The notes under the pieces are model-generated. The model searched no databases. It saw nothing but the letters and a program-made list of their open reading frames with translations, and was not told the DNA's origin. A stretch of 64,000 bases of DNA from an uncultured Pelagibacteraceae bacterium (lineage in GTDB: Bacteria; Pseudomonadota; Alphaproteobacteria; Pelagibacterales; Pelagibacteraceae): assembly GCA_902612235.1 (NCBI GenBank), contig CACMCJ010000001.1:62001-126000 (forward strand), written 5' to 3'. The translations under genes were made by a program, and so were the position numbers. How positions within the stretch are numbered: position 1 is the stretch's first letter; every line of letters starts with the position of its first letter. This document shows, one piece after another, positions 1 through 64,000 of this stretch.

Positions 1-42
1 ATGTTTTGCAACAATATCGCGCACTTTTTCTATCGGTATCAT
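1..42 (-). CDS. prfA: 5' end of peptide chain release factor 1 (partial, runs off window)
   Basis: Reverse complement of 1-42 reads MIPIEKVRDIVAKH, resembling the RF-1 N-terminus; too short to be sure. Confidence 0.5.
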   Translation of the reverse strand, partial: MIPIEKVRDIVAKH

Positions 43-45
43 TAT

Positions 46-1140
46 TTAGTTATTTTTTTCTTTTACTTTGTCCTCAACAAGTTTCACAACTTTGTCGATT
101 ATCTCGGTGCTAGCTACTTTGCTATGTGGTAGGCCAGAGAGATATAAAAGATTACTGTCTTGTCCGCCTCCGGTTAATCCAATTTCTGTCTGTGCGGCTT
201 CACCGGGTCCATTAACTACACATCCTATTATGGATAGAGTTATAGGTTTTTTTACATGAGATAATTTTCTTTCCAATTCTTTAACAGTTTCGATTACTGG
301 AAAGGCTTGTCTTGCACAAGAAGGACATGAAATAATATTTACGCCTCTTGCTCTTATGCCTAATGATTTAAGGATTTCATAACCAGCTTTAACTTCATCA
401 GCTGGATCAGAAGATAGTGAAACTCTTATAGTGTCTCCAATTCCGTTCATTAAAAGCTGACCTATTCCGATTGATGACTTAATACTTCCTGTGAATAATC
501 CTCCAGCTTCTGTAATTCCTAAGTGTAATGGGTAATCACAAATTTTTGATAGTTGTTCGTAAGATTTGACAGTTAAAAAAACATCAGAAGATTTCACGCT
601 TATCTTAAAATTAAAAAAATCATTATCTTCTAATAATTTAATATTATACATCGCGCTTTCTACTAGAGCTTCAGGACAAGGTTCTTTAAATTTTTCAAGT
701 AATTTTTTTTCTAGAGAGCCCGCATTAACACCAATCCTGATAGAACAATTATTATCCTTTGCTGCTTTAACCACTTCCAAAATTCTATCTTTAGATCCAA
801 TATTCCCAGGATTTATTCTCAAACAACTTGCACCCATTTTGGCTGCCTCAATAGCCCTTTTATAATGAAAATGTATATCCGCAACTATTGGGGCTTTAAT
901 TTCTTTAACAATATGCTTCAAAGCTTTAGTAGACTCTTCATCAGGACATGAGACTCGAACTATATCTGCGCCTGCATTTTCTAAAACTTTAATTTGTTGA
1001 ACAGTTCTTTTTATGTCTGTAGTTAAAGTGTTTGTCATTGATTGAACACTTATTTGTGAATTGCCTCCAACAGAGACGTTCCCTACTTTAATCTTTCTTG
1101 TTTTTTTTCTATTTATAATTCTGTGTGGCCTAATTTCCAT
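46..1140 (-). CDS. ispG: 4-hydroxy-3-methylbut-2-en-1-yl diphosphate synthase (flavodoxin)
   Basis: ORF 364 aa; GcpE motifs [42 protein letters not shown]. Confidence 0.97.
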
Positions 1141-1141
1141 T

Positions 1142-2353
1142 TTAATCTAGATCAAAAGCATTATGTAATTTTTTTACAGCTTTTAAAGTATCATTTTCAC
1201 TAATAATTACTGATATTTTTATCTCAGAAGTTGATATAGCTAGTATATTAATGTTTTCACGCGCTAAGCTTTTAAACATTTTAAATGTAACACCGGGTGT
1301 TGAAACCATACCCGCGCCAACTATTGAAATTTTTGAAACCTTTTCATCATGGCTTAAATTATTATAATGAATATCTTTATTTTCTTTAATAGTCTGAAGA
1401 GTCTTTAATAAATCATTTCTTTTTATAGTAAAAGTTATATCAGTAGTTTTATGATCCGAGGAGATATTTTGTATTACCATATCGACATTAATTTGTTTTT
1501 TACTTAACGGCTCAAATATACTTGCAGCAACGCCAGGTTTATCTTGAACACCCACTAAAGTTATTTTTGCATCATCTTTTGAATAAGCTACTCCTGTAAC
1601 ACTTTTTGTGTAATCTATATTTTGTTGATCAAAAATTTTTGTACCTTTTCTGTTAGTAAAAGTTGATTTTACTTCAAGAGGAATATTGTACATCATTGCA
1701 GTTTGAACAGCCGATGATTGCATTACTTTAGCACCAAGAGATGATAGCTCAAGCATTTCATCATAAGAAATTTTTTCTATTTTTTTTGCAACAGGAATTT
1801 TATTAGGATCGGATGAGTATACTCCGTCTACATCAGTGTATATTTCACAAGTTTCTGCATCAAATATTTTTGCAACTGCAACTGCTGTAGCGTCTGATCC
1901 TCCTCGTCCAATAGTTGTAATGTCACCATTTTTTGAAATACCTTGAAAACCAGGAATAATTGCTACACCCTTTTCTGACAAATATTTTTCAATTTTAGAA
2001 ACATTCATGTTGATTATCCTTGCATTAGAGTTCTCACCCTCTGTTAAAATTGGTATTTGCCAGTTTTGCCATGATTTTGATTTTACTCCTATTTCAATAA
2101 GAGCGCCAGCTAGTAAAGCGCTAGTAACTTGTTCTCCTGATGTTAAAAGAACGTCTAATTCTCTAGGGTTAAAGTTATTAGAAATGCTTTTTGATTTTTT
2201 TAATAGACTATCTGTTTCTCCTGACATCGCTGAGACAATAGCAATAATCTGATGATCTGCGTCAAATTCTCTTTTAATAATTTGTGCTACGTGTAATATT
2301 CTATCAATAGTTCCCACGGAAGTTCCACCAAATTTTAATACTTTTTTTGCCAT
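1142..2353 (-). CDS. lysC: aspartate kinase
   Basis: KFGGTSVG start, [12 protein letters not shown]-terminal ACT domains. Confidence 0.97.
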
Positions 2354-2415
2354 TGTATGATTTTAATATAATATAATTCGAACAAAATAAATTTTATTTA
2401 ATACATTAAAACTAG

Positions 2416-3141
2416 ATGACTACAATAAATAAAGAAGAAATTCAAAAGTTTTCAAAATTAGCTGATGAATGGTGGGATGTAAAAGGCAAATTTAAACCTT
2501 TACATATGTTTAACCCCGTAAGAATTGAATATATATTAGAGAACATAAAAAATCACTTTAAACTAGATGAGAAAAGAAAATTTTTACTTAAAGATTTAGC
2601 AATTTTAGATATCGGATGCGGAGGTGGATTAATTAGTGAACCCATGGCCCGTTTGGGGGGAGATGTTACAGGAATAGATGCTGCGGAAAAAAATATAAAA
2701 GTTGCAAGTCTGCATAGTAAAAAAAATAATTTAAAAATTAATTACATTAATAAATCTCCTGAGCAACTAAAAGAGAAAGAAAAATTTGACATTATTTTAA
2801 ATCTTGAGGTAGTCGAGCATGTAGATAACTTAGATATATATTTACAATCCTGTTATAATTTGTTGAAAAAAAACGGATTAATGTTTACTGCTACAATTAA
2901 TAGAACTTTTACATCATATGTAAAAGCAATAATTGGAGCTGAGTATATATTAAGATGGTTGCCTATTGGAACACATGATTGGAATAAATTTATTAAACCA
3001 GAAGAAATTCAAAATATGCTCTCAGAAAAAAAATTTTCAACAGTTGATGTTAAAGGGTTAGAATTTAATCCAATTTTTAATAAATGGAAAAAGTCTAATA
3101 ATTTTTCTGTAAATTATATTGTTTGCAGCACTAAGAACTAA
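2416..3141 (+). CDS. ubiG: 3-demethylubiquinone-9 3-O-methyltransferase
   Basis: DEWWDVKGKFKPLHMFNPVR and LDIGCGGGLISEPMARLG motifs typical of UbiG. Confidence 0.95.
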   Translation: MTTINKEEIQKFSKLADEWWDVKGKFKPLHMFNPVRIEYILENIKNHFKLDEKRKFLLKDLAILDIGCGGGLISEPMARLGGDVTGIDAAEKNIKVASLHSKKNNLKINYINKSPEQLKEKEKFDIILNLEVVEHVDNLDIYLQSCYNLLKKNGLMFTATINRTFTSYVKAIIGAEYILRWLPIGTHDWNKFIKPEEIQNMLSEKKFSTVDVKGLEFNPIFNKWKKSNNFSVNYIVCSTKN

Positions 3142-3563
3142 TTATCCTTACTTACCCATGGAATACTAATCAAATCAATACCCTCCTCAGTAAGTTCATC
3201 TCTTTCCTCTGGGGTTGTCGTTCCATAAATTGATTTTTTAGTATTTCTATCATAATAAACTTCCCTGACTTTTTGGCTAAATTTATCTCCGACATATTCA
3301 AAATTTTTTTCAACAAATTTTCTTATTCTTAAAAGCTCATTTTTTTTAGTTGACAAATTTTCCTTTAATAAAATTGTATTTTCATCTTTATCTTTTTTAC
3401 TGCCTGAAATCATTGGGGCCATAATGGACTTTTTAATATTATTTGATGAGCAATAAATACACTCTAGTAAATTTTTTTTATTTAACTTATCAAACTCGTT
3501 AGAGTTAGAAAACCAGCTTTCGAACTCATGTCCCTTACAGCATCTTAAAATGTATTTTATCAT
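3138..3563 (-). CDS. DUF1178 family protein
   Basis: MIKYxLxCxxGHEFESWF N-terminus and CxxC pattern of the family. Confidence 0.85.
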   Translation of the reverse strand: MIKYILRCCKGHEFESWFSNSNEFDKLNKKNLLECIYCSSNNIKKSIMAPMISGSKKDKDENTILLKENLSTKKNELLRIRKFVEKNFEYVGDKFSQKVREVYYDRNTKKSIYGTTTPEERDELTEEGIDLISIPWVSKDN

Positions 3564-3575
3564 AGCTTTATAATT

Positions 3576-4880
3576 TCAGTTTCTGTAGTCTGCATTGATA
3601 TCTATATAATCATGAGTGAAGTCACATGTATAACACTCAAAAGCATCACTTCCTAGCTTTAAATTAATTTCGATAAGAACTGAGTCCCATTTCATATATT
3701 CTTTCAATTTTTTTTCATCATAACTTTCAGAGATTTTTCCATTTTCGGCAACAATAAAATCACCTATTTTTATTTTTAATTTTTTGATATCAATCTGTTC
3801 TCCTGATTTACCTATTCCCATTACAATTCTTCCCCAATTAGGGTCTTCTCCAGCTACAGCAGTTTTAATTAAAGGAGAGTTAGCAACGGAGAAGGCAATA
3901 TTTTTTGCACTTCCTAAAGACTTCGCGTTTATAACTTTAATTGTTAAAAATTTTTTAGCTCCTTCACCATCAACAATAATTTGTTGAGCTAAATTTAAGC
4001 ACAATTTTTTTAAACTTAATTCAAATTTTTGTACAACTTTATCGTTTAATGATAAATTTTGACCTATCTTTATCGCTCTTGTTGAAAATATTGAAACCAT
4101 ATCATTTGTGGATTGATCGCTATCAACTGTTATCGCATTAAAACTATTTGAGACTGCTCTTTTAAGAAGTGATCTTAATAAGTTTGAATTTATATCAGCA
4201 TTAGTAAAAATAAAAGAGAGCATTGTAGCTAAATTTGGTGCGATCATTCCTGATCCTTTTGCGATACCACAAATTTTTACTAACTCGTCTCCAACTATAA
4301 TTTCCTCATAAGCTACTTTAGGTTTTGTATCAGTTGTCATCATTCCCGAGGCAACTTTTAACCAAAATAATTTATTGTGCTGACTTTTAAGTTTATCGAC
4401 TAAATCCGGTAAAGTATTTTTTATTTTTTCAACAGGAAATTCCTCCCCTATCACCCCTGTAGAGGCAAAAATCAAATCTTTTATTTTAACGGTTTCAGAT
4501 GTACCAGTTTCTGTTTTTGACTCTTTTAAAGTCAATATTCTTGATAAATTTTTTGCTATAATATCTAAACTTTCTTTCCCTTGTTTTCCAGTAAATGTAT
4601 TTGCATTTTTAGTGTTAACCATTAATCCTTTGATGAGTTTTTTATGTGAATTATTGTTCCAAGAAATGGTCTCAGAAACTATGCTATTAGTTGTTGTTAC
4701 TGAAGCATAGTTTGCTCCTTTGCTAAAATAAAATAATGTTAGATCATCCCTTCCATTTCCATATAGGTCAGCAGAGACAGCTGACATCTCAAGACCTTCA
4801 ATATGTTTAAGGTTTTGAAACTCCCCCATTTTCGACATTTTAGTTTTATCGTTCAGGAAATTTTTTAAATTTATCGTCAT
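3576..4880 (-). CDS. argJ: bifunctional glutamate N-acetyltransferase / amino-acid acetyltransferase
   Basis: KGSGMIAPNLATMLSF autoprocessing site, GEDPNWGRI motif. Confidence 0.95.
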   Translation of the reverse strand: MTINLKNFLNDKTKMSKMGEFQNLKHIEGLEMSAVSADLYGNGRDDLTLFYFSKGANYASVTTTNSIVSETISWNNNSHKKLIKGLMVNTKNANTFTGKQGKESLDIIAKNLSRILTLKESKTETGTSETVKIKDLIFASTGVIGEEFPVEKIKNTLPDLVDKLKSQHNKLFWLKVASGMMTTDTKPKVAYEEIIVGDELVKICGIAKGSGMIAPNLATMLSFIFTNADINSNLLRSLLKRAVSNSFNAITVDSDQSTNDMVSIFSTRAIKIGQNLSLNDKVVQKFELSLKKLCLNLAQQIIVDGEGAKKFLTIKVINAKSLGSAKNIAFSVANSPLIKTAVAGEDPNWGRIVMGIGKSGEQIDIKKLKIKIGDFIVAENGKISESYDEKKLKEYMKWDSVLIEINLKLGSDAFECYTCDFTHDYIDINADYRN

Positions 4881-4924
4881 AATTACTGTTTAATTTAGAT
4901 AATAAATACATATATAGATGTATA

Positions 4925-7480
4925 ATGAATGTATTTACAAGAGCTTTTAATAAAATATTTAAAAGCACTAATCAACTAGAATTAGATAAAACAAAGAGTT
5001 TGATCTCTGCCATTAATAGCAAAGAAGATCTTGTTAAATCTCTATCAGATGGTGAATTCAAAGAGAGAACATTAAACCTAAAACGATCAGTTCAAGAGGG
5101 AAGCACTCTGGAGTCTATCCTTCCAGAAAGTTTTGCGCTTGTAAGAGAAGCCGCTAAAAGAACGTTGGGGGAAAGACACTATGACGTACAATTAGCTGGT
5201 GGAATTATTTTACACGGAGGTAAAATTGCCGAAATGAAAACTGGGGAAGGTAAAACTTTAGTCTCGACACTTCCTGCTTATTTAAATTCCTTATCTGGTA
5301 AAGGAGTTCATATAGTAACTGTTAACGATTACCTTGCAAAAAGAGACTCGGAATGGATGGGTAAAGTTTTTAATTTTTTAGGCACCTCAACAGGATGTAT
5401 TACAAATGAACTCGATGATAATGAGAGAAAAAAAAATTATAATTGCGATATAACATATGCAACAAATAATGAATTAGGATTTGATTATCTAAGAGACAAT
5501 ATGAAATATGAGCTAAATGAAATGGTTCAAAGAGACTATAATTTTTGTATTGTCGATGAGGTGGACAGTATTTTAATTGATGAGTCTAGAACTCCTTTAA
5601 TTATATCTGGAAGATTAGAAGATAAGACAAATCTTTATTCAATTTCTAATGAACTTATCAAACATATAAAAAAAGGAGATTTTGAGTTAGATGAAAAAAA
5701 TAAAAATGTAATATTAACTGATATAGGAATAGACAAAATTGAAAAATTATCTATTCAAAAAAGAATTTTAAAAAATAATAATTTTTATGACCCCGAAAAT
5801 TTAAGCCTTGTACACCATATTAATCAAGCTCTAAAAGCAAATATGATTTTTAAAAAGGACTCAGATTATATTGTCAGAGATGGAAAAGTTCAAATTATTG
5901 ATGAGTTTACTGGAAGAGTTTTAAGTGGAAGAAGATTTTCTGATGGATTGCATCAAGCTTTGGAAGCTAAGGAAAATGTAAATATTGAGGAAGAGAATCA
6001 AACCTTGGCGTCAATTACTTATCAAAATTATTTTCGATTATATAAAAAACTATCTGGTATGACTGGAACCGCAATGACTGAAGCAGAAGAATTTTATGAT
6101 ATCTATAAACTAAACGTGGTTTCAATCCCCACTAATAAAAAAATGGTAAGGAAAGATCATAACGATCAAATTTTTAGAACAGAGCTAGAAAAGTATAACT
6201 CCATCACTAAAAAAATTATAGAATGTAATAAGATAGGTCAGCCGGTTTTAGTAGGCACAACTAGTATTGAAAAGTCAGAAAAAATATCTTCATTTTTAAA
6301 TCAGAAAAATATTAAACATAATGTTCTTAATGCTAAACATCATGAGCAAGAGGCTAAAATTGTAGCAGAAGCAGGAAAAATTGGAGCTGTAACTATTGCA
6401 ACAAATATGGCTGGAAGAGGAACTGACATAAAGCTTGGAGGTAACAAAGATTTTTTCGAGGAAGGTCAAGAGAGTAATACTAAACAAATTGAAAAAGATA
6501 TGACTAAAGTAAAACAGCTTGGGGGTCTATTTATTATTGGTACCGAAAGACATGAAAGCAGAAGAATAGATAATCAATTGAGAGGTAGAGCTGGTAGACA
6601 GGGTGATCCCGGAAGTTCAATATTTTTTATTAGTTTACAAGATGAATTGATGAGAATATTTGGAGGCGATTCTATAGACGGAATGTTAAAAAAATTAGGT
6701 CTTAAACAAAATGAGTCTATTGATCACCCTTGGATAAATAAGGCTATGGAAAGGGCTCAAAAAAAAGTGGAGTCTAGAAATTTTGATATAAGAAAGTCAC
6801 TCATAAAATTTGATGATGTAATGAATGATCAAAGACAAGTGATTTTTTCACAAAGATTGAAGATATTAAAAAACGAAAATATAGACTCAATTTTGAATGA
6901 TTTTTTAGGAGAGATCTTAATTTCTTTAGAAAATTTTAAAAGTATTTATCAAAAATCAAAGGATAAAAAAAATTATTTAACATCAATGAAAAATAGTTTA
7001 GGAAATATAATTAGTGATGACGAGCTGCTAGCAATTTCTTCACTTGACAAAAAACAATTTATAGAAAAAATTAAAAGTACTTATTCTAATAAAAAAAAAG
7101 ACAGAATAAGTAGTATTGGTTTAGAACAAAATACTGTATTAGAAAAAAGAATTTTTTTACAAATAATAGATTTCACATGGAGATCGCATTTACAATACCT
7201 TGAACAATTAAGACAAGTAATTGGCTTAAGATCGTATGGACAAAAAGACCCTTTATCTGAATTTAAAAAAGAGGCGTTTACGCTTTTCGAGGGTTTGTTG
7301 CTTAAAATCAAAAATGATTTAATTAAATTTTTACTTAATCTTAATATAGTTATTCCTGAGGAAAAAGCTCAAGAAAGTGAGCAATCAAAAGCACAGACTG
7401 AAAATAAGAAAATTGGAAGAAATGAAAAATGTCCGTGTGGCTCTGGAAAAAAGTATAAACACTGTTGTGGTTTGATATAG
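4925..7480 (+). CDS. secA: preprotein translocase subunit SecA
   Basis: 851 aa; MKTGEGKTL Walker A, DEVDSILIDE, C-terminal zinc motif CPCGSGKKYKHCCG. Confidence 0.98.
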   Translation: MNVFTRAFNKIFKSTNQLELDKTKSLISAINSKEDLVKSLSDGEFKERTLNLKRSVQEGSTLESILPESFALVREAAKRTLGERHYDVQLAGGIILHGGKIAEMKTGEGKTLVSTLPAYLNSLSGKGVHIVTVNDYLAKRDSEWMGKVFNFLGTSTGCITNELDDNERKKNYNCDITYATNNELGFDYLRDNMKYELNEMVQRDYNFCIVDEVDSILIDESRTPLIISGRLEDKTNLYSISNELIKHIKKGDFELDEKNKNVILTDIGIDKIEKLSIQKRILKNNNFYDPENLSLVHHINQALKANMIFKKDSDYIVRDGKVQIIDEFTGRVLSGRRFSDGLHQALEAKENVNIEEENQTLASITYQNYFRLYKKLSGMTGTAMTEAEEFYDIYKLNVVSIPTNKKMVRKDHNDQIFRTELEKYNSITKKIIECNKIGQPVLVGTTSIEKSEKISSFLNQKNIKHNVLNAKHHEQEAKIVAEAGKIGAVTIATNMAGRGTDIKLGGNKDFFEEGQESNTKQIEKDMTKVKQLGGLFIIGTERHESRRIDNQLRGRAGRQGDPGSSIFFISLQDELMRIFGGDSIDGMLKKLGLKQNESIDHPWINKAMERAQKKVESRNFDIRKSLIKFDDVMNDQRQVIFSQRLKILKNENIDSILNDFLGEILISLENFKSIYQKSKDKKNYLTSMKNSLGNIISDDELLAISSLDKKQFIEKIKSTYSNKKKDRISSIGLEQNTVLEKRIFLQIIDFTWRSHLQYLEQLRQVIGLRSYGQKDPLSEFKKEAFTLFEGLLLKIKNDLIKFLLNLNIVIPEEKAQESEQSKAQTENKKIGRNEKCPCGSGKKYKHCCGLI

Positions 7481-7482
7481 TA

Positions 7483-7926
7483 TTAAAAAATAGGATTATA
7501 CGCCCACTGTAAAAGAGCCTGTCTTTGTCTTCTTCTGCATTTTAAATCTCCCTCCTCACAATTTTTTTTTACAGCTGGCCCATGTCTGTCACCAAATGCC
7601 TTCCACCTTTTAATTTGGACTTTATCAATTTCAGGAATTCTTCTTCCTGTTTTAAATCTACAATACCATTGAAACCAGCCTAAAGGGTCTTCTTTAAATA
7701 TCCATCCTTTATCTATCCATTCCTTTCTTGAGAGACCTGATTCAATTTTAAAAAAATTTAAATTTACATCAAAAGTTTTACTAATTTTTGCTTTGGTAAA
7801 CCATTGTTTTGGAAATTCTTTTATACTACCTTCTGAAAAATATGCACCACCAAACACTCCAAGCTCGAGCATTCTTTTCGGAGTTAATTGTGGTTTAAAT
7901 GTTTTATAAAATTCCTTTTGAATCAT
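7483..7926 (-). CDS. conserved hypothetical protein (MLELGVFGG...DPLGWFQWYCR...RRRQRQALLQWAY family)
   Basis: 147 aa ORF in codon-consistent gap; family recognised from motif memory only. Confidence 0.7.
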   Translation of the reverse strand: MIQKEFYKTFKPQLTPKRMLELGVFGGAYFSEGSIKEFPKQWFTKAKISKTFDVNLNFFKIESGLSRKEWIDKGWIFKEDPLGWFQWYCRFKTGRRIPEIDKVQIKRWKAFGDRHGPAVKKNCEEGDLKCRRRQRQALLQWAYNPIF

Positions 7927-7948
7927 TACTGAATTATTTCAGTATAAC

Positions 7949-9355
7949 CTATTTTGTCTCTCGCGTATTTGCATGAAATGACTCTGTAAAAGGTATTGGA
8001 ACTACAACCGCATCAACAGGTTTATTAGAATATTTTTTTGGTAAATGAACTTTATATTTTTTACCAAAATTACCAGTCGGAAAACCGTTGCTATTTAAGT
8101 TCCCTTCATATGGAACATAGCCCATAGCAATATTAGTGCCTTTTTCTGGATGATACCATGGGGATGTTATATAACCCACAGGTTTGCCTCCATTAGCGTG
8201 AGAAATCAGATAAAAGTCATTTGCATAATCTTCAATAGGTTTTCCTCCTAATTCTATACCAACTAATTGAAGTTTGTATGGTTTCTCACCGTTTTTTAAT
8301 TGCTGCTTCATTTTTTCTAAAGCTTCTTTACCAATATAATCGGATTGTTTGTTCCATTCACCTTTACCTGATAAAGATACTTGGTAGCCTAAATTACACT
8401 GAAATGGATTATGTTCATGATCCATATCTTGTCCCCACGAAAGGATTCCTGCCTGAATCCTTCTATGATGCGCTGGAGCAATTACCATTAGTTTATGTTT
8501 CTTTCCTGCTTTGAGAACTGCATTCCACATATCTTCAGCATATAAAGTTGCGTTTCTTAAATAAATTTCATAACCAGCCTCGCCAGAGAATCCAGATTGA
8601 GAAATAACGCAACTTCTTCCACCCACTTTTGCTTCTGCTAATCCATAAAAAGGCATATTATCCAGGTCAACTTGATCTCCAATTAAGTCATTCATTAAAG
8701 CTTTTGATTTAGGCCCTTGTATTTGAACTGGACAAGCATCAATTTCATCAATTTCAACATTAAATCTTTTATCAGCGTTAACTCCCTGTAAGTATAATCC
8801 AATATCAGAGTCTGACAAACTAAACCAAAATTCATCATTAGCAACACGCATTAAAACTGGATCATTTAATACTCCACCTTTATAGTTACAAAGAATTACA
8901 TAACGACCTCTCATTGTTGAAATTTTCGTTGCGTCTCTTGTTATTACATAATCAGTAAATTTTTCGGCGTCCGGACCTTTGACTCTAATTTGTCTCTCAA
9001 CAGCTACATTCCACATAGTTACATGGTTTTTTATGGCATTATATTCTACCATTGCTCCACCTTTCTCGGGTCTCACATATCCTCTAGGATGGTAAATACG
9101 ATTATAAATTGTTGCTCTCCAACAACCAGCTTGCATAGATAAATGCCAGTAGGGTGATTTTCTCACTCGCGTAGAAATTAACATTTCGACTTTTGTAGGA
9201 CCGCTTTGTCTTAAGTTGTAAGGTACCTGTCTGTCAGATTGATCAACGGATGTTTCATGTCTAATTTTACTATAATCAACTTTTTCTGGTTTAAATGAAA
9301 TTAATTTAAATTTTTTTTTGGGTTTTTTTTTAAATTTTTTTTTTTTCTTAGGCAT
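7949..9355 (-). CDS. GcvT-fold tetrahydrofolate-dependent aminomethyltransferase/O- or N-demethylase (LigM/DesA-like)
   Basis: GcvT-like central region (VQIQGPKSKALMNDL, SGFSGEAGYEIYL) and C-terminal DAVVVPIPFTESFHANTRE; co-located with metF and fhs. Confidence 0.8.
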   Translation of the reverse strand: MPKKKKKFKKKPKKKFKLISFKPEKVDYSKIRHETSVDQSDRQVPYNLRQSGPTKVEMLISTRVRKSPYWHLSMQAGCWRATIYNRIYHPRGYVRPEKGGAMVEYNAIKNHVTMWNVAVERQIRVKGPDAEKFTDYVITRDATKISTMRGRYVILCNYKGGVLNDPVLMRVANDEFWFSLSDSDIGLYLQGVNADKRFNVEIDEIDACPVQIQGPKSKALMNDLIGDQVDLDNMPFYGLAEAKVGGRSCVISQSGFSGEAGYEIYLRNATLYAEDMWNAVLKAGKKHKLMVIAPAHHRRIQAGILSWGQDMDHEHNPFQCNLGYQVSLSGKGEWNKQSDYIGKEALEKMKQQLKNGEKPYKLQLVGIELGGKPIEDYANDFYLISHANGGKPVGYITSPWYHPEKGTNIAMGYVPYEGNLNSNGFPTGNFGKKYKVHLPKKYSNKPVDAVVVPIPFTESFHANTRETK

Positions 9356-10076
9356 AATTGTTTTTTTCTAACCATTTATTAGTCTCCTTCAAACCACCAA
9401 ATGTATAAATATGAAAGTTTTGAGTAGAAGATTTTAAATTTTTTATAAGATCATTTGGATCTTTAGGTCTAAGCAAATCTACAGCTTTTGTTGCATTTGA
9501 TTTAAGAAAATTTAAAGAATTTTTCGCACCAACGATACTAGCAAACTTAAGTAAACTACTTATTTTTAAGGGACCAGTGATTCCAACATGAACTGGTAAA
9601 GTTTGTTTAGAAATAAACTTAATTATCGGATCAGGATCTAATAACCACTGAGTTACGATATAGTCTGCAAAAGGCATTTTATCTTTCATAGCTTTTTCTA
9701 AATCTGAATCCGATATATCAGGGGACCCGTCCGGGTGTCCAGCAATTCCTATCTTCATTCCATTGAATAATCCTGTATCTAAAATTTGCAACGAACAGTG
9801 GTAATTTCCAATAGGTTCAGCACTCCCTCCTATTACCAAAGCTTGTTTTACGCCAAAATCTTTACACATGTTAACGTAATCTTTAAGAGCATCGAAGTTC
9901 TTAATCGAACGAGCCGGAAAATGGGGGATAGGATTAAACCCGGATTGAACTAATTCTTTTGCTTTGTTCGCTACCTCTCTGTAATCATTTCCAGGTAGCA
10001 TAGTAATATAAACATCTTTAAGCTTGGGTAATACTGAAAGATCAGTCTTCATTGTTATTTCTAAAGAAAAATTCAT
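9348..10076 (-). CDS. short methylenetetrahydrofolate reductase family protein
   Basis: 242 aa; MTHFR-like TIM barrel features (NPIPHFPARSI, GIAGHPDG, PVHVGITG); overlaps demethylase ORF by 8 nt. Confidence 0.8.
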   Translation of the reverse strand: MNFSLEITMKTDLSVLPKLKDVYITMLPGNDYREVANKAKELVQSGFNPIPHFPARSIKNFDALKDYVNMCKDFGVKQALVIGGSAEPIGNYHCSLQILDTGLFNGMKIGIAGHPDGSPDISDSDLEKAMKDKMPFADYIVTQWLLDPDPIIKFISKQTLPVHVGITGPLKISSLLKFASIVGAKNSLNFLKSNATKAVDLLRPKDPNDLIKNLKSSTQNFHIYTFGGLKETNKWLEKNNYA

Positions 10077-10133
10077 ATATTTTGGGATATATCAATGAAA
10101 CCCATCAAGTGTCCAGAAAAATCAATTAAGTAA

Positions 10134-10168
10134 AGATTTGACTTTGTGCTTTTATAATAGTCAAATCT
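10134..10168. promoter_or_regulatory. 9-bp perfect inverted repeat flanking a TATAAT in the metF/fdh divergent region
   Basis: AGATTTGAC (10134-10142) / GTCAAATCT (10160-10168), TATAAT at 10153-10158. Confidence 0.55.
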
Positions 10169-10180
10169 CTCCAAGAAAAA

Positions 10181-11380
10181 ATGAAAATACTTTGCATTTT
10201 ATATGACGATCCAAAGGGAGGGATGCCTAAAAATTATCCCCTTTCTACTTTGCCAAAACTAGATAAATATCCCGACGGAATGACGCTACCAAGTCCTAAA
10301 AACATCGATTTTAAACCTGGTGAACTATTAGGGTGTGTTTCAGGAGAGTTGGGGTTAAGAAAATTTTTAGAGACCAATGGTCATACTTTAGTAGTTACAT
10401 CTGACAAAGACGCAAAAGGTTGTAAAGCCGATAAGGAACTTATAGATGCTGATATTGTAATATCACAACCTTTTTGGCCCTATTATTTAACTAGAGAAAA
10501 AATTGAGTCTGCAAAAAATTTAAAAATGGCAATTACAGCTGGTATCGGTTCAGATCATGTTGATTTACAAGCAGCGATGGATAATAAGATAGATGTAGTA
10601 GAAGTAACTTATTGTAATTCTAGATCTGTAGCTGAACACATTGTTATGATGATTTTATCTTTAGTCAGAGACTATCATAATCAACACGCAATAGTGAAAG
10701 CAGGAGGCTGGAATATAGCTGATGCTGTTCAAAGATCTTATGATGTTGAAGGTATGCATATTGGGACAGTTGCTGCTGGGCGAATTGGTTTAGATGCATT
10801 AAGAAAAATGAAACCATTTGACGTACATCTTCATTACTTTGATAGGCATAAATTACCTGAGTCAGTCGAAAAAGAATTAAATTTAACATTTCATGAGTCA
10901 GTAGAGTCTTTAGTAAAAGTCTGTGATGTTGTAACAATCAATTGTCCTTTGCACCCCGAAACTGAAAATTTATTTGATGAAAAATTAATTAATAAAATGA
11001 AAAAAGGGGCATATATAGTTAATACAGCGAGGGGAAAAATTTGTAATAGAGAAGCTATTGCAAAAGCTCTTAAATCTGGTCAACTAAGTGGATATGCAGG
11101 TGATGTTTGGTTTCCTCAACCGGCCCCAAATGATCATGCATGGAGATCGATGCCAAATCATGGAATGACACCGCATACTTCTGGGACATCTTTGTCAGCA
11201 CAATACAGATATGCAGCTGGTGTGAGAGAGATTTTAGAATGTTTCTTCGATAAAAAACCAATTAGAGATCCATATTTAATAGTCAAAGATGGTCAACTTG
11301 CCGGAATGGGTGCTCATTCTTACAGTAAAGGAAGTGCGACTGGTGGCTCAGAAGAAGCAGCAAAATACAAAAAAAAGTAA
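10181..11380 (+). CDS. fdh: NAD-dependent formate dehydrogenase
   Basis: GTVAAGRIGLDALRKMKPFDVHLHYFDRHKLPE and SRSVAEHIVMMILSLVRDY typical of NAD-FDH. Confidence 0.94.
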   Translation: MKILCILYDDPKGGMPKNYPLSTLPKLDKYPDGMTLPSPKNIDFKPGELLGCVSGELGLRKFLETNGHTLVVTSDKDAKGCKADKELIDADIVISQPFWPYYLTREKIESAKNLKMAITAGIGSDHVDLQAAMDNKIDVVEVTYCNSRSVAEHIVMMILSLVRDYHNQHAIVKAGGWNIADAVQRSYDVEGMHIGTVAAGRIGLDALRKMKPFDVHLHYFDRHKLPESVEKELNLTFHESVESLVKVCDVVTINCPLHPETENLFDEKLINKMKKGAYIVNTARGKICNREAIAKALKSGQLSGYAGDVWFPQPAPNDHAWRSMPNHGMTPHTSGTSLSAQYRYAAGVREILECFFDKKPIRDPYLIVKDGQLAGMGAHSYSKGSATGGSEEAAKYKKK

Positions 11381-11381
11381 T

Positions 11382-13067
11382 TTAAAACAATCCTTCTATC
11401 TCACCTCTTTTATTTAGCTTGATATTATCTGCTGCTGGAGATTTTGGAAGACCTGGCATAGTCATTATAGATCCGCACACAACAACTAAAAACTCTGCAC
11501 CACTTGAAAGCCTTACCTCTCTCACAACCAAAGTATGACCGGAGGGAGCTCCTTTTAATTTAGGATCCGTAGAAAAACTATATTGAGTTTTTGCAATACA
11601 AATGGGAAATTTTTTAAATCCTGATCGTTCTATTTTTTTTATTTGCTCTTTAATTACGTCGTCTACTTCGACTGCTTTTGCTTTATATATTTCTTTTGCA
11701 ATTTTTTCTATTTTTTCCAAAATTGAAGTTTCGTCAGAGTATAGATATTTAAATTTATTTTTGTCACTCTTGTTACACAATTCAACTACATTTTTTGCTA
11801 AATCTTTTGTACCCTTTCCTCCTTCTGACCAATGGGTACAAAGACTTACTTTAACACTAAGTTTTGAACAGTAATCTTGAATAATTTTTACTTCTTTGTC
11901 AGTATCACTGATAAAGTGATTAATTGCTACTACTACTTCTAAACCAAATTTTTTTATGTTTTGAATATGTCTTTCAAGGTTAGGCAATCCTTTTTTAAGC
12001 GCGTCAGTGTTTTCATCCTTTAAGCTCTCTTTATCAACTCCACCATGCATTTTTAATGCTCTAATTGTTGCTACAATAACTACACAACTAGGATGAATGC
12101 TAGCTTTTCGACACTTTATGTTTAAAAATTTTTCAGCACCAAGATCAGCTCCAAATCCTGCCTCCGTAACTACATAATCAGATAATTTTAAAGCTGTTTT
12201 TGTCGCTAAAATTGAATTACACCCGTGAGCTATATTTGCAAAAGGACCTCCATGAATGATGGCTAGATTATTTTCTAGTGTTTGAACTGCGTTTGGTCTA
12301 ATAGCTTCTTTTAGTAGTACCGTCATGGGACCGTGGGCTTTTAAGTCCTTTGCATAAATGGGTTTTTTATCTTTTGTATACGCTACAGTTATATTTCCTA
12401 TTTTTTCTTCTAAATCCCTAATATTATTAGACAAACAGAAAATTGCCATTACCTCTGAAGCAACTGTAATGTCAAAACTGTCATTTCGTGGAACATTAGA
12501 TTTCAACTTTTCAAGATTTATTTCAATTTTTCTTAAAGCTCGATCATTTAAATCTACAACTCGCTTCCAAACAATATTGCTTGGATCAATATTTAATTTG
12601 TTACCCCAATAAATATGGTTGTCAATAAGTGCTGATAATAAATTATGCGCTGAAGTTATAGCGTGAAAATCTCCAGTGAAGTGTAAATTAATTTGCTCCA
12701 TTGGTATTACCTGAGCAAAACCTCCTCCTGCAGCTCCCCCTTTCATACCAAATGAAGGTCCTAAACTTGGCTCTCTTAAACAAACAATTGATTGGTTACC
12801 TGATAAATTTAACGCATCACTAAGGCCTACAGATGTAGTTGTTTTTCCCTCGCCAGCTGGTGTTGGTGTGATTGCTGTCACCAATATTAAATGACTTTTT
12901 TTTCCTTTTAATGACTCTATATATTCAAGATTTAGTTTTGCAATATGTCTTCCCATAGGACTAAAAGCTGAGGGATGATCAGGAATTTTAAGATTTTTTA
13001 AAACAGAGGCAATAGGTTTTATTTTAGATTCTCTTGCTATTTCAATATCTGATTTGTTTTTGGTCAT
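11382..13067 (-). CDS. fhs: formate--tetrahydrofolate ligase
   Basis: [14 protein letters not shown] Walker-type motif, [18 protein letters not shown]. Confidence 0.97.
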
Positions 13068-13185
13068 TAAATACAGTTTTTCTGAAGACTTTAACTTATA
13101 TAAAGTTTCTTTGAATGTATATTAAAAAGAAGTATTTAATTAATAATAATTAAACTATATTGAGGTAAATTAAGATTATATAAAA

Positions 13186-14157
13186 ATGTATTTTGACGAA
13201 AAGAATAGTTTTTTTCACGGTATCATGTTTCATCATTTTCATGATGAAAATCTTCATAGCAAAAGCCAAGGTTCAATTTCGAAAGATGATTTATATAAAA
13301 TAATAAATTTTGTCGGAAGAGAAAATATAATAAATGCGGATATATTTTTCAAAAAATTTAAAGAGAAAAAACTTAGATCAAATGAAATTTGTCTTACTTT
13401 TGATGATGGAATTAAAAGCCAGTTTGATGTTGCGTTGCCTGTTCTTGAAGACTTGGGTATTAAAGGTTTTTTCTTTGTATATAGTTCAATGTTTGAAAAT
13501 AAACCTGATTATATTGAGGTATTTAGATATTTTAGACAAAATTTTTATAAAGAAATAAATGATTTTTATCGAGATTTTTTTCGGACCCTAAATGTAAATC
13601 TGGAAAAATTTTTTAAAAAAAACAAACTTAAAATTGATAACATCAAACTAAAAGCTCCATACTACTCACTAGAAGACATTAAATTTAGAATAACTAGAGA
13701 TGAATATCTCAATAGAGAAAATTACAAAAATCTAATGTTTTTATTAATGAGAAAAAAGAATTTTAGTGCGGAAAAATATTTTTCTAGATTATTTTTTTCT
13801 GAAAAAAATCTTAAAGACCTTCATGATATGGGTCATATTATAGGCTTACATTCTCATTCACATCCAACTTTAATTGAGAAACTTAATTATGAAAATCAAT
13901 TTAATGAGTACAATACTTGTATTTTAAAACTGTCTAAATTGCTAAATATTTCAAGAAAAGAAATAAAATGCATGTCCCACCCATGTGGAAGTTATAATAA
14001 AGATACACTTAAAATATTGTCAAAACTAGGTATAGAACTTGGATTCAAACAAATAATGGCAATTGAAAAAGATAAAGGAATGAAAGCAGTTAATAATTCA
14101 CCTTTAGAAATAGCAAGAGAAGATCATTCAAAAATTATGCGAAGAGTAAATTTATGA
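13186..14157 (+). CDS. polysaccharide deacetylase (NodB/CE4-like)
   Basis: LTFDDG and HSHSHP catalytic motifs. Confidence 0.88.
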   Translation: MYFDEKNSFFHGIMFHHFHDENLHSKSQGSISKDDLYKIINFVGRENIINADIFFKKFKEKKLRSNEICLTFDDGIKSQFDVALPVLEDLGIKGFFFVYSSMFENKPDYIEVFRYFRQNFYKEINDFYRDFFRTLNVNLEKFFKKNKLKIDNIKLKAPYYSLEDIKFRITRDEYLNRENYKNLMFLLMRKKNFSAEKYFSRLFFSEKNLKDLHDMGHIIGLHSHSHPTLIEKLNYENQFNEYNTCILKLSKLLNISRKEIKCMSHPCGSYNKDTLKILSKLGIELGFKQIMAIEKDKGMKAVNNSPLEIAREDHSKIMRRVNL

Positions 14158-14948
14158 AGATTACACTTTTTACATCTAATAAAAATAGACATAATTATTT
14201 AGTTAATTGTTTGGAGAAAATCTGTGAAAAATTATTTGTAGTGCAAGAGTTTTCACCAAAAATAAATAATATAATTCCAACTAGATACCCGAGCTCTGAA
14301 ATAATGAAAGAGTATTTTTCAAAAGTTTATGACGCGCAGACTAAATTTTTCGGTAATAGCAATATAAAACCAGTGTTAAATACTACCAAAGTGTTACCTC
14401 TTGCTATGGGAAGTTTAAAAAATTGTACCATATCATCGATATCAGAATTTTTAGAAAGTGATTTATATATTGTATTTGGCAGCAGTTACATCAAAGGAGA
14501 ATTAATTGATTTTTTAATAAAAAAAAAAACTATTAATATTCACATGGGTGTGTCTCCATATTATAGAGGGACTGATTGTAATTTTTGGGCCTTATATGAT
14601 AATAATCCTCATTTAGTTGGCGCAACGATACATTTAATTTCAAAAGGACTTGATGATGGACCAATTTTATTTCATGCGCTTTCAAATTTTAAAAAAGATC
14701 CTTTTGAGTATACTATGTCTACAGTAATGTCTGCTTTTAAAGCTATTATGAAAAGGATTGAAGATGAGTCTATTTTTTCTATCAAGTCATCAACTCAAGA
14801 TATAAATAAAGAGATAAGATTTACAAAAGCAAAAGACTTTAACGAAGAAATTGTTAAAGACTTTTTTTCAAAAAAATTGGACCTTCATTCAAAAAAAACT
14901 CAAATTTCTCTTTTTAAAGATCCCTTTATATTGCCAGAACAATTTTAA
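14154..14948 (+). CDS. formyltransferase family protein (sugar N-formyltransferase-like)
   Basis: INIHMGVSPYYRGTDCNFWAL and GLDDGPIL, retaining N/H/D catalytic pattern of formyl-THF transferases; ATGA overlap with upstream ORF. Confidence 0.85.
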   Translation: MKITLFTSNKNRHNYLVNCLEKICEKLFVVQEFSPKINNIIPTRYPSSEIMKEYFSKVYDAQTKFFGNSNIKPVLNTTKVLPLAMGSLKNCTISSISEFLESDLYIVFGSSYIKGELIDFLIKKKTINIHMGVSPYYRGTDCNFWALYDNNPHLVGATIHLISKGLDDGPILFHALSNFKKDPFEYTMSTVMSAFKAIMKRIEDESIFSIKSSTQDINKEIRFTKAKDFNEEIVKDFFSKKLDLHSKKTQISLFKDPFILPEQF

Positions 14949-14973
14949 GTATGTCAAAATTATTATTTAAAGG

Positions 14974-15048
14974 TGGTGGCCTTGGTAAGAATCGCACTTA
15001 CGACACATACCTTTTCAGGGTACTGCTCTACTACTGAGCTACAAGGCC
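14974..15048 (-). tRNA. tRNA-Phe (GAA), CCA encoded
   Basis: GGCCTTG-TA-GCTC-AGTAGTA-GAGC-A-GTACC-CTGAAAA-GGTAT-GTGTC-GTAAG-TGCGATT-CTTAC-CAAGGCC-ACCA folds as cloverleaf. Confidence 0.93.
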
Positions 15049-15263
15049 TAAAACCTAAAAGTAATTCTACCTTTAGTTAAATCGTATGGAGTCATTTCAA
15101 CCATAACATTATCACCAGCTAATACTCTTATTCTATTCTTTCTGAGTTTTCCAGCAGTATGGGCTAAAATTTCATGATTGTTTTCAAGTTTTACTCTAAA
15201 CATAGCGTTAGGTAATAATTCTGTTACCTTTCCCTTAAATTCTAAAGTCTCTTGTTTTGCCAA
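15048..15263 (-). CDS. infA: translation initiation factor IF-1 (TTG start)
   Basis: [47 protein letters not shown]. Confidence 0.97.
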
Positions 15264-15402
15264 CTATAAATCCTTTTAATTGTTTTTAGTCTTAATATTG
15301 AAAATCTTTTAAAGTTAAATTTATAACTAAAGAACTGTATCTTTCAATACTTCTTTTTTTATTGATTTTGGAGATAAATCAAACTCAATTTAATTTTTTA
15401 CA

Positions 15403-15846
15403 TCATAAAGCTTTATGTTTAGGTTTGTTCTTAGTATTCCAAGGATCGCCTTGATCATCTAAAGTAACCTCAATCGCCTCTACAAGTATTCTGATTATTG
15501 AATCTCCAGAAAAAATTAGTTTAATTTCGAAGTTATTGTCAGATAATTTTTTATCTTCAATTGCCAGAAAATCAAGAAATTTATCAAAGTTTGTTAGATT
15601 AATATTTTTTGCACTTACTTTAAGTACATTTTCGAATTTCAGGATTGTTCTTATTCTCTTATTTTTCCTAAAAACCCCCTTTTCTACATCTTCCCACATG
15701 AAACGATTTAGTTGCATAAGAAAAATCTTATTTTTTTTTAAATTGGCAATATTTCCTGTTGAAGTGATTGAGTCTTGAAGATGAGCAGAAATAACTCTAA
15801 GATCGTCCTCTGTTTTAGCTATTAGTTTTAAATTTTTTGCCTTCAC
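15403..15846 (-). CDS. DUF2948 family protein
   Basis: LKLIAKTEDDLRVISAHLQDS... MQLNRFMWE, adjacent to murA as in other alphaproteobacteria. Confidence 0.8.
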   Translation of the reverse strand: MKAKNLKLIAKTEDDLRVISAHLQDSITSTGNIANLKKNKIFLMQLNRFMWEDVEKGVFRKNKRIRTILKFENVLKVSAKNINLTNFDKFLDFLAIEDKKLSDNNFEIKLIFSGDSIIRILVEAIEVTLDDQGDPWNTKNKPKHKAL

Positions 15847-15847
15847 A

Positions 15848-17104
15848 TTAAATTCTTCTTATATTTGCATTACAGTTTTTTAATTTATTCTCCAAAAACT
15901 CATAGCCTCTATCGAGGTGATATATTCTATTAATAATTGTCCTATTTTCTGCGATTAGTCCAGCAAGAACTAAACTCACTGAAGCTCTTAAATCAGTAGC
16001 CATAACTTCTGCACCTGTTAATTTGGATGGCCCTGTTATTACTGCAACTTGATCTTCAATTTGGATATTTGCACCCATACGTTTAAGTTCTGGGACATGC
16101 ATAAACCTGTTTTCAAAAATATTTTCTTTGATTTTAGATTTGCCCTTTGCACGTGTCATTAAAACTAGAAGTTGAGCTTGTAAATCAGTAGGAAATCCAG
16201 GGTATGGTTTTGTAATAACATTTATTTTTTTAATATTTTTACTTTTTAAAACGGTTATCTCTGTTTTTTTAATTTTAATTTGTACACCCATTTTTCTCAA
16301 AATTTTTATTTCATTTTTAATAACACTCGGATTAATTTTTTTAAAAACTATTTTCTTTCCAATTAACGCACCAGCAATTATATATGTGCCAAGTTCAATT
16401 CTATCGAAAACAATTGAATGAAAAACTTTTTTGTTAGTTTTTTTTGACTCTAAAATAGTTATTTTACGGCCTGTGATTTTAATATTGCCTCCAATTTTGT
16501 TTAGGAATAAGATAAGATCTTTAATTTCAGGCTCAATAGCGCTATTATAAAGTATTGTCTTTCCGGAAGCTTTAAATGCAGCTAAAATCGCATTTTCAGT
16601 TGCGCCAACAGAAATACTTGGAAATCTTATTGTACATCCTTTAAGGCCTTTCTTGGCTTCAGCAATTATATAACCGTTTTTAATTTTAATTTTTGCTCCA
16701 AGTTTTTTTAGTGCGAAAAGATGAAGGTCGACTGGTCGAGTACCTATAGCACACCCGCCAGGTAAAGAGATTTTGGCTTTTCCATATTTTGTTAATAAAG
16801 GGCCGAGAACTAGTACTCCGGCTCTCATGGTTTTGACTAATTTATATGGAGCTAATGTGTTTACATCTTTTTTTTTATTTAAAATTTCAATTAAATTTTT
16901 ATTTTTTTTCAAGCTAGTTTTTAGGCCGATAAACTTTAATAAGTCTAACATTGTAAAAATATCTTTAACTAGTGGAATATTTTTTAATTTAACATGTTCA
17001 GCTAATATAGTAGCTGCTAGTATTGGTAAAGTTGCATTTTTAGAACCTGAAATTGATATTTTTCCAGTTAATTCTTTACAGCCTTTAATAATTAATTTCT
17101 GCAT
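15848..17104 (-). CDS. murA: UDP-N-acetylglucosamine 1-carboxyvinyltransferase
   Basis: ISGSKNATLPILAATIL, GGCAIGTRPVDLH, PTDLQAQ, TDLRASVSLVLAGL. Confidence 0.97.
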   Translation of the reverse strand: MQKLIIKGCKELTGKISISGSKNATLPILAATILAEHVKLKNIPLVKDIFTMLDLLKFIGLKTSLKKNKNLIEILNKKKDVNTLAPYKLVKTMRAGVLVLGPLLTKYGKAKISLPGGCAIGTRPVDLHLFALKKLGAKIKIKNGYIIAEAKKGLKGCTIRFPSISVGATENAILAAFKASGKTILYNSAIEPEIKDLILFLNKIGGNIKITGRKITILESKKTNKKVFHSIVFDRIELGTYIIAGALIGKKIVFKKINPSVIKNEIKILRKMGVQIKIKKTEITVLKSKNIKKINVITKPYPGFPTDLQAQLLVLMTRAKGKSKIKENIFENRFMHVPELKRMGANIQIEDQVAVITGPSKLTGAEVMATDLRASVSLVLAGLIAENRTIINRIYHLDRGYEFLENKLKNCNANIRRI

Positions 17105-17112
17105 TGAAGATT

Positions 17113-17667
17113 TTAAATCTTTGGAAGAGTAACGCCTTTTTGCTTCATATATTTACCTTTTCTATTGGCATAGGTAATTTTTGGTTTTTCATTTCCTTTT
17201 AAAAACACGAATTGAGCTACTCCCTCATTAGCATATATTTTTGCGGGTAAAGGTGTTGTATTTGAAAATTCTAAAGTTACGTGGCCCTCCCAGCCTGGTT
17301 CTAAAGGAGTTACATTTACAATAATTCCACACCTAGCATAGGTTGATTTTCCCAAACAAATAACAAGAATATCCTCTGGAATCTTAAAATACTCTATAGT
17401 TCTTGCTAAAGCAAAAGAGTTTGGAGGTATAATACACTCTTTTCCTGTTTTAGTAATAAAACTATCTTTTTTAAATTTTTTGGGATCAACCACTCGTGAA
17501 TTAACATTAGTAAAAACTTTAAATTCATTTGAGACTCTCGCGTCATAACCAAATGACGACAAACCAAAAGAAATTTTTCCTTTTCTAATTTGTTTGCTTA
17601 CAAACGGTTTGATCATTCCTTTTGTCTTGGAAAGTTTTTTTATCCATTTATCTGAAAGAACTGTCAT
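17113..17667 (-). CDS. dcd: dCTP deaminase
   Basis: [42 protein letters not shown]. Confidence 0.97.
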
Positions 17668-17771
17668 TTTTTTTTTTTATTAACTTTAAATTTCTTTCTC
17701 TTTTTTAAATTTTTTTTTAAAGCTAATTCACGGATTTTAAGAGAGTAATCTTTTTCAGTAAAAGATTTCAT
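17664..17771 (-). CDS. 35-aa Lys-rich small protein [35 protein letters not shown]
   Basis: Open ATG-TGA frame filling the gap before dcd, with ATGA stop/start overlap; below the ORF-track length cutoff. Confidence 0.5.
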
Positions 17772-17777
17772 TCAGAT

Positions 17778-17972
17778 TTAGCTTTTATCTGGATTTGTTA
17801 GATCTTCAAGTGTAATGGGTTTTTCAATGTCGTGCATTACATCTTTTTTTTTTGTTTCGGGGCTTAAACTTGACTTTTTTGCTCTTCGTTGTTCAATTCT
17901 AGCTTTACGCTTAGCCTCTTTTTTCATCGCTTTATCGCCTCTAGTAGATTTATAGTCATAATGAATGCCCAT
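17778..17972 (-). CDS. small charged hypothetical protein (64 aa)
   Basis: ORF in codon-consistent gap between dcd and sulfatase-like gene. Confidence 0.6.
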   Translation of the reverse strand: MGIHYDYKSTRGDKAMKKEAKRKARIEQRRAKKSSLSPETKKKDVMHDIEKPITLEDLTNPDKS

Positions 17973-18120
17973 TTTAGCGCTCCTTTAGTATTACCTTTTT
18001 TACTTCTTGAATTGAATTTATGCAAGCTTAATCCTTATAAATTTTCTATTATTACTAGAACTTTTATTAAAAATCTTAAGAAGTTTCGTTCTTTAGTTAA
18101 TCAAAAATTTGTACTCTAAT

Positions 18121-19566
18121 TTATTTAAAAAGTCTTTTTTTAAATTCATCTTGAAGAATGGTAGGCTTATTTATTTCAATAAATTTTGCTTTATTTCTTT
18201 TTATAAAAAAAATATTGTTAAGTGAACTCGAGGGATCATCAATTATATTTCTTGAACCATGGTCCGACAAAAAATAAATATCAGCAAAATTAATTTTTTC
18301 TTTTGACAAATTTTTTAAGAAATTATCTATAAAAATTATTGTACACTTTCTGTCTATATTGTGAAAATAAGTATGTTGCTCTATATCTAATGAATTATTG
18401 TAATTTCCTAATGATCTCAGTCCTTCATAACTACAATTTTCATTAAAACCATATGGTTTATGTGGAACTAAAAAATGTCCAAAAATCAAATCATATTTTT
18501 TTGATTTAATATCATCTGCTACAAATGACAAAGTTGAAACGAATGATGCTTTTTCACCTTGGGGACTTAATGTAACATCAATTAGATTAAATTGTCTTAA
18601 CACTCTCCAAACAAATAAAGAGGCTATTGATCCATTATATTTCCATGCGTTAACAAAATGAGTTAAAGGGCTTTCTTTAAATCCTTCAATATATTTTTTC
18701 TTCTCAAACGGGTTAAAGCTTTTGCACTTTTTAACACTTAAATTATTACAAAAATTTATATGCACTGATTGAAAAACAGAAACCGATTTAAAGTTTTCAA
18801 ATAATTCATTTTTTAAAAAAGTATTATTATAGTGAAAATTATTATTCTCTTCTTTTATAAACTCTTTTGGGTCTAAAATTTTTTGATTAACTAAAGAGCC
18901 AATCGATTTTATTGTGGAGGGAAACTTTGTTTTTACGTTTGAAAATAAAATTAAATTATGATTCTTTGCTAAAGAATACATTAAATTATCAAATTCTTTT
19001 CCTTCTGAGGTTTTACTTTCGTAGCTATTCATACCAGACATTTCATCAAATATTAATATTACTTTTATATTTTCACTCATTGTAGATACATTCTTTTTGA
19101 AATTTAAAAGATTTGAAATTGATTTATTATCAAACAAAGATGTTAACAAAAGTGACACAATCACTACTAAAGAAATTTTTGCAGCATTCTCTTTTAGAGT
19201 AAAATTAAATAATAGTAACGCTATAAACATTAAAAAAAGTAATAATAAGCTTGCATAGTAAGGTCCACCAAAATTGTTCGTTAGAAAAGATAATGAATTA
19301 GTTAACTCTCTATGTAAACTTAAGTGATTATCTAATCCATACAAAGCAATTAAAGTTGTAAAAACATAAAGAGATTTTATTTTATTTAATTTTTTTAGAT
19401 AAAAAACACAAAAAATAGATAGAGCCCATAAAGTAATAAAAAATGATAAAGAAAGAAAAATTTCAACTCTGAAAACTTGAAATTTAAAGAACCATGTTGG
19501 AAATAAACAAACAAAATAAAAAAAACTATAAAGGAATAAATTCATACATTCTTCTTTTAGTATCAC
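18121..19566 (-). CDS. membrane-bound sulfatase/alkaline-phosphatase-superfamily-like protein
   Basis: N-terminal multi-TM region, then VILIFDEMSGMNSY, GHFLVPHKPYGF, YFLSDHGSRN metal-site-like motifs. Confidence 0.75.
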   Translation of the reverse strand: MILKEECMNLFLYSFFYFVCLFPTWFFKFQVFRVEIFLSLSFFITLWALSIFCVFYLKKLNKIKSLYVFTTLIALYGLDNHLSLHRELTNSLSFLTNNFGGPYYASLLLLFLMFIALLLFNFTLKENAAKISLVVIVSLLLTSLFDNKSISNLLNFKKNVSTMSENIKVILIFDEMSGMNSYESKTSEGKEFDNLMYSLAKNHNLILFSNVKTKFPSTIKSIGSLVNQKILDPKEFIKEENNNFHYNNTFLKNELFENFKSVSVFQSVHINFCNNLSVKKCKSFNPFEKKKYIEGFKESPLTHFVNAWKYNGSIASLFVWRVLRQFNLIDVTLSPQGEKASFVSTLSFVADDIKSKKYDLIFGHFLVPHKPYGFNENCSYEGLRSLGNYNNSLDIEQHTYFHNIDRKCTIIFIDNFLKNLSKEKINFADIYFLSDHGSRNIIDDPSSSLNNIFFIKRNKAKFIEINKPTILQDEFKKRLFK

Positions 19567-20923
19567 TTATAGTTGTAATATTTTTTATTTTGACAATTTT
19601 AGACATTTCATTTTTAAAATTCTCTTCAGTATAATCTGGAAATATGTCTCCTTTCAAAGATAGCATGAACTGACTTGTGGGATCTTCTTTAGGAACAAAC
19701 TCTATTAAACCTGTTGGCGCTAAAGAAGTAAGCCAACTAATTACTTGTTTTAGTGGAACATTTTTAGCGATAACTAAATGATGGATTAAAGCTAATGCTA
19801 AAATACAGTCAAACTTCGCTCTTTTATTAAAACTTTTTCTCTCTTCATCATTCCAACCCAAATTACTACTGGGATTTGTAAAATCTAAATAAAGTGGCAA
19901 AATGTTATAATCATTCTCTTTAGAATTTAAATAATTTCTATCTAATACTTTTAAGTCAAAATCAAAACCAATAACATTTTTTACATTATTTTGAATTGCA
20001 ACCTTTGAGAATTTTCCATCATTACAACCTAAATCTGCTAATAAATTAATTTTTTTATTTTTTTTTATAAAATTTTCAACTATTTCTATCTTTTTTTTTT
20101 CTTCATTATCTGAATAGGTATTTTTTTCAGAATATTTGTCCCAAGTTGTTATCTGTTTTTTTAATTTAAGTCTTTTAATAAAACTTTTTAACCTTTGCAG
20201 CATAAATTTAAATGCATTTTTAGTAAGCCCTTTTGTTTTTTTTATTTTGTTATGTGTAATATCAAGATTTTTTGTGGCTTTTTGTTCAATCTTATTTAAT
20301 AAAAACACCTGAAAAAAAATCGTTGGATTGAAAAAATGATGAGTCTTTAGAATTGAGGATAAATCAGAAGTTTTTATTCCTTCAAGATTTCCTTTAAACC
20401 AGTTGTTAAAATTAATTCCCGTTTTTGATGTTAAAATTAGTGGATTTAAAAAATTTTCACAAAATTGAGTATGAGCTCCCCAAAACTCATTCTCTTTATA
20501 TTCATCGATAGAAAGCGCATCAATGAAAATTGGTTTTAAATTTTTAAATTGAACATTATACGCACTTGCATCAATTAATTTTGCACCTTTTTCGAGAAGA
20601 AATAGCTGTAAATCCAAATGAAAAATAGCCGCGTCTTTAAGTTGATTGAATGTCCATTCATAAGGGTAAGAAATATATTCTAACTTTTCATGTTCAATAA
20701 CTAATGAATTGTCGGTTGATTTTAATTTTAATATTTCTTCAGAGTTGATTTCTTTAGTATCAACTAGAAATTTTTTTTCAATAAGCTCTTTAATTAAATT
20801 GTTTTTTCTTAAAAAATCGTATTTTGTTCGACCGTTGGAAAAAACCTCTCTAAAAATTCTATCTTTAAAATAAAATATTTTAGCAGAGGGATCTCTGAAT
20901 GATCCAGCATCATAAATCTTCAT
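19526..20923 (-). CDS. two-domain protein: N-terminal kinase-like region plus C-terminal SAM methyltransferase (NoeA-like)
   Basis: LIDASAYNVQF...PIFID (D-x4-N ... D) followed by LADLGCNDGKFSKVA SAM motif and ALALIHHL. Confidence 0.75.
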   Translation of the reverse strand: MKIYDAGSFRDPSAKIFYFKDRIFREVFSNGRTKYDFLRKNNLIKELIEKKFLVDTKEINSEEILKLKSTDNSLVIEHEKLEYISYPYEWTFNQLKDAAIFHLDLQLFLLEKGAKLIDASAYNVQFKNLKPIFIDALSIDEYKENEFWGAHTQFCENFLNPLILTSKTGINFNNWFKGNLEGIKTSDLSSILKTHHFFNPTIFFQVFLLNKIEQKATKNLDITHNKIKKTKGLTKNAFKFMLQRLKSFIKRLKLKKQITTWDKYSEKNTYSDNEEKKKIEIVENFIKKNKKINLLADLGCNDGKFSKVAIQNNVKNVIGFDFDLKVLDRNYLNSKENDYNILPLYLDFTNPSSNLGWNDEERKSFNKRAKFDCILALALIHHLVIAKNVPLKQVISWLTSLAPTGLIEFVPKEDPTSQFMLSLKGDIFPDYTEENFKNEMSKIVKIKNITTISDTKRRMYEFIPL

Positions 20924-20931
20924 TCTATTAA

Positions 20932-21141
20932 CTAATCAATTTTTTTTTCTTTTTTTTTAAAAAGTTTGGAAAGTACATTCTTAAATTTTCTCCAATAAAT
21001 TGTTACAGTAGCACCTATTGCTGCTACGAAACCAATAATAGCTTGTAGAATAATGCCTCCAGTACCAGGATCAAGATATGCCTGAGAACTTGTTTGCATT
21101 AAAAAAGTGTAAAAAAGGACTAAAAATAAATTTTTGAACAT
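20932..21141 (-). CDS. small membrane protein with YLDPGTGG motif
   Basis: 69 aa; signal-like N-terminus, YLDPGTGGIILQAIIG, one TM, basic C-terminus. Confidence 0.75.
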   Translation of the reverse strand: MFKNLFLVLFYTFLMQTSSQAYLDPGTGGIILQAIIGFVAAIGATVTIYWRKFKNVLSKLFKKKEKKID

Positions 21142-21188
21142 TCAAGACTATATTAATTTATTTAGACTAATACAACCTTTCGAGTTTG

Positions 21189-21335
21189 CTAATTGAATTT
21201 TTTTTTAATAAATATAAATAATAATGATAATAATACCGCAACTAGTACATCTTGAAAAGGAGTGGCATAAGGATAACAATAATTCCATAAAATCACTAAA
21301 ATTAACCAGATAATCCAATTTACTATTTCAAACAT
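21189..21335 (-). CDS. 48-aa putative membrane protein MFEIVNWIIWLILVILWNYCYPYATPFQDVLVAVLLSLLFIFIKKKFN
   Basis: Open ATG-TAG frame filling an otherwise unexplained gap; two hydrophobic segments and basic tail; not in ORF track because of length. Confidence 0.55.
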   Translation of the reverse strand: MFEIVNWIIWLILVILWNYCYPYATPFQDVLVAVLLSLLFIFIKKKFN

Positions 21336-21340
21336 GTATT

Positions 21341-22057
21341 TTAGTCTTTAAAAAATCTTTTTTTTATTAATGCAGAAAGAAACATTATGATAATAAAAAA
21401 AATAATTGGTAAATAAATTTCTTTTTCAAAAAACAAACTTGTAAAGCTAAAGCTATCAGCTTGTTTTATATATTTATTTATTCCTGACCCAATAGTATTC
21501 CAAATAAAAAACATAGGGGCAAAACCTATTAAACTTGCTAAAAAATAATTTGTTTTTTTTATATTAAAGATAACCGGTAAAACATTTTGTAACCCAAAAG
21601 GAATTCCTAAGCCTCCTGCTAATCTAAAAGCTAAAAAGTAATTAAATTCGTTTTGTTTAAATAAATTGACATATTTATTAAATTTATTTTTTAATAATTC
21701 ATAAACCAATTCCTTAAAAAAAAAATTGGCTATTAAATAAAGATTCAACGCGCCGACAGAAATAGATAATACCGATATAAAAGTTCCCATCCATTTACCA
21801 AATAAAATACCTGATACAATTAAAAGCGGTGATCCAAAACCAAGCAAAGATACCCAAATAATGCTAAAAATAAAAAAAAAGAAAAGATTTACGAAAAGAT
21901 TATTGCCTATAGTTCTTTCTAAATTTAATTGTAATTCCTTATAATATAAAAATTCATCTAATCTGGTCAAATCAATATAAGAGAATATTATGTAAAGAAA
22001 AGTAATTAATATTACTAAATAAATTACTCCTAAAAAAACTTTCAGACCTTTACTCAT
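21341..22057 (-). CDS. VTT/DedA (TVP38/SNARE-associated) family membrane protein
   Basis: LLGFGSPLLIVSGILFGKWMGTFISVLSISVGA and FRLAGGLGIPFGLQNVLPVIF motifs. Confidence 0.8.
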   Translation of the reverse strand: MSKGLKVFLGVIYLVILITFLYIIFSYIDLTRLDEFLYYKELQLNLERTIGNNLFVNLFFFFIFSIIWVSLLGFGSPLLIVSGILFGKWMGTFISVLSISVGALNLYLIANFFFKELVYELLKNKFNKYVNLFKQNEFNYFLAFRLAGGLGIPFGLQNVLPVIFNIKKTNYFLASLIGFAPMFFIWNTIGSGINKYIKQADSFSFTSLFFEKEIYLPIIFFIIIMFLSALIKKRFFKD

Positions 22058-22107
22058 AATTTACCTGTACAATAGACGACAATTAAAATATATACCTAAA
22101 AATATTT

Positions 22108-22242
22108 ATGAAAAGAACTTATCAACCAAGTAATATAGTAAGAAAAAGAAGACATGGATTTAGGGCTAGAATGGCTACAAAATCTGGAAGACAGCTCATT
22201 GCAAGGAGAAGAGCTAAAGGTCGTAAAACAATATCAACATAA
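22108..22242 (+). CDS. rpmH: 50S ribosomal protein L34
   Basis: [44 protein letters not shown]; too short for ORF track. Confidence 0.97.
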
Positions 22243-22248
22243 AAATTA

Positions 22249-22599
22249 ATGGTTAAGCTTGAAAGTTTAAAGAAAAGCAACCAATTTAAAAAGGCTCTAA
22301 AAGAAAAAAAAATTCACTCGAAATATTTTTCTATTTTTGCAGCAAAAAACTTCTATAAACCAAGATATAAAGATAACTTACTAATAAGTTTTGTCATGAA
22401 AAAAAAAATTGGCAATGCAGTAAAAAGAAACAAAATACGAAGGAAATTAAAAGCAATTGTTCATAAATTGTTAAAAAAAAAGGGTGCAATTAATAAGGAT
22501 TACACTTATATAGTTTTCGGAAAGTCTGATGCTTATGCACAAAAACAAAATGTGCTTTTGCCATTGATAGAAAAAAGTTTTGATAGATTAAAAAAGTAA
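22249..22599 (+). CDS. rnpA: ribonuclease P protein component
   Basis: Position after rpmH; IGNAVKRNKIRRKLKAI motif. Confidence 0.96.
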   Translation: MVKLESLKKSNQFKKALKEKKIHSKYFSIFAAKNFYKPRYKDNLLISFVMKKKIGNAVKRNKIRRKLKAIVHKLLKKKGAINKDYTYIVFGKSDAYAQKQNVLLPLIEKSFDRLKK

Positions 22600-22600
22600 G

Positions 22601-22876
22601 ATGATAAAATTCATAATTAAATTAAAAATAAAACTTATTGAAATTTACAAATATTTATTTTCACCATTGTTAGGGAATAATTGTAGATATTCTCAAAGTT
22701 GTTCAGAATTTTATATAGACTCTCTGAAAAAACATGGTTTAATGAGCGGATCATTTCTAGGGATCAAAAGAATTTTAAGTTGTCATCCAATAAAAATTTT
22801 AGGTGGGGGATCAAGCTTTGACTTTGTCCCTGAAAAAAAAGAAATAGAGACAAGACAGTTAACGGATAAAAAATAA
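22601..22876 (+). CDS. yidD: membrane protein insertion efficiency factor
   Basis: CRYSQSCSEFYIDSLKKHG, RILSCHP. Confidence 0.95.
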   Translation: MIKFIIKLKIKLIEIYKYLFSPLLGNNCRYSQSCSEFYIDSLKKHGLMSGSFLGIKRILSCHPIKILGGGSSFDFVPEKKEIETRQLTDKK

Positions 22877-24561
22877 TGGATAATAGGAACGTTTTTATAG
22901 CTATAGCTTTATCAATGTCGGTACTTCTATTTTGGGCAGCCTTTTTTGAAACACCAAGAAATAACACAAAGCAAAATCCTCAACAAAAAACCGAGCAAAA
23001 AGTCCAACAAAATTCGATAACACCAACAATAACTCAGCCATCAGTAGAAAAAAAACTTACTAGAGAAGAGTCGATCAAAAAAGAAAAAAGGGTGATAATT
23101 GAAAATGATAATTTAATTGGATCTCTCTCCCTAAAAGGAGCTTTAATTGACGATATATCTTTTAAAAAACATAAGCTCAAAGTTGACAACAATGAAAATA
23201 TTATTTTCTTAAACCCTCCTGAAACAGAAAACGGTTTTTTTATTGAGACTGGTTGGACAAGTATTGGTAACAAAATAAAAGTTCCAACCAAAGAGACCGT
23301 TTGGTCAGTGAAAGGAAATAATATTTTAAATGCAAGCTCGCCTGTAGTACTGCAATGGAATAATCAAGAGGGAATAATTTTTGAAAAAAAAATTGAATTG
23401 GATAATAAATATTTATTTAAGATTTCACAGCAAGTAAAAAATAATTCAAATTCATCCATAGATTTATTTCCATACGCTCAGATGACAAGAAATAAAATTC
23501 CGGATGATATACAAAATTTTTATATACAACATGAGGGGTTTATTGGTGTATTTGATGATGAATTGAAAGAGGATGATTACGATGATGTGGAAGATAAAAA
23601 AATTGTGAGAGAGACTAATGCTGGATGGTTTGGTATAACAGATAAATATTGGATGACTGCTTTCGTGCCAGAAAGTGGGAAAAATTTTAAGTCAACTCTC
23701 TTGTATGAAAATGGATTTAAAGCCAATTATATTATTAATAAACCAACAACTATAGGTAAATCTTCTATCGGTATTAATGAGTTAAAGCTATTTGTAGCTG
23801 CAAAAGAAGTGGAGACAATAGATGGTTACGCTGCTGAACAACAAATAAATAAATTTGATTTAGTAATTGATTGGGGTTGGTTTTATTTTTTTACCAAACC
23901 TTTATTTTTTGTGATTGATTATTTATTTAAAATTTCAGGAAACTTTGGGACTGCAATAGTTTTACTGACAATTGCTATAAGATTAATATTTTTCCCACTT
24001 GCCAATTTTTCATTTAGATCAATGGCGAAAATGAAAGCTGTTCAACCAGAAATGATGCGGCTAAAAGAACTTCATAAAGATGATAAAGTCAAACTCCAGC
24101 AAGAAATGATGGCATTGTATAGAAAAGAAAAAATTAACCCAGCATCCGGTTGTTTGCCAATTTTAATACAAATTCCCTTCTTTTTCGCCATATATAAGAT
24201 GTTATTTATTTCTTTAGAAATGAGGCATCAACCTTTCTTTGGTTGGATTAAAGATTTGTCAGACAAAGATCCAACCTCGATTTTTAATTTTTTTGGCCTA
24301 ATACCATGGGATCCACCAAGTTTTTTAATAATTGGTATTTGGCCCATACTAATGGGATTATCTATGTGGGTTCAACAAAAACTAAATCCAGCCCCTGCAG
24401 ATCCAATTCAGGCTAAAATTTTTGCTTTCTTTCCACTTTTCCTTACAATTATTCTTGCTTCGTTTCCTTCTGGTTTAGTTGTTTATTGGACCATTAACAA
24501 CATTCTTACTATAGCTCAGCAATGGGTTATAATGAAAAATACCAAAGTTAAAACAAACTAA
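22876..24561 (+). CDS. yidC: membrane protein insertase YidC
   Basis: 561 aa; NPASGCLPILIQIPFFFAIYKML and N-terminal periplasmic domain. Confidence 0.97.
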   Translation: MDNRNVFIAIALSMSVLLFWAAFFETPRNNTKQNPQQKTEQKVQQNSITPTITQPSVEKKLTREESIKKEKRVIIENDNLIGSLSLKGALIDDISFKKHKLKVDNNENIIFLNPPETENGFFIETGWTSIGNKIKVPTKETVWSVKGNNILNASSPVVLQWNNQEGIIFEKKIELDNKYLFKISQQVKNNSNSSIDLFPYAQMTRNKIPDDIQNFYIQHEGFIGVFDDELKEDDYDDVEDKKIVRETNAGWFGITDKYWMTAFVPESGKNFKSTLLYENGFKANYIINKPTTIGKSSIGINELKLFVAAKEVETIDGYAAEQQINKFDLVIDWGWFYFFTKPLFFVIDYLFKISGNFGTAIVLLTIAIRLIFFPLANFSFRSMAKMKAVQPEMMRLKELHKDDKVKLQQEMMALYRKEKINPASGCLPILIQIPFFFAIYKMLFISLEMRHQPFFGWIKDLSDKDPTSIFNFFGLIPWDPPSFLIIGIWPILMGLSMWVQQKLNPAPADPIQAKIFAFFPLFLTIILASFPSGLVVYWTINNILTIAQQWVIMKNTKVKTN

Positions 24562-25431
24562 ATGTCAGAGGAATTTTCTTTCGAGAATATTAAAAAAATT
24601 TGGCCCCAAGATGCGCCTGCTGTACAAAATATTCCTAAATATATTACAAAATATAAAAATGAAAAGATCGTAATTAAATATGGAGGTAATGTTCTGATAG
24701 ACAGAAACATATTTAATAACTTTATTGATGATATAAGTATTCTAAATAAATTAGGTCTATCTATTGTAGTTGTGCATGGTGGAGGTCCAAGAATTAAAAG
24801 AGAGCTAGATAAGCATAATATTCAATCAAAATTTATTAATGGTTTGAGAGTAACAGATAAAGAGGTGCTGAAGATAGTTGAAAAAGTTTTGATTGAATTT
24901 AATAATGATATTGTAAATTCTCTAAAAAAAAAAGGTACTTTAGCAGTTCCGCTTAATACAAAAACAAATAATATTATTAATGTATTGCCTGAAAATAAAG
25001 AGCTTGGATTTGTCGGAATACCAGAAAAGATAAATGCAAATATTATTGAAAAAGTTATTAATCAAAAACAAATACCGGTTGTTGCTCCGTTAGGGTTAGA
25101 TAAAGATAGACAAACGTTCAATATAAATGGAGATACCGCAGCAAATGCTATTGCAAAAAAACTTAAATCAAGAAGACTTTTATTAATGACTAATGTCGAA
25201 GGTGTTTATGATGATAAAAAAAATTTAATTTCAGAAATCAAACCTTTTGATCTAGAAAACTTAATAAAATGGAAAGTAGTCCAGGGTGGCATGATTCCAA
25301 AAATAAAGAATTGTGTTGATGCTGTCGAAAATGGAGTAAGAGGTGTTGTAATACTTGATGGGAGAAAACCTCATTCTATTCTTCATGAAATATTTTCTGA
25401 TAAGGGCGCTGGGACTCTAATAAGAAAATGA
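24562..25431 (+). CDS. argB: acetylglutamate kinase
   Basis: VIKYGGNVL, VVHGGGPRI, NINGDTAANAIA. Confidence 0.96.
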   Translation: MSEEFSFENIKKIWPQDAPAVQNIPKYITKYKNEKIVIKYGGNVLIDRNIFNNFIDDISILNKLGLSIVVVHGGGPRIKRELDKHNIQSKFINGLRVTDKEVLKIVEKVLIEFNNDIVNSLKKKGTLAVPLNTKTNNIINVLPENKELGFVGIPEKINANIIEKVINQKQIPVVAPLGLDKDRQTFNINGDTAANAIAKKLKSRRLLLMTNVEGVYDDKKNLISEIKPFDLENLIKWKVVQGGMIPKIKNCVDAVENGVRGVVILDGRKPHSILHEIFSDKGAGTLIRK

Positions 25432-26093
25432 AAGATCTTAAAAAAATTAAATATTGGTTATTTGACTTAGACAATACTCTTTACGATGGGGCTACAAAAG
25501 TTTTCGAACAAGTTGATAAAAAAATGACAAAATTTATTTCCGAAAAACTTAAAGTAACTCCTGAAGAAGCAAAAAAAATTCAAAAAAACTATTTTCAAGA
25601 GTACAATACTACCCTTAATGGAATGATTAAGCATCACAAAATCGATGCTGATGAGTTTTTAGAATTTGTTCATGATGTAGATCTTAATTTTTTAAATAAA
25701 GACAATCTTTTAGAGGATCAAATTAAAAAATTAGAAGGGAAAAAAATAATTTTTACGAATGGTTCAAGGGCTCACGCAATTAATGTGACAAAAAGAATAG
25801 GAATTGACAAGCTTTTTGACGGTATTTTTGATATTAAGGACTCAGAATTTATTCCTAAACCTTCAAAAGAGCCATATAAAAAATTGGTAGAAGATTACAA
25901 AATTGAGCCACAATATTGTATATTCTTTGAAGACATAGCAAGAAATTTAAAACCAGCTTATGAGATGGGTATGAAAACTGTATGGATTAAAAATAATGAG
26001 CCGTGGGCGGCAAAATTTTCTGATGCAGATTTTATTAATTATAGAACAGACAAACTTTCAACTTTTTTAAAGGAGATAAATGAAATTAAATGA
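25428..26093 (+). CDS. HAD family pyrimidine 5'-nucleotidase
   Basis: [35 protein letters not shown]. Confidence 0.9.
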
Positions 26094-26907
26094 ACTTGAA
26101 AAAATAATAAATGGTGCTTTTGAAAATAAGCAAAATATTTCTGATAACTCAGATAAAAAGATTTTAGATGCAATAAGTGAAACAATCGAACTTACAGACA
26201 AAGGCAATGTTAGAGTTGCAAATAAAATAAATGGGAAATGGTCTGTTAATCAATGGATAAAAAAAGCAATTTTATTGAGTTTTAGAGTAAATAAAATGAC
26301 AATGTCGAAAGGTCCATATACAACCTGGTATGATAAAGTACCTGGAAAATCAGTTTTGTGGAATGAGGATGATTGGAAAAAAGCTGGATACAGACACGTT
26401 CCTAATGGAGTTGTAAGAAAAGGCTCTTTTATAGCTAAAGGTGTTGTTTTGATGCCGTGTTTTGTAAATCTTGGAGCTTACGTTGATGAAGGCACAATGA
26501 TTGATACCTGGGCCTCTGTAGGCTCGTGTGCCCAAATAGGAAAAAACTGTCATGTTTCAGGTGGAGCAGGCATTGGTGGAGTGCTAGAACCACTACAAGC
26601 TGGACCTGTAATAATTGAGGATAATTGTTTCATTGGTGCTCGGTCAGAAATTGCAGAAGGTGTATTAGTCGAAGAGGGAGCCGTGATATCAATGGGGGTT
26701 TATATAGGAGCATCTACTAAGATAGTAGATCGAAATTCGGGTGAAATAACTTACGGAAAAGTCCCTGCATATTCAGTAGTGGTACCAGGTTCATTGCCAA
26801 ACAAAAAAAATCCAAACGGGCCGTCTCTTTATTGTGCTGTAATAGTAAAAAAAGTTGATGAAAAAACTAGAAGTAAAACATCGATTAATGATTTATTAAG
26901 GGATTAA
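26080..26907 (+). CDS. dapD: 2,3,4,5-tetrahydropyridine-2,6-dicarboxylate N-succinyltransferase
   Basis: Left-handed beta-helix repeats, [23 protein letters not shown]. Confidence 0.97.
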
Positions 26908-28064
26908 TGCTGAGCTTTAATGAATTAAAATTAGCCAAAGAACTTATAAAATTTCCAAGTGTCACTCCGAAAGATGCGGGGGCTATAAAATTTTTAAGTA
27001 AAAAATTAAGATTATTAGGTTTCAAATGCAAGATTTTAGAATTCAAAGATAAAAACAGCAAACCAATTAAAAATTTATATGCTAGGTTGGGAAAGAAACA
27101 ACCAAATCTTTGTTATGCCGGCCACACAGATGTAGTGCCTCCAGGTAATATTAATGATTGGACTAAAGATCCCTTTAAACCGATTATAAAAAATAATCAT
27201 CTTATAGGCAGGGGTGCAAATGATATGAAAAGCTCAATTGCCTGCTTTATCTCAGCAGTTAGTCAATTTTTAAAGACTAATACAAATTTTAATGGCTCAA
27301 TAAGTTTTTTAATAACTGGTGATGAAGAAGGTTACGCTATAAATGGAACAAAAAAAGTCGTTAATTATCTTCAAAAAAGAAAAGAAAAAATAAACTTTTG
27401 TATAGTTGGAGAACCAACAAATCCAAATAAATTAGGTGAAATGATAAAAATCGGAAGGAGAGGAAGCCTAACAGGTAAAATTGATATATTTGGTGTACAA
27501 GGACATGTAGCTTATCCCCACCTATTGAATAACCCCATAAATACTCTAATTAGCCTTTGTAAAAAACTAAAAGATAAAAGATTAGATAAAGGAAATAAAA
27601 ATTTTCAACCTTCTAACCTTGAATTTACACGTATTTTTGTAGATAACAAAGCACATAACGTAATACCAGCAAAAGCTAGTGCTCAATTTAACATTAGGTA
27701 CAACAATATACATACTGCTAAATCTCTGAAAAAAACAATTAATAGCATTACTAGAAATTTATGCAAAAAGAAAAATTGTAGGTTTGCTATAAAATATATT
27801 GCTAATGGAGATGCATTTATAACTAAACCGGAAAAAACTATTTTTATGGCTAAAAAAATTATAAAAAAAATAACAAAAATTAATCCAAAATTCTCCACAA
27901 CAGGAGGCACCTCAGATGCAAGATTTATAAAAAAGATTTCCCCATGTCTTGAGTTTGGTCTTGTAAATAAAACTATGCATAAAGTAGATGAGTGCGTTTC
28001 AATATCAGATCTAAAAAAACTTACGAATATTTATAAAAATATTTTGATAGAATATTTTAAGTGA
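26907..28064 (+). CDS. dapE: succinyl-diaminopimelate desuccinylase
   Basis: YAGHTDVVPPG, RGANDMKSSIACF, GDEEGYAINGT. Confidence 0.96.
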   Translation: MLSFNELKLAKELIKFPSVTPKDAGAIKFLSKKLRLLGFKCKILEFKDKNSKPIKNLYARLGKKQPNLCYAGHTDVVPPGNINDWTKDPFKPIIKNNHLIGRGANDMKSSIACFISAVSQFLKTNTNFNGSISFLITGDEEGYAINGTKKVVNYLQKRKEKINFCIVGEPTNPNKLGEMIKIGRRGSLTGKIDIFGVQGHVAYPHLLNNPINTLISLCKKLKDKRLDKGNKNFQPSNLEFTRIFVDNKAHNVIPAKASAQFNIRYNNIHTAKSLKKTINSITRNLCKKKNCRFAIKYIANGDAFITKPEKTIFMAKKIIKKITKINPKFSTTGGTSDARFIKKISPCLEFGLVNKTMHKVDECVSISDLKKLTNIYKNILIEYFK

Positions 28065-28528
28065 AACTTTATAAAATTAAAAAATCAAATATTGATAAAA
28101 ATGGTTTATATGCCAATTATGATATTAAGGTTGGTACAAAAATAATTGAGTATAAGGGAAAGATTATTACAAGAAAAAAGGCTGAGGAAGATCCAAAATT
28201 CGATAATGACAAAGCAATATATCTTTTTAATTTAAACAAAAAATATGACTTGGATGGGGATTTTAAATACAATACTGCTAGGTTAATAAATCATTCTTGT
28301 AATCCTAATTGTGAGGTAGATGGAACAGGATTAAAGTTATGGATATACGCAATTAGAGATATAAAAAAAGGAGAAGAATTATCTTATGATTATGGGTTTA
28401 GTTTTGATGAAAACTTTAAAAATTACCCTTGCAGATGTGGAGCTAAGAATTGCGTTGGATATATTGTAAGATCTGAGTCAAGATGGAGAATTAGAAAATC
28501 AAAAGATTATAAATCACATAATAAATGA
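28061..28528 (+). CDS. SET domain-containing protein (putative protein-lysine methyltransferase)
   Basis: NHSCNPNCEVDG, GEELSYDYGF, post-SET CRCGAKNCVGYI; GTG start overlapping dapE TGA. Confidence 0.92.
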   Translation: MKLYKIKKSNIDKNGLYANYDIKVGTKIIEYKGKIITRKKAEEDPKFDNDKAIYLFNLNKKYDLDGDFKYNTARLINHSCNPNCEVDGTGLKLWIYAIRDIKKGEELSYDYGFSFDENFKNYPCRCGAKNCVGYIVRSESRWRIRKSKDYKSHNK

Positions 28529-29673
28529 AAAAAATTTTATTTATTTCCAATAGAAATCCTTTTGCAGAAAGATTTTCTGGAGATGTTATAAGAGCTAAAA
28601 AATTTGTTAAATATTTAAGTAGAAACAATTATGTAAAAGTAATAAGTCCGAATAATGATAACACTACTATAAAAGAGAGCAAATTTAATTATGAGGGATT
28701 TGAAAGTTCAAATTTTTTCTCCAAATTTGTAAGAATCTTATTGTCTCTTTTTAACTTTAAACCAATGCAATTAGGTTTTTTTTACAATTCAAAAATAGAT
28801 AAATTTGTAAAAGATAATTTCGAAAATTATGATTATATTTTTTTTCAATCATTTAGATCTGCACAATATTTACCAGAAAAATTTATAGGAATTACAATAT
28901 TGGATTTGGCGGACTTAATGTCAAAAAACTATAAACAAACAAGTAATAATTTAATTTTTTTAAATCCATTAAAATTTATTTATTTTTTAGAAAGTAAACT
29001 TTTAAAAAGTTATGAAAAATTTTGTTTAAATAATTTTGAAAAAATTTTGTTACACTCAGAAAAAGAAATTAAAACAGTTGATCAAAATCTGAAAAAAAAA
29101 ATATATCAATATTCTTTTGGTGTTGATCGAATTAAAAATAAGTATAAATATAGTTTTAAAAATAACAAAATAATTTTTATTGGAAACATTAAATATCTGC
29201 CTAATAAAAAGGCATGTTACGACTTTGCAAATAAGATTCTTCCTAAATTAATTCAAAAACATTCCGATTTAGAGTTTCATATTATCGGAGAGATATCAAA
29301 AATTGACACATACATATTAAAAAAGTTTAAAGGTGTAAAAGTTATTGGTAAAGTTAACAACTTAGAACCTTATTTAAACAAAGTTATTTGTGGAATAGCT
29401 AATTTGAAAATTTCCTCAGGTATACAAACAAAAATACTTACTTATATGTCTTATGGAATTCCAACTATTTGTAGTCAGCAAGTTTACGAAAATTTTGATG
29501 CTTTGAAAAAAAGTAAAATAAATTATTACAAGAATGATAATGATTTTATTAAGTTGATAATAAAATTAAAGAAAAATAAAAACTTTGGTCAATCTTCATC
29601 AAAATTAGCTTTAAAAAATATAAGAAATTTTAAATGGGAAAAAATTCTGCCATTTTTAAACAAAGTTTTTTAA
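28525..29673 (+). CDS. glycosyltransferase (group 1-like)
   Basis: IIFIGNIKYLPNKKA, KVIGKVNNLEPYL, SGIQTKILTYMSYGIPTI. Confidence 0.8.
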   Translation: MKKILFISNRNPFAERFSGDVIRAKKFVKYLSRNNYVKVISPNNDNTTIKESKFNYEGFESSNFFSKFVRILLSLFNFKPMQLGFFYNSKIDKFVKDNFENYDYIFFQSFRSAQYLPEKFIGITILDLADLMSKNYKQTSNNLIFLNPLKFIYFLESKLLKSYEKFCLNNFEKILLHSEKEIKTVDQNLKKKIYQYSFGVDRIKNKYKYSFKNNKIIFIGNIKYLPNKKACYDFANKILPKLIQKHSDLEFHIIGEISKIDTYILKKFKGVKVIGKVNNLEPYLNKVICGIANLKISSGIQTKILTYMSYGIPTICSQQVYENFDALKKSKINYYKNDNDFIKLIIKLKKNKNFGQSSSKLALKNIRNFKWEKILPFLNKVF

Positions 29674-29678
29674 GATTA

Positions 29679-30419
29679 TTAGTACAAAACTTTAGTTAAA
29701 AATAGACCATGTGGAGGAGCCGGAGGAGCACACATTTTTCTTTGATTAGACCTAAAAACTTTTTTAAAATGTGAAATTGTCCACTTCCCTTCTCCTAGAT
29801 ATTTTAAACTACCTACCATCGACCTTACTTGCTGCTGTAGAAAAGATTTGGATTTAAAAGTTATTATTATTTTTTTTTTATTCTTACTGATTGTAATTTT
29901 TTTTAGAGTTTTTATTGGTGAATTTGCCTGACATGATGAAGCTCTAAAAGTTGAAAAATTATGAGTCCCCTCTAATAATTTTGCTCCTTTTTTCATCAAA
30001 CTAATGTCTAGTTTTTTTTTAACATGCCATACTTTTCCTTTTTCGATTACGATTGATGGTTCCCTATTAATTATAAAATACTGATATGTTCTCTCAGTTG
30101 CGTTATGTCTAGCATGAAATTTGTTCGATTTTTTTCTTATATTAACTACAGAGACACCATTTTTACTTATAAAAAAATTTAATGAACTTAGAAAAATTTT
30201 TTTATCTTTAATTTTCTGTTTAGTTTTAAAATGTGCTGACTGACCACTTGCATGCACTCCTGCATCGGTTCGACCAGAGCCTACTATTTTAACTTTATCT
30301 TTTAGTATTTTTTTTAGGCCTTTTTCTAAAACCTCTTGTGCTGATAGTCCATTTTTTTGAATTTGCCACCCAACTAAATTTGTTCCTATATACTCAACTA
30401 TAATTTGGTAGGTAAACAT
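29679..30419 (-). CDS. truA: tRNA pseudouridine(38-40) synthase
   Basis: GSGRTDAGVHASGQSAHF, FLQQQVRSMVGSL. Confidence 0.96.
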   Translation of the reverse strand: MFTYQIIVEYIGTNLVGWQIQKNGLSAQEVLEKGLKKILKDKVKIVGSGRTDAGVHASGQSAHFKTKQKIKDKKIFLSSLNFFISKNGVSVVNIRKKSNKFHARHNATERTYQYFIINREPSIVIEKGKVWHVKKKLDISLMKKGAKLLEGTHNFSTFRASSCQANSPIKTLKKITISKNKKKIIITFKSKSFLQQQVRSMVGSLKYLGEGKWTISHFKKVFRSNQRKMCAPPAPPHGLFLTKVLY

Positions 30420-31339
30420 TAGGAAATAATTTCGCCCTGATTAATTTTTTTACCAAGTAAAAATCGATCAACTGGTTGTCTGTTTTTTCCTTCTTTTTGA
30501 ATTTCTAAAATTTTGATTGAATTTTCCTTGCATGAAATAGTCAAATGATTATCAATTACTCTCCCAGGTTCTCCAGCTGAATTTACTAACTCTGCTTTCC
30601 AAACTTTGTATCTTTCTTTTTTATATAAAAACCAAGCACCTGGATTAGGATTTAATCCATTTATTTGAGCGATAATCTTTTTTGCACTAACATCCCAATG
30701 AATTTGACCCTCATTTTTTTCAATTTTTTTTGCGTACGTTGCTTGTGCGTGGTTTTGTTCTTTAAAAACTGCTTTCCCTTTCTCTATTTGGATTATTGAA
30801 TTGAGAACAGATTTTGCTCCTAATTTAGAAAGAACTTTAGACAAAGTAAGTGAGTCTATGTTTTCATTTATTTTAATTTTATCTTGATGCATTACAGGAC
30901 CAGCATCAAGCTCTTCTACTATTTTCATTATGCTTATTCCAGTTTCTTTATCTAGATTCATGATAGATCTTTGTATCGGTGCTGCACCTCTCCATTTTGG
31001 TAATAAGGAAGCATGTAAATTAATGAAACCATTTTTTGCTAAATTAAAATACTTTTTTGGTATTATTTTTCCATATGCTACTACCACAACAATATCTGGA
31101 TTTAATTTTTTAAAAAAATCAAATTCATCATCACTATTTAAATCATTTGGAGTTCTTAATCTTAAAGAATTTTTTTTCGAAAATACTTCTACTGCAGAAG
31201 GACTCATTTTTTTACCACGATTAGCTTTATTTGCTGGTTGTGTAAATACTGCTGAAACTTCGTGATCAGACTCCATAAGTATTTCCAGTGTAGGTATAGA
31301 AAACTCAGGAGTTCCCATAAAAACTATTTTTTGTGACAT
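30419..31339 (-). CDS. fmt: methionyl-tRNA formyltransferase
   Basis: FMGTPEFSIPTLE, NLHASLLPKWRGAAPIQRSI, GLNPNPGAWF. Confidence 0.96.
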   Translation of the reverse strand: MSQKIVFMGTPEFSIPTLEILMESDHEVSAVFTQPANKANRGKKMSPSAVEVFSKKNSLRLRTPNDLNSDDEFDFFKKLNPDIVVVVAYGKIIPKKYFNLAKNGFINLHASLLPKWRGAAPIQRSIMNLDKETGISIMKIVEELDAGPVMHQDKIKINENIDSLTLSKVLSKLGAKSVLNSIIQIEKGKAVFKEQNHAQATYAKKIEKNEGQIHWDVSAKKIIAQINGLNPNPGAWFLYKKERYKVWKAELVNSAGEPGRVIDNHLTISCKENSIKILEIQKEGKNRQPVDRFLLGKKINQGEIIS

Positions 31340-31343
31340 TTAT

Positions 31344-31865
31344 TTAGACTATTACTCTTTCGATTTCTTTTTTGTGCTTAACAAGTTTTTTAATTATCAT
31401 ATCTTTTTTAAGTTTCGACAAATAATCAATAAATAGAATTCCATTTAAATGATCTACTTCATGCTGAATACAGGTTGCTAATAATCCTTCTGCTTTCATC
31501 TCCTTTTGAATTCCTTGGTAATCTACATATTTTAAAACACATTCTGCTGGTCTCTCTATTTCAGCAAATTGACCGGGTAAAGAAAGACATCCCTCCTCGT
31601 ATATGGAAGTTTTATTTGAAGTATGTATTATTTCTGGATTTATTAAAAATAGTGGTTCTTTTTTTTCTTGATCTTTTGAAACATCTATTACTACTAATCT
31701 TTTAAGAATCCCGACTTGAATAGCTGCTAAACCTATTCCAGGTGCGTTGTACATTGTTTCAAGCATATCTTTCATTAATTTTCTGGTTTGATCATCTACT
31801 TTTTCTAGTGGATCGCACTTTTTTCTTAAAACAGGATCGGGTTCTATAATTATTTTTCTTAACAT
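31344..31865 (-). CDS. def: peptide deformylase
   Basis: GIGLAAIQVG, EEGCLSLPG, QHEVDHLNGILFIDY. Confidence 0.97.
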   Translation of the reverse strand: MLRKIIIEPDPVLRKKCDPLEKVDDQTRKLMKDMLETMYNAPGIGLAAIQVGILKRLVVIDVSKDQEKKEPLFLINPEIIHTSNKTSIYEEGCLSLPGQFAEIERPAECVLKYVDYQGIQKEMKAEGLLATCIQHEVDHLNGILFIDYLSKLKKDMIIKKLVKHKKEIERVIV

Positions 31866-31885
31866 ACCTGTAAAGTATATTGTAA

Positions 31886-33619
31886 TTAAGTTCTTTGTGG
31901 AAGAGCAGAAATTAGAATTTCATTTCTGATTTTTTTAAGATTGTTTTGATTTAATAAATGTACAATAAAATAAATAGTTTCTGGATCTAACTCGTGTGCT
32001 TCATCCTCACCAATAATTTCAACTAATTTAAGTATCAAAAAAGCTGACTCATTACTTGTTCCTAGCTCTAATAAATTAATAGGAACATCATAATTTTCCG
32101 AAATCTTTTTATAATTAAATTCTTTTGGTATTTCAATTCCATCTTGAGCTAGAGACTCAACCAATGCTAAATCTTTTGCAGAGAAAAAATATTTTTTGTT
32201 TTTTCTTATTTTTTTATAAATTTTAATAAAATCTTTTTGAGCTTTTTTTTGATCTATTTCCTCATTAAAATACTTAATTATTTTAGATTTATGTAAAATT
32301 TTATCATTATACTTTATTTTTCCAAGTCTTAAGTTTTCAACACTTATTATATTTTTTTCTACTAACTCAGCATAAGATTTATTTACTTTATCTAAATCAA
32401 TCTCTTCAAGTCTGTCACTTAAAAATTGTGTGTAAATATTTGAGAGATTATCTTTTTGAAATAAATCTTTTAAAATAAACAATAAATCAATTTTATTTTC
32501 TTCATTATCAGAAAGTAGAAATTTTTGATAAATTAAAGCTCTTGCGTCAATGTTATCATAAGTTTGATAAGTATCTGCAGCCTTAATCAAACTATTTAAA
32601 TCAAAACTAATTTTTGAGTAAATATCAAATATTTTTTGCTTATCAAATTGATTTGTATTAGCAGCATTTTCTAAACTCTTTAATTTTTCTTTATCTCTAT
32701 CATCATCCAGTATAATTAAATTTGCTGCATTTAAATATTCCCATATTATTTTTTTTGTTTTTTTTGTTGGCTCATACTTAAAATCTTTTATTGTTACACT
32801 TGACAAATAAAAATTCAGTAAATTAGCTTCATTAATTTTGTTTGTAGTTTTGCTAGTTACTCCGAGAAGAAAATCAATTTTGTCATCAAAAAATTTATCT
32901 GAATTTGACTGTTCTCTAAGTATATCAAGTTGAAGTTGAGCTTCATTTTTCTTATTATTAAAAATTAAGCAATAAATTTTATATTTTTCTAAATAAGGGT
33001 CCTTTATATTTTTATCAAGAAAATTAATTTTTTCACAACCATCTTTTATATTTGCTTTTGCAATGTTTACATCAACTAAATATTGAATAAGTTTTTTTTT
33101 ATTGTGAAAAGAACTATTTTGTTTTAAAAAAGTTTCTATTAAATCTATTCTCTTATTTTCAATTAACCAATTTATTTTCAAACTTAAAAATTCTTTATCG
33201 TCCATTCCACTAGGTGGGTAAGCAAAAGAGAAAATAGTATTTTCAAATATTTTGTTAGCAGTATTTGAAAGTTGAATTTTGTTTATTCTTTTAAAACTGG
33301 CTCTAACTTTTTCTGCATCAGTTTCTGACCACATATTTAAACTAAAACCATTTTCTGCAGGATCATAGATTCCAAATATTTTCGTTTTATTAGAACTTGA
33401 TAAAACTTCGTTCTCAATCTGGATATCGTTTTTTTTTAATGATTGAAAAATATTTTCATTTTTTTCATCATTTGAATTTTGGTTTTCACTTGATCTTTGC
33501 TCTGTTTTTTTTTTTATCTCTTTGTTCCAAATATCTATTTGATCTTCAGCGTATAAAAAGTGGAATGAAGAAAAAAAAATTAATAAGCTTATGAATTTAT
33601 TTAAGCTGTTTAATTTCAT
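31886..33619 (-). CDS. exported hypothetical protein (577 aa, alpha-helical)
   Basis: Signal-peptide-like N-terminus MKLNSLNKFISLLIFFSSFHFLYAEDQ; no recognised domain. Confidence 0.7.
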   Translation of the reverse strand: MKLNSLNKFISLLIFFSSFHFLYAEDQIDIWNKEIKKKTEQRSSENQNSNDEKNENIFQSLKKNDIQIENEVLSSSNKTKIFGIYDPAENGFSLNMWSETDAEKVRASFKRINKIQLSNTANKIFENTIFSFAYPPSGMDDKEFLSLKINWLIENKRIDLIETFLKQNSSFHNKKKLIQYLVDVNIAKANIKDGCEKINFLDKNIKDPYLEKYKIYCLIFNNKKNEAQLQLDILREQSNSDKFFDDKIDFLLGVTSKTTNKINEANLLNFYLSSVTIKDFKYEPTKKTKKIIWEYLNAANLIILDDDRDKEKLKSLENAANTNQFDKQKIFDIYSKISFDLNSLIKAADTYQTYDNIDARALIYQKFLLSDNEENKIDLLFILKDLFQKDNLSNIYTQFLSDRLEEIDLDKVNKSYAELVEKNIISVENLRLGKIKYNDKILHKSKIIKYFNEEIDQKKAQKDFIKIYKKIRKNKKYFFSAKDLALVESLAQDGIEIPKEFNYKKISENYDVPINLLELGTSNESAFLILKLVEIIGEDEAHELDPETIYFIVHLLNQNNLKKIRNEILISALPQRT

Positions 33620-33779
33620 TGGTTATATCAATTTTGTAATTTTCTTCTGGGCTAGGAAAATTAACTTTTTCGATTAAAAAAATAGCAACAATAAACAAGA
33701 TTAATGCTAAACTAATTTTTACTATAATCCTTCCTAAGGAACTACTTATACTTTTCTTTCGATTGTATTTAAGTTGCAT
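33597..33779 (-). CDS. small single-TM hypothetical protein (60 aa)
   Basis: Basic N-terminus then IIVKISLALILFIVAIFLI; overlaps the downstream 577-aa ORF by 23 nt. Confidence 0.6.
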   Translation of the reverse strand: MQLKYNRKKSISSSLGRIIVKISLALILFIVAIFLIEKVNFPSPEENYKIDITNEIKQLK

Positions 33780-33852
33780 AGTAAAAAAATATATTTAAAC
33801 TCAAAAAATAAGACATATTTGTGATAAATCAAATTTAAAATTGGTAAAATAA

Positions 33853-34368
33853 TTGAAAAAAAACCTTGTATTAACTGGAATGATGGGCGTAGGTAAAACT
33901 ACAATAGGAAAAAAGCTCGCTGACAAGCTTAAAGCCAAATTTGTAGATATTGATAGGATAATTGAATTACAAGAAAAAAGCACAATTAGATCAATATTTG
34001 AAAATAAAGGTGAAGAATATTTCAGAAAAATAGAAAAAAAAATTTCTCTTACAGAGCTTAAAAAAAATAATTTAGTGATAGCTTTAGGTGGAGGTGCATT
34101 TATAAACCTATCAATTAGAAAGGAAGTTAAAAGTTCTTGTGTGAGTTTCTGGTTAGATCTAGACCCAAAATTTCTCATAAGAAGATTAAAAAATGTCAAA
34201 AAAAGGCCACTACTAGATCCAAAAAATTTGGGACAATCTATTAATAAAATTTACTCAGAAAGAAAGAAAATCTATAGTGAGTCTGATTTTAGAATAAAAT
34301 GCAGTTCTATGGAAAAATATGAAATTATAGATAAAATTAAAAAATTATATGAAAACACAAACAATTAA
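33853..34368 (+). CDS. aroK: shikimate kinase (TTG start)
   Basis: LTGMMGVGKTTIGKKLA Walker A, ALGGGAF. Confidence 0.95.
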   Translation: MKKNLVLTGMMGVGKTTIGKKLADKLKAKFVDIDRIIELQEKSTIRSIFENKGEEYFRKIEKKISLTELKKNNLVIALGGGAFINLSIRKEVKSSCVSFWLDLDPKFLIRRLKNVKKRPLLDPKNLGQSINKIYSERKKIYSESDFRIKCSSMEKYEIIDKIKKLYENTNN

Positions 34369-35461
34369 ATTTAAAGACCGCAATAATAATTACTCGATTG
34401 TAATTGGAAATAATATTCTCAAAGTTTTACCACAAAAAATTAAACAAGTTTGTCCGAAATCAAAGAAAATTGCAGTTTTTTTTGATGCTGGTGTACCTGT
34501 AAAATTTAGAAAAAGTATAGCAAAACATTTAAAGAAATATCAATTATCATTTTTCAATTTTAAAGGGACTGAAAAAGAAAAATCTTTAAAATCAGTAAAT
34601 TTGCTACTTAATAAATTGTTTTCCAAAAATTTTAATAGATCAGACTTGGTTTTAAGTGTGGGTGGTGGAATTACTGGTGACTTAGTTGGCTTCGTTTCAA
34701 GCATTTATAAAAGAGGAGTTAATTTTATTAATGTGCCAACTACTTTACTTTCTCAAGTAGATGCGGCGGTTGGTGGTAAAACTGGAGTAAATTCAAGTTT
34801 TGGAAAAAATATGGTTGGTTCTTTTTTTCAGCCAAAACTTGTTGTTGTTGATACTGATTTTCTTAAAAGTTTGAAAAAAAAAGAAATGATTTGTGGTTAT
34901 GCTGAAATATTAAAACATGCAATTATCAAAGATAAGAGTTTTTTTAATTGGTTAAAAAAAAATACAAAATATATTTTTTTAAAACAATCAAAACAATTAA
35001 TTTTTGCAATTAAGAAAAGTTGTAAAATAAAGTTATTTTTTGTCAATAAAGATGTGCATGAAAGAGATTTGAGAATGAATCTTAATTTTGGACATACTTT
35101 TGCACATGCTATAGAGGTAAAAAATAATTACTCCAAAAAAATTACACATGGAGAAGCAGTTTTGGCAGGAATGGTTCTTGCTACAAAACTGTCAATATCT
35201 AAAAAAATTTGTAATAAAAAAGATTTAAAAGAAATAATGCAAATTTATAAAACAAATAATCTTAGTTATACTTTTAAAAAATATGAGAATTACAAAGAAA
35301 TTTTAAAATTAATACCATTTTTGAAAAATGATAAAAAAAATAACGATGAAAAAATTAATTTTATTTTATTAAAAAAAATAGGAAAAACTGGTAAACCAAA
35401 TAAATATAAAATTTCTATAAATGAGCTCAGAAAACAAGTGAAAGAGCTTACTCAATACTAA
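34349..35461 (+). CDS. aroB: 3-dehydroquinate synthase
   Basis: VGGGITGDLVGFVSSIYKRGV, GGKTGVN, NFGHTFAHAIE. Confidence 0.96.
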   Translation: MKTQTIKFKDRNNNYSIVIGNNILKVLPQKIKQVCPKSKKIAVFFDAGVPVKFRKSIAKHLKKYQLSFFNFKGTEKEKSLKSVNLLLNKLFSKNFNRSDLVLSVGGGITGDLVGFVSSIYKRGVNFINVPTTLLSQVDAAVGGKTGVNSSFGKNMVGSFFQPKLVVVDTDFLKSLKKKEMICGYAEILKHAIIKDKSFFNWLKKNTKYIFLKQSKQLIFAIKKSCKIKLFFVNKDVHERDLRMNLNFGHTFAHAIEVKNNYSKKITHGEAVLAGMVLATKLSISKKICNKKDLKEIMQIYKTNNLSYTFKKYENYKEILKLIPFLKNDKKNNDEKINFILLKKIGKTGKPNKYKISINELRKQVKELTQY

Positions 35462-35702
35462 TCTCTAATGCATGAATTCTGCTTTTTAATTCATCTTTCA
35501 AAACTTTCATAATTTTTTTTTGAGCATCTAATCTTGGAAGAGATTTTAAATATGAAGATTTTATTTTTAAATGTAAATGGTATTTATCTTCAGAAAAAAA
35601 TTTGTGCCCTTTGTGTTTATGTGAATTATTTATAATTTCAATGTGCTCAAACTTAATTTTTTCCTCTAATTTTTTTTCTATATAATTAAAATAATTTTCC
35701 AT
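35448..35702 (-). CDS. BolA family protein
   Basis: EHIEIINNSHKHKGH...HLHLKIKSSYLKSLPRLDAQKKIMKVL...IHALEIS. Confidence 0.92.
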   Translation of the reverse strand: MENYFNYIEKKLEEKIKFEHIEIINNSHKHKGHKFFSEDKYHLHLKIKSSYLKSLPRLDAQKKIMKVLKDELKSRIHALEISIE

Positions 35703-35736
35703 TTTTTAAAATTTAATATATAGGAATATATTAATT

Positions 35737-36252
35737 ATGAAAATAATCTGTGATTGGGAAAACTGTAATAAAACTGGTTCTTATAAAGCACCAGTAGAAA
35801 AAGATAACAGCAGAAAGTATAAACTGCTCTGTTTAGAACATATTAAAATTTTCAATAAAAATTGGAACTACTTTGAAAATATGAACGATCAAGAGATTGA
35901 GTTTTTCATAAAATCAGATTTAACATGGCATAAATCTACAAAAAATTTTGGTTCTTCTGAAAATTTTTTTAATATACTTTGGAATAATGCTTTAGATGAT
36001 AAATTAAATATTTTTAAAAGCTCAAACTTTAAAGACTTTAAAAAATCAAAGCTTTCTCAAACAGATAAGGACGCACTAGAAGTGATGGAGTTAAATGAGC
36101 AAGTAAAATGGGAAGAAATACATAAAAAATTTAAAATACTTGTTAAAAAATACCATCCTGATAAAAATCAAGGAAATAAAAAATTTGAAGATAAACTTAA
36201 GAAAATAACACTAGCATATAGTCAATTAAAAAAAACGATGGGAAAAAAATGA
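35737..36252 (+). CDS. J-domain (DnaJ-like) protein
   Basis: C-terminal J domain with [28 protein letters not shown]. Confidence 0.88.
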
Positions 36253-37226
36253 GTGCAGAACAATTTCAATTTAAGCCAGATATGAAAATATCTGTGAAAC
36301 AAACATTTGGCATAGAAAGTAACATGCAAATAGATGCCTTTTCAAAAAAAAATGAATACGTTCCCAAAATAGATACTGATTATAAATTTGATAAAGACAC
36401 TACACTTGCTATTTTGGCTGGGTTCTCTTTTAATAAAAGAGTTTTGATACAAGGATATCATGGCACAGGTAAGTCAACTCATATCGAACAAGTTGCTGCA
36501 AGATTAAATTGGCCTTGTGTCCGAGTAAATCTTGACAGTCATATAAGTAGAATAGATTTAATTGGTAAAGATGCCATAGTTCTAAAAGACAACAAACAAA
36601 TCACAGAATTTAAAGAAGGTATTTTGCCTTGGTCAATACAAAACCCAGTAGCGCTAGTGTTTGATGAATATGATGCTGGGAGACCTGATGTAATGTTTGT
36701 AATCCAGAGAGTCCTTGAAAGTGATGGAAATTTTACCTTGCTAGATAAAAATAGAGTTTTGGAACAACATGATTTCTTTAGAATTTTCGCAACTACTAAC
36801 ACAGTAGGATTAGGAGATACCTCGGGATTGTATCATGGAACTCAACAAATAAATCAGGGACAAATGGATAGATGGAATATAGTTTCTACACTTAACTACC
36901 TTCCTTTTGAAAAAGAGTTTGAAATTATTCTAGCTAAAAACAAAAACTTAAATAGCAAAGAAGGTAAAGAAATATTATCTAATATGATTAAAGTAGCTGA
37001 CCTAACAAGAAAAGGCTTTATAAACGGTGACATTTCAACAGTGATGAGTCCTAGAACTGTACTGCACTGGGCAGAAAATACATCAATTTTTAAAGATCAT
37101 GGTTATGCTTTTAGAGTTACTTTTTTAAATAAATGCGATGAATTAGAGAAGAAAATTATATCTGAATATTATCAAAGATGTTTTGGGGAAGACTTGCCTG
37201 AGTCTTCCATTAACGTCACATTTTAG
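36249..37226 (+). CDS. cobS: CobS-like AAA+ ATPase (cobaltochelatase subunit CobS)
   Basis: [41 protein letters not shown]. Confidence 0.93.
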
Positions 37227-37228
37227 TA

Positions 37229-39022
37229 GTGGAAAAAAAAACTGAAATACTTGAAAATTTTAAAACTGCCATTGGCTCTACAGTAAGATCTCTTTCAAAC
37301 TCTGAAAATATAGAAGTTGTTTTCGGAGACAAAAACCTCAAATCTAATCAAAATATAATCAAATTACCAGAAATTGAAAATATTGATAAAAAAATTAATT
37401 ATAAGCAAATAAGAGCTTTGGCTGACTCAAAATCACTTAAATTAAGATTGAGTGACAATAAGATTTTTAAAACTTTTGAGCCACAGGGAAACATCTCAAG
37501 AAAACTATATGAAATAGCTGAAAAAATTAGATATGAAAAAATTGGCTCAGAACAATTTACTGGAATTAAAAATAATATAACAAATTATTATATAGAAAGG
37601 CTTAATTCATTAGACCTTAAAAATAGTGAAGATAAGATTATAGAGTCATTTGAAAATTACTTAAGAGTTAAATTTTTTGATACCAAAATAGATAAAGAGC
37701 AAGAAAAAAAATTAAAAACTTATAAAAAAGACTTAAACGATAAATTTAAAGATAAAATAAAAAAACTAAGCAGTTTGACCTATGATCAAGCTAAGTATAA
37801 TTCTTTGATTTCTAGTTTAATCTCAGACATGAGCCTGGATGAAGAATTAAAAGATGAAGATATAGATGAAAGAAATAAAGACGAAAAACAAACAAAACCT
37901 AATAAACAAGAGCAAGACACTGAAAAACAAGCCAAGGAACAAGAAATGTCAATTGAAGCAGGAGTTCCTGATGTTGAGAATGAAGCTAAAAGTTCAGATC
38001 AAGAAAGTGAAGAGATTGAAATAGAGGATAAATCTAAAACTTCTGACTTAAGAAAGACTTTTAAAGATATGGCGGGAGATCATAAATACAAGGCTTATAC
38101 GGAAGAATTCGATGAAATAATTAAAGCAGAAGAATTAGAAAACGATGAAGAACTGTCAAGACTAAGAAAAAATTTAGACCAACAATTATTGCAACTTAAA
38201 AACTTCATATCAAAATTAGCAAACAAATTACAAAGAAAATTATTAGCTAAACAAAATAGATCATGGAATTTTGACTTGGAGGAAGGTCTTTTAGACACCT
38301 CAAAATTACCAAGGATAATAATGGATCCTTTTAATTCTCTCTCTTTTAAAAAAGAGAAAGACATTGAATTTAAAGATACTTTGGTAACAATATTAATTGA
38401 TAACTCGGGTTCAATGAGAGGAAAACCGATTTCAGTTGCAGCAATATGTGCTGATATACTTGCTAGAACATTGGAAAGATGTTCAGTAAAAGTTGAAATT
38501 TTAGGATTTACAACAAAACACTGGAAGGGAGGCTCTTCAAGGGAAAAATGGATGAAGAATGATAAACCAATCCTTCCAGGAAGATTAAATGATTTGAGAC
38601 ATATAATTTATAAATCTGCTGACACGCAGTGGAGACAAGGTAAAAATAATATGGGGTTAATGTTAAAGGAAGGTTTATTAAAAGAAAATATTGACGGAGA
38701 GGCTTTAAAATGGGCATACAATAAAATGTCTAGAAGAAAAGAGGAAAGAAAAATTTTAATGGTGATCTCAGATGGAGCACCGGTCGATGACTCAACTTTA
38801 TCAACTAATTCAAGTGATTATTTAGAAACAAATTTAAAAAATGTTGTTAAATGGATTGAAAATAAAACTGACATAGAATTACTCGCAATCGGTATTGGAC
38901 ATGATGTTACTAGGTATTATAATCAGGCAGTAAAAATTACAGACGTTCAAGATTTAGGTGATGTAATGATTAATCAATTAACTGATCTTTTTGTTGAGAA
39001 AAGTAAAAAATCTTTACACTAA
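37229..39022 (+). CDS. cobT: CobT-like VWA protein (cobaltochelatase subunit CobT), GTG start
   Basis: Acidic linker followed by [18 protein letters not shown]-like motif; adjacent to cobS. Confidence 0.92.
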
Positions 39023-39025
39023 AAA

Positions 39026-39586
39026 TCAAGATTTTGTCTCAGAAAAGTCTCTAATACTAGACAACAAAAGTCTAAAAGGTACCAACATAGATATAGCTAT
39101 AAATAATTTAACTGTTAAATCTCCTAATGCCAAAGAAAGCCATGGTATTTCAGTTGCATAAAAAGCTATTGAAAAAAATAAAAAAGTATCAACAATTGAT
39201 CCTAGAATAGATGATAATAGTGGAGCGATATACCAGGACATTTTCCTAAGTTTGTCAAAAACTTTGATATCTAAATTTTGAGCGATAAAAAAAGCTACGC
39301 CAGATCCAACTGCAATTCTTAATGAAATTACATCAGTAAAATTAGTTGAAATTAATAAAGTCAAAATGATGCCAGTGAAGAATCCAATATAAACAATTTT
39401 TCTTGCAACAAACGTTCCGTAAGCCCTATTAGCCAAATCAGTTATTAAAAAAGTTACAGGATAGCTAAAAGCACCATAAGTTAAAATTTCACTTAATCCA
39501 TAATAATTGATAGGAAATTGTACTAAGTAGTTTGAGCACAATACCACAAAGCCCATGGAGATTGCTAATTTGTAAAAAAGACTCAT
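39026..39586 (-). CDS. queuosine precursor transporter (VUT/YhhQ family)
   Basis: TYGAFSYPVTFLITDLANRAYG and multi-TM profile. Confidence 0.88.
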   Translation of the reverse strand: MSLFYKLAISMGFVVLCSNYLVQFPINYYGLSEILTYGAFSYPVTFLITDLANRAYGTFVARKIVYIGFFTGIILTLLISTNFTDVISLRIAVGSGVAFFIAQNLDIKVFDKLRKMSWYIAPLLSSILGSIVDTFLFFSIAFYATEIPWLSLALGDLTVKLFIAISMLVPFRLLLSSIRDFSETKS

Positions 39587-39587
39587 T

Positions 39588-39866
39588 TCAAGCTTTAGAA
39601 GAAATAAATGCTTTAATTTTTTTTACTTTATTTGATAATTTGCTATTTTTTACCGATAATAAGTATTTATCTAATCCACCTTTGTAATCAACAGTTCTAA
39701 GAGCTGCATTAGAAACATTTAATTTGATATTTTTTTTTAAAATATCGCTTTTAAATATTACTTTTTTGAGATTTGGGATAAATCTCCTTTTAGTCTTGTT
39801 TTTAGCATGACTTACGTTATGACCTTTCAAAGGCGATATTCCTGTTAATTCACATCTTTTAGACAT
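39588..39866 (-). CDS. rpmB: 50S ribosomal protein L28
   Basis: MSKRCELTGISPLKGHNVSHAKNKTKRRFIPNL. Confidence 0.97.
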   Translation of the reverse strand: MSKRCELTGISPLKGHNVSHAKNKTKRRFIPNLKKVIFKSDILKKNIKLNVSNAALRTVDYKGGLDKYLLSVKNSKLSNKVKKIKAFISSKA

Positions 39867-39903
39867 AATTTCTTAAGTTATATAATTCTTGTAAATAGAT
39901 GGG

Positions 39904-40950
39904 TCAAGCATTAATTCCAACTGCTTCACTTATATTTTTTAGATTTTCTTTTTTTAAAATTGATATTAGGTCTTTTTTTATTTCTTTAACAATACCTGGG
40001 CCTTTGTAAACCATTCCAGTGTATAACTGTACTGCATCTGCTCCTGCTGTTATCTTTTCGTAAGCACTCTCTCCAGAATCTACTCCTCCTACACCAATAA
40101 TTTTTATTTTTCCTTTGGTTTCTTTGTAAAATTTTTTGATTAGGTGTGTTGAAATATCTTTTAATGGTTGCCCTGATAATCCTCCAATTTCATGTTTTTT
40201 TGTATCAGAAAGATTATCTCTGTTGCTGTCTGTTGTATTTGAAATGATAATTCCTTGAATATTATGCTCACTTATTAATTTTACAATTGTACCTATTTCA
40301 TTATCATTTATATCCGGTGAAATTTTAATTGTTAAAGGGCAATCGATATTATTTTCTTTTGTAATTTTATCAATTCCAGATAACAGTTTTTTCATTTCTT
40401 TTTGATCGTGAAAGTCTCTCAATCTTTCGGTATTTGGTGAAGATATATTTATTGTTATGTAACCAGCATACTTGGCCAATTTTGAAATACATATAAGATA
40501 ATCTTCTTCCTTATTTTTTGTTTCTTTATTTGGACCAATATTTATACCTAAAAAACCATTTGGGAGGTTATTTGAAATCCGTTTTGAAACAGTTTCTGAG
40601 CCGTGATTATTAAATCCAAGTCTATTTATAAGCGCTTTATCTCCTTCTAATCTAAATATTCTTGGTTTAGGATTTCCCAATTGCTGCTTAGGAGTAACAG
40701 TTCCTACTTCAATGAAACCGAAGCCAAATTTAAATAGTGAATTGTAAACCTCAGCACTTTTATCAAAACCGGCTGCTAAACCAATTGGATTTGAAATTTT
40801 TTTGCCTAAAAGACTTGTTTCAAGCATTGCTTCATCAGAAACATAAAAAAAACTTTTTGGAAGAATATTAGCTTTTAAAGATTTTATAGCTAAGTCATGA
40901 GCTACTTCTGGGTCTAGCGAAAATATATAGGGTCTTAATATTGAGAACAT
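39904..40950 (-). CDS. pyrD: dihydroorotate dehydrogenase (quinone), class 2
   Basis: NPIGLAAGFDK, FIEVGTVTPKQQ, NISSPNTERLR. Confidence 0.96.
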   Translation of the reverse strand: MFSILRPYIFSLDPEVAHDLAIKSLKANILPKSFFYVSDEAMLETSLLGKKISNPIGLAAGFDKSAEVYNSLFKFGFGFIEVGTVTPKQQLGNPKPRIFRLEGDKALINRLGFNNHGSETVSKRISNNLPNGFLGINIGPNKETKNKEEDYLICISKLAKYAGYITINISSPNTERLRDFHDQKEMKKLLSGIDKITKENNIDCPLTIKISPDINDNEIGTIVKLISEHNIQGIIISNTTDSNRDNLSDTKKHEIGGLSGQPLKDISTHLIKKFYKETKGKIKIIGVGGVDSGESAYEKITAGADAVQLYTGMVYKGPGIVKEIKKDLISILKKENLKNISEAVGINA

Positions 40951-42518
40951 TAATTATTTTTTATTTTATCTTTCATTAATTCAATTGTCTCGTTCAATCC
41001 GAAAAAACTGACAAAGTAACCCATTCTAGGGCCGTTTTCCTCTCCAAATACAACTTCGTAAATTAATCTAAACCAATCCCTCAGGTTTTTTTCGTAACCA
41101 TTTTCTTTCCCAGTAGTATAAACAATAGTTTGAATTTCTTCAGGATTTAAACTTTGTTTAATTTCAGATAATTTTGAAACAAGATTTTCTAAAGCTTTTT
41201 TCTCATCCAATGATGGTTTTTTGAATTTTTTATTTGGTTCGACCTTATCTTTAAAATAATTTATAGCAAATTCAGTAAGTCCATCTAAAATTGGGTAATC
41301 TTTAGGTTTTATTTTCTGATGAAATCTATTAATGAATTTCCAAAGAATTTTTTTTTCATCTGCGTTACTTGACCCAACTAAATTTAACAACATTGAAAAT
41401 GGCATAATAATTTTTTCCGAAGGAGGTTTTCCATTATGCACGTGCCAAACTGGGTTTAAAATTTGATCCTTTTCTTTTTGATTTGGATATTTTTCTATAC
41501 TGGTTAAATATTCGTCAACTGTTTTAGGAACAACCTCGGCATAAAGTTTTTTAGCTCTTTTTGGATTAGGATACATATATAAAGTCAAACTTTCTGGAGA
41601 TGCATACCTCAGCCATTGTTCAATAGAAATTCCATTACCTTTTGACTTCGAAATTTTTTCTCCTTTTTCGTCTAAAAAGAGTTCATATGCAAAACCGTTA
41701 GGAGGTTTTTTTCCGAGCGTTAAACAAATCTTGTTTGATAAGATAGCACTTTCAGTTAAATCTTTACCATACATCTCAAAATCAACGTCAAAAGTAAACC
41801 ATCTCATTGCCCAATCTACTTTCCACTGGAGTTTACAATTTCCATTTAAAATACTTGTTTTTATTTTTTCTCCATTATTGTCAAAAACTACCTGTCCACT
41901 TTTTTTATTCATCTCTAGCAATGGTATTTCTAATACTTTCCCAGTTTTTGGACAAATGGGTAAAAAAGGACAATACGATTTCTTTCGTTCCTCTCCTAAA
42001 GTTGGTAAAATAATATTCATAACATCTTCGTACTTCTCTAAAACTCTCATTAATGAATTATTGAAAATTCCTTTTTTATAATTATCAGTCGAGCTTTTAA
42101 AAATAAATTTGAATTTAAACTTATTTAAAAATTCTTTGAGCATTTCATTGTTATGCTCACCAAAACTTTTAAATTTATTAAATGGATCTGGTATATTTGT
42201 TAATGGTTTTCCAAGATTATCTTTTAAAACTTGATCATTAGGAATATTATCAGGAACCTTTCTTAAACCATCCATATCGTCAGAAAAAGTTATTAGTTCA
42301 TGATCAATTTTTCTTATGTGATTTAAAGCATTTATCATCATTGTAGTTCTAGCAACTTCTCCAAAAGTACCAATATGAGGCAATCCACTTGGTCCATAAC
42401 CAGTTTGAAAAGTAATTTTATTTTTTTTTTCTATAATGTCTTTCCTGTCTTTTAAAAGTTTTCTAATTTCTACAAAAGGCCAGGAAGAGGTTGATTGAAT
42501 AAGATTGTTATCTAACAT
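40950..42518 (-). CDS. lysS: lysyl-tRNA synthetase, class I
   Basis: FQTGYGPSGLPHIGTF (HIGH-like) and KISKSKG (KMSKS-like). Confidence 0.95.
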   Translation of the reverse strand: MLDNNLIQSTSSWPFVEIRKLLKDRKDIIEKKNKITFQTGYGPSGLPHIGTFGEVARTTMMINALNHIRKIDHELITFSDDMDGLRKVPDNIPNDQVLKDNLGKPLTNIPDPFNKFKSFGEHNNEMLKEFLNKFKFKFIFKSSTDNYKKGIFNNSLMRVLEKYEDVMNIILPTLGEERKKSYCPFLPICPKTGKVLEIPLLEMNKKSGQVVFDNNGEKIKTSILNGNCKLQWKVDWAMRWFTFDVDFEMYGKDLTESAILSNKICLTLGKKPPNGFAYELFLDEKGEKISKSKGNGISIEQWLRYASPESLTLYMYPNPKRAKKLYAEVVPKTVDEYLTSIEKYPNQKEKDQILNPVWHVHNGKPPSEKIIMPFSMLLNLVGSSNADEKKILWKFINRFHQKIKPKDYPILDGLTEFAINYFKDKVEPNKKFKKPSLDEKKALENLVSKLSEIKQSLNPEEIQTIVYTTGKENGYEKNLRDWFRLIYEVVFGEENGPRMGYFVSFFGLNETIELMKDKIKNN

Positions 42519-42611
42519 AACTAAGGTTTATTAAATTTTATCTCTAAAATACAGATATAATTGTAAGATATTAAGTTGAATTTTTTAACTATTTAAATAG
42601 TCTCAAAATTT

Positions 42612-44060
42612 ATGGCTACAAACAAAACTGTATTTTTTTTAATTGGAATATTGCTAGTTGTCCTCGGATTTTCTATGCTAGTACCATATTCTATCCAAAT
42701 ATTATATAATGAAGATAGTCATAGTTTCGTTGCTTCATCTTTTATAACCATTTTCATTGGCGTATTATTTGTCTTAGCAAACCTAGATAAAGATTTTAGA
42801 TTAAATTTAAGACAAACATTTTTATTCTCTACTTTAGCATGGTCAATGGTTGCAATCTTTGGTAGTTTGCCCTTTATTCTTTCTCCCGAAAAGTTTTCAT
42901 TTAGTGAGGCATTCTTTGAAAGTATGTCAGGAATAACTACAACTGGAGCAACAGTAATCTCTGACTTAGACAATAGCCCTAAGAGTATTTTATTATGGAG
43001 AGCTATAATGCAGTGGTTAGGTGGAATAGGTATAGTTGTGATGGCAATTACAATTTTACCTTTGTTAAAAGTTGGTGGTATGCAGTTATTTAAAATGGAG
43101 GGCCCAGATAGCACTGAAAAAATTTTACCAAGAACGATTGAAGTTGCTGCAATAATTATATCAACTTACCTAGCATTAACAATTTTTTGTGGTTCTCTTT
43201 ATTGGTTATTCGGAATGTCTATTTTTGATAGCATATCGCATGCAATGACAACGATTGCAACTGGGGGGTTCTCTACTCATAATGACTCGATTGGTTTTTT
43301 TAAAAATTCAAATATTGAAATCATCGCTTGTATTTTTATAGTTTTAGGTAGTATACCATTCATTTCTTACCTAAAATTTGCTCAAGGAAATAAAAAGGTT
43401 TTTTTACAAGACGTACAGATAAGAGGGTTGATTTATTTAATCTTAATGTCGGTTCTTGTAATGTTTTTATATCTCTGGTTCATCGATTCTGAAAACAGTA
43501 TATTAGATAAAATAAGAATATCATCTTTCAATGTGATCTCTATTTTGTCAGGAACAGGTTATGTCACTGATGATTTTGGATTATGGGGAAAGTTTTCACT
43601 TATTTTTTTCTTATTTTTGATGTTTATAGGAGGTTGTGCAGGTTCAACAGCATGTGGAATTAAGATATTCAGGTTACAGATGCTTTTAATTTTTTTAAAA
43701 AACCAAGTAAAAAAATTAATTTATCCAAATAGTATTATTATTTCAAAATATAATAATCAAAAAATTTCAGATAATTTTATAAATTCAGTAATTGTATTTA
43801 TTTTTTCTTTTTTATTCATTTTTTTTCTTATAGCTATGCTTTTATCAATTAGTGGTCTAGATTTTCTCACATCTATTTCTGGGGCTGCCAGTGCTATTTC
43901 TAATGTGGGGCCTGGTCTTGGTGATATGATTGGGCCGAACGGAAATTATAAAGCTATACCTGATCTATCAAAATGGGTATTATCTTTTGGAATGCTGTTA
44001 GGAAGATTAGAACTGTTTGCTGTTTTAGTTTTATTTTTTCCATCGTTCTGGAGAAACTAA
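42612..44060 (+). CDS. trkH: Trk/Ktr-type potassium transporter subunit
   Basis: FESMSGITTTGATV, WLGGIGIVV, GGCAGSTACGIKI selectivity-filter-like repeats. Confidence 0.92.
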   Translation: MATNKTVFFLIGILLVVLGFSMLVPYSIQILYNEDSHSFVASSFITIFIGVLFVLANLDKDFRLNLRQTFLFSTLAWSMVAIFGSLPFILSPEKFSFSEAFFESMSGITTTGATVISDLDNSPKSILLWRAIMQWLGGIGIVVMAITILPLLKVGGMQLFKMEGPDSTEKILPRTIEVAAIIISTYLALTIFCGSLYWLFGMSIFDSISHAMTTIATGGFSTHNDSIGFFKNSNIEIIACIFIVLGSIPFISYLKFAQGNKKVFLQDVQIRGLIYLILMSVLVMFLYLWFIDSENSILDKIRISSFNVISILSGTGYVTDDFGLWGKFSLIFFLFLMFIGGCAGSTACGIKIFRLQMLLIFLKNQVKKLIYPNSIIISKYNNQKISDNFINSVIVFIFSFLFIFFLIAMLLSISGLDFLTSISGAASAISNVGPGLGDMIGPNGNYKAIPDLSKWVLSFGMLLGRLELFAVLVLFFPSFWRN

Positions 44061-44069
44061 AAATTATTT

Positions 44070-45443
44070 ATGGATATTTATAAAAAACAATCATTATCAG
44101 AAACATTCTCTGTTTATTATGACAGAAGAATGATTAGAATTTTATTATTAGGAGCTATTAGCGGTTTTCCATGGGTACTAATTGGAAGTAGTTTAAGTCT
44201 TTGGTTAAAGGAAGATGGTTTAAGCAGAAGTACTATCGGATGGGCGGGATTAATTTTTGCAGTTTACGCATTTAATTATTTGTGGGCACCAATAATTGAC
44301 AGAATAAGAATTCCTTGGCTCACAAATAAACTTGGTCATAGACGTGGTTGGATAGTTTTAATGCAAACCATAATTTTACTAAGTTTAGTGGGTTGGAGTA
44401 CAATAAATCCTACGGCTAATCTAGCATTAGTGATTAGTATTGGACTAATAATAGCAATCGCTTCGGCTACACAAGACATAACAGTAGATGCGTTAAGAAT
44501 TGAACAAATTGGAGAACATGAGGGTAAATCAATGCAAGCGGGTGCGGCTATGGCAGTTGTAGGATGGTGGACTGGATATAAGCTTGGAGGAGTAATAGCT
44601 TTAAATGTAGCTGAATTTTTTGAACTAGCAGGATTTGAAAATTATTGGCAGTTTACATTTTTAATTTTGGGAATAGTGATTATAGCGTGCAATATTGGAT
44701 TAATGTTTGTGCATGAACCGCAGCCAACAGATAGAAAGCACTCGCAAGAACAAACAGACAAAATGATTGAAGATAAATTAGGTTCTTCTAACTTTGCCAC
44801 AAAAATTGTTGCTTGGATCACGGGTACAGTCATAGGTCCAATAATTAGCTTTTTTAAAAAAAATGGCTTTAATATTGCTTTAGCAATATTGGGATTTGTT
44901 TTTCTTTTTAAAATCGGGGAAGCATTTTTAGGAAGAATGTCTGTAATATTTTATAAAGAGATTGGTTTTACTAAATCTGATATCGCTCTATATTCAAAAG
45001 GTCTGGGATGGATAACGACCGTAATCTTTACTTTATTAGGAGGTCTATTTGCAATCAGATCAGGTGTAATAAAAGCTATGTTTGTTTCTGGTATCTTAAT
45101 GGCCTCAACAAATTTGTTATTTTCTTTGTTAGCATGGTCAGGAAAATCTGAATTACTATTTGCAATAGCAGTCATATTCGATGACATGGCAGCTGCGTTC
45201 GCGACTGTAGCTTTCGTTGCTTTTATTTCAATGTTAGTAGATCGGACATATACTGCTACTCAGTATGCCTTACTTGCATCAATTGGGACAGCAGGACGAA
45301 CAACTCTAGCTGCTAGCTCTGGAGCATTGGTAGATTGGTTAAATGGTGATTGGGCAATATTTTTTATTATTACAGCTTTAATGGTTATTCCATCATTAAT
45401 TTTTCTTTATATGATAAGAAATAAATTAAAGCTCAATGACTAA
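44070..45443 (+). CDS. MFS transporter, AmpG-like
   Basis: ISGFPWVLIGSSLSLWLKEDGLSRSTIGWAGL and 12-TM pattern. Confidence 0.85.
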   Translation: MDIYKKQSLSETFSVYYDRRMIRILLLGAISGFPWVLIGSSLSLWLKEDGLSRSTIGWAGLIFAVYAFNYLWAPIIDRIRIPWLTNKLGHRRGWIVLMQTIILLSLVGWSTINPTANLALVISIGLIIAIASATQDITVDALRIEQIGEHEGKSMQAGAAMAVVGWWTGYKLGGVIALNVAEFFELAGFENYWQFTFLILGIVIIACNIGLMFVHEPQPTDRKHSQEQTDKMIEDKLGSSNFATKIVAWITGTVIGPIISFFKKNGFNIALAILGFVFLFKIGEAFLGRMSVIFYKEIGFTKSDIALYSKGLGWITTVIFTLLGGLFAIRSGVIKAMFVSGILMASTNLLFSLLAWSGKSELLFAIAVIFDDMAAAFATVAFVAFISMLVDRTYTATQYALLASIGTAGRTTLAASSGALVDWLNGDWAIFFIITALMVIPSLIFLYMIRNKLKLND

Positions 45444-46176
45444 TTATCTCACTAATTCGTACCCTATCATTAATATTTATAAAAAACCTTCGATAAAGTC
45501 TGAAATTGTTACGCAGATGATTTATGGAGATAGTTTTTCAGTTTTAAATAAAACAAACAAATGGCTAAAAATTAAAGTTAGAGAAGACAATTATAAAGGT
45601 TTTATATTAAAAAAAAATTATAAAAATTACTTAAAACCTACTCATAAAATAGATAAATTGAAAGCCAGTATTTATAAATATCCTAGTAAAAAAAGATTTT
45701 CATATTTTTTACCATTTGGATCTAAAATCAAAGTTTTAAGAAAATATTCTAATTTTCTTAAATTTGATAAAGGTTGGATTAGTAAAAATGAGGTTAAATT
45801 ATTATCTTATAAAGAAAAAAGACCATTTAAGAAAATTATGATTTTTAAAAATACAAAGTATAAATGGGGTGGAAAATCTTTTAAAGGTATTGACTGCTCA
45901 GCACTAATACAAGTTTTTTTAAACTTTAATAATAAATACTGTCCTAGAGACGCAAAAGATCAAGTCAAATATTTTAAAAAGAACGTCAAACTAGATAACA
46001 TAAAAAAAGATGACATTATTTTCTGGAAAGGCCATGTTGCTTTGGCAATTTCTAGTAAGAGGCTCATACATGCATATGGACCAATGAAAAAAACTGTAAT
46101 CATGGGAATTAATTATACAATAAAAAGAATTGAGAAAACTGCTAATTTAAAAGTAATCGGGATTAAAAGGCTTTAA
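45436..46176 (+). CDS. SH3-like + NlpC/P60 peptidase
   Basis: YKWGGKSFKGIDCSALIQ catalytic Cys and WKGHVALAI His motif. Confidence 0.9.
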   Translation: MTNYLTNSYPIINIYKKPSIKSEIVTQMIYGDSFSVLNKTNKWLKIKVREDNYKGFILKKNYKNYLKPTHKIDKLKASIYKYPSKKRFSYFLPFGSKIKVLRKYSNFLKFDKGWISKNEVKLLSYKEKRPFKKIMIFKNTKYKWGGKSFKGIDCSALIQVFLNFNNKYCPRDAKDQVKYFKKNVKLDNIKKDDIIFWKGHVALAISSKRLIHAYGPMKKTVIMGINYTIKRIEKTANLKVIGIKRL

Positions 46177-46213
46177 AAGGCAAAGGCAGCTTCAGTCTCC
46201 CTCCACTGCCCTT
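46175..46213 (-). terminator. candidate intrinsic terminator/hairpin on minus strand
   Basis: Minus strand AAGGGCAG-16nt-CTGCCTTT (8 bp incl. one G-U) followed by GCCTTTT. Confidence 0.5.
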
Positions 46214-46304
46214 AAGAATAATTTATCTGATTCTATTAATTAATTTAAGACTCTTTTAGGTTGTATGTGGATATTAAAACTATACTTATTGAGTCTTTAA
46301 AAAA

Positions 46305-46395
46305 TGGCGGAGAGAGAGGGATTCGAACCCTCGAAACGGTTTCCCGTTTACACGCTTTCCAAGCGTGCGCCTTCAACCACTCGGCCACCTCTCCC
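46305..46395 (-). tRNA. tRNA-Ser (GGA), CCA encoded
   Basis: GGGAGAGGTGGCCGAGTGGTTGAAGGCGCACGCTTGGAAAGCGTG...GGGTTCGAATCCC...CTCTCCGCCA with long variable arm. Confidence 0.96.
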
Positions 46396-46398
46396 TTT

Positions 46399-47415
46399 TT
46401 AATTCAAGTTTGAAATTATATTTACCATTTTCTTTATAAATTCTTTTTTTGTTGGTAAATTATTCAGTTTTATTTCAGCTTGAATTTTTTTGTAATTATT
46501 TTTTATAAAATTGATAACCTCCAATAAATTTTTATAATTTCTCTTTGTTACAAAAATTCCTTTTTTATTTGAGATTACATGCTTTATATCTTCAAAAACT
46601 ACAACTGGTCTTTGTCTAGCAAGAGACTCCAGTAATGCCATAGGATGCCCTTCGGTGAATGAAGGGAGAATAAAAATATCATGATCATCATAAAACTTTA
46701 TCAATCTTTCTTTATTACTTACATTTTCATGTACAAAAACATTACTTTGATCAATATGTTTATAATTTTTTTCTGCCCCTACGATTGTCAAAGAAAAATC
46801 ATTTTTATTTTCTATCATTTTTAATAAAGAAAAAATGCCTTTTTCTTTTCTTAGTCTGCCTACATAAAGAAGTTTAATTGTATCAATTTTTTTTTCTTTT
46901 ACTCTTTCAAACCAGTCTTTATCTAGTTGTGATGGAAAAATGATGTCTCCTTTTTTTCCTCTTAAAATATAATTTCTGCAACTTATCAACTTTGATTTAA
47001 GAGATATTACTGAAAACATAAAATGATAAATAATTGGTCCAAAAAAACCTAATATTGTTTTATACTCACCGTAACCATCACTTCGTAAATAGACGTATGG
47101 AGTTTTGCCAAATATGTTCAAAAATAAACAAGCTAAAAATGTGTAAGGTGAAATTGAGATCACAAGAAATTTTGAATTTTTATCAAAAACAGAACCTATA
47201 ATCGCAAAAATAAATGAAAAAATTGAACTAAATATTTTTACTTTTGTTAATTCAATATTAAAAGTTCTTTTAATATTTGATTTTCTTGCAATAATATTTA
47301 CTTCAAATTTTTTATTAAGCTCCTCTGGTGTTGATTTAAGATCTATATTATCACAGAAGTATTTATCATGTTCTTTAAAAATACTTTCATTAGAAATTAT
47401 AAATAGTTTTTGCAT
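46399..47415 (-). CDS. glycosyltransferase (group 1)
   Basis: [43 protein letters not shown]. Confidence 0.88.
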
Positions 47416-49223
47416 TAAGTTTCTTTATTTATTTTAAGAACTCCTATAAATGCCTCTTGAGGAATTTCTACTTTTCCAAACTGTTTTGACCTTGCTTTTC
47501 CTTTTTTTTGTTTTTCAAGAAGCTTTCGTTTTCTATCTGTGGCTCCCCCTCCATGAATTTTAGTCAGAACGTCCTTTTTAAATCCTTTAATAGACTCTCT
47601 AGCTACAATTTTACCACCAATAGCGGCTTGCACTGGAATCATAAAGTTATGTCTTGGAATTAAATCTTTAAGTTTTTCACAAACTTGTCTACCAGTTTTT
47701 TGTGCAAAGTCTTTGTGAATAATCATAGCTAAAGCATCAACTGGTTCAGCATTTACTAAAATACCAAGTTTAACTAAATTCCCTTCTCTATAGCCAGAAA
47801 TTTCATAATCGAAACTTGCATATCCACTTGAGACTGATTTTAGACGATCATTAAAATCAAATACAACTTCATTAAGAGGAAGATCATAAGATAAAACTGC
47901 TCTTTTTCCTGAATAGCTTAGATTAGTTTGAATACCCCTTTTATCCTGACAAATTTTTATTATTGAACCCAAATATTCATCTGGTGTAATAATTGTTGAT
48001 TTGATCCAAGGTTCCTCAATTTTAATTATTTGAGACGGGTCGGGCATATTTGTAGGATTTTGAAGATCAAGAATCTCTCCTTTAATTTTATGTACTTTAT
48101 ATATAACACCGGGTGTTGTTGTAATAAGATTTACATCAAATTCTCTTTCTAGCCTTTCTGTAATAATTTCAAGATGTAACAATCCTAAAAATCCACATCT
48201 GAAACCCAAGCCTAGTGCGCTTGAAGACTCAGGCTCATAAGAAAAACTTGCATCATTAAGTTTGAGTTTTGCTAATCCATCTTTTAATTTTTGATATTCA
48301 GAGCTATCAACTGGAAATAAGCCACAAAATACAACAGGTTTGCTCGGTTTATAACCGGGCAAAGGTTCTTTCACAGGATTTGTTGCATCACAAATAGTGT
48401 CACCTACTTTTGTTTCGGATAACGTTTTTATTCCTGTAATTATAAATCCTATCTCTCCAGAGTTTAATTCCTCAACATCAGTCGGTTTAGGTGTAAATAC
48501 CCCAACTTTCTCGATCATATATTCTTGATTATTGGACATTAATTTTATTTTCATATTTTTTTTAATTTTGCCATCTATTACTCGAACTAGAATTACTACA
48601 CCTAGATAACTATCGTACCAACTATCCACTAATAAAGATTTTAATTTTTCATCGGTAGTTCCTTTTGGAGCTGGAAGATTGTTGACTATTGTTTCTAAAA
48701 TCTCATCAATTCCTTCACCGGTTTTACCTGAACAAGGAATTGCATTAGAAGTATCGATACCAACTACATCTTCAATTTCTTTTTTAGTTTTCTCTAAATC
48801 TGAGGCAGGTAAATCAATTTTATTTAAAATAGGAATCACCTCATGGTTTATCTCTAATGCTTGATACACATTTGCAAGAGTTTGAGCCTCAACTCCTTGA
48901 GTGCTGTCCACTATTAACAGTGAACCTTCACATGCAGATAAAGATCTGCTTACTTCATAACCAAAATCTACATGACCAGGCGTGTCTATAATATTTAAAG
49001 TATAAATATTTCCATCTTTTGCTTTATAATTTAGTTTTACTGTTTGTGCTTTTATTGTAATTCCTCTTTCTCTTTCAATGTCCATTGAGTCAAGAACTTG
49101 TTGCTTCATTTCACGGTCGGTTAAACCACCACATTTATGAATTATTCTATCTGCAATTGTTGACTTGCCATGATCTATGTGCGCAATTATTGAAAAATTA
49201 CGTATTCTTTTGATTTCTGACAT
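47415..49223 (-). CDS. lepA: elongation factor 4
   Basis: [35 protein letters not shown]-terminal [20 protein letters not shown]. Confidence 0.98.
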
Positions 49224-51622
49224 TAGGACCTGATTGTAGCGCCTGTTTTTTCTTTTACTGTTTCAATAATTTTTTTACTTATTTGATCTAAATCTTGTTC
49301 AGTTAATGTTTTATTTTCTGATTGAAGAGTAACATTTATGGCGACAGATTTTTTATCTTTAGGAATTTTTTCACCTTCATAAATATCAAATGTATTTACA
49401 TCTTTAATAATATTATCAGTTTCTCTTATAATTTTTTCAAGTAAACCAATTTTAAATATCTTATCTATTATAAATGCAAAGTCTCTTTCAGATTTTTGGA
49501 AGTGTGAAGTGTGAAAGTTTTTTTTTGTAAATCTAGTTTTTTTATTCGGTTCAGAAATGTTTTTTAAAAATATTTCTAACCCATAAATGTTTGGTTCTTT
49601 GAAATCTAATTTTTTTATAATTGCTGGATGTATTTCGCCAAAAAATGCTAGGATAGGACCTTTTTCTGATTTAAGATTAATAGATCCAGATCTTCCAGGA
49701 TGATAGCATTGTTTTGTATTATCGCTGATAAAAAGATTTTGTTCAGAGATACCAAGTTCTATTAGTGTTTTTATTACATCACTTTTAATATCAAAAACAT
49801 CAACTTTTCTTTCTTTCTCTATCCAGCTCTTTCTAAAAATTTTACCAGACCTTAATGCACCTGCTATTATTTGTTGTTGGCCAGGATTATTGCCGAAAAA
49901 GGTTGGTCCAATTTCAAATAAGGATATATCCTCATAGCCTCTGTCCTGATTTTTTTTAAGGTAAATAGCAAGATTAGAAAATATTGATCTTCTTAAAACA
50001 TCAAGGTCGGAGGAAATAGGATTTAAAATTTGAATTTCTTTTTCTTCCCTAGAAAATTGTTTATCAATTTTTGAGTCTGTAAATGACCAAGTAACAGTTT
50101 CTAAGTATCCCTTTGATGCCAGAGATCGTTGAGTTAGATGAAATAATTTTTGTTTAAAATTTAGTGTGTCTTGTGTACGTTTTTTCTCTGGTTCTACTAA
50201 TTTTATGTTCTTAAAACCTTTAATTCTTATAAGCTCCTCAATTAAATCTACGTCCTGACTGATATCAGGTCTCCAAGATGGTATCTCTACTTGAAGGTCT
50301 TTTTTACCTTTTTTACATTTAAATCCTAATGATAATAATATTTTTTGTGCATCATTTAAGGAAATAGGAATTCCGATTAGATTTTTAAATTTATCAATTT
50401 CAAATTTTATAATTTTATTTTTGTATGAATTCTTTCCTGTAATAACAAACTTGCTTAATTTACCTCCGCAAATTTTCAAAATTAATTCAGAAGCAACTTG
50501 TAAACCGTCAATGACTGAATTAGGATCGATTCCCCTTTCAAACCTATATTTTGCATCAGTATTAATTGCTAAATCACGAGCTGTTTTTCTTATTGAAGAG
50601 GGTAAAAAATAAGCTGACTCTAGAAGAATATTTTTAGTATTAAATTCAGTAGATGTTTTTTTGCCTCCAATTATCCCTCCAAGTCCCAGAACACTTGATT
50701 TATCTGTGATTACACACATTCCTTTTTTAAGCTTATAGATCTTGTTATCTAAAGCTTCAAACTCTTCCCCTTCTTTAGAGTTTCTAATAATAATTTCTTT
50801 ATCAATTTTATCCGCATCATATGCATGTAAAGGTCGGTTAAGATCAAACATTACATAATTTGTAATATCTACAACTGCTGATATTGGTTTTAACCCTAAG
50901 GATATTAATTTATTTTTTAGCCAAGTTGGACTCTCTTTGTTAGTTATATTTTTTATATAACAACTTCCAAAAGTCAAACATCCTTGATTAAGATCCTTAG
51001 TAATGGATGTTTTTATTAAATGCTTTATGGATTGTTTTAATTTTTTCTTTTTTAGAGGAATTAACTTACCAATACCTGAAGATGATAAATCTCTAGCAAT
51101 TCCTCTTACCCCAAGGCAGTCAGCTCTGTTTGGTGTAATAGCTATATCTATTGCTTTTTCAGATTTGGTTTTAAAATAACTTTTTCCAATCTCATTTTCT
51201 TTATTTTTGATTTCAATAATTCCATCACTTTCACTAGAAAGATTCAATTCACTTTCAGAGCAAAGCATCCCTTTGGACTCGACTCCTCTGATTTTAGCTA
51301 TTTTTAATTGAAATTTTGTTTTGGGTATTATCGAGCCAGGTGGTGCGTAAATAGTTACAAGACCTTCTCTAGCATTCGGTGCTCCACATACAACTTTTAA
51401 AATTTCATTGCTGCCAATATTTACATCACACACTTTTAATTTATCGGCGTTAGGATGTTTTTCAGCTTTAATTATTTTAGCTATCTTGAACTCACTTAAC
51501 TCACCTGAATTTTCTTTAATACCTTCAACTTCAAGACCTATATTTGTCAACTTATCAATTATCTCGTTTTGATTTAATTTAGTTGAAAGATGTTCTTTCA
51601 ACCAGGGAAGTGTTACAATCAT
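49223..51622 (-). CDS. pheT: phenylalanyl-tRNA synthetase beta subunit
   Basis: [12 protein letters not shown] start, B3/B5 and FDX-ACB domain-like C-terminus. Confidence 0.97.
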
Positions 51623-52686
51623 TTGCTGAGGCCTCTATAGTTTGTTGGAACATCTAAAGGATCAAATCCGAAATGAGTTAACCAACGATAATCAGTTTCG
51701 AAAAATGCTCTTAGATCGTTTATCCCGTATTTGAGCATTGCTAATCGATCTATTCCCATTCCAAAAGCAAAGCCCTGATATTTTTTTGAGTCCACTTTTG
51801 CATTTTTAAGAACATTAGGATGCACCATTCCACAACCTAAAATTTCTAACCATTTATTTCCTTCTCCAATGACTATTTTACCATTTTCAATTTTATAGCC
51901 AATATCTACTTCGGCTGAAGGTTCGGTGAAAGGGAAATGACTTGGTCTAAATCTCATTTTAACATTTTTTACTTCAAAAAATTCTTTAATAAAGTAATCC
52001 AAACATCCTTTAAGATGGCCCATTGTTATATTCTTATCTATATGAAGCCCCTCTAATTGATGAAACATTGGGGCATGTGTTTGATCACTGTCACATCTAT
52101 AAGTTCTTCCAGGAACAATAATTTTAAATGGCGGCTTCCCGTTAAGCATTGCTCTAATTTGCACGGGAGATGTGTGCGTTCTCAGCAATAACTTTTTATT
52201 CTTTTCAAGATAAAACGTATCATGCATATCTCTTGCTGGATGATCTTCAGGAGTATTTAATGCAGTAAAATTATTATACTCTGTTTCTACATCGGGGCCT
52301 TCAGCAACTGAAAATCCTATTTCAGAAAATATTGAAGATATTTCGTCTATGACCTGTGAAACAGGATGAATTTTTCCTTGCTGATAAGGTCTAATTGGTA
52401 AAGTAACATCAACTTTTTCATTTTTTAACTTGTCATTGATTTCTACATTCGCTATCTCTAAACTTTTTTGATCAATTTGATTTAAAAGATCCTCTTTAAT
52501 TTTATTTAAATTAGTAGCAAATTCTTTTCTCTTTTCAGAGTCTAATGAGCCAAGAGTTTTAAATTGCTGTGTGAGCTGACCATTTTTACCAAAAAATTCG
52601 GTTTTTATATTCTGTAAATCTTCCTTTGTCTTGACCGAATCAATTTTAGCGTTAAAAATAGAATTTATTTTTTCTAAATCACTCAT
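51619..52686 (-). CDS. pheS: phenylalanyl-tRNA synthetase alpha subunit
   Basis: [49 protein letters not shown]. Confidence 0.97.
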
Positions 52687-52735
52687 TAGGTATTTGATTT
52701 TTTATATTAAGTTAATGTTAAATCAAAGCCCCTTA

Positions 52736-53092
52736 TTAATTAAGGGAGGATTGAACCTTTTTTACTATAGATTTAAACGCTTCTGGATTGTTATAGGCCA
52801 ATTCTGCTAATACTTTTCTATCTAGTTTAATCTTAGATTTAGCTAGTCCACTTATAAACTTGGAATACGTCAAGCCTTCCATCCTTGCTCCGGCATTAAT
52901 TCTTTGGATCCATAGTGATCTAAAATCTCGTTTTTTTGCTTTTCTATCCCTATAGGCATATTGCATTGCCTTTTCCATAGCTTGACGGGCAATTCGAATA
53001 GTATTTTTACGTCTGCCATATTGCCCTTTGACAGCTTTTAAAACTTTTTTATGTTTTGCTTTGCTGATTACACCACGTTTAGTTCTAGCCAT
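52736..53092 (-). CDS. rplT: 50S ribosomal protein L20
   Basis: [35 protein letters not shown]. Confidence 0.97.
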
Positions 53093-53093
53093 T

Positions 53094-53300
53094 CTATCCT
53101 CTTAAGTTATAAGGCATATACGACTTAACTATTTTTGAATCTTGTTTAGACATAATCGTTGTGCCTCTCTGCTTTCTTATTTGTGAATTTGTTCGTTTAA
53201 TCATACCGTGCCGCTTGCCAGCCTGAGGCATTTTTATTTTACCAGAGGCAGTAAATCTAAATCTTTTTTTTGCTGAGCTTTTTGTTTTCAATTTTGGCAT
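53094..53300 (-). CDS. rpmI: 50S ribosomal protein L35
   Basis: [33 protein letters not shown]. Confidence 0.97.
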
Positions 53301-53359
53301 AAATATTTGGGTTTTATATATGTAATAATTAATCTTTACAAGATGATTTTATATATGAT

Positions 53360-53905
53360 TTAAATGGGCTGTATAATCATAACCATCTGTCGACCTTCAA
53401 ATTTTGGTTTACTTTCAACTTTGGCTATGTCCTTTGTCTCTTCAATTATTCTATCCATTAAATCCTTTCCCAGTTGAGTATGTTGCATTTCTCTTCCTTT
53501 AAATTTCACAGTAAATTTTACTTTATCTCCTTTTGAAATGAACTTTTTAGCATTTTTAATTTTAAAATTATAATCGTGAGTTTCTGTTCCAGGCCTTAAT
53601 TTAATTTCTTTAAGCGAAACTATTTTTTGTTTCTTTTTAGCTAGATTTGCTTTTTTTTGTAAATCGTACTTATACTTACCCATATCCATAATCTTGCACA
53701 CTGGAGGGTTTGTATTAGGTGATATTTCAATTAAATCTAATTCCTCTTGCTTTGCAAGTTCGATAGCTTTATTAAGAGGCATAGCACCCAGATTTCCACC
53801 GTCACTTCCAATAACTTGAACATCAAGAGCTTTAATCCGTTCATTAGCCTTTGGACCCTGAGGCTTGCTTCTTCTTTGGAAGTAGTTGGGTTTAGAATTT
53901 GACAC
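53360..53905 (-). CDS. infC: translation initiation factor IF-3 (GTG start)
   Basis: NERIKALDVQVIGSDGGNLGAMPLNKAIELA, DMGKYKYDLQKK. Confidence 0.96.
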   Translation of the reverse strand: MSNSKPNYFQRRSKPQGPKANERIKALDVQVIGSDGGNLGAMPLNKAIELAKQEELDLIEISPNTNPPVCKIMDMGKYKYDLQKKANLAKKKQKIVSLKEIKLRPGTETHDYNFKIKNAKKFISKGDKVKFTVKFKGREMQHTQLGKDLMDRIIEETKDIAKVESKPKFEGRQMVMIIQPI

Positions 53906-55825
53906 TTAGTTTAAAGGAAACTTGTTTGCTTCTAGCATTTGTTTGATCAACTTATCTCTTTTAATTGTCTCTTGTTTTTCAGACCCAAGTCGTCTTATTG
54001 TTACAGTTTGGTCTGCAACTTCTTTTTTTCCGCAAACAATTATAATTGGAATTTTAGCCAAAGAGTGTTCTCTTATTTTATAGCTTATTTTTTCATTTCT
54101 TAAATCCACGTCACATTTTATACCTTCTTTAAACAAATCTTCAAATAATTTTTTTGTATAATTATTATTTTCTTCAGCTATAGAACACACTACAGCTTGT
54201 GCTGGTGATAACCAAAAAGGCAATTTACCAGCATAGTTTTCGATAAGAATACCTATAAATCTCTCCAAAGAACCGAATAAAGCTCTATGCAGCATTACTG
54301 GAACTTTCTTTGATCCATCTTTGTCAACAAACGTAGCTCCCAATCTATTAGGAAGGTTTAAATCTACTTGGAGAGTTCCACATTGCCAGTCTCGACCTAT
54401 TGCGTCGCGTAATACAAATTCAATTTTTGGTCCATAAAAAGCTCCCTCTCCTTTATTTATCTTATATTCAAGTTTTGATTTTTTAATAGCCGACAAAAGA
54501 GCTGCCTCAGATTTATCCCAAATGCTATCATCGCCAACTCTTTTTTGAGGTCTATCTGAATATTTCAATATAACATTTTTAAATCCAAGATCTTTATAAA
54601 TATCTAAAATTAAATTTGTAACAGATAGTGATTCTTCGGTAATTTGTTCCTCAGTACAAAATATATGTGCATCATCTTGGGTGAAAGCTCTAACTCTTAG
54701 AAGACCATGAAGTGCTCCTGAAGGTTCGTATCTATGCACCATGCCAAACTCTGATAATTTTAAAGGTAAATCTCTATAACTCTTTAATCCTTGATTAAAA
54801 ACCTGTACACAGCCAGGACAATTCATTGGTTTAATTGCAAATATTTTTTCATCTGGAGTTTGAGAGGTAAACATATGTTCGCCAAATTTTTCCCAATGTC
54901 CAGATTTTTCCCATAAAGATTTATCCAAAAGTTCGGGAGTATTGATCTCCTTATATCCTGCAAGCCTCTGTTTCATTCTCATATACTCAACTAATCTTTG
55001 AAAAAGAATCCAACCCTTTTCATGCCAAAATACTGAACCAGGACTTTCTTCTCTAAAATGAAACAAATCCATTTCTTTACCTAATTTTCTGTGATCTCTT
55101 TTCTCAGCTTCTTCTAATCTATGTAAATAATCGTCTAATTCTTTTTTTGTGCTCCAACATGTTCCGTAAATTCTTTGCAACATTTCATTATCCGAATTTC
55201 CTCTCCAGTACGCCCCGGATACTTTCGTTAATTTAAATGACTTTCCAATTTTCCCAGAAGATGCTAAATGCGGACCACGACACAAGTCATACCAAGTATC
55301 ACCGTGATGATAAATTGAAAGTTCTTCATTTTTTGGAATGCTCTCGATAATTTCTGCTTTGTAAGCTTCACCAATTTTTTTAAAATGTTTAATCGCTTTA
55401 TCTCTATCCCAAACTTCTCTTCTTGTTATTACATTCCGATCAATAATTTCTGACATTTTTTTTTCAATCTTTTTTAAATCTCCTTCTGTAAAAGGATCTT
55501 TTCTAGCAAAGTCATAAAAAAAACCATTTTCAATTACTGGGCCAATAGTAACTTGTGTACCTGGAAACAATTCTTGTACTGCCATTGCCATAATATGTGC
55601 AGCATCGTGTCTAAGCACATCAAGGCCCTCTTGGTCTTTTGGAGTGATTACTCTTACTTTTGAATCCTGAGTAATTTCAAAACTTAAATCTTTTAATTCG
55701 CCGTTTACCTCCATAATCAGAGCACTTTTTTCTAAAGTTTTGCTTATCTTCTTTATTAAATCAAAACCATTGATTGATTTAGTAAAAGGAATTGTTTTCC
55801 CGTCTAATAATTGGATTCGAGGCAT
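53906..55825 (-). CDS. thrS: threonyl-tRNA synthetase
   Basis: RHDAAHIMAMAVQELFPG, MNCPGCVQVF, HRALFGSLERFIGILIE. Confidence 0.98.
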   Translation of the reverse strand: MPRIQLLDGKTIPFTKSINGFDLIKKISKTLEKSALIMEVNGELKDLSFEITQDSKVRVITPKDQEGLDVLRHDAAHIMAMAVQELFPGTQVTIGPVIENGFFYDFARKDPFTEGDLKKIEKKMSEIIDRNVITRREVWDRDKAIKHFKKIGEAYKAEIIESIPKNEELSIYHHGDTWYDLCRGPHLASSGKIGKSFKLTKVSGAYWRGNSDNEMLQRIYGTCWSTKKELDDYLHRLEEAEKRDHRKLGKEMDLFHFREESPGSVFWHEKGWILFQRLVEYMRMKQRLAGYKEINTPELLDKSLWEKSGHWEKFGEHMFTSQTPDEKIFAIKPMNCPGCVQVFNQGLKSYRDLPLKLSEFGMVHRYEPSGALHGLLRVRAFTQDDAHIFCTEEQITEESLSVTNLILDIYKDLGFKNVILKYSDRPQKRVGDDSIWDKSEAALLSAIKKSKLEYKINKGEGAFYGPKIEFVLRDAIGRDWQCGTLQVDLNLPNRLGATFVDKDGSKKVPVMLHRALFGSLERFIGILIENYAGKLPFWLSPAQAVVCSIAEENNNYTKKLFEDLFKEGIKCDVDLRNEKISYKIREHSLAKIPIIIVCGKKEVADQTVTIRRLGSEKQETIKRDKLIKQMLEANKFPLN

Positions 55826-55828
55826 GAA

Positions 55829-56986
55829 TTATAGATTTAACAATTTTTTATACTCTCTTAAAGTAGAATCACACATAGCTTCAACATCAAATTTTTTTGT
55901 TACGTTTTTTCTACCTTCTATACCATAAGAATTCAATGAAACTTGATCTAATTCACTCACATTGTTTAAAATTTTTGCTAGTTCTCTAGGATCATCATAC
56001 TTGTATAAAAATCCTGATTTACCTTTCAAAATTGTTTCATTTGACCCACCTATATTACTAGCTATTATAAGTTTTCCCATTGCTTGCGCCTCCACGGCAA
56101 CTCTACCAAAAGCTTCTGGCTCAACGGAGGCAGAAACTACAGCATCAGCCAATGAATAGGCTAATGGCATTTCTTTACAGTGATCAATAAATTTAATTTT
56201 TTTTCCCAATCTGTATCTTTGGACAAGATCAATAAGTCGTTTTTTATAAACTTTTCTTCCTTGGTCTGATCCAAGAATAACTGCTTGAAAGTTTGAATTT
56301 TTATAATCTTCAATTAAAATATTTAATGCTTCAATGAATTTTTCTTGACCTTTCCAATTTGTTAATCTTCCTGGCAAAAGTATTGTGAATTTTCCAGGCG
56401 ATATTTCCCACTCTTTTTTTAATTTTTCTTGCTTGAGAATTGAAATATTTTTTTGGTTAAAATATTCAACATTTATACCTCTGAAAATAACTCTTAATTT
56501 TTTGTGCTTATTTAAATATTCTCCATAATTTTCACTGATGTGGTTAAAAATAAAATTTGAGCCCGCAATAGTTAATTTCGATCTTAACATTATACTATTG
56601 TAGAACTTTTTGATCTTGCTCTGAAAATTATAAGTTCCATGAAAAGTAGTTACAAACTTTCTTCCTGTTATTAGACACGCAAAATAAACTGCCCAAGCTG
56701 GGGCTCTGCTCCTTGCATGTACTATATTAATATTATTAAATAATATGATAATTGATAAAAAAAACATATTTAAAATAATTAACAAAGGATTTTTTGAATG
56801 CACTGGAAGACGAAAAATTTTCACTTTTTTTCTTTTTACAAACTTTAAAAGTTGTCCGCCAGAAGTTGCTATGTAAGAACCACAATCTTTTTCAGCTAAA
56901 TAGTGAGCAATATCATAACAACCGGTTTCAGCTCCTCCGTAACCCAGTTTAGGAATAACCTGTAAAACTTTTATTTTTGAACTCAT
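55829..56986 (-). CDS. glycosyltransferase family 4-like
   Basis: VIPKLGYGGAETGCYDIAHYL, PGRLTNWKGQEKFIEAL, SASVEPEAFGRVAVEAQAMGK. Confidence 0.92.
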   Translation of the reverse strand: MSSKIKVLQVIPKLGYGGAETGCYDIAHYLAEKDCGSYIATSGGQLLKFVKRKKVKIFRLPVHSKNPLLIILNMFFLSIIILFNNINIVHARSRAPAWAVYFACLITGRKFVTTFHGTYNFQSKIKKFYNSIMLRSKLTIAGSNFIFNHISENYGEYLNKHKKLRVIFRGINVEYFNQKNISILKQEKLKKEWEISPGKFTILLPGRLTNWKGQEKFIEALNILIEDYKNSNFQAVILGSDQGRKVYKKRLIDLVQRYRLGKKIKFIDHCKEMPLAYSLADAVVSASVEPEAFGRVAVEAQAMGKLIIASNIGGSNETILKGKSGFLYKYDDPRELAKILNNVSELDQVSLNSYGIEGRKNVTKKFDVEAMCDSTLREYKKLLNL

Positions 56987-57024
56987 GTTAATTGTTATAT
57001 ATTTATTTCAACATATAACTTTAT

Positions 57025-57780
57025 ATGAAAAAATTTAAGTACTTTAAAATTTCAAAAGGTAAAAAACTTAGATATATAGACAATTATTTTAAAAAAAAAC
57101 TCTATATAATTTTTCTACCAGGTTTCATGTCTGATATCGAGGGTCAAAAACCACAATCATTTAAAACATATGCTAAAAAAAAAAAATTAGGTTTTCTTGC
57201 GTTAGAATATTTTGGACACGGAAAATCATCTGGAAATTTTACAAAGGGCAATATAAGCATTTGGACAAATAATGTTAAATTTCTTATTAAAAAAATAGTT
57301 AAAAAAAATTTTTTTATAATCATTGGTTCCAGTATGGGAGCATGGATAGGTCTTAATCAATTTAAATATTTTAAAAATCAAATTAAAGGATTTGTCGGAA
57401 TAGGTTCTGCGCCTGAGTTTTTGACAAAATTAATGTGGAATAAGTTCCCAAAAAAAATTAAAAAAGAAATAATGCAGAAAGGTATTACAACGATAAAAAA
57501 TGGAGAATATGAATACCCTATAACTTATCAATTAATTAAGGATGGACGGAAAAATAAGGTTTTGTCAAAAAAAATATCTCAAAAAATTCAAGTAACTATG
57601 TTCCATGGGAAAAAAGATGAGGTTGTTCCTATTTCTTTTTCAAGAAAAGTTCTATCAATTTTTAGCAAAGCAAGAAAAAAATTATTTATAATTAAAAAAG
57701 GGGATCATAGTTTATCAGACAAGAAAACTATAAAATTAATTGAAAATCAATTAACTAAGATGATTAAAAATGTTTCTTAA
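57025..57780 (+). CDS. alpha/beta hydrolase
   Basis: FLPGFMSDIEGQK, GSSMGAWIGL nucleophile elbow, KKGDHSLS catalytic His. Confidence 0.85.
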   Translation: MKKFKYFKISKGKKLRYIDNYFKKKLYIIFLPGFMSDIEGQKPQSFKTYAKKKKLGFLALEYFGHGKSSGNFTKGNISIWTNNVKFLIKKIVKKNFFIIIGSSMGAWIGLNQFKYFKNQIKGFVGIGSAPEFLTKLMWNKFPKKIKKEIMQKGITTIKNGEYEYPITYQLIKDGRKNKVLSKKISQKIQVTMFHGKKDEVVPISFSRKVLSIFSKARKKLFIIKKGDHSLSDKKTIKLIENQLTKMIKNVS

Positions 57781-58626
57781 ACCTTCCTTGTAAGTCGGGT
57801 ATTTTAAATTTAGTTTTAACTTATTTTTCATTTTTTTATTACTTACTTTCTTAGAGTCTTTATAAAATTCTTTAATCATCCTGTTTTTAAATTTAGAAAT
57901 AGGCACTGCCCTAAGTGATTTAATCTTGAGCAATTTTGCAGCATAATTGGCAACCTCTACATTAGTCGATGGTTTGTCATCTGAGGCATTTAATAACAAA
58001 TTTTTATTAGAGGAGAAAAAAATTTTTTTTATTATATTTGCTAAATCCTCAATTCTTATTCTTGAAAAATATTTTTTTTCTTTTACATAAATATTTGTTT
58101 TTAAAATCTTTTTTAATACATTATTTTCTTTCGAATATATTCCAGATACCCTTAGAATATTTATGTTTAACTTTGTTTCATTTCTAAATTTCATCCAAGA
58201 GTTTTCAACTAATTTTCTACTTACGCCTAATTTTGTTTTACTTTTAAGTTTTGAATTTTCATTAACCCATTTTCCATTGTGGTTTCCATAAACACTGGTT
58301 GCTGACAAATAAATTAATTTACTAAATTTTGAATTTTTAAGAGTTTTTTTGAATTTTTTTAATACCAGATCTTTTTTTTTATAAGGTGGTATTGAAATTA
58401 AAACATAATCTGCTTCTATCAGCTCATCTATAAGTTTTTTATCGTATTTTTCATTATGAAATTTAAAAGATTTAAATTTTTTATTATCAAAATATTTAAT
58501 TTCACTTTTTTTTGTATTAGTTGCGCAAAAAGAGTATTTTTTTTTTGTTTTTCTTATTTCTTTTATGAAGTATTTAGCAGTTTGGCCAAATCCAAAAAAA
58601 AAGAATTTTGTTTTTTTTCTCATCAA
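57751..58626 (-). CDS. NAD-dependent epimerase/dehydratase-like protein
   Basis: FFFGFGQTAKYFI Rossmann start, YLSATSVYGNHNGKWVNE, RVSGIYS. Confidence 0.82.
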   Translation of the reverse strand: MMRKKTKFFFFGFGQTAKYFIKEIRKTKKKYSFCATNTKKSEIKYFDNKKFKSFKFHNEKYDKKLIDELIEADYVLISIPPYKKKDLVLKKFKKTLKNSKFSKLIYLSATSVYGNHNGKWVNENSKLKSKTKLGVSRKLVENSWMKFRNETKLNINILRVSGIYSKENNVLKKILKTNIYVKEKKYFSRIRIEDLANIIKKIFFSSNKNLLLNASDDKPSTNVEVANYAAKLLKIKSLRAVPISKFKNRMIKEFYKDSKKVSNKKMKNKLKLNLKYPTYKEGLRNIFNHLS

Positions 58627-61600
58627 GCTGATTTAAATTTTAAATCTTTTTTTGTTATTGGATTTTTTAATTTATCTAACATTTCTACAGGGCAAACTTG
58701 TATAAAGTTTTTTAGTTCTTTTTCATAATCTGCTAAAATATTTTTTGCTATTTTTGAGTTAGTTTCTTTATAAAATTCTTCTAGATTATGCTTTAAAAAT
58801 TTTTTCCAAAAATCTGTCTCAACGGGTTGCCATATAATAGACTCGGGGTTTGCGAAGTTTTCAAAGTTATTTTTTTCATCATAAATAAATGCCATTCCAC
58901 CTGTCATTCCTGCTCCGAAGTTATCTCCCACTTGACCTAATATAATAGCTGATCCGCCGGTCATATATTCGCAACCATGTGCTCCACATCCCTCTACTAC
59001 TGCTAAACTTCCTGAATTTCTTACTGCAAATCTTTCTCCTGCTTGTCCGCAAGCAAATAATTTTCCTGAAGTCGCTCCATATAATACTGTGTTACCAATA
59101 ATTGTATTTTCCTTAGATAAAAATTTACTTTTTGGAGAAGGACGAATAATAATTGAACCGCCAGATAAACCCTTGCCAACGTAATCATTAGCATCACCTT
59201 CCACTACAAGCTTAATTCCAGTAGTTAAAAATGCCCCAAGGGACTGTCCTGCTGAACCAGAAAGATTTATGTTTATGATATCTGATTTAAGTTTTTGATT
59301 GCCAAATTTTTTATAAACATAATGTGATAGTCTCGTTCCAACTGACCTATAAGTGTTTTCAATGTCATACTTAAATTTATTTATTTTACTAGTTTCAATT
59401 TTATCCTTTATATCTGTCCAAATTTTTTCATCTAGTGTTTTTGGTACTTCATTAATAATCTTTTCTCTACAGTATCTTGGATTTTCCCCTGGGTCTGTTT
59501 GAACTAATAATGGATTTAGATCAAGATCGTCCAAATTTGAAGCACCTTTGTTAACTTGAGAAAGTAAATCTGTTCTTCCGATTATTTCATTAATTGATTT
59601 ATATCCAAGTGAGGCTAAAATTTCTCTTACCTCTTTTGCAACAAAGCTAAATAAATTTACAACCTTTTCAGGTGTTCCGCTAAATTTCTCTCGCAAGGCT
59701 TTATCTTGACTGCATACTCCAACTGGACAAGTATTAGAGTGACATTGTCTAACCATTATGCAGCCCATAGCTACTAAAGACGATGTTCCCATACCATATT
59801 CTTCGGCTCCCATCATGGCTGCGATTACTACATCTCTCCCAGTTTTTAATCCACCGTCTGTTTTTAATGTTACTTTGTGCCTTAAATTATTTAGTGTTAA
59901 GATTTGATTTGCCTCAGTTAATCCCATCTCCCAAGGGACTCCAGCATATTTAATGCTTGTTTGAGGGCTAGCGCCAGTCCCACCTGAGTGACCTGAAATT
60001 AAAATAATATCTGCTTTAGCTTTAGCAACACCTGCTGCGATAGTACCTATACCAGTAGAAGCAACAAGTTTTACGCTCACTCTGGCTTTTGGATTAATTT
60101 GTTTTAAATCATAGATCAATTGAGCTAAATCTTCTATGGAGTAAATATCATGATGAGGCGGTGGGGAAATTAATGTTACTCCTGGAGTCGAATGCCTTAA
60201 TTTTGCAATTTCATCTGTAACTTTAAATCCGGGTAATTGCCCGCCTTCACCAGGTTTAGCTCCTTGAGCCATTTTTATCTCAATTTCATTAGCATTGTTT
60301 AGGTAATCTACAGTCACTCCAAATCTTGCAGAAGCTATTTGTTTCACTCTAGAATTAGCGGAGTCGCCGTTAGGAAGAACTTTAAATCTTTTTGAGTCCT
60401 CTCCTCCTTCTCCGCTGCATGAGGCACCTTTTATCCTGTTCATTCCTATAGCCAGCACTTCGTGTGCTTCAGCAGATAGTGCTCCATGAGACATACTTCC
60501 GCTTCCAAATCTTTTTAAGATTTCTTCCTCTGACTCTACTTCTTCAATGTTAATTGGTTCTTTGCCAGTTTTGAATTTTAATAAATCTCTTAAATTAATT
60601 GGTGGTAAACTGTGTATACCGTCAGAGTATTTTTTATAAAGTTCATACGAACCTTTTCCAACTGCATTTTGTAACAAATGTATTAAATTTCCTTGATGTT
60701 GATGGTCTTCCCCGTTTTTTCTGTACCGATAAAGACCTCCTATGGGCAAAGTATAAACATTCTGCTGTGCAAATTTAGCATTTAATTCTTTTATTTTTTT
60801 CTCAATTCCTATTATTCCTATACCTGAAATTCTTGATGACATTCCGGGGAAATAATCTGAAACGAGACCTCTGCTTAAGCCTACAGCTTCAAAATTACAT
60901 CCTCCTCTATAAGAACTTATTACAGAAATTCCCATTTTGGACATTATTTTTAAAAGTCCAGCGTCTATAGATTTCTTAAACTTTAAAACGCATTTTTCAA
61001 AATCAGATTTCCCGAATAATTTTTTTTCAAACCTTTGATAAATACTATCTATTGCCAAATATGGGTTAATAGTTGTTGCACCAACTCCAATTAGAACAGC
61101 AAATGAATGTGTATCTAACGCATCAGAACACTCAACATTTAAAGAACAATATCCCCTTAAACCATTTTTTATTAAATGAGAGTGCACAGCTCCAACTGAA
61201 AGAGCGCTAGGGATACCTGCCTTATGGTTTGAAATATTTTTATCCGATAGTATTAAAGTAGTGCTCCCTTGTCTGACAGCAGTTTCGCATTCAATTCTTA
61301 TTTGTTCAATTCTATCTCTTAGGGACGAGTTAATATCAAACGTGCAATCGATAACCCTTATTTTTTTAGAGAAAAACTTATTAAATTTTTTAAATTGAGA
61401 ATTAGATAGTATTGGGCTATCTAGCACATAAATGTCTTCCTCAGTCAGATTATCAAAATCTAAAATATTTCCTAGATTTCCAAATCTTGTTTTTAAACTC
61501 ATAACTTTATTTTCTCTTAAAGAGTCAATTGGAGGATTAGTAACTTGACTGAAATTTTGTCTAAAATAATGTGATACTGGTCTATAATGACTTGATAAAA

Positions 61601-63119
61601 CTGCAACAGGAGTGTCGTCCCCCATTGAGCCAGAAGCCTCTTTTCCCTCCTCAGCCATTGGATGTAAAATAAGTTCTAAATCTTCAATACTTAAACCAGA
61701 AAGATATTGCCTCTTCTTAAGTTCTTCACCGCTAAATTTTGCTTCTTCTTTCTCTAGTAATACCTTTTTTTCAAGGTCAATTATTTGTTTGTTATATTTT
61801 TTGTAATCTTTAGCTAATAAGTCTTTAATTTCTTTATCTTTAAAAAGTTTTCCTTTTTTTAAATCAATTGCAATTATTTGTCCTGGGCCCAACTTTCCTT
61901 TTTTAATTATATTTTCTTCAGGAATTTTAATCATTCCCGACTCTGATCCAGCAAAAAATAAATTGTCTGAAGTAATTGTATATCTTAATGGTCTTAAGCC
62001 GTTTCTATCAGTCGCTGCCAAAACCCATTTCGAGTCTGTTGCGCAGATTGCTGCTGGGCCGTCCCAAGGTTCGATTGTGCTATTAAGAAAATTAAATAAA
62101 TCTTGGTGATTTTTTGAAACCGTTTTACTTCTTTTCGACCAAGCATCTGGTATCATCATTAATTTAATTAAAGGGGCTAACTTTCCAGAATGAGTTAAAA
62201 GTTCAAATACATTATCTAACGCACCCGAATCTGAAGAACTTCTAACTACTGGTTGTAAGTTTTTCACATTTTTAAATAATGAACTTGACATATCTTGTTC
62301 ATGAATTTTCATCCAATTTAAATTTCCTTTTAATGTATTTATTTCTCCATTATGTGCTAGTGCTCTAAAAGGTTGAGCCAAATCCCAACTAGGAAAAGTA
62401 TTTGTCGAATATCTCTGATGAAAAATTGCAAATCTTGAAGTCAATTTTTTATCATTAAGATCTGGATAAAATTCTGCTAACATTTCTGCTAAAAACATTC
62501 CCTTATATACAATTGACCTTGAGCTGAAAGAGCATATATAAAAGTTTTTAAGTTGATTTTCTCTAGCAAGTTTTTCAATTTTTTTTCTAGTCTCAAACAA
62601 ATCTCTTTCAAGATCATTAGTTTTTAAATCCTCATTTTTTTTGAAAATAACTTGAGCAATTTCTGGGCGACTTTGGTCAGCAGTTTTACCAAGCACACTA
62701 GGATTTATAGGAACCTGCCTCCAACCATAAATGTGATAATTTTCATCTAATAGAGCTGTCTCTATTATTTCTCTACATTTTTCCTGATCAGAGTAATCAG
62801 TTCTAGGAAGAAAAACCATGCCTACACAGATTCTTTTACTTTCATCTAAATTTTGACCGGTAGAGATAATTTTTTCTTTAAAAAAATCTGGCGCTATTTC
62901 TATTTGAATTCCTGCACCATCACCAGATTTCCCGTCAGCATCTACTGCTCCCCTGTGCCAAATAGCTTTCAAAGCTTCAATACCGTATTCAACAACTTTT
63001 CTTGATTTATTTCCGTCGGTCGTAGCTATAACTCCAACTCCGCATGCATCATGCTCCATTTTAAGGTCATAAGAATGATTTTCTGAGAGAATTTTTTTAT
63101 TTTTTTCGTAATTATTCAT
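58623..63119 (-). CDS. gltB: glutamate synthase large subunit
   Basis: 1498 aa; HDACGVGVIA catalytic Cys start, LISGHSGGTGASP, CHSNTCPVGVCSQD. Confidence 0.98.
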   Translation of the reverse strand: MNNYEKNKKILSENHSYDLKMEHDACGVGVIATTDGNKSRKVVEYGIEALKAIWHRGAVDADGKSGDGAGIQIEIAPDFFKEKIISTGQNLDESKRICVGMVFLPRTDYSDQEKCREIIETALLDENYHIYGWRQVPINPSVLGKTADQSRPEIAQVIFKKNEDLKTNDLERDLFETRKKIEKLARENQLKNFYICSFSSRSIVYKGMFLAEMLAEFYPDLNDKKLTSRFAIFHQRYSTNTFPSWDLAQPFRALAHNGEINTLKGNLNWMKIHEQDMSSSLFKNVKNLQPVVRSSSDSGALDNVFELLTHSGKLAPLIKLMMIPDAWSKRSKTVSKNHQDLFNFLNSTIEPWDGPAAICATDSKWVLAATDRNGLRPLRYTITSDNLFFAGSESGMIKIPEENIIKKGKLGPGQIIAIDLKKGKLFKDKEIKDLLAKDYKKYNKQIIDLEKKVLLEKEEAKFSGEELKKRQYLSGLSIEDLELILHPMAEEGKEASGSMGDDTPVAVLSSHYRPVSHYFRQNFSQVTNPPIDSLRENKVMSLKTRFGNLGNILDFDNLTEEDIYVLDSPILSNSQFKKFNKFFSKKIRVIDCTFDINSSLRDRIEQIRIECETAVRQGSTTLILSDKNISNHKAGIPSALSVGAVHSHLIKNGLRGYCSLNVECSDALDTHSFAVLIGVGATTINPYLAIDSIYQRFEKKLFGKSDFEKCVLKFKKSIDAGLLKIMSKMGISVISSYRGGCNFEAVGLSRGLVSDYFPGMSSRISGIGIIGIEKKIKELNAKFAQQNVYTLPIGGLYRYRKNGEDHQHQGNLIHLLQNAVGKGSYELYKKYSDGIHSLPPINLRDLLKFKTGKEPINIEEVESEEEILKRFGSGSMSHGALSAEAHEVLAIGMNRIKGASCSGEGGEDSKRFKVLPNGDSANSRVKQIASARFGVTVDYLNNANEIEIKMAQGAKPGEGGQLPGFKVTDEIAKLRHSTPGVTLISPPPHHDIYSIEDLAQLIYDLKQINPKARVSVKLVASTGIGTIAAGVAKAKADIILISGHSGGTGASPQTSIKYAGVPWEMGLTEANQILTLNNLRHKVTLKTDGGLKTGRDVVIAAMMGAEEYGMGTSSLVAMGCIMVRQCHSNTCPVGVCSQDKALREKFSGTPEKVVNLFSFVAKEVREILASLGYKSINEIIGRTDLLSQVNKGASNLDDLDLNPLLVQTDPGENPRYCREKIINEVPKTLDEKIWTDIKDKIETSKINKFKYDIENTYRSVGTRLSHYVYKKFGNQKLKSDIININLSGSAGQSLGAFLTTGIKLVVEGDANDYVGKGLSGGSIIIRPSPKSKFLSKENTIIGNTVLYGATSGKLFACGQAGERFAVRNSGSLAVVEGCGAHGCEYMTGGSAIILGQVGDNFGAGMTGGMAFIYDEKNNFENFANPESIIWQPVETDFWKKFLKHNLEEFYKETNSKIAKNILADYEKELKNFIQVCPVEMLDKLKNPITKKDLKFKSA

Positions 63120-63127
63120 TTGATTAT

Positions 63128-64000
63128 CTATGCTGCTTTAATATTTTTTTCTTTTTTTTCTTTTAAGTATTTTTCAATTTGTACTGCAGCATCCCTGCCA
63201 TCTTTTATAGCCCAGACTACTAAGGACGCGCCTCTTACAATATCTCCCGCAGCAAATACCCCCTCTAAATTAGTTTGCATAGTTTTTAAATCTATTTTTA
63301 TTGTTCCCCACTTTGAAACAGCTAATTCTTGAATATCAAATAATTTAGGTAAATTCTCTGGGTCAAATCCCAATGATTTTATTACCATATCTGCAGGCAT
63401 TTTAAATTCTGAGCCTTGTTGTATTTCTGGTTTTTTTCTTCCTGATAAATCAGGCTCACCTAATTTCATTTTGTTGATTTCTATTTCTTTTATTTTTTCA
63501 TCTCCGATAAATCTTTTTGGACTTGTAAGCCAAATAAATTCAACTCCTTCTTCCTCTGCGTTTCCTACCTCTCTAGTAGAGCCCGGCATATTATCTCTGT
63601 CTCTCCGATATAAACATTTTACCGACTTAGCTTTTTGTCTTATAGCGGTTCTAACACAATCCATAGCTGTGTCCCCTCCACCAATAACTACTACGTTTTT
63701 GCCTTCAGCATTTAAAGTCCCGTTATCAAATAGTTCCACTTTATCGCCTAAACCCTTTTTATTTGAGGCAGTTAAAAATTCCATAGCAGGAAAAATATTT
63801 TTTAAATTGTGCCCTGGGATATCAATTTCTCTCGCTTTATAAACACCAGTTGCAATCAAGACAGCATCGTGCTCCTTTTTTAATTGATTTAAAGTCTTAT
63901 TCCTTCCAACTTCAAAATTTTGAATAAATTTTATTCCGCCTTCCTTTAAAAGTTGTGTTCTTCGTTCAACAACAAACTTTTCTAATTTAAAGTTAGGTAT
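63128..64000 (-). CDS. gltD: glutamate synthase small subunit (partial, 5' end outside window)
   Basis: ORF track starts at internal Met 63859 but the frame stays open to 64000: IPNFKLEKFVVERRTQLLKEGGIKFIQNFEVGRNKTLNQLKKEHDAVLIATGV; GGGDTAMDCVRTA motif. Confidence 0.96.
   Translation of the reverse strand: MPNFKLEKFVVERRTQLLKEGGIKFIQNFEVGRNKTLNQLKKEHDAVLIATGVYKAREIDIPGHNLKNIFPAMEFLTASNKKGLGDKVELFDNGTLNAEGKNVVVIGGGDTAMDCVRTAIRQKAKSVKCLYRRDRDNMPGSTREVGNAEEEGVEFIWLTSPKRFIGDEKIKEIEINKMKLGEPDLSGRKKPEIQQGSEFKMPADMVIKSLGFDPENLPKLFDIQELAVSKWGTIKIDLKTMQTNLEGVFAAGDIVRGASLVVWAIKDGRDAAVQIEKYLKEKKEKNIKAA

Follow-up and report, generated by a model that had tools for sequence, protein, structure and literature searches.

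A NoeA–NoeB gene cassette with a linked mini-protein gene inserted in a marine SAR11 genome

The window analysed here is the whole stretch of 64,000 nucleotides taken from an uncultured Pelagibacteraceae (SAR11) bacterium, whose 965-kb assembly is incomplete. It contains a cassette of three genes, all on the minus strand, which form a compact operon transcribed in the order of the mini-protein gene, the NoeA homologue gene, and the NoeB homologue gene. The cassette genes (positions from the ORF list), the block that carries them, and the two neighbours are as follows.

21341..22057, minus strand: VTT-domain (DedA-like) membrane protein gene (PF09335), left neighbour, outside the cassette
20932-21141, minus strand: mini-protein gene (69 aa)
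19526-20923, minus strand: NoeA homologue gene (465 aa)
18121-19566, minus strand: NoeB homologue gene (481 aa if the GTG start is used)
17778..17972, minus strand: 64-aa basic protein gene, right neighbour, core, outside the cassette
18053..21203, no strand: inserted block of about 3.15 kb, delimited by flank alignments to four relatives (L134, L135, L138, and L139)

Minus-strand genes for proteins of 69, 465, and 481 aa had been placed here by the first-pass annotation, and the ORF list agrees. The spacing between the mini-protein gene and the NoeA gene is 8 nt. The 41-nt overlap previously described for the NoeA and NoeB genes is obtained when the GTG at 19566 is used as the NoeB start; however, the ATG at 19545 is the more likely start as judged from the alignments, because the SAR11 homologues align from the internal Met8, and this start would give a protein of 474 aa and an overlap of 20 nt. 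The VTT-domain gene on the left is a core gene, found in 53 of the 61 genomes of the genus, and a dCTP-deaminase-like gene (PF22769) and a MurA-like gene lie beyond the 64-aa gene.

The flank alignments showed that the block at 18053-21203 contains exactly the three cassette genes. The cassette is absent in the four close relatives named above, and the flanks are contiguous there: the VTT gene and a 48-aa membrane gene are directly joined to the 64-aa gene, which is followed by the dCTP-deaminase-like gene. The GC content of the block is 24.6%, versus 29.3% for the window. The distribution is sparse: the NoeB gene is present in 5 of 147 genomes of the order, and NoeA in 7 of 190 relatives. In the NoeA tree, the SAR11 sequences form one group nested within Pseudomonadota sequences (support 100/100), and the window sequence is found among these Pelagibacteraceae sequences (support 100/99), beside those of L014 and L015. 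The cassette is most simply explained as sporadic accessory DNA acquired by horizontal transfer. In some SAR11 genomes (L009), it sits within a polysaccharide region.

In tblastn searches of annotated plasmids, the 465-aa protein showed 42% identity to Sinorhizobium meliloti NoeA with 98% coverage (E 1e-102). It is a NoeA homologue, a predicted cytosolic fusion of an N-terminal kinase domain (R25, D118, N123, and D135) and a C-terminal class I SAM methyltransferase domain; its AF2 model has a pLDDT of 92.7. Among 46 NoeA homologues spanning a dozen-plus phyla, the four kinase residues are invariant (46/46), as are the SAM-binding residues D297, G299, N301, D321, and D323 (46/46). The SAM motif reads D297-L-G-C-N301, and its DLGCNxG core is invariant among the homologues. 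The methyltransferase domain matches PF13489 and PF08242 with scores that fall short of the curated cut-offs, and its best PDB fold matches include WbdD, the methylphosphate capping enzyme MePCE, NodS, and many others. In Lani_1194-type kinases, an Arg replaces the Lys, while the catalytic D, N, and D are expected (PMC9758233, in part); R25 would correspond to R38 of Lani_1194. The earlier wording "kinase-like" is thus borne out by the invariant residues and by the published work on the family (PMC9758233, in part), and both kinase and methyltransferase activities are predicted for the window NoeA. A phmmer search against the PDB gave nothing informative for either large protein, and a literature search found no biochemistry on NoeA or NoeB.

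The 481-aa protein is a divergent NoeB, which has five TM helices and an extracytoplasmic domain of the alkaline-phosphatase (AP) superfamily. Its identity to S. meliloti NoeB is 21% over the AP domain (E ~1e-5; tblastn, annotated plasmids). The AF2 model (pLDDT 86.0) has long helices at residues 2-28, 33-59, 63-91, 102-124, and 127-145, with the AP domain after them and T218 at the start of a helix. Among 34 homologues, D174, T/S218, H369, and D435 are conserved in 34/34, H364 in 33/34, and H436 in 29/34, so that the metal-site check proposed by the first-pass annotation for its "sulfatase-like" protein came out in favour of a conserved site. The nucleophile position is occupied by T in 27 and by S in 7 of the 34 proteins and by Cys in none; in the window protein, the surrounding sequence is PSTIKS. 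Since this position is T or S and never Cys, NoeB is not a classical formylglycine sulfatase, and the earlier term holds at the level of the superfamily but not for that enzyme type. Formylglycine sulfatases (PF00884 type I) have a C/S-x-P-x-R motif whose Cys or Ser is converted to formylglycine, and the window NoeB does not carry it.

The profile built from the 34 NoeB homologues matches sulfatases, LtaS, EptA, and EptC, and PF00884 is matched by 21 of the 34. The window NoeB by itself has no Pfam family match, and the Pfam Sulfatase search of the window's genome gave no match because this protein is too divergent. The PDB fold matches are sulfatases and EptC, the best being soluble sulfatases; their TM-scores are low across the whole chain because the TM helices are included. 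Conserved Cys pairs are confined to part of the NoeB family.

The mini-protein of the window has a predicted signal peptide ending in S-Q-A, a predicted mature start at Y22-L-D-P-G-T-G-G, and Q12, followed by one Gly-rich TM segment and a basic C-terminal tail. It shows all the features by which the YLDPGTG family was defined: an AxA-type signal-peptidase site with Y-x-D-P starting at +1, the Q12, a single TM segment, and the basic tail. No Pfam family matched it. A DNA-pattern search for YLDPGTG yielded 2 real cases among 9 matches and was replaced by detection with a profile. Most mini-proteins carry A-x-A at −3/−1 ahead of the motif, which is the signal-peptidase-I pattern, and the mature chain is therefore predicted to start with Y-[LI]-D-P-G-T-G-S. 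Among 72 mini-proteins, Y1 is found in 71, D3, P4, and Q12 in all 72, S8 in 68, and A-1 in 64. The mean net charge over the 20 residues past the TM segment is +3.75. S. meliloti has, between nodL and noeA, a gene annotated "hypothetical protein" whose 71-aa product is of the YLDPGTGS type (...AHA-YLDPGTGSMLVQ...); with the window mini-protein as the tblastn query, this gene was found to recur in dozens of Sinorhizobium plasmids.

The first-pass annotation had suggested that YLDPGTG proteins often occur near such genes, and had named co-occurrence outside close relatives beforehand as the test. A scan of genome contigs gave 446 NoeA relatives, and the best 80 of the 446, picked by NoeA similarity, were examined. 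Of these best 80 loci, which span more than a dozen phylum-level groups, 68 have the mini-protein gene immediately upstream of NoeA and on the NoeA strand, 73 have a NoeB-like gene in the vicinity, and 64 have the two together. In 12 of the 80, no recognised mini-protein gene is found upstream of NoeA, and the motif occurs in just three further flanking ORFs, one of which is a real mini-protein gene beside NoeB (L023). The trio was found in Pseudomonadota, Nitrospirota, Planctomycetota, Zixiibacteriota, WOR-3, several candidate-phyla-radiation groups, and others. The expected co-occurrence outside close relatives was thus observed.

As the first 80 loci had been picked by NoeA similarity, a second sample of 399 Pseudomonadota genomes was chosen without regard to similarity. 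Full-length NoeA was found in 9 of the 399, and in all nine the mini-protein gene is within the NoeA operon; NoeB is also there in eight, in three different gene orders. The mini-protein profile matched in 7 of the other 390 genomes (Fisher p 1.8e-14, relatedness not corrected for). The mini-protein gene is also paired with NoeB with no NoeA nearby in L008 and, as a second copy, in L023. Thus, the mini-protein is not merely a NoeA subunit. The earlier suggestion of a small membrane partner fits. Chance is excluded as an explanation, since the three genes are conserved together across phyla and the insertion is clean when compared with the four relatives.

The module had also been regarded as a conserved envelope-modification system. 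Such a role is plausible, but the genes on either side are not regularly ones of the envelope. A survey of 142 flanking proteins gave a weak glycan signal (5 glycosyltransferases of family 2, and 3 phage integrases), and with such diverse flanks, a fixed envelope pathway, for which glycan genes would be expected in the neighbourhood, was not supported. Anti-phage defence was rejected, as no PADLOC match was obtained.

The mini-protein profile also matches a second family with the layout AxA-Y[IV]GPG[LA]G-TM-basic tail, whose genes adjoin those of an arylsulfate sulfotransferase (ASST, PF14269) and a Sulfotransfer_3 enzyme. PF14269 is found in 26 of the 399 genomes, and in 10 loci a mini-protein gene immediately follows the PF14269 gene. 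The order in this sister operon is ASST, mini-protein, small membrane protein, and sulfotransferase, and Sulfotransfer_3 was confirmed by Pfam in 8 of the 10 loci. Profile comparison relates the two mini-protein families to each other (hhalign probability 94.9, E 4.4e-8). Y1 and P4 are common to both, the +1 residue of the Y[IV]GPG family being Tyr in 10/10, whereas D3, S8, and Q12 are specific to the NoeA type and G3 and L8 to the arylsulfotransferase type. In one locus (L161), a YIDPNAGS mini-protein gene has a sulfotransferase gene on one side and, on the other, an AP-superfamily gene whose nucleophile position is Thr. A literature search on the YLDPGTG and Y[IV]GPG motifs found no relevant paper. 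The first-pass annotation had recognised neither the nodulation identity of NoeA and NoeB nor this parallel operon.

In addition to the observed gene content, homology, catalytic-residue conservation, co-occurrence, and insertion, we propose that the cassette is a self-contained, horizontally mobile NoeA–NoeB module by which an extracytoplasmic acceptor would receive a chemical group in two steps, a reading to which we assign a probability of roughly 45%. We infer its substrate, direction of transfer, and product as follows. In the first step, as the domain content suggests, the kinase domain of cytosolic NoeA would phosphorylate a carrier and the SAM domain would methylate it; the product would most simply be a methyl-phosphodiester, as made by WbdD on O-antigen. 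In the second step, the fold, TM topology, and Thr nucleophile of NoeB suggest that it would take the group onto T218 outside the membrane and pass it to a glycan or lipid that is either at the surface or secreted, although NoeB could hydrolyse rather than transfer. The mini-protein would bridge the two compartments by bringing the group to NoeB, either as a presenter or as a carrier, in the latter case possibly through its tyrosine. Since the donors of LtaS/EptA-type Thr enzymes are phosphodiesters, a methyltransferase would make sense in such a module. The proposal leans by analogy on the sister operon, in which the same logic may operate: a cytosolic group-loader, a membrane-anchored transferase, and a mini-protein.

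The role of the mini-protein may be read in another way. It may carry no group and may instead recruit NoeA to NoeB, or activate NoeB, by means of the extracytoplasmic YLDPGTGS end and the basic cytosolic tail, with the group riding on a lipid or small-molecule carrier. The single-pass layout, the charge of the tail, the conserved extracytoplasmic motif, and the strong operon linkage all agree with such a scaffold, and the type-specific D3, S8, and Q12 versus G3 and L8 are what partner recognition would lead one to expect. However, docking or packing would usually accept Phe, while the +1 residue is Tyr in 71/72 and 10/10 of two diverged families. We regard this alternative as possible but somewhat unlikely.

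That the +1 residue is Tyr and never Phe in both families favours a use of its hydroxyl. Hence one may imagine that the exported mini-proteins themselves are membrane-crossing carriers: the tyrosine would be modified in the cytosol before export, with (methyl)phosphate from NoeA or with sulfate from the PAPS-dependent enzyme, and NoeB or ASST would transfer the group onward outside. The near-invariant Tyr is precisely the first residue (+1) of the mature chain as predicted and is common to the kinase-type and sulfotransferase-type modules. ASSTs take tyrosine peptides as acceptors and aryl sulfates as donors, and the natural acceptors and roles of most of them are still poorly understood (PMC13426309); moreover, caprazamycin biosynthesis offers an established case of two-step transfer via an aryl-sulfate carrier (PMC4257720 and PMC6731281, both in part). 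If true, the carrier mini-proteins would supply the physiological donor of NoeB and ASST. On the other hand, a single-use carrier would be costly, and the signal-peptidase cleavage is predicted from the motif alone, so that we consider such tyrosine carriers doubtful.

It is quite improbable that NoeB is a phosphatase, phosphodiesterase, or sulfatase trimming exported material, with NoeA acting separately. The AP-superfamily fold, the sulfatases as its best PDB matches, and the occurrence of NoeB alone in L010 are compatible with such a function; nevertheless, the T or S at the formylglycine position throughout the 34 homologues, the LtaS/EptA-like layout with five TM helices, and the tight coupling to a predicted group-adding enzyme argue against it. 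Least of all is it to be expected that the module evolved for lipo-chitooligosaccharides and modifies them here, since, although NoeA and NoeB are host-range proteins of the S. meliloti nodL operon, the module occurs in marine SAR11, in Nitrospira, in candidate phyla, and in further groups for which Nod factors are not known. A NodA search of the window's genome gave no match, and the control queries likewise gave none. LpxC is absent from the window's MAG and present in two relatives, its absence probably reflecting the incompleteness of the assembly.

Returning to the proposed two-step transfer by NoeA and NoeB, the trio probably serves to place a chemical group on molecules outside the cell. 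NoeA and NoeB, known as host-range nodulation proteins since 1995, are now placed in a module that is widespread and not related to nodulation as such, and a marine SAR11 bacterium carries the same enzyme pair that contributes to the choice of host plants by the root-nodule symbiont of alfalfa. The pair itself is already known, its linkage having been published in 2022; as far as the literature search shows, the mini-protein of the nodL operon, its near-constant linkage, the +1 tyrosine, the SAR11 insertion, and the sister sulfotransferase operon are new. The near-constant third component, which is unnamed in the S. meliloti operon, makes a direct genetic test possible in the symbiont. The parallel ASST operon suggests that there is one common logic by which activated groups are brought across a membrane, and the Tyr at +1 is an obvious mutation target.

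Comparison with known systems begins with S. meliloti, where nodL-noeA-noeB are host-range nodulation genes (Ardourel 1995, cited in PMC9758233 and PMC9048898, both in part). Its nodL operon resembles the window in NoeA (42%, full length), NoeB (21%, AP domain), the gene order, and the presence of the mini-protein gene. It differs in having nodL, while neither nodL nor nod genes are found in the window locus by the ORF list and Pfam. The S. meliloti mini-protein gene is annotated just as "hypothetical protein", and the available parts of PMC9758233 and PMC9048898 do not mention it. Modification of the Nod factor by NoeA and NoeB is still treated as a hypothesis (PMC9048898, in part).

The second system is that of Legionella, whose 2022 pan-kinome placed NoeA within a kinase-methyltransferase family of about 1200 species, predicted an alkaline-phosphatase fold for NoeB, and reported conserved neighbours, including the NoeA–NoeB linkage (PMC9758233, in part). 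As in the window, Lani_1194 is a NoeA-family kinase-methyltransferase and Lani_1195 has the NoeB-type AP fold; in 816 neighbourhoods, Lani_1193 was conserved in 65% and Lani_1195 in 38% (same source, in part). Lani_1193 may well be the mini-protein, in which case the third partner would possibly have been in that survey already. In the available part of PMC9758233, no discussion of a SAR11 case or of a link to a sulfotransferase operon was found.

WbdD, the chain terminator of the E. coli O9a O-antigen, likewise unites a kinase and a methyltransferase in one chain. Its methyltransferase is N-terminal and its kinase C-terminal, so that the domain order is reversed: the kinase comes first in NoeA, which ends at residue 465 without a coiled coil. 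To our knowledge, WbdD has no AP-type or mini-protein partner. A coiled coil is present in WbdD (PMC9758233, in part). LtaS, EptA, and EptC share with the modelled NoeB the five TM helices followed by an extracytoplasmic AP-superfamily domain with a Thr nucleophile; the identity is very low, and the likeness is thus one of layout, the transferase activity of NoeB being predicted. Transferases of this type take phosphoglycerol or phosphoethanolamine from a phospholipid. Finally, caprazamycin biosynthesis matches the logic proposed for the sister operon in that a phenolic carrier is loaded and an ASST transfers the group: PAPS-dependent Cpz8 acts on an aryl carrier, and the ASST Cpz4 follows (Tang 2013, in PMC4257720, in part). 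In this natural-product pathway, the carrier is not a peptide but a triketide pyrone from a type III PKS, and the group is sulfate (PMC4257720, in part), versus the phosphate proposed for the NoeA module.

The gene order of arylsulfate sulfotransferase (ASST; PF14269), Y[IV]GPG mini-protein (from a sister family of the YLDPGTG mini-protein), small membrane protein and Sulfotransfer_3 enzyme was found to be a conserved operon in diverse Pseudomonadota, as given for the following seven loci:

L206:3413-7132
L207:3061-6710
L208:4218-7766
L209:3756-7394
L211:3522-7135
L213:23-3028
L214:3913-6957

The small membrane protein (125-250 aa) has no confident Pfam family, and the operon as a whole resembles a module for sulfation in two steps that includes a tyrosine mini-protein. 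At a separate locus (L161:2598-6061), a YIDPNAGS mini-protein is flanked on one side by a Sulfotransfer_3 gene and on the other by a PF00884 gene that has Thr at the formylglycine position (TTPSV); this locus is possibly a mixed type of the NoeA-NoeB-type and ASST-type modules.

Two further genes or gene pairs of the window are as follows:

21189-21335, minus strand, gene for a membrane protein of 48 aa, lying between the cassette and the neighbouring VTT gene and kept at the empty site in relatives
13186-14948, plus strand, polysaccharide-deacetylase gene (PF01522) and overlapping formyltransferase-like gene (PF00551), possibly a sugar-modification pair

In two SAR11 genomes, a conserved 237-aa membrane protein without a Pfam family is encoded directly 5′ of the mini-gene (L007:5048-5761 and L008:6403-7116); in L008, the gene after the mini-gene is that of NoeB, with no NoeA nearby. 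The NoeA of L075, a contig titled as a 'Rickettsia typhi' MAG, clusters with those of Berkelbacteria and other candidate phyla, and this title may be wrong.

Finally, the interval between nodL and noeA on S. meliloti pSymA (CP130052.1) was found to hold an unnamed 71-aa YLDPGTGS gene (L012:6751-6966), and the operon containing it is the classical host-range nodulation operon.
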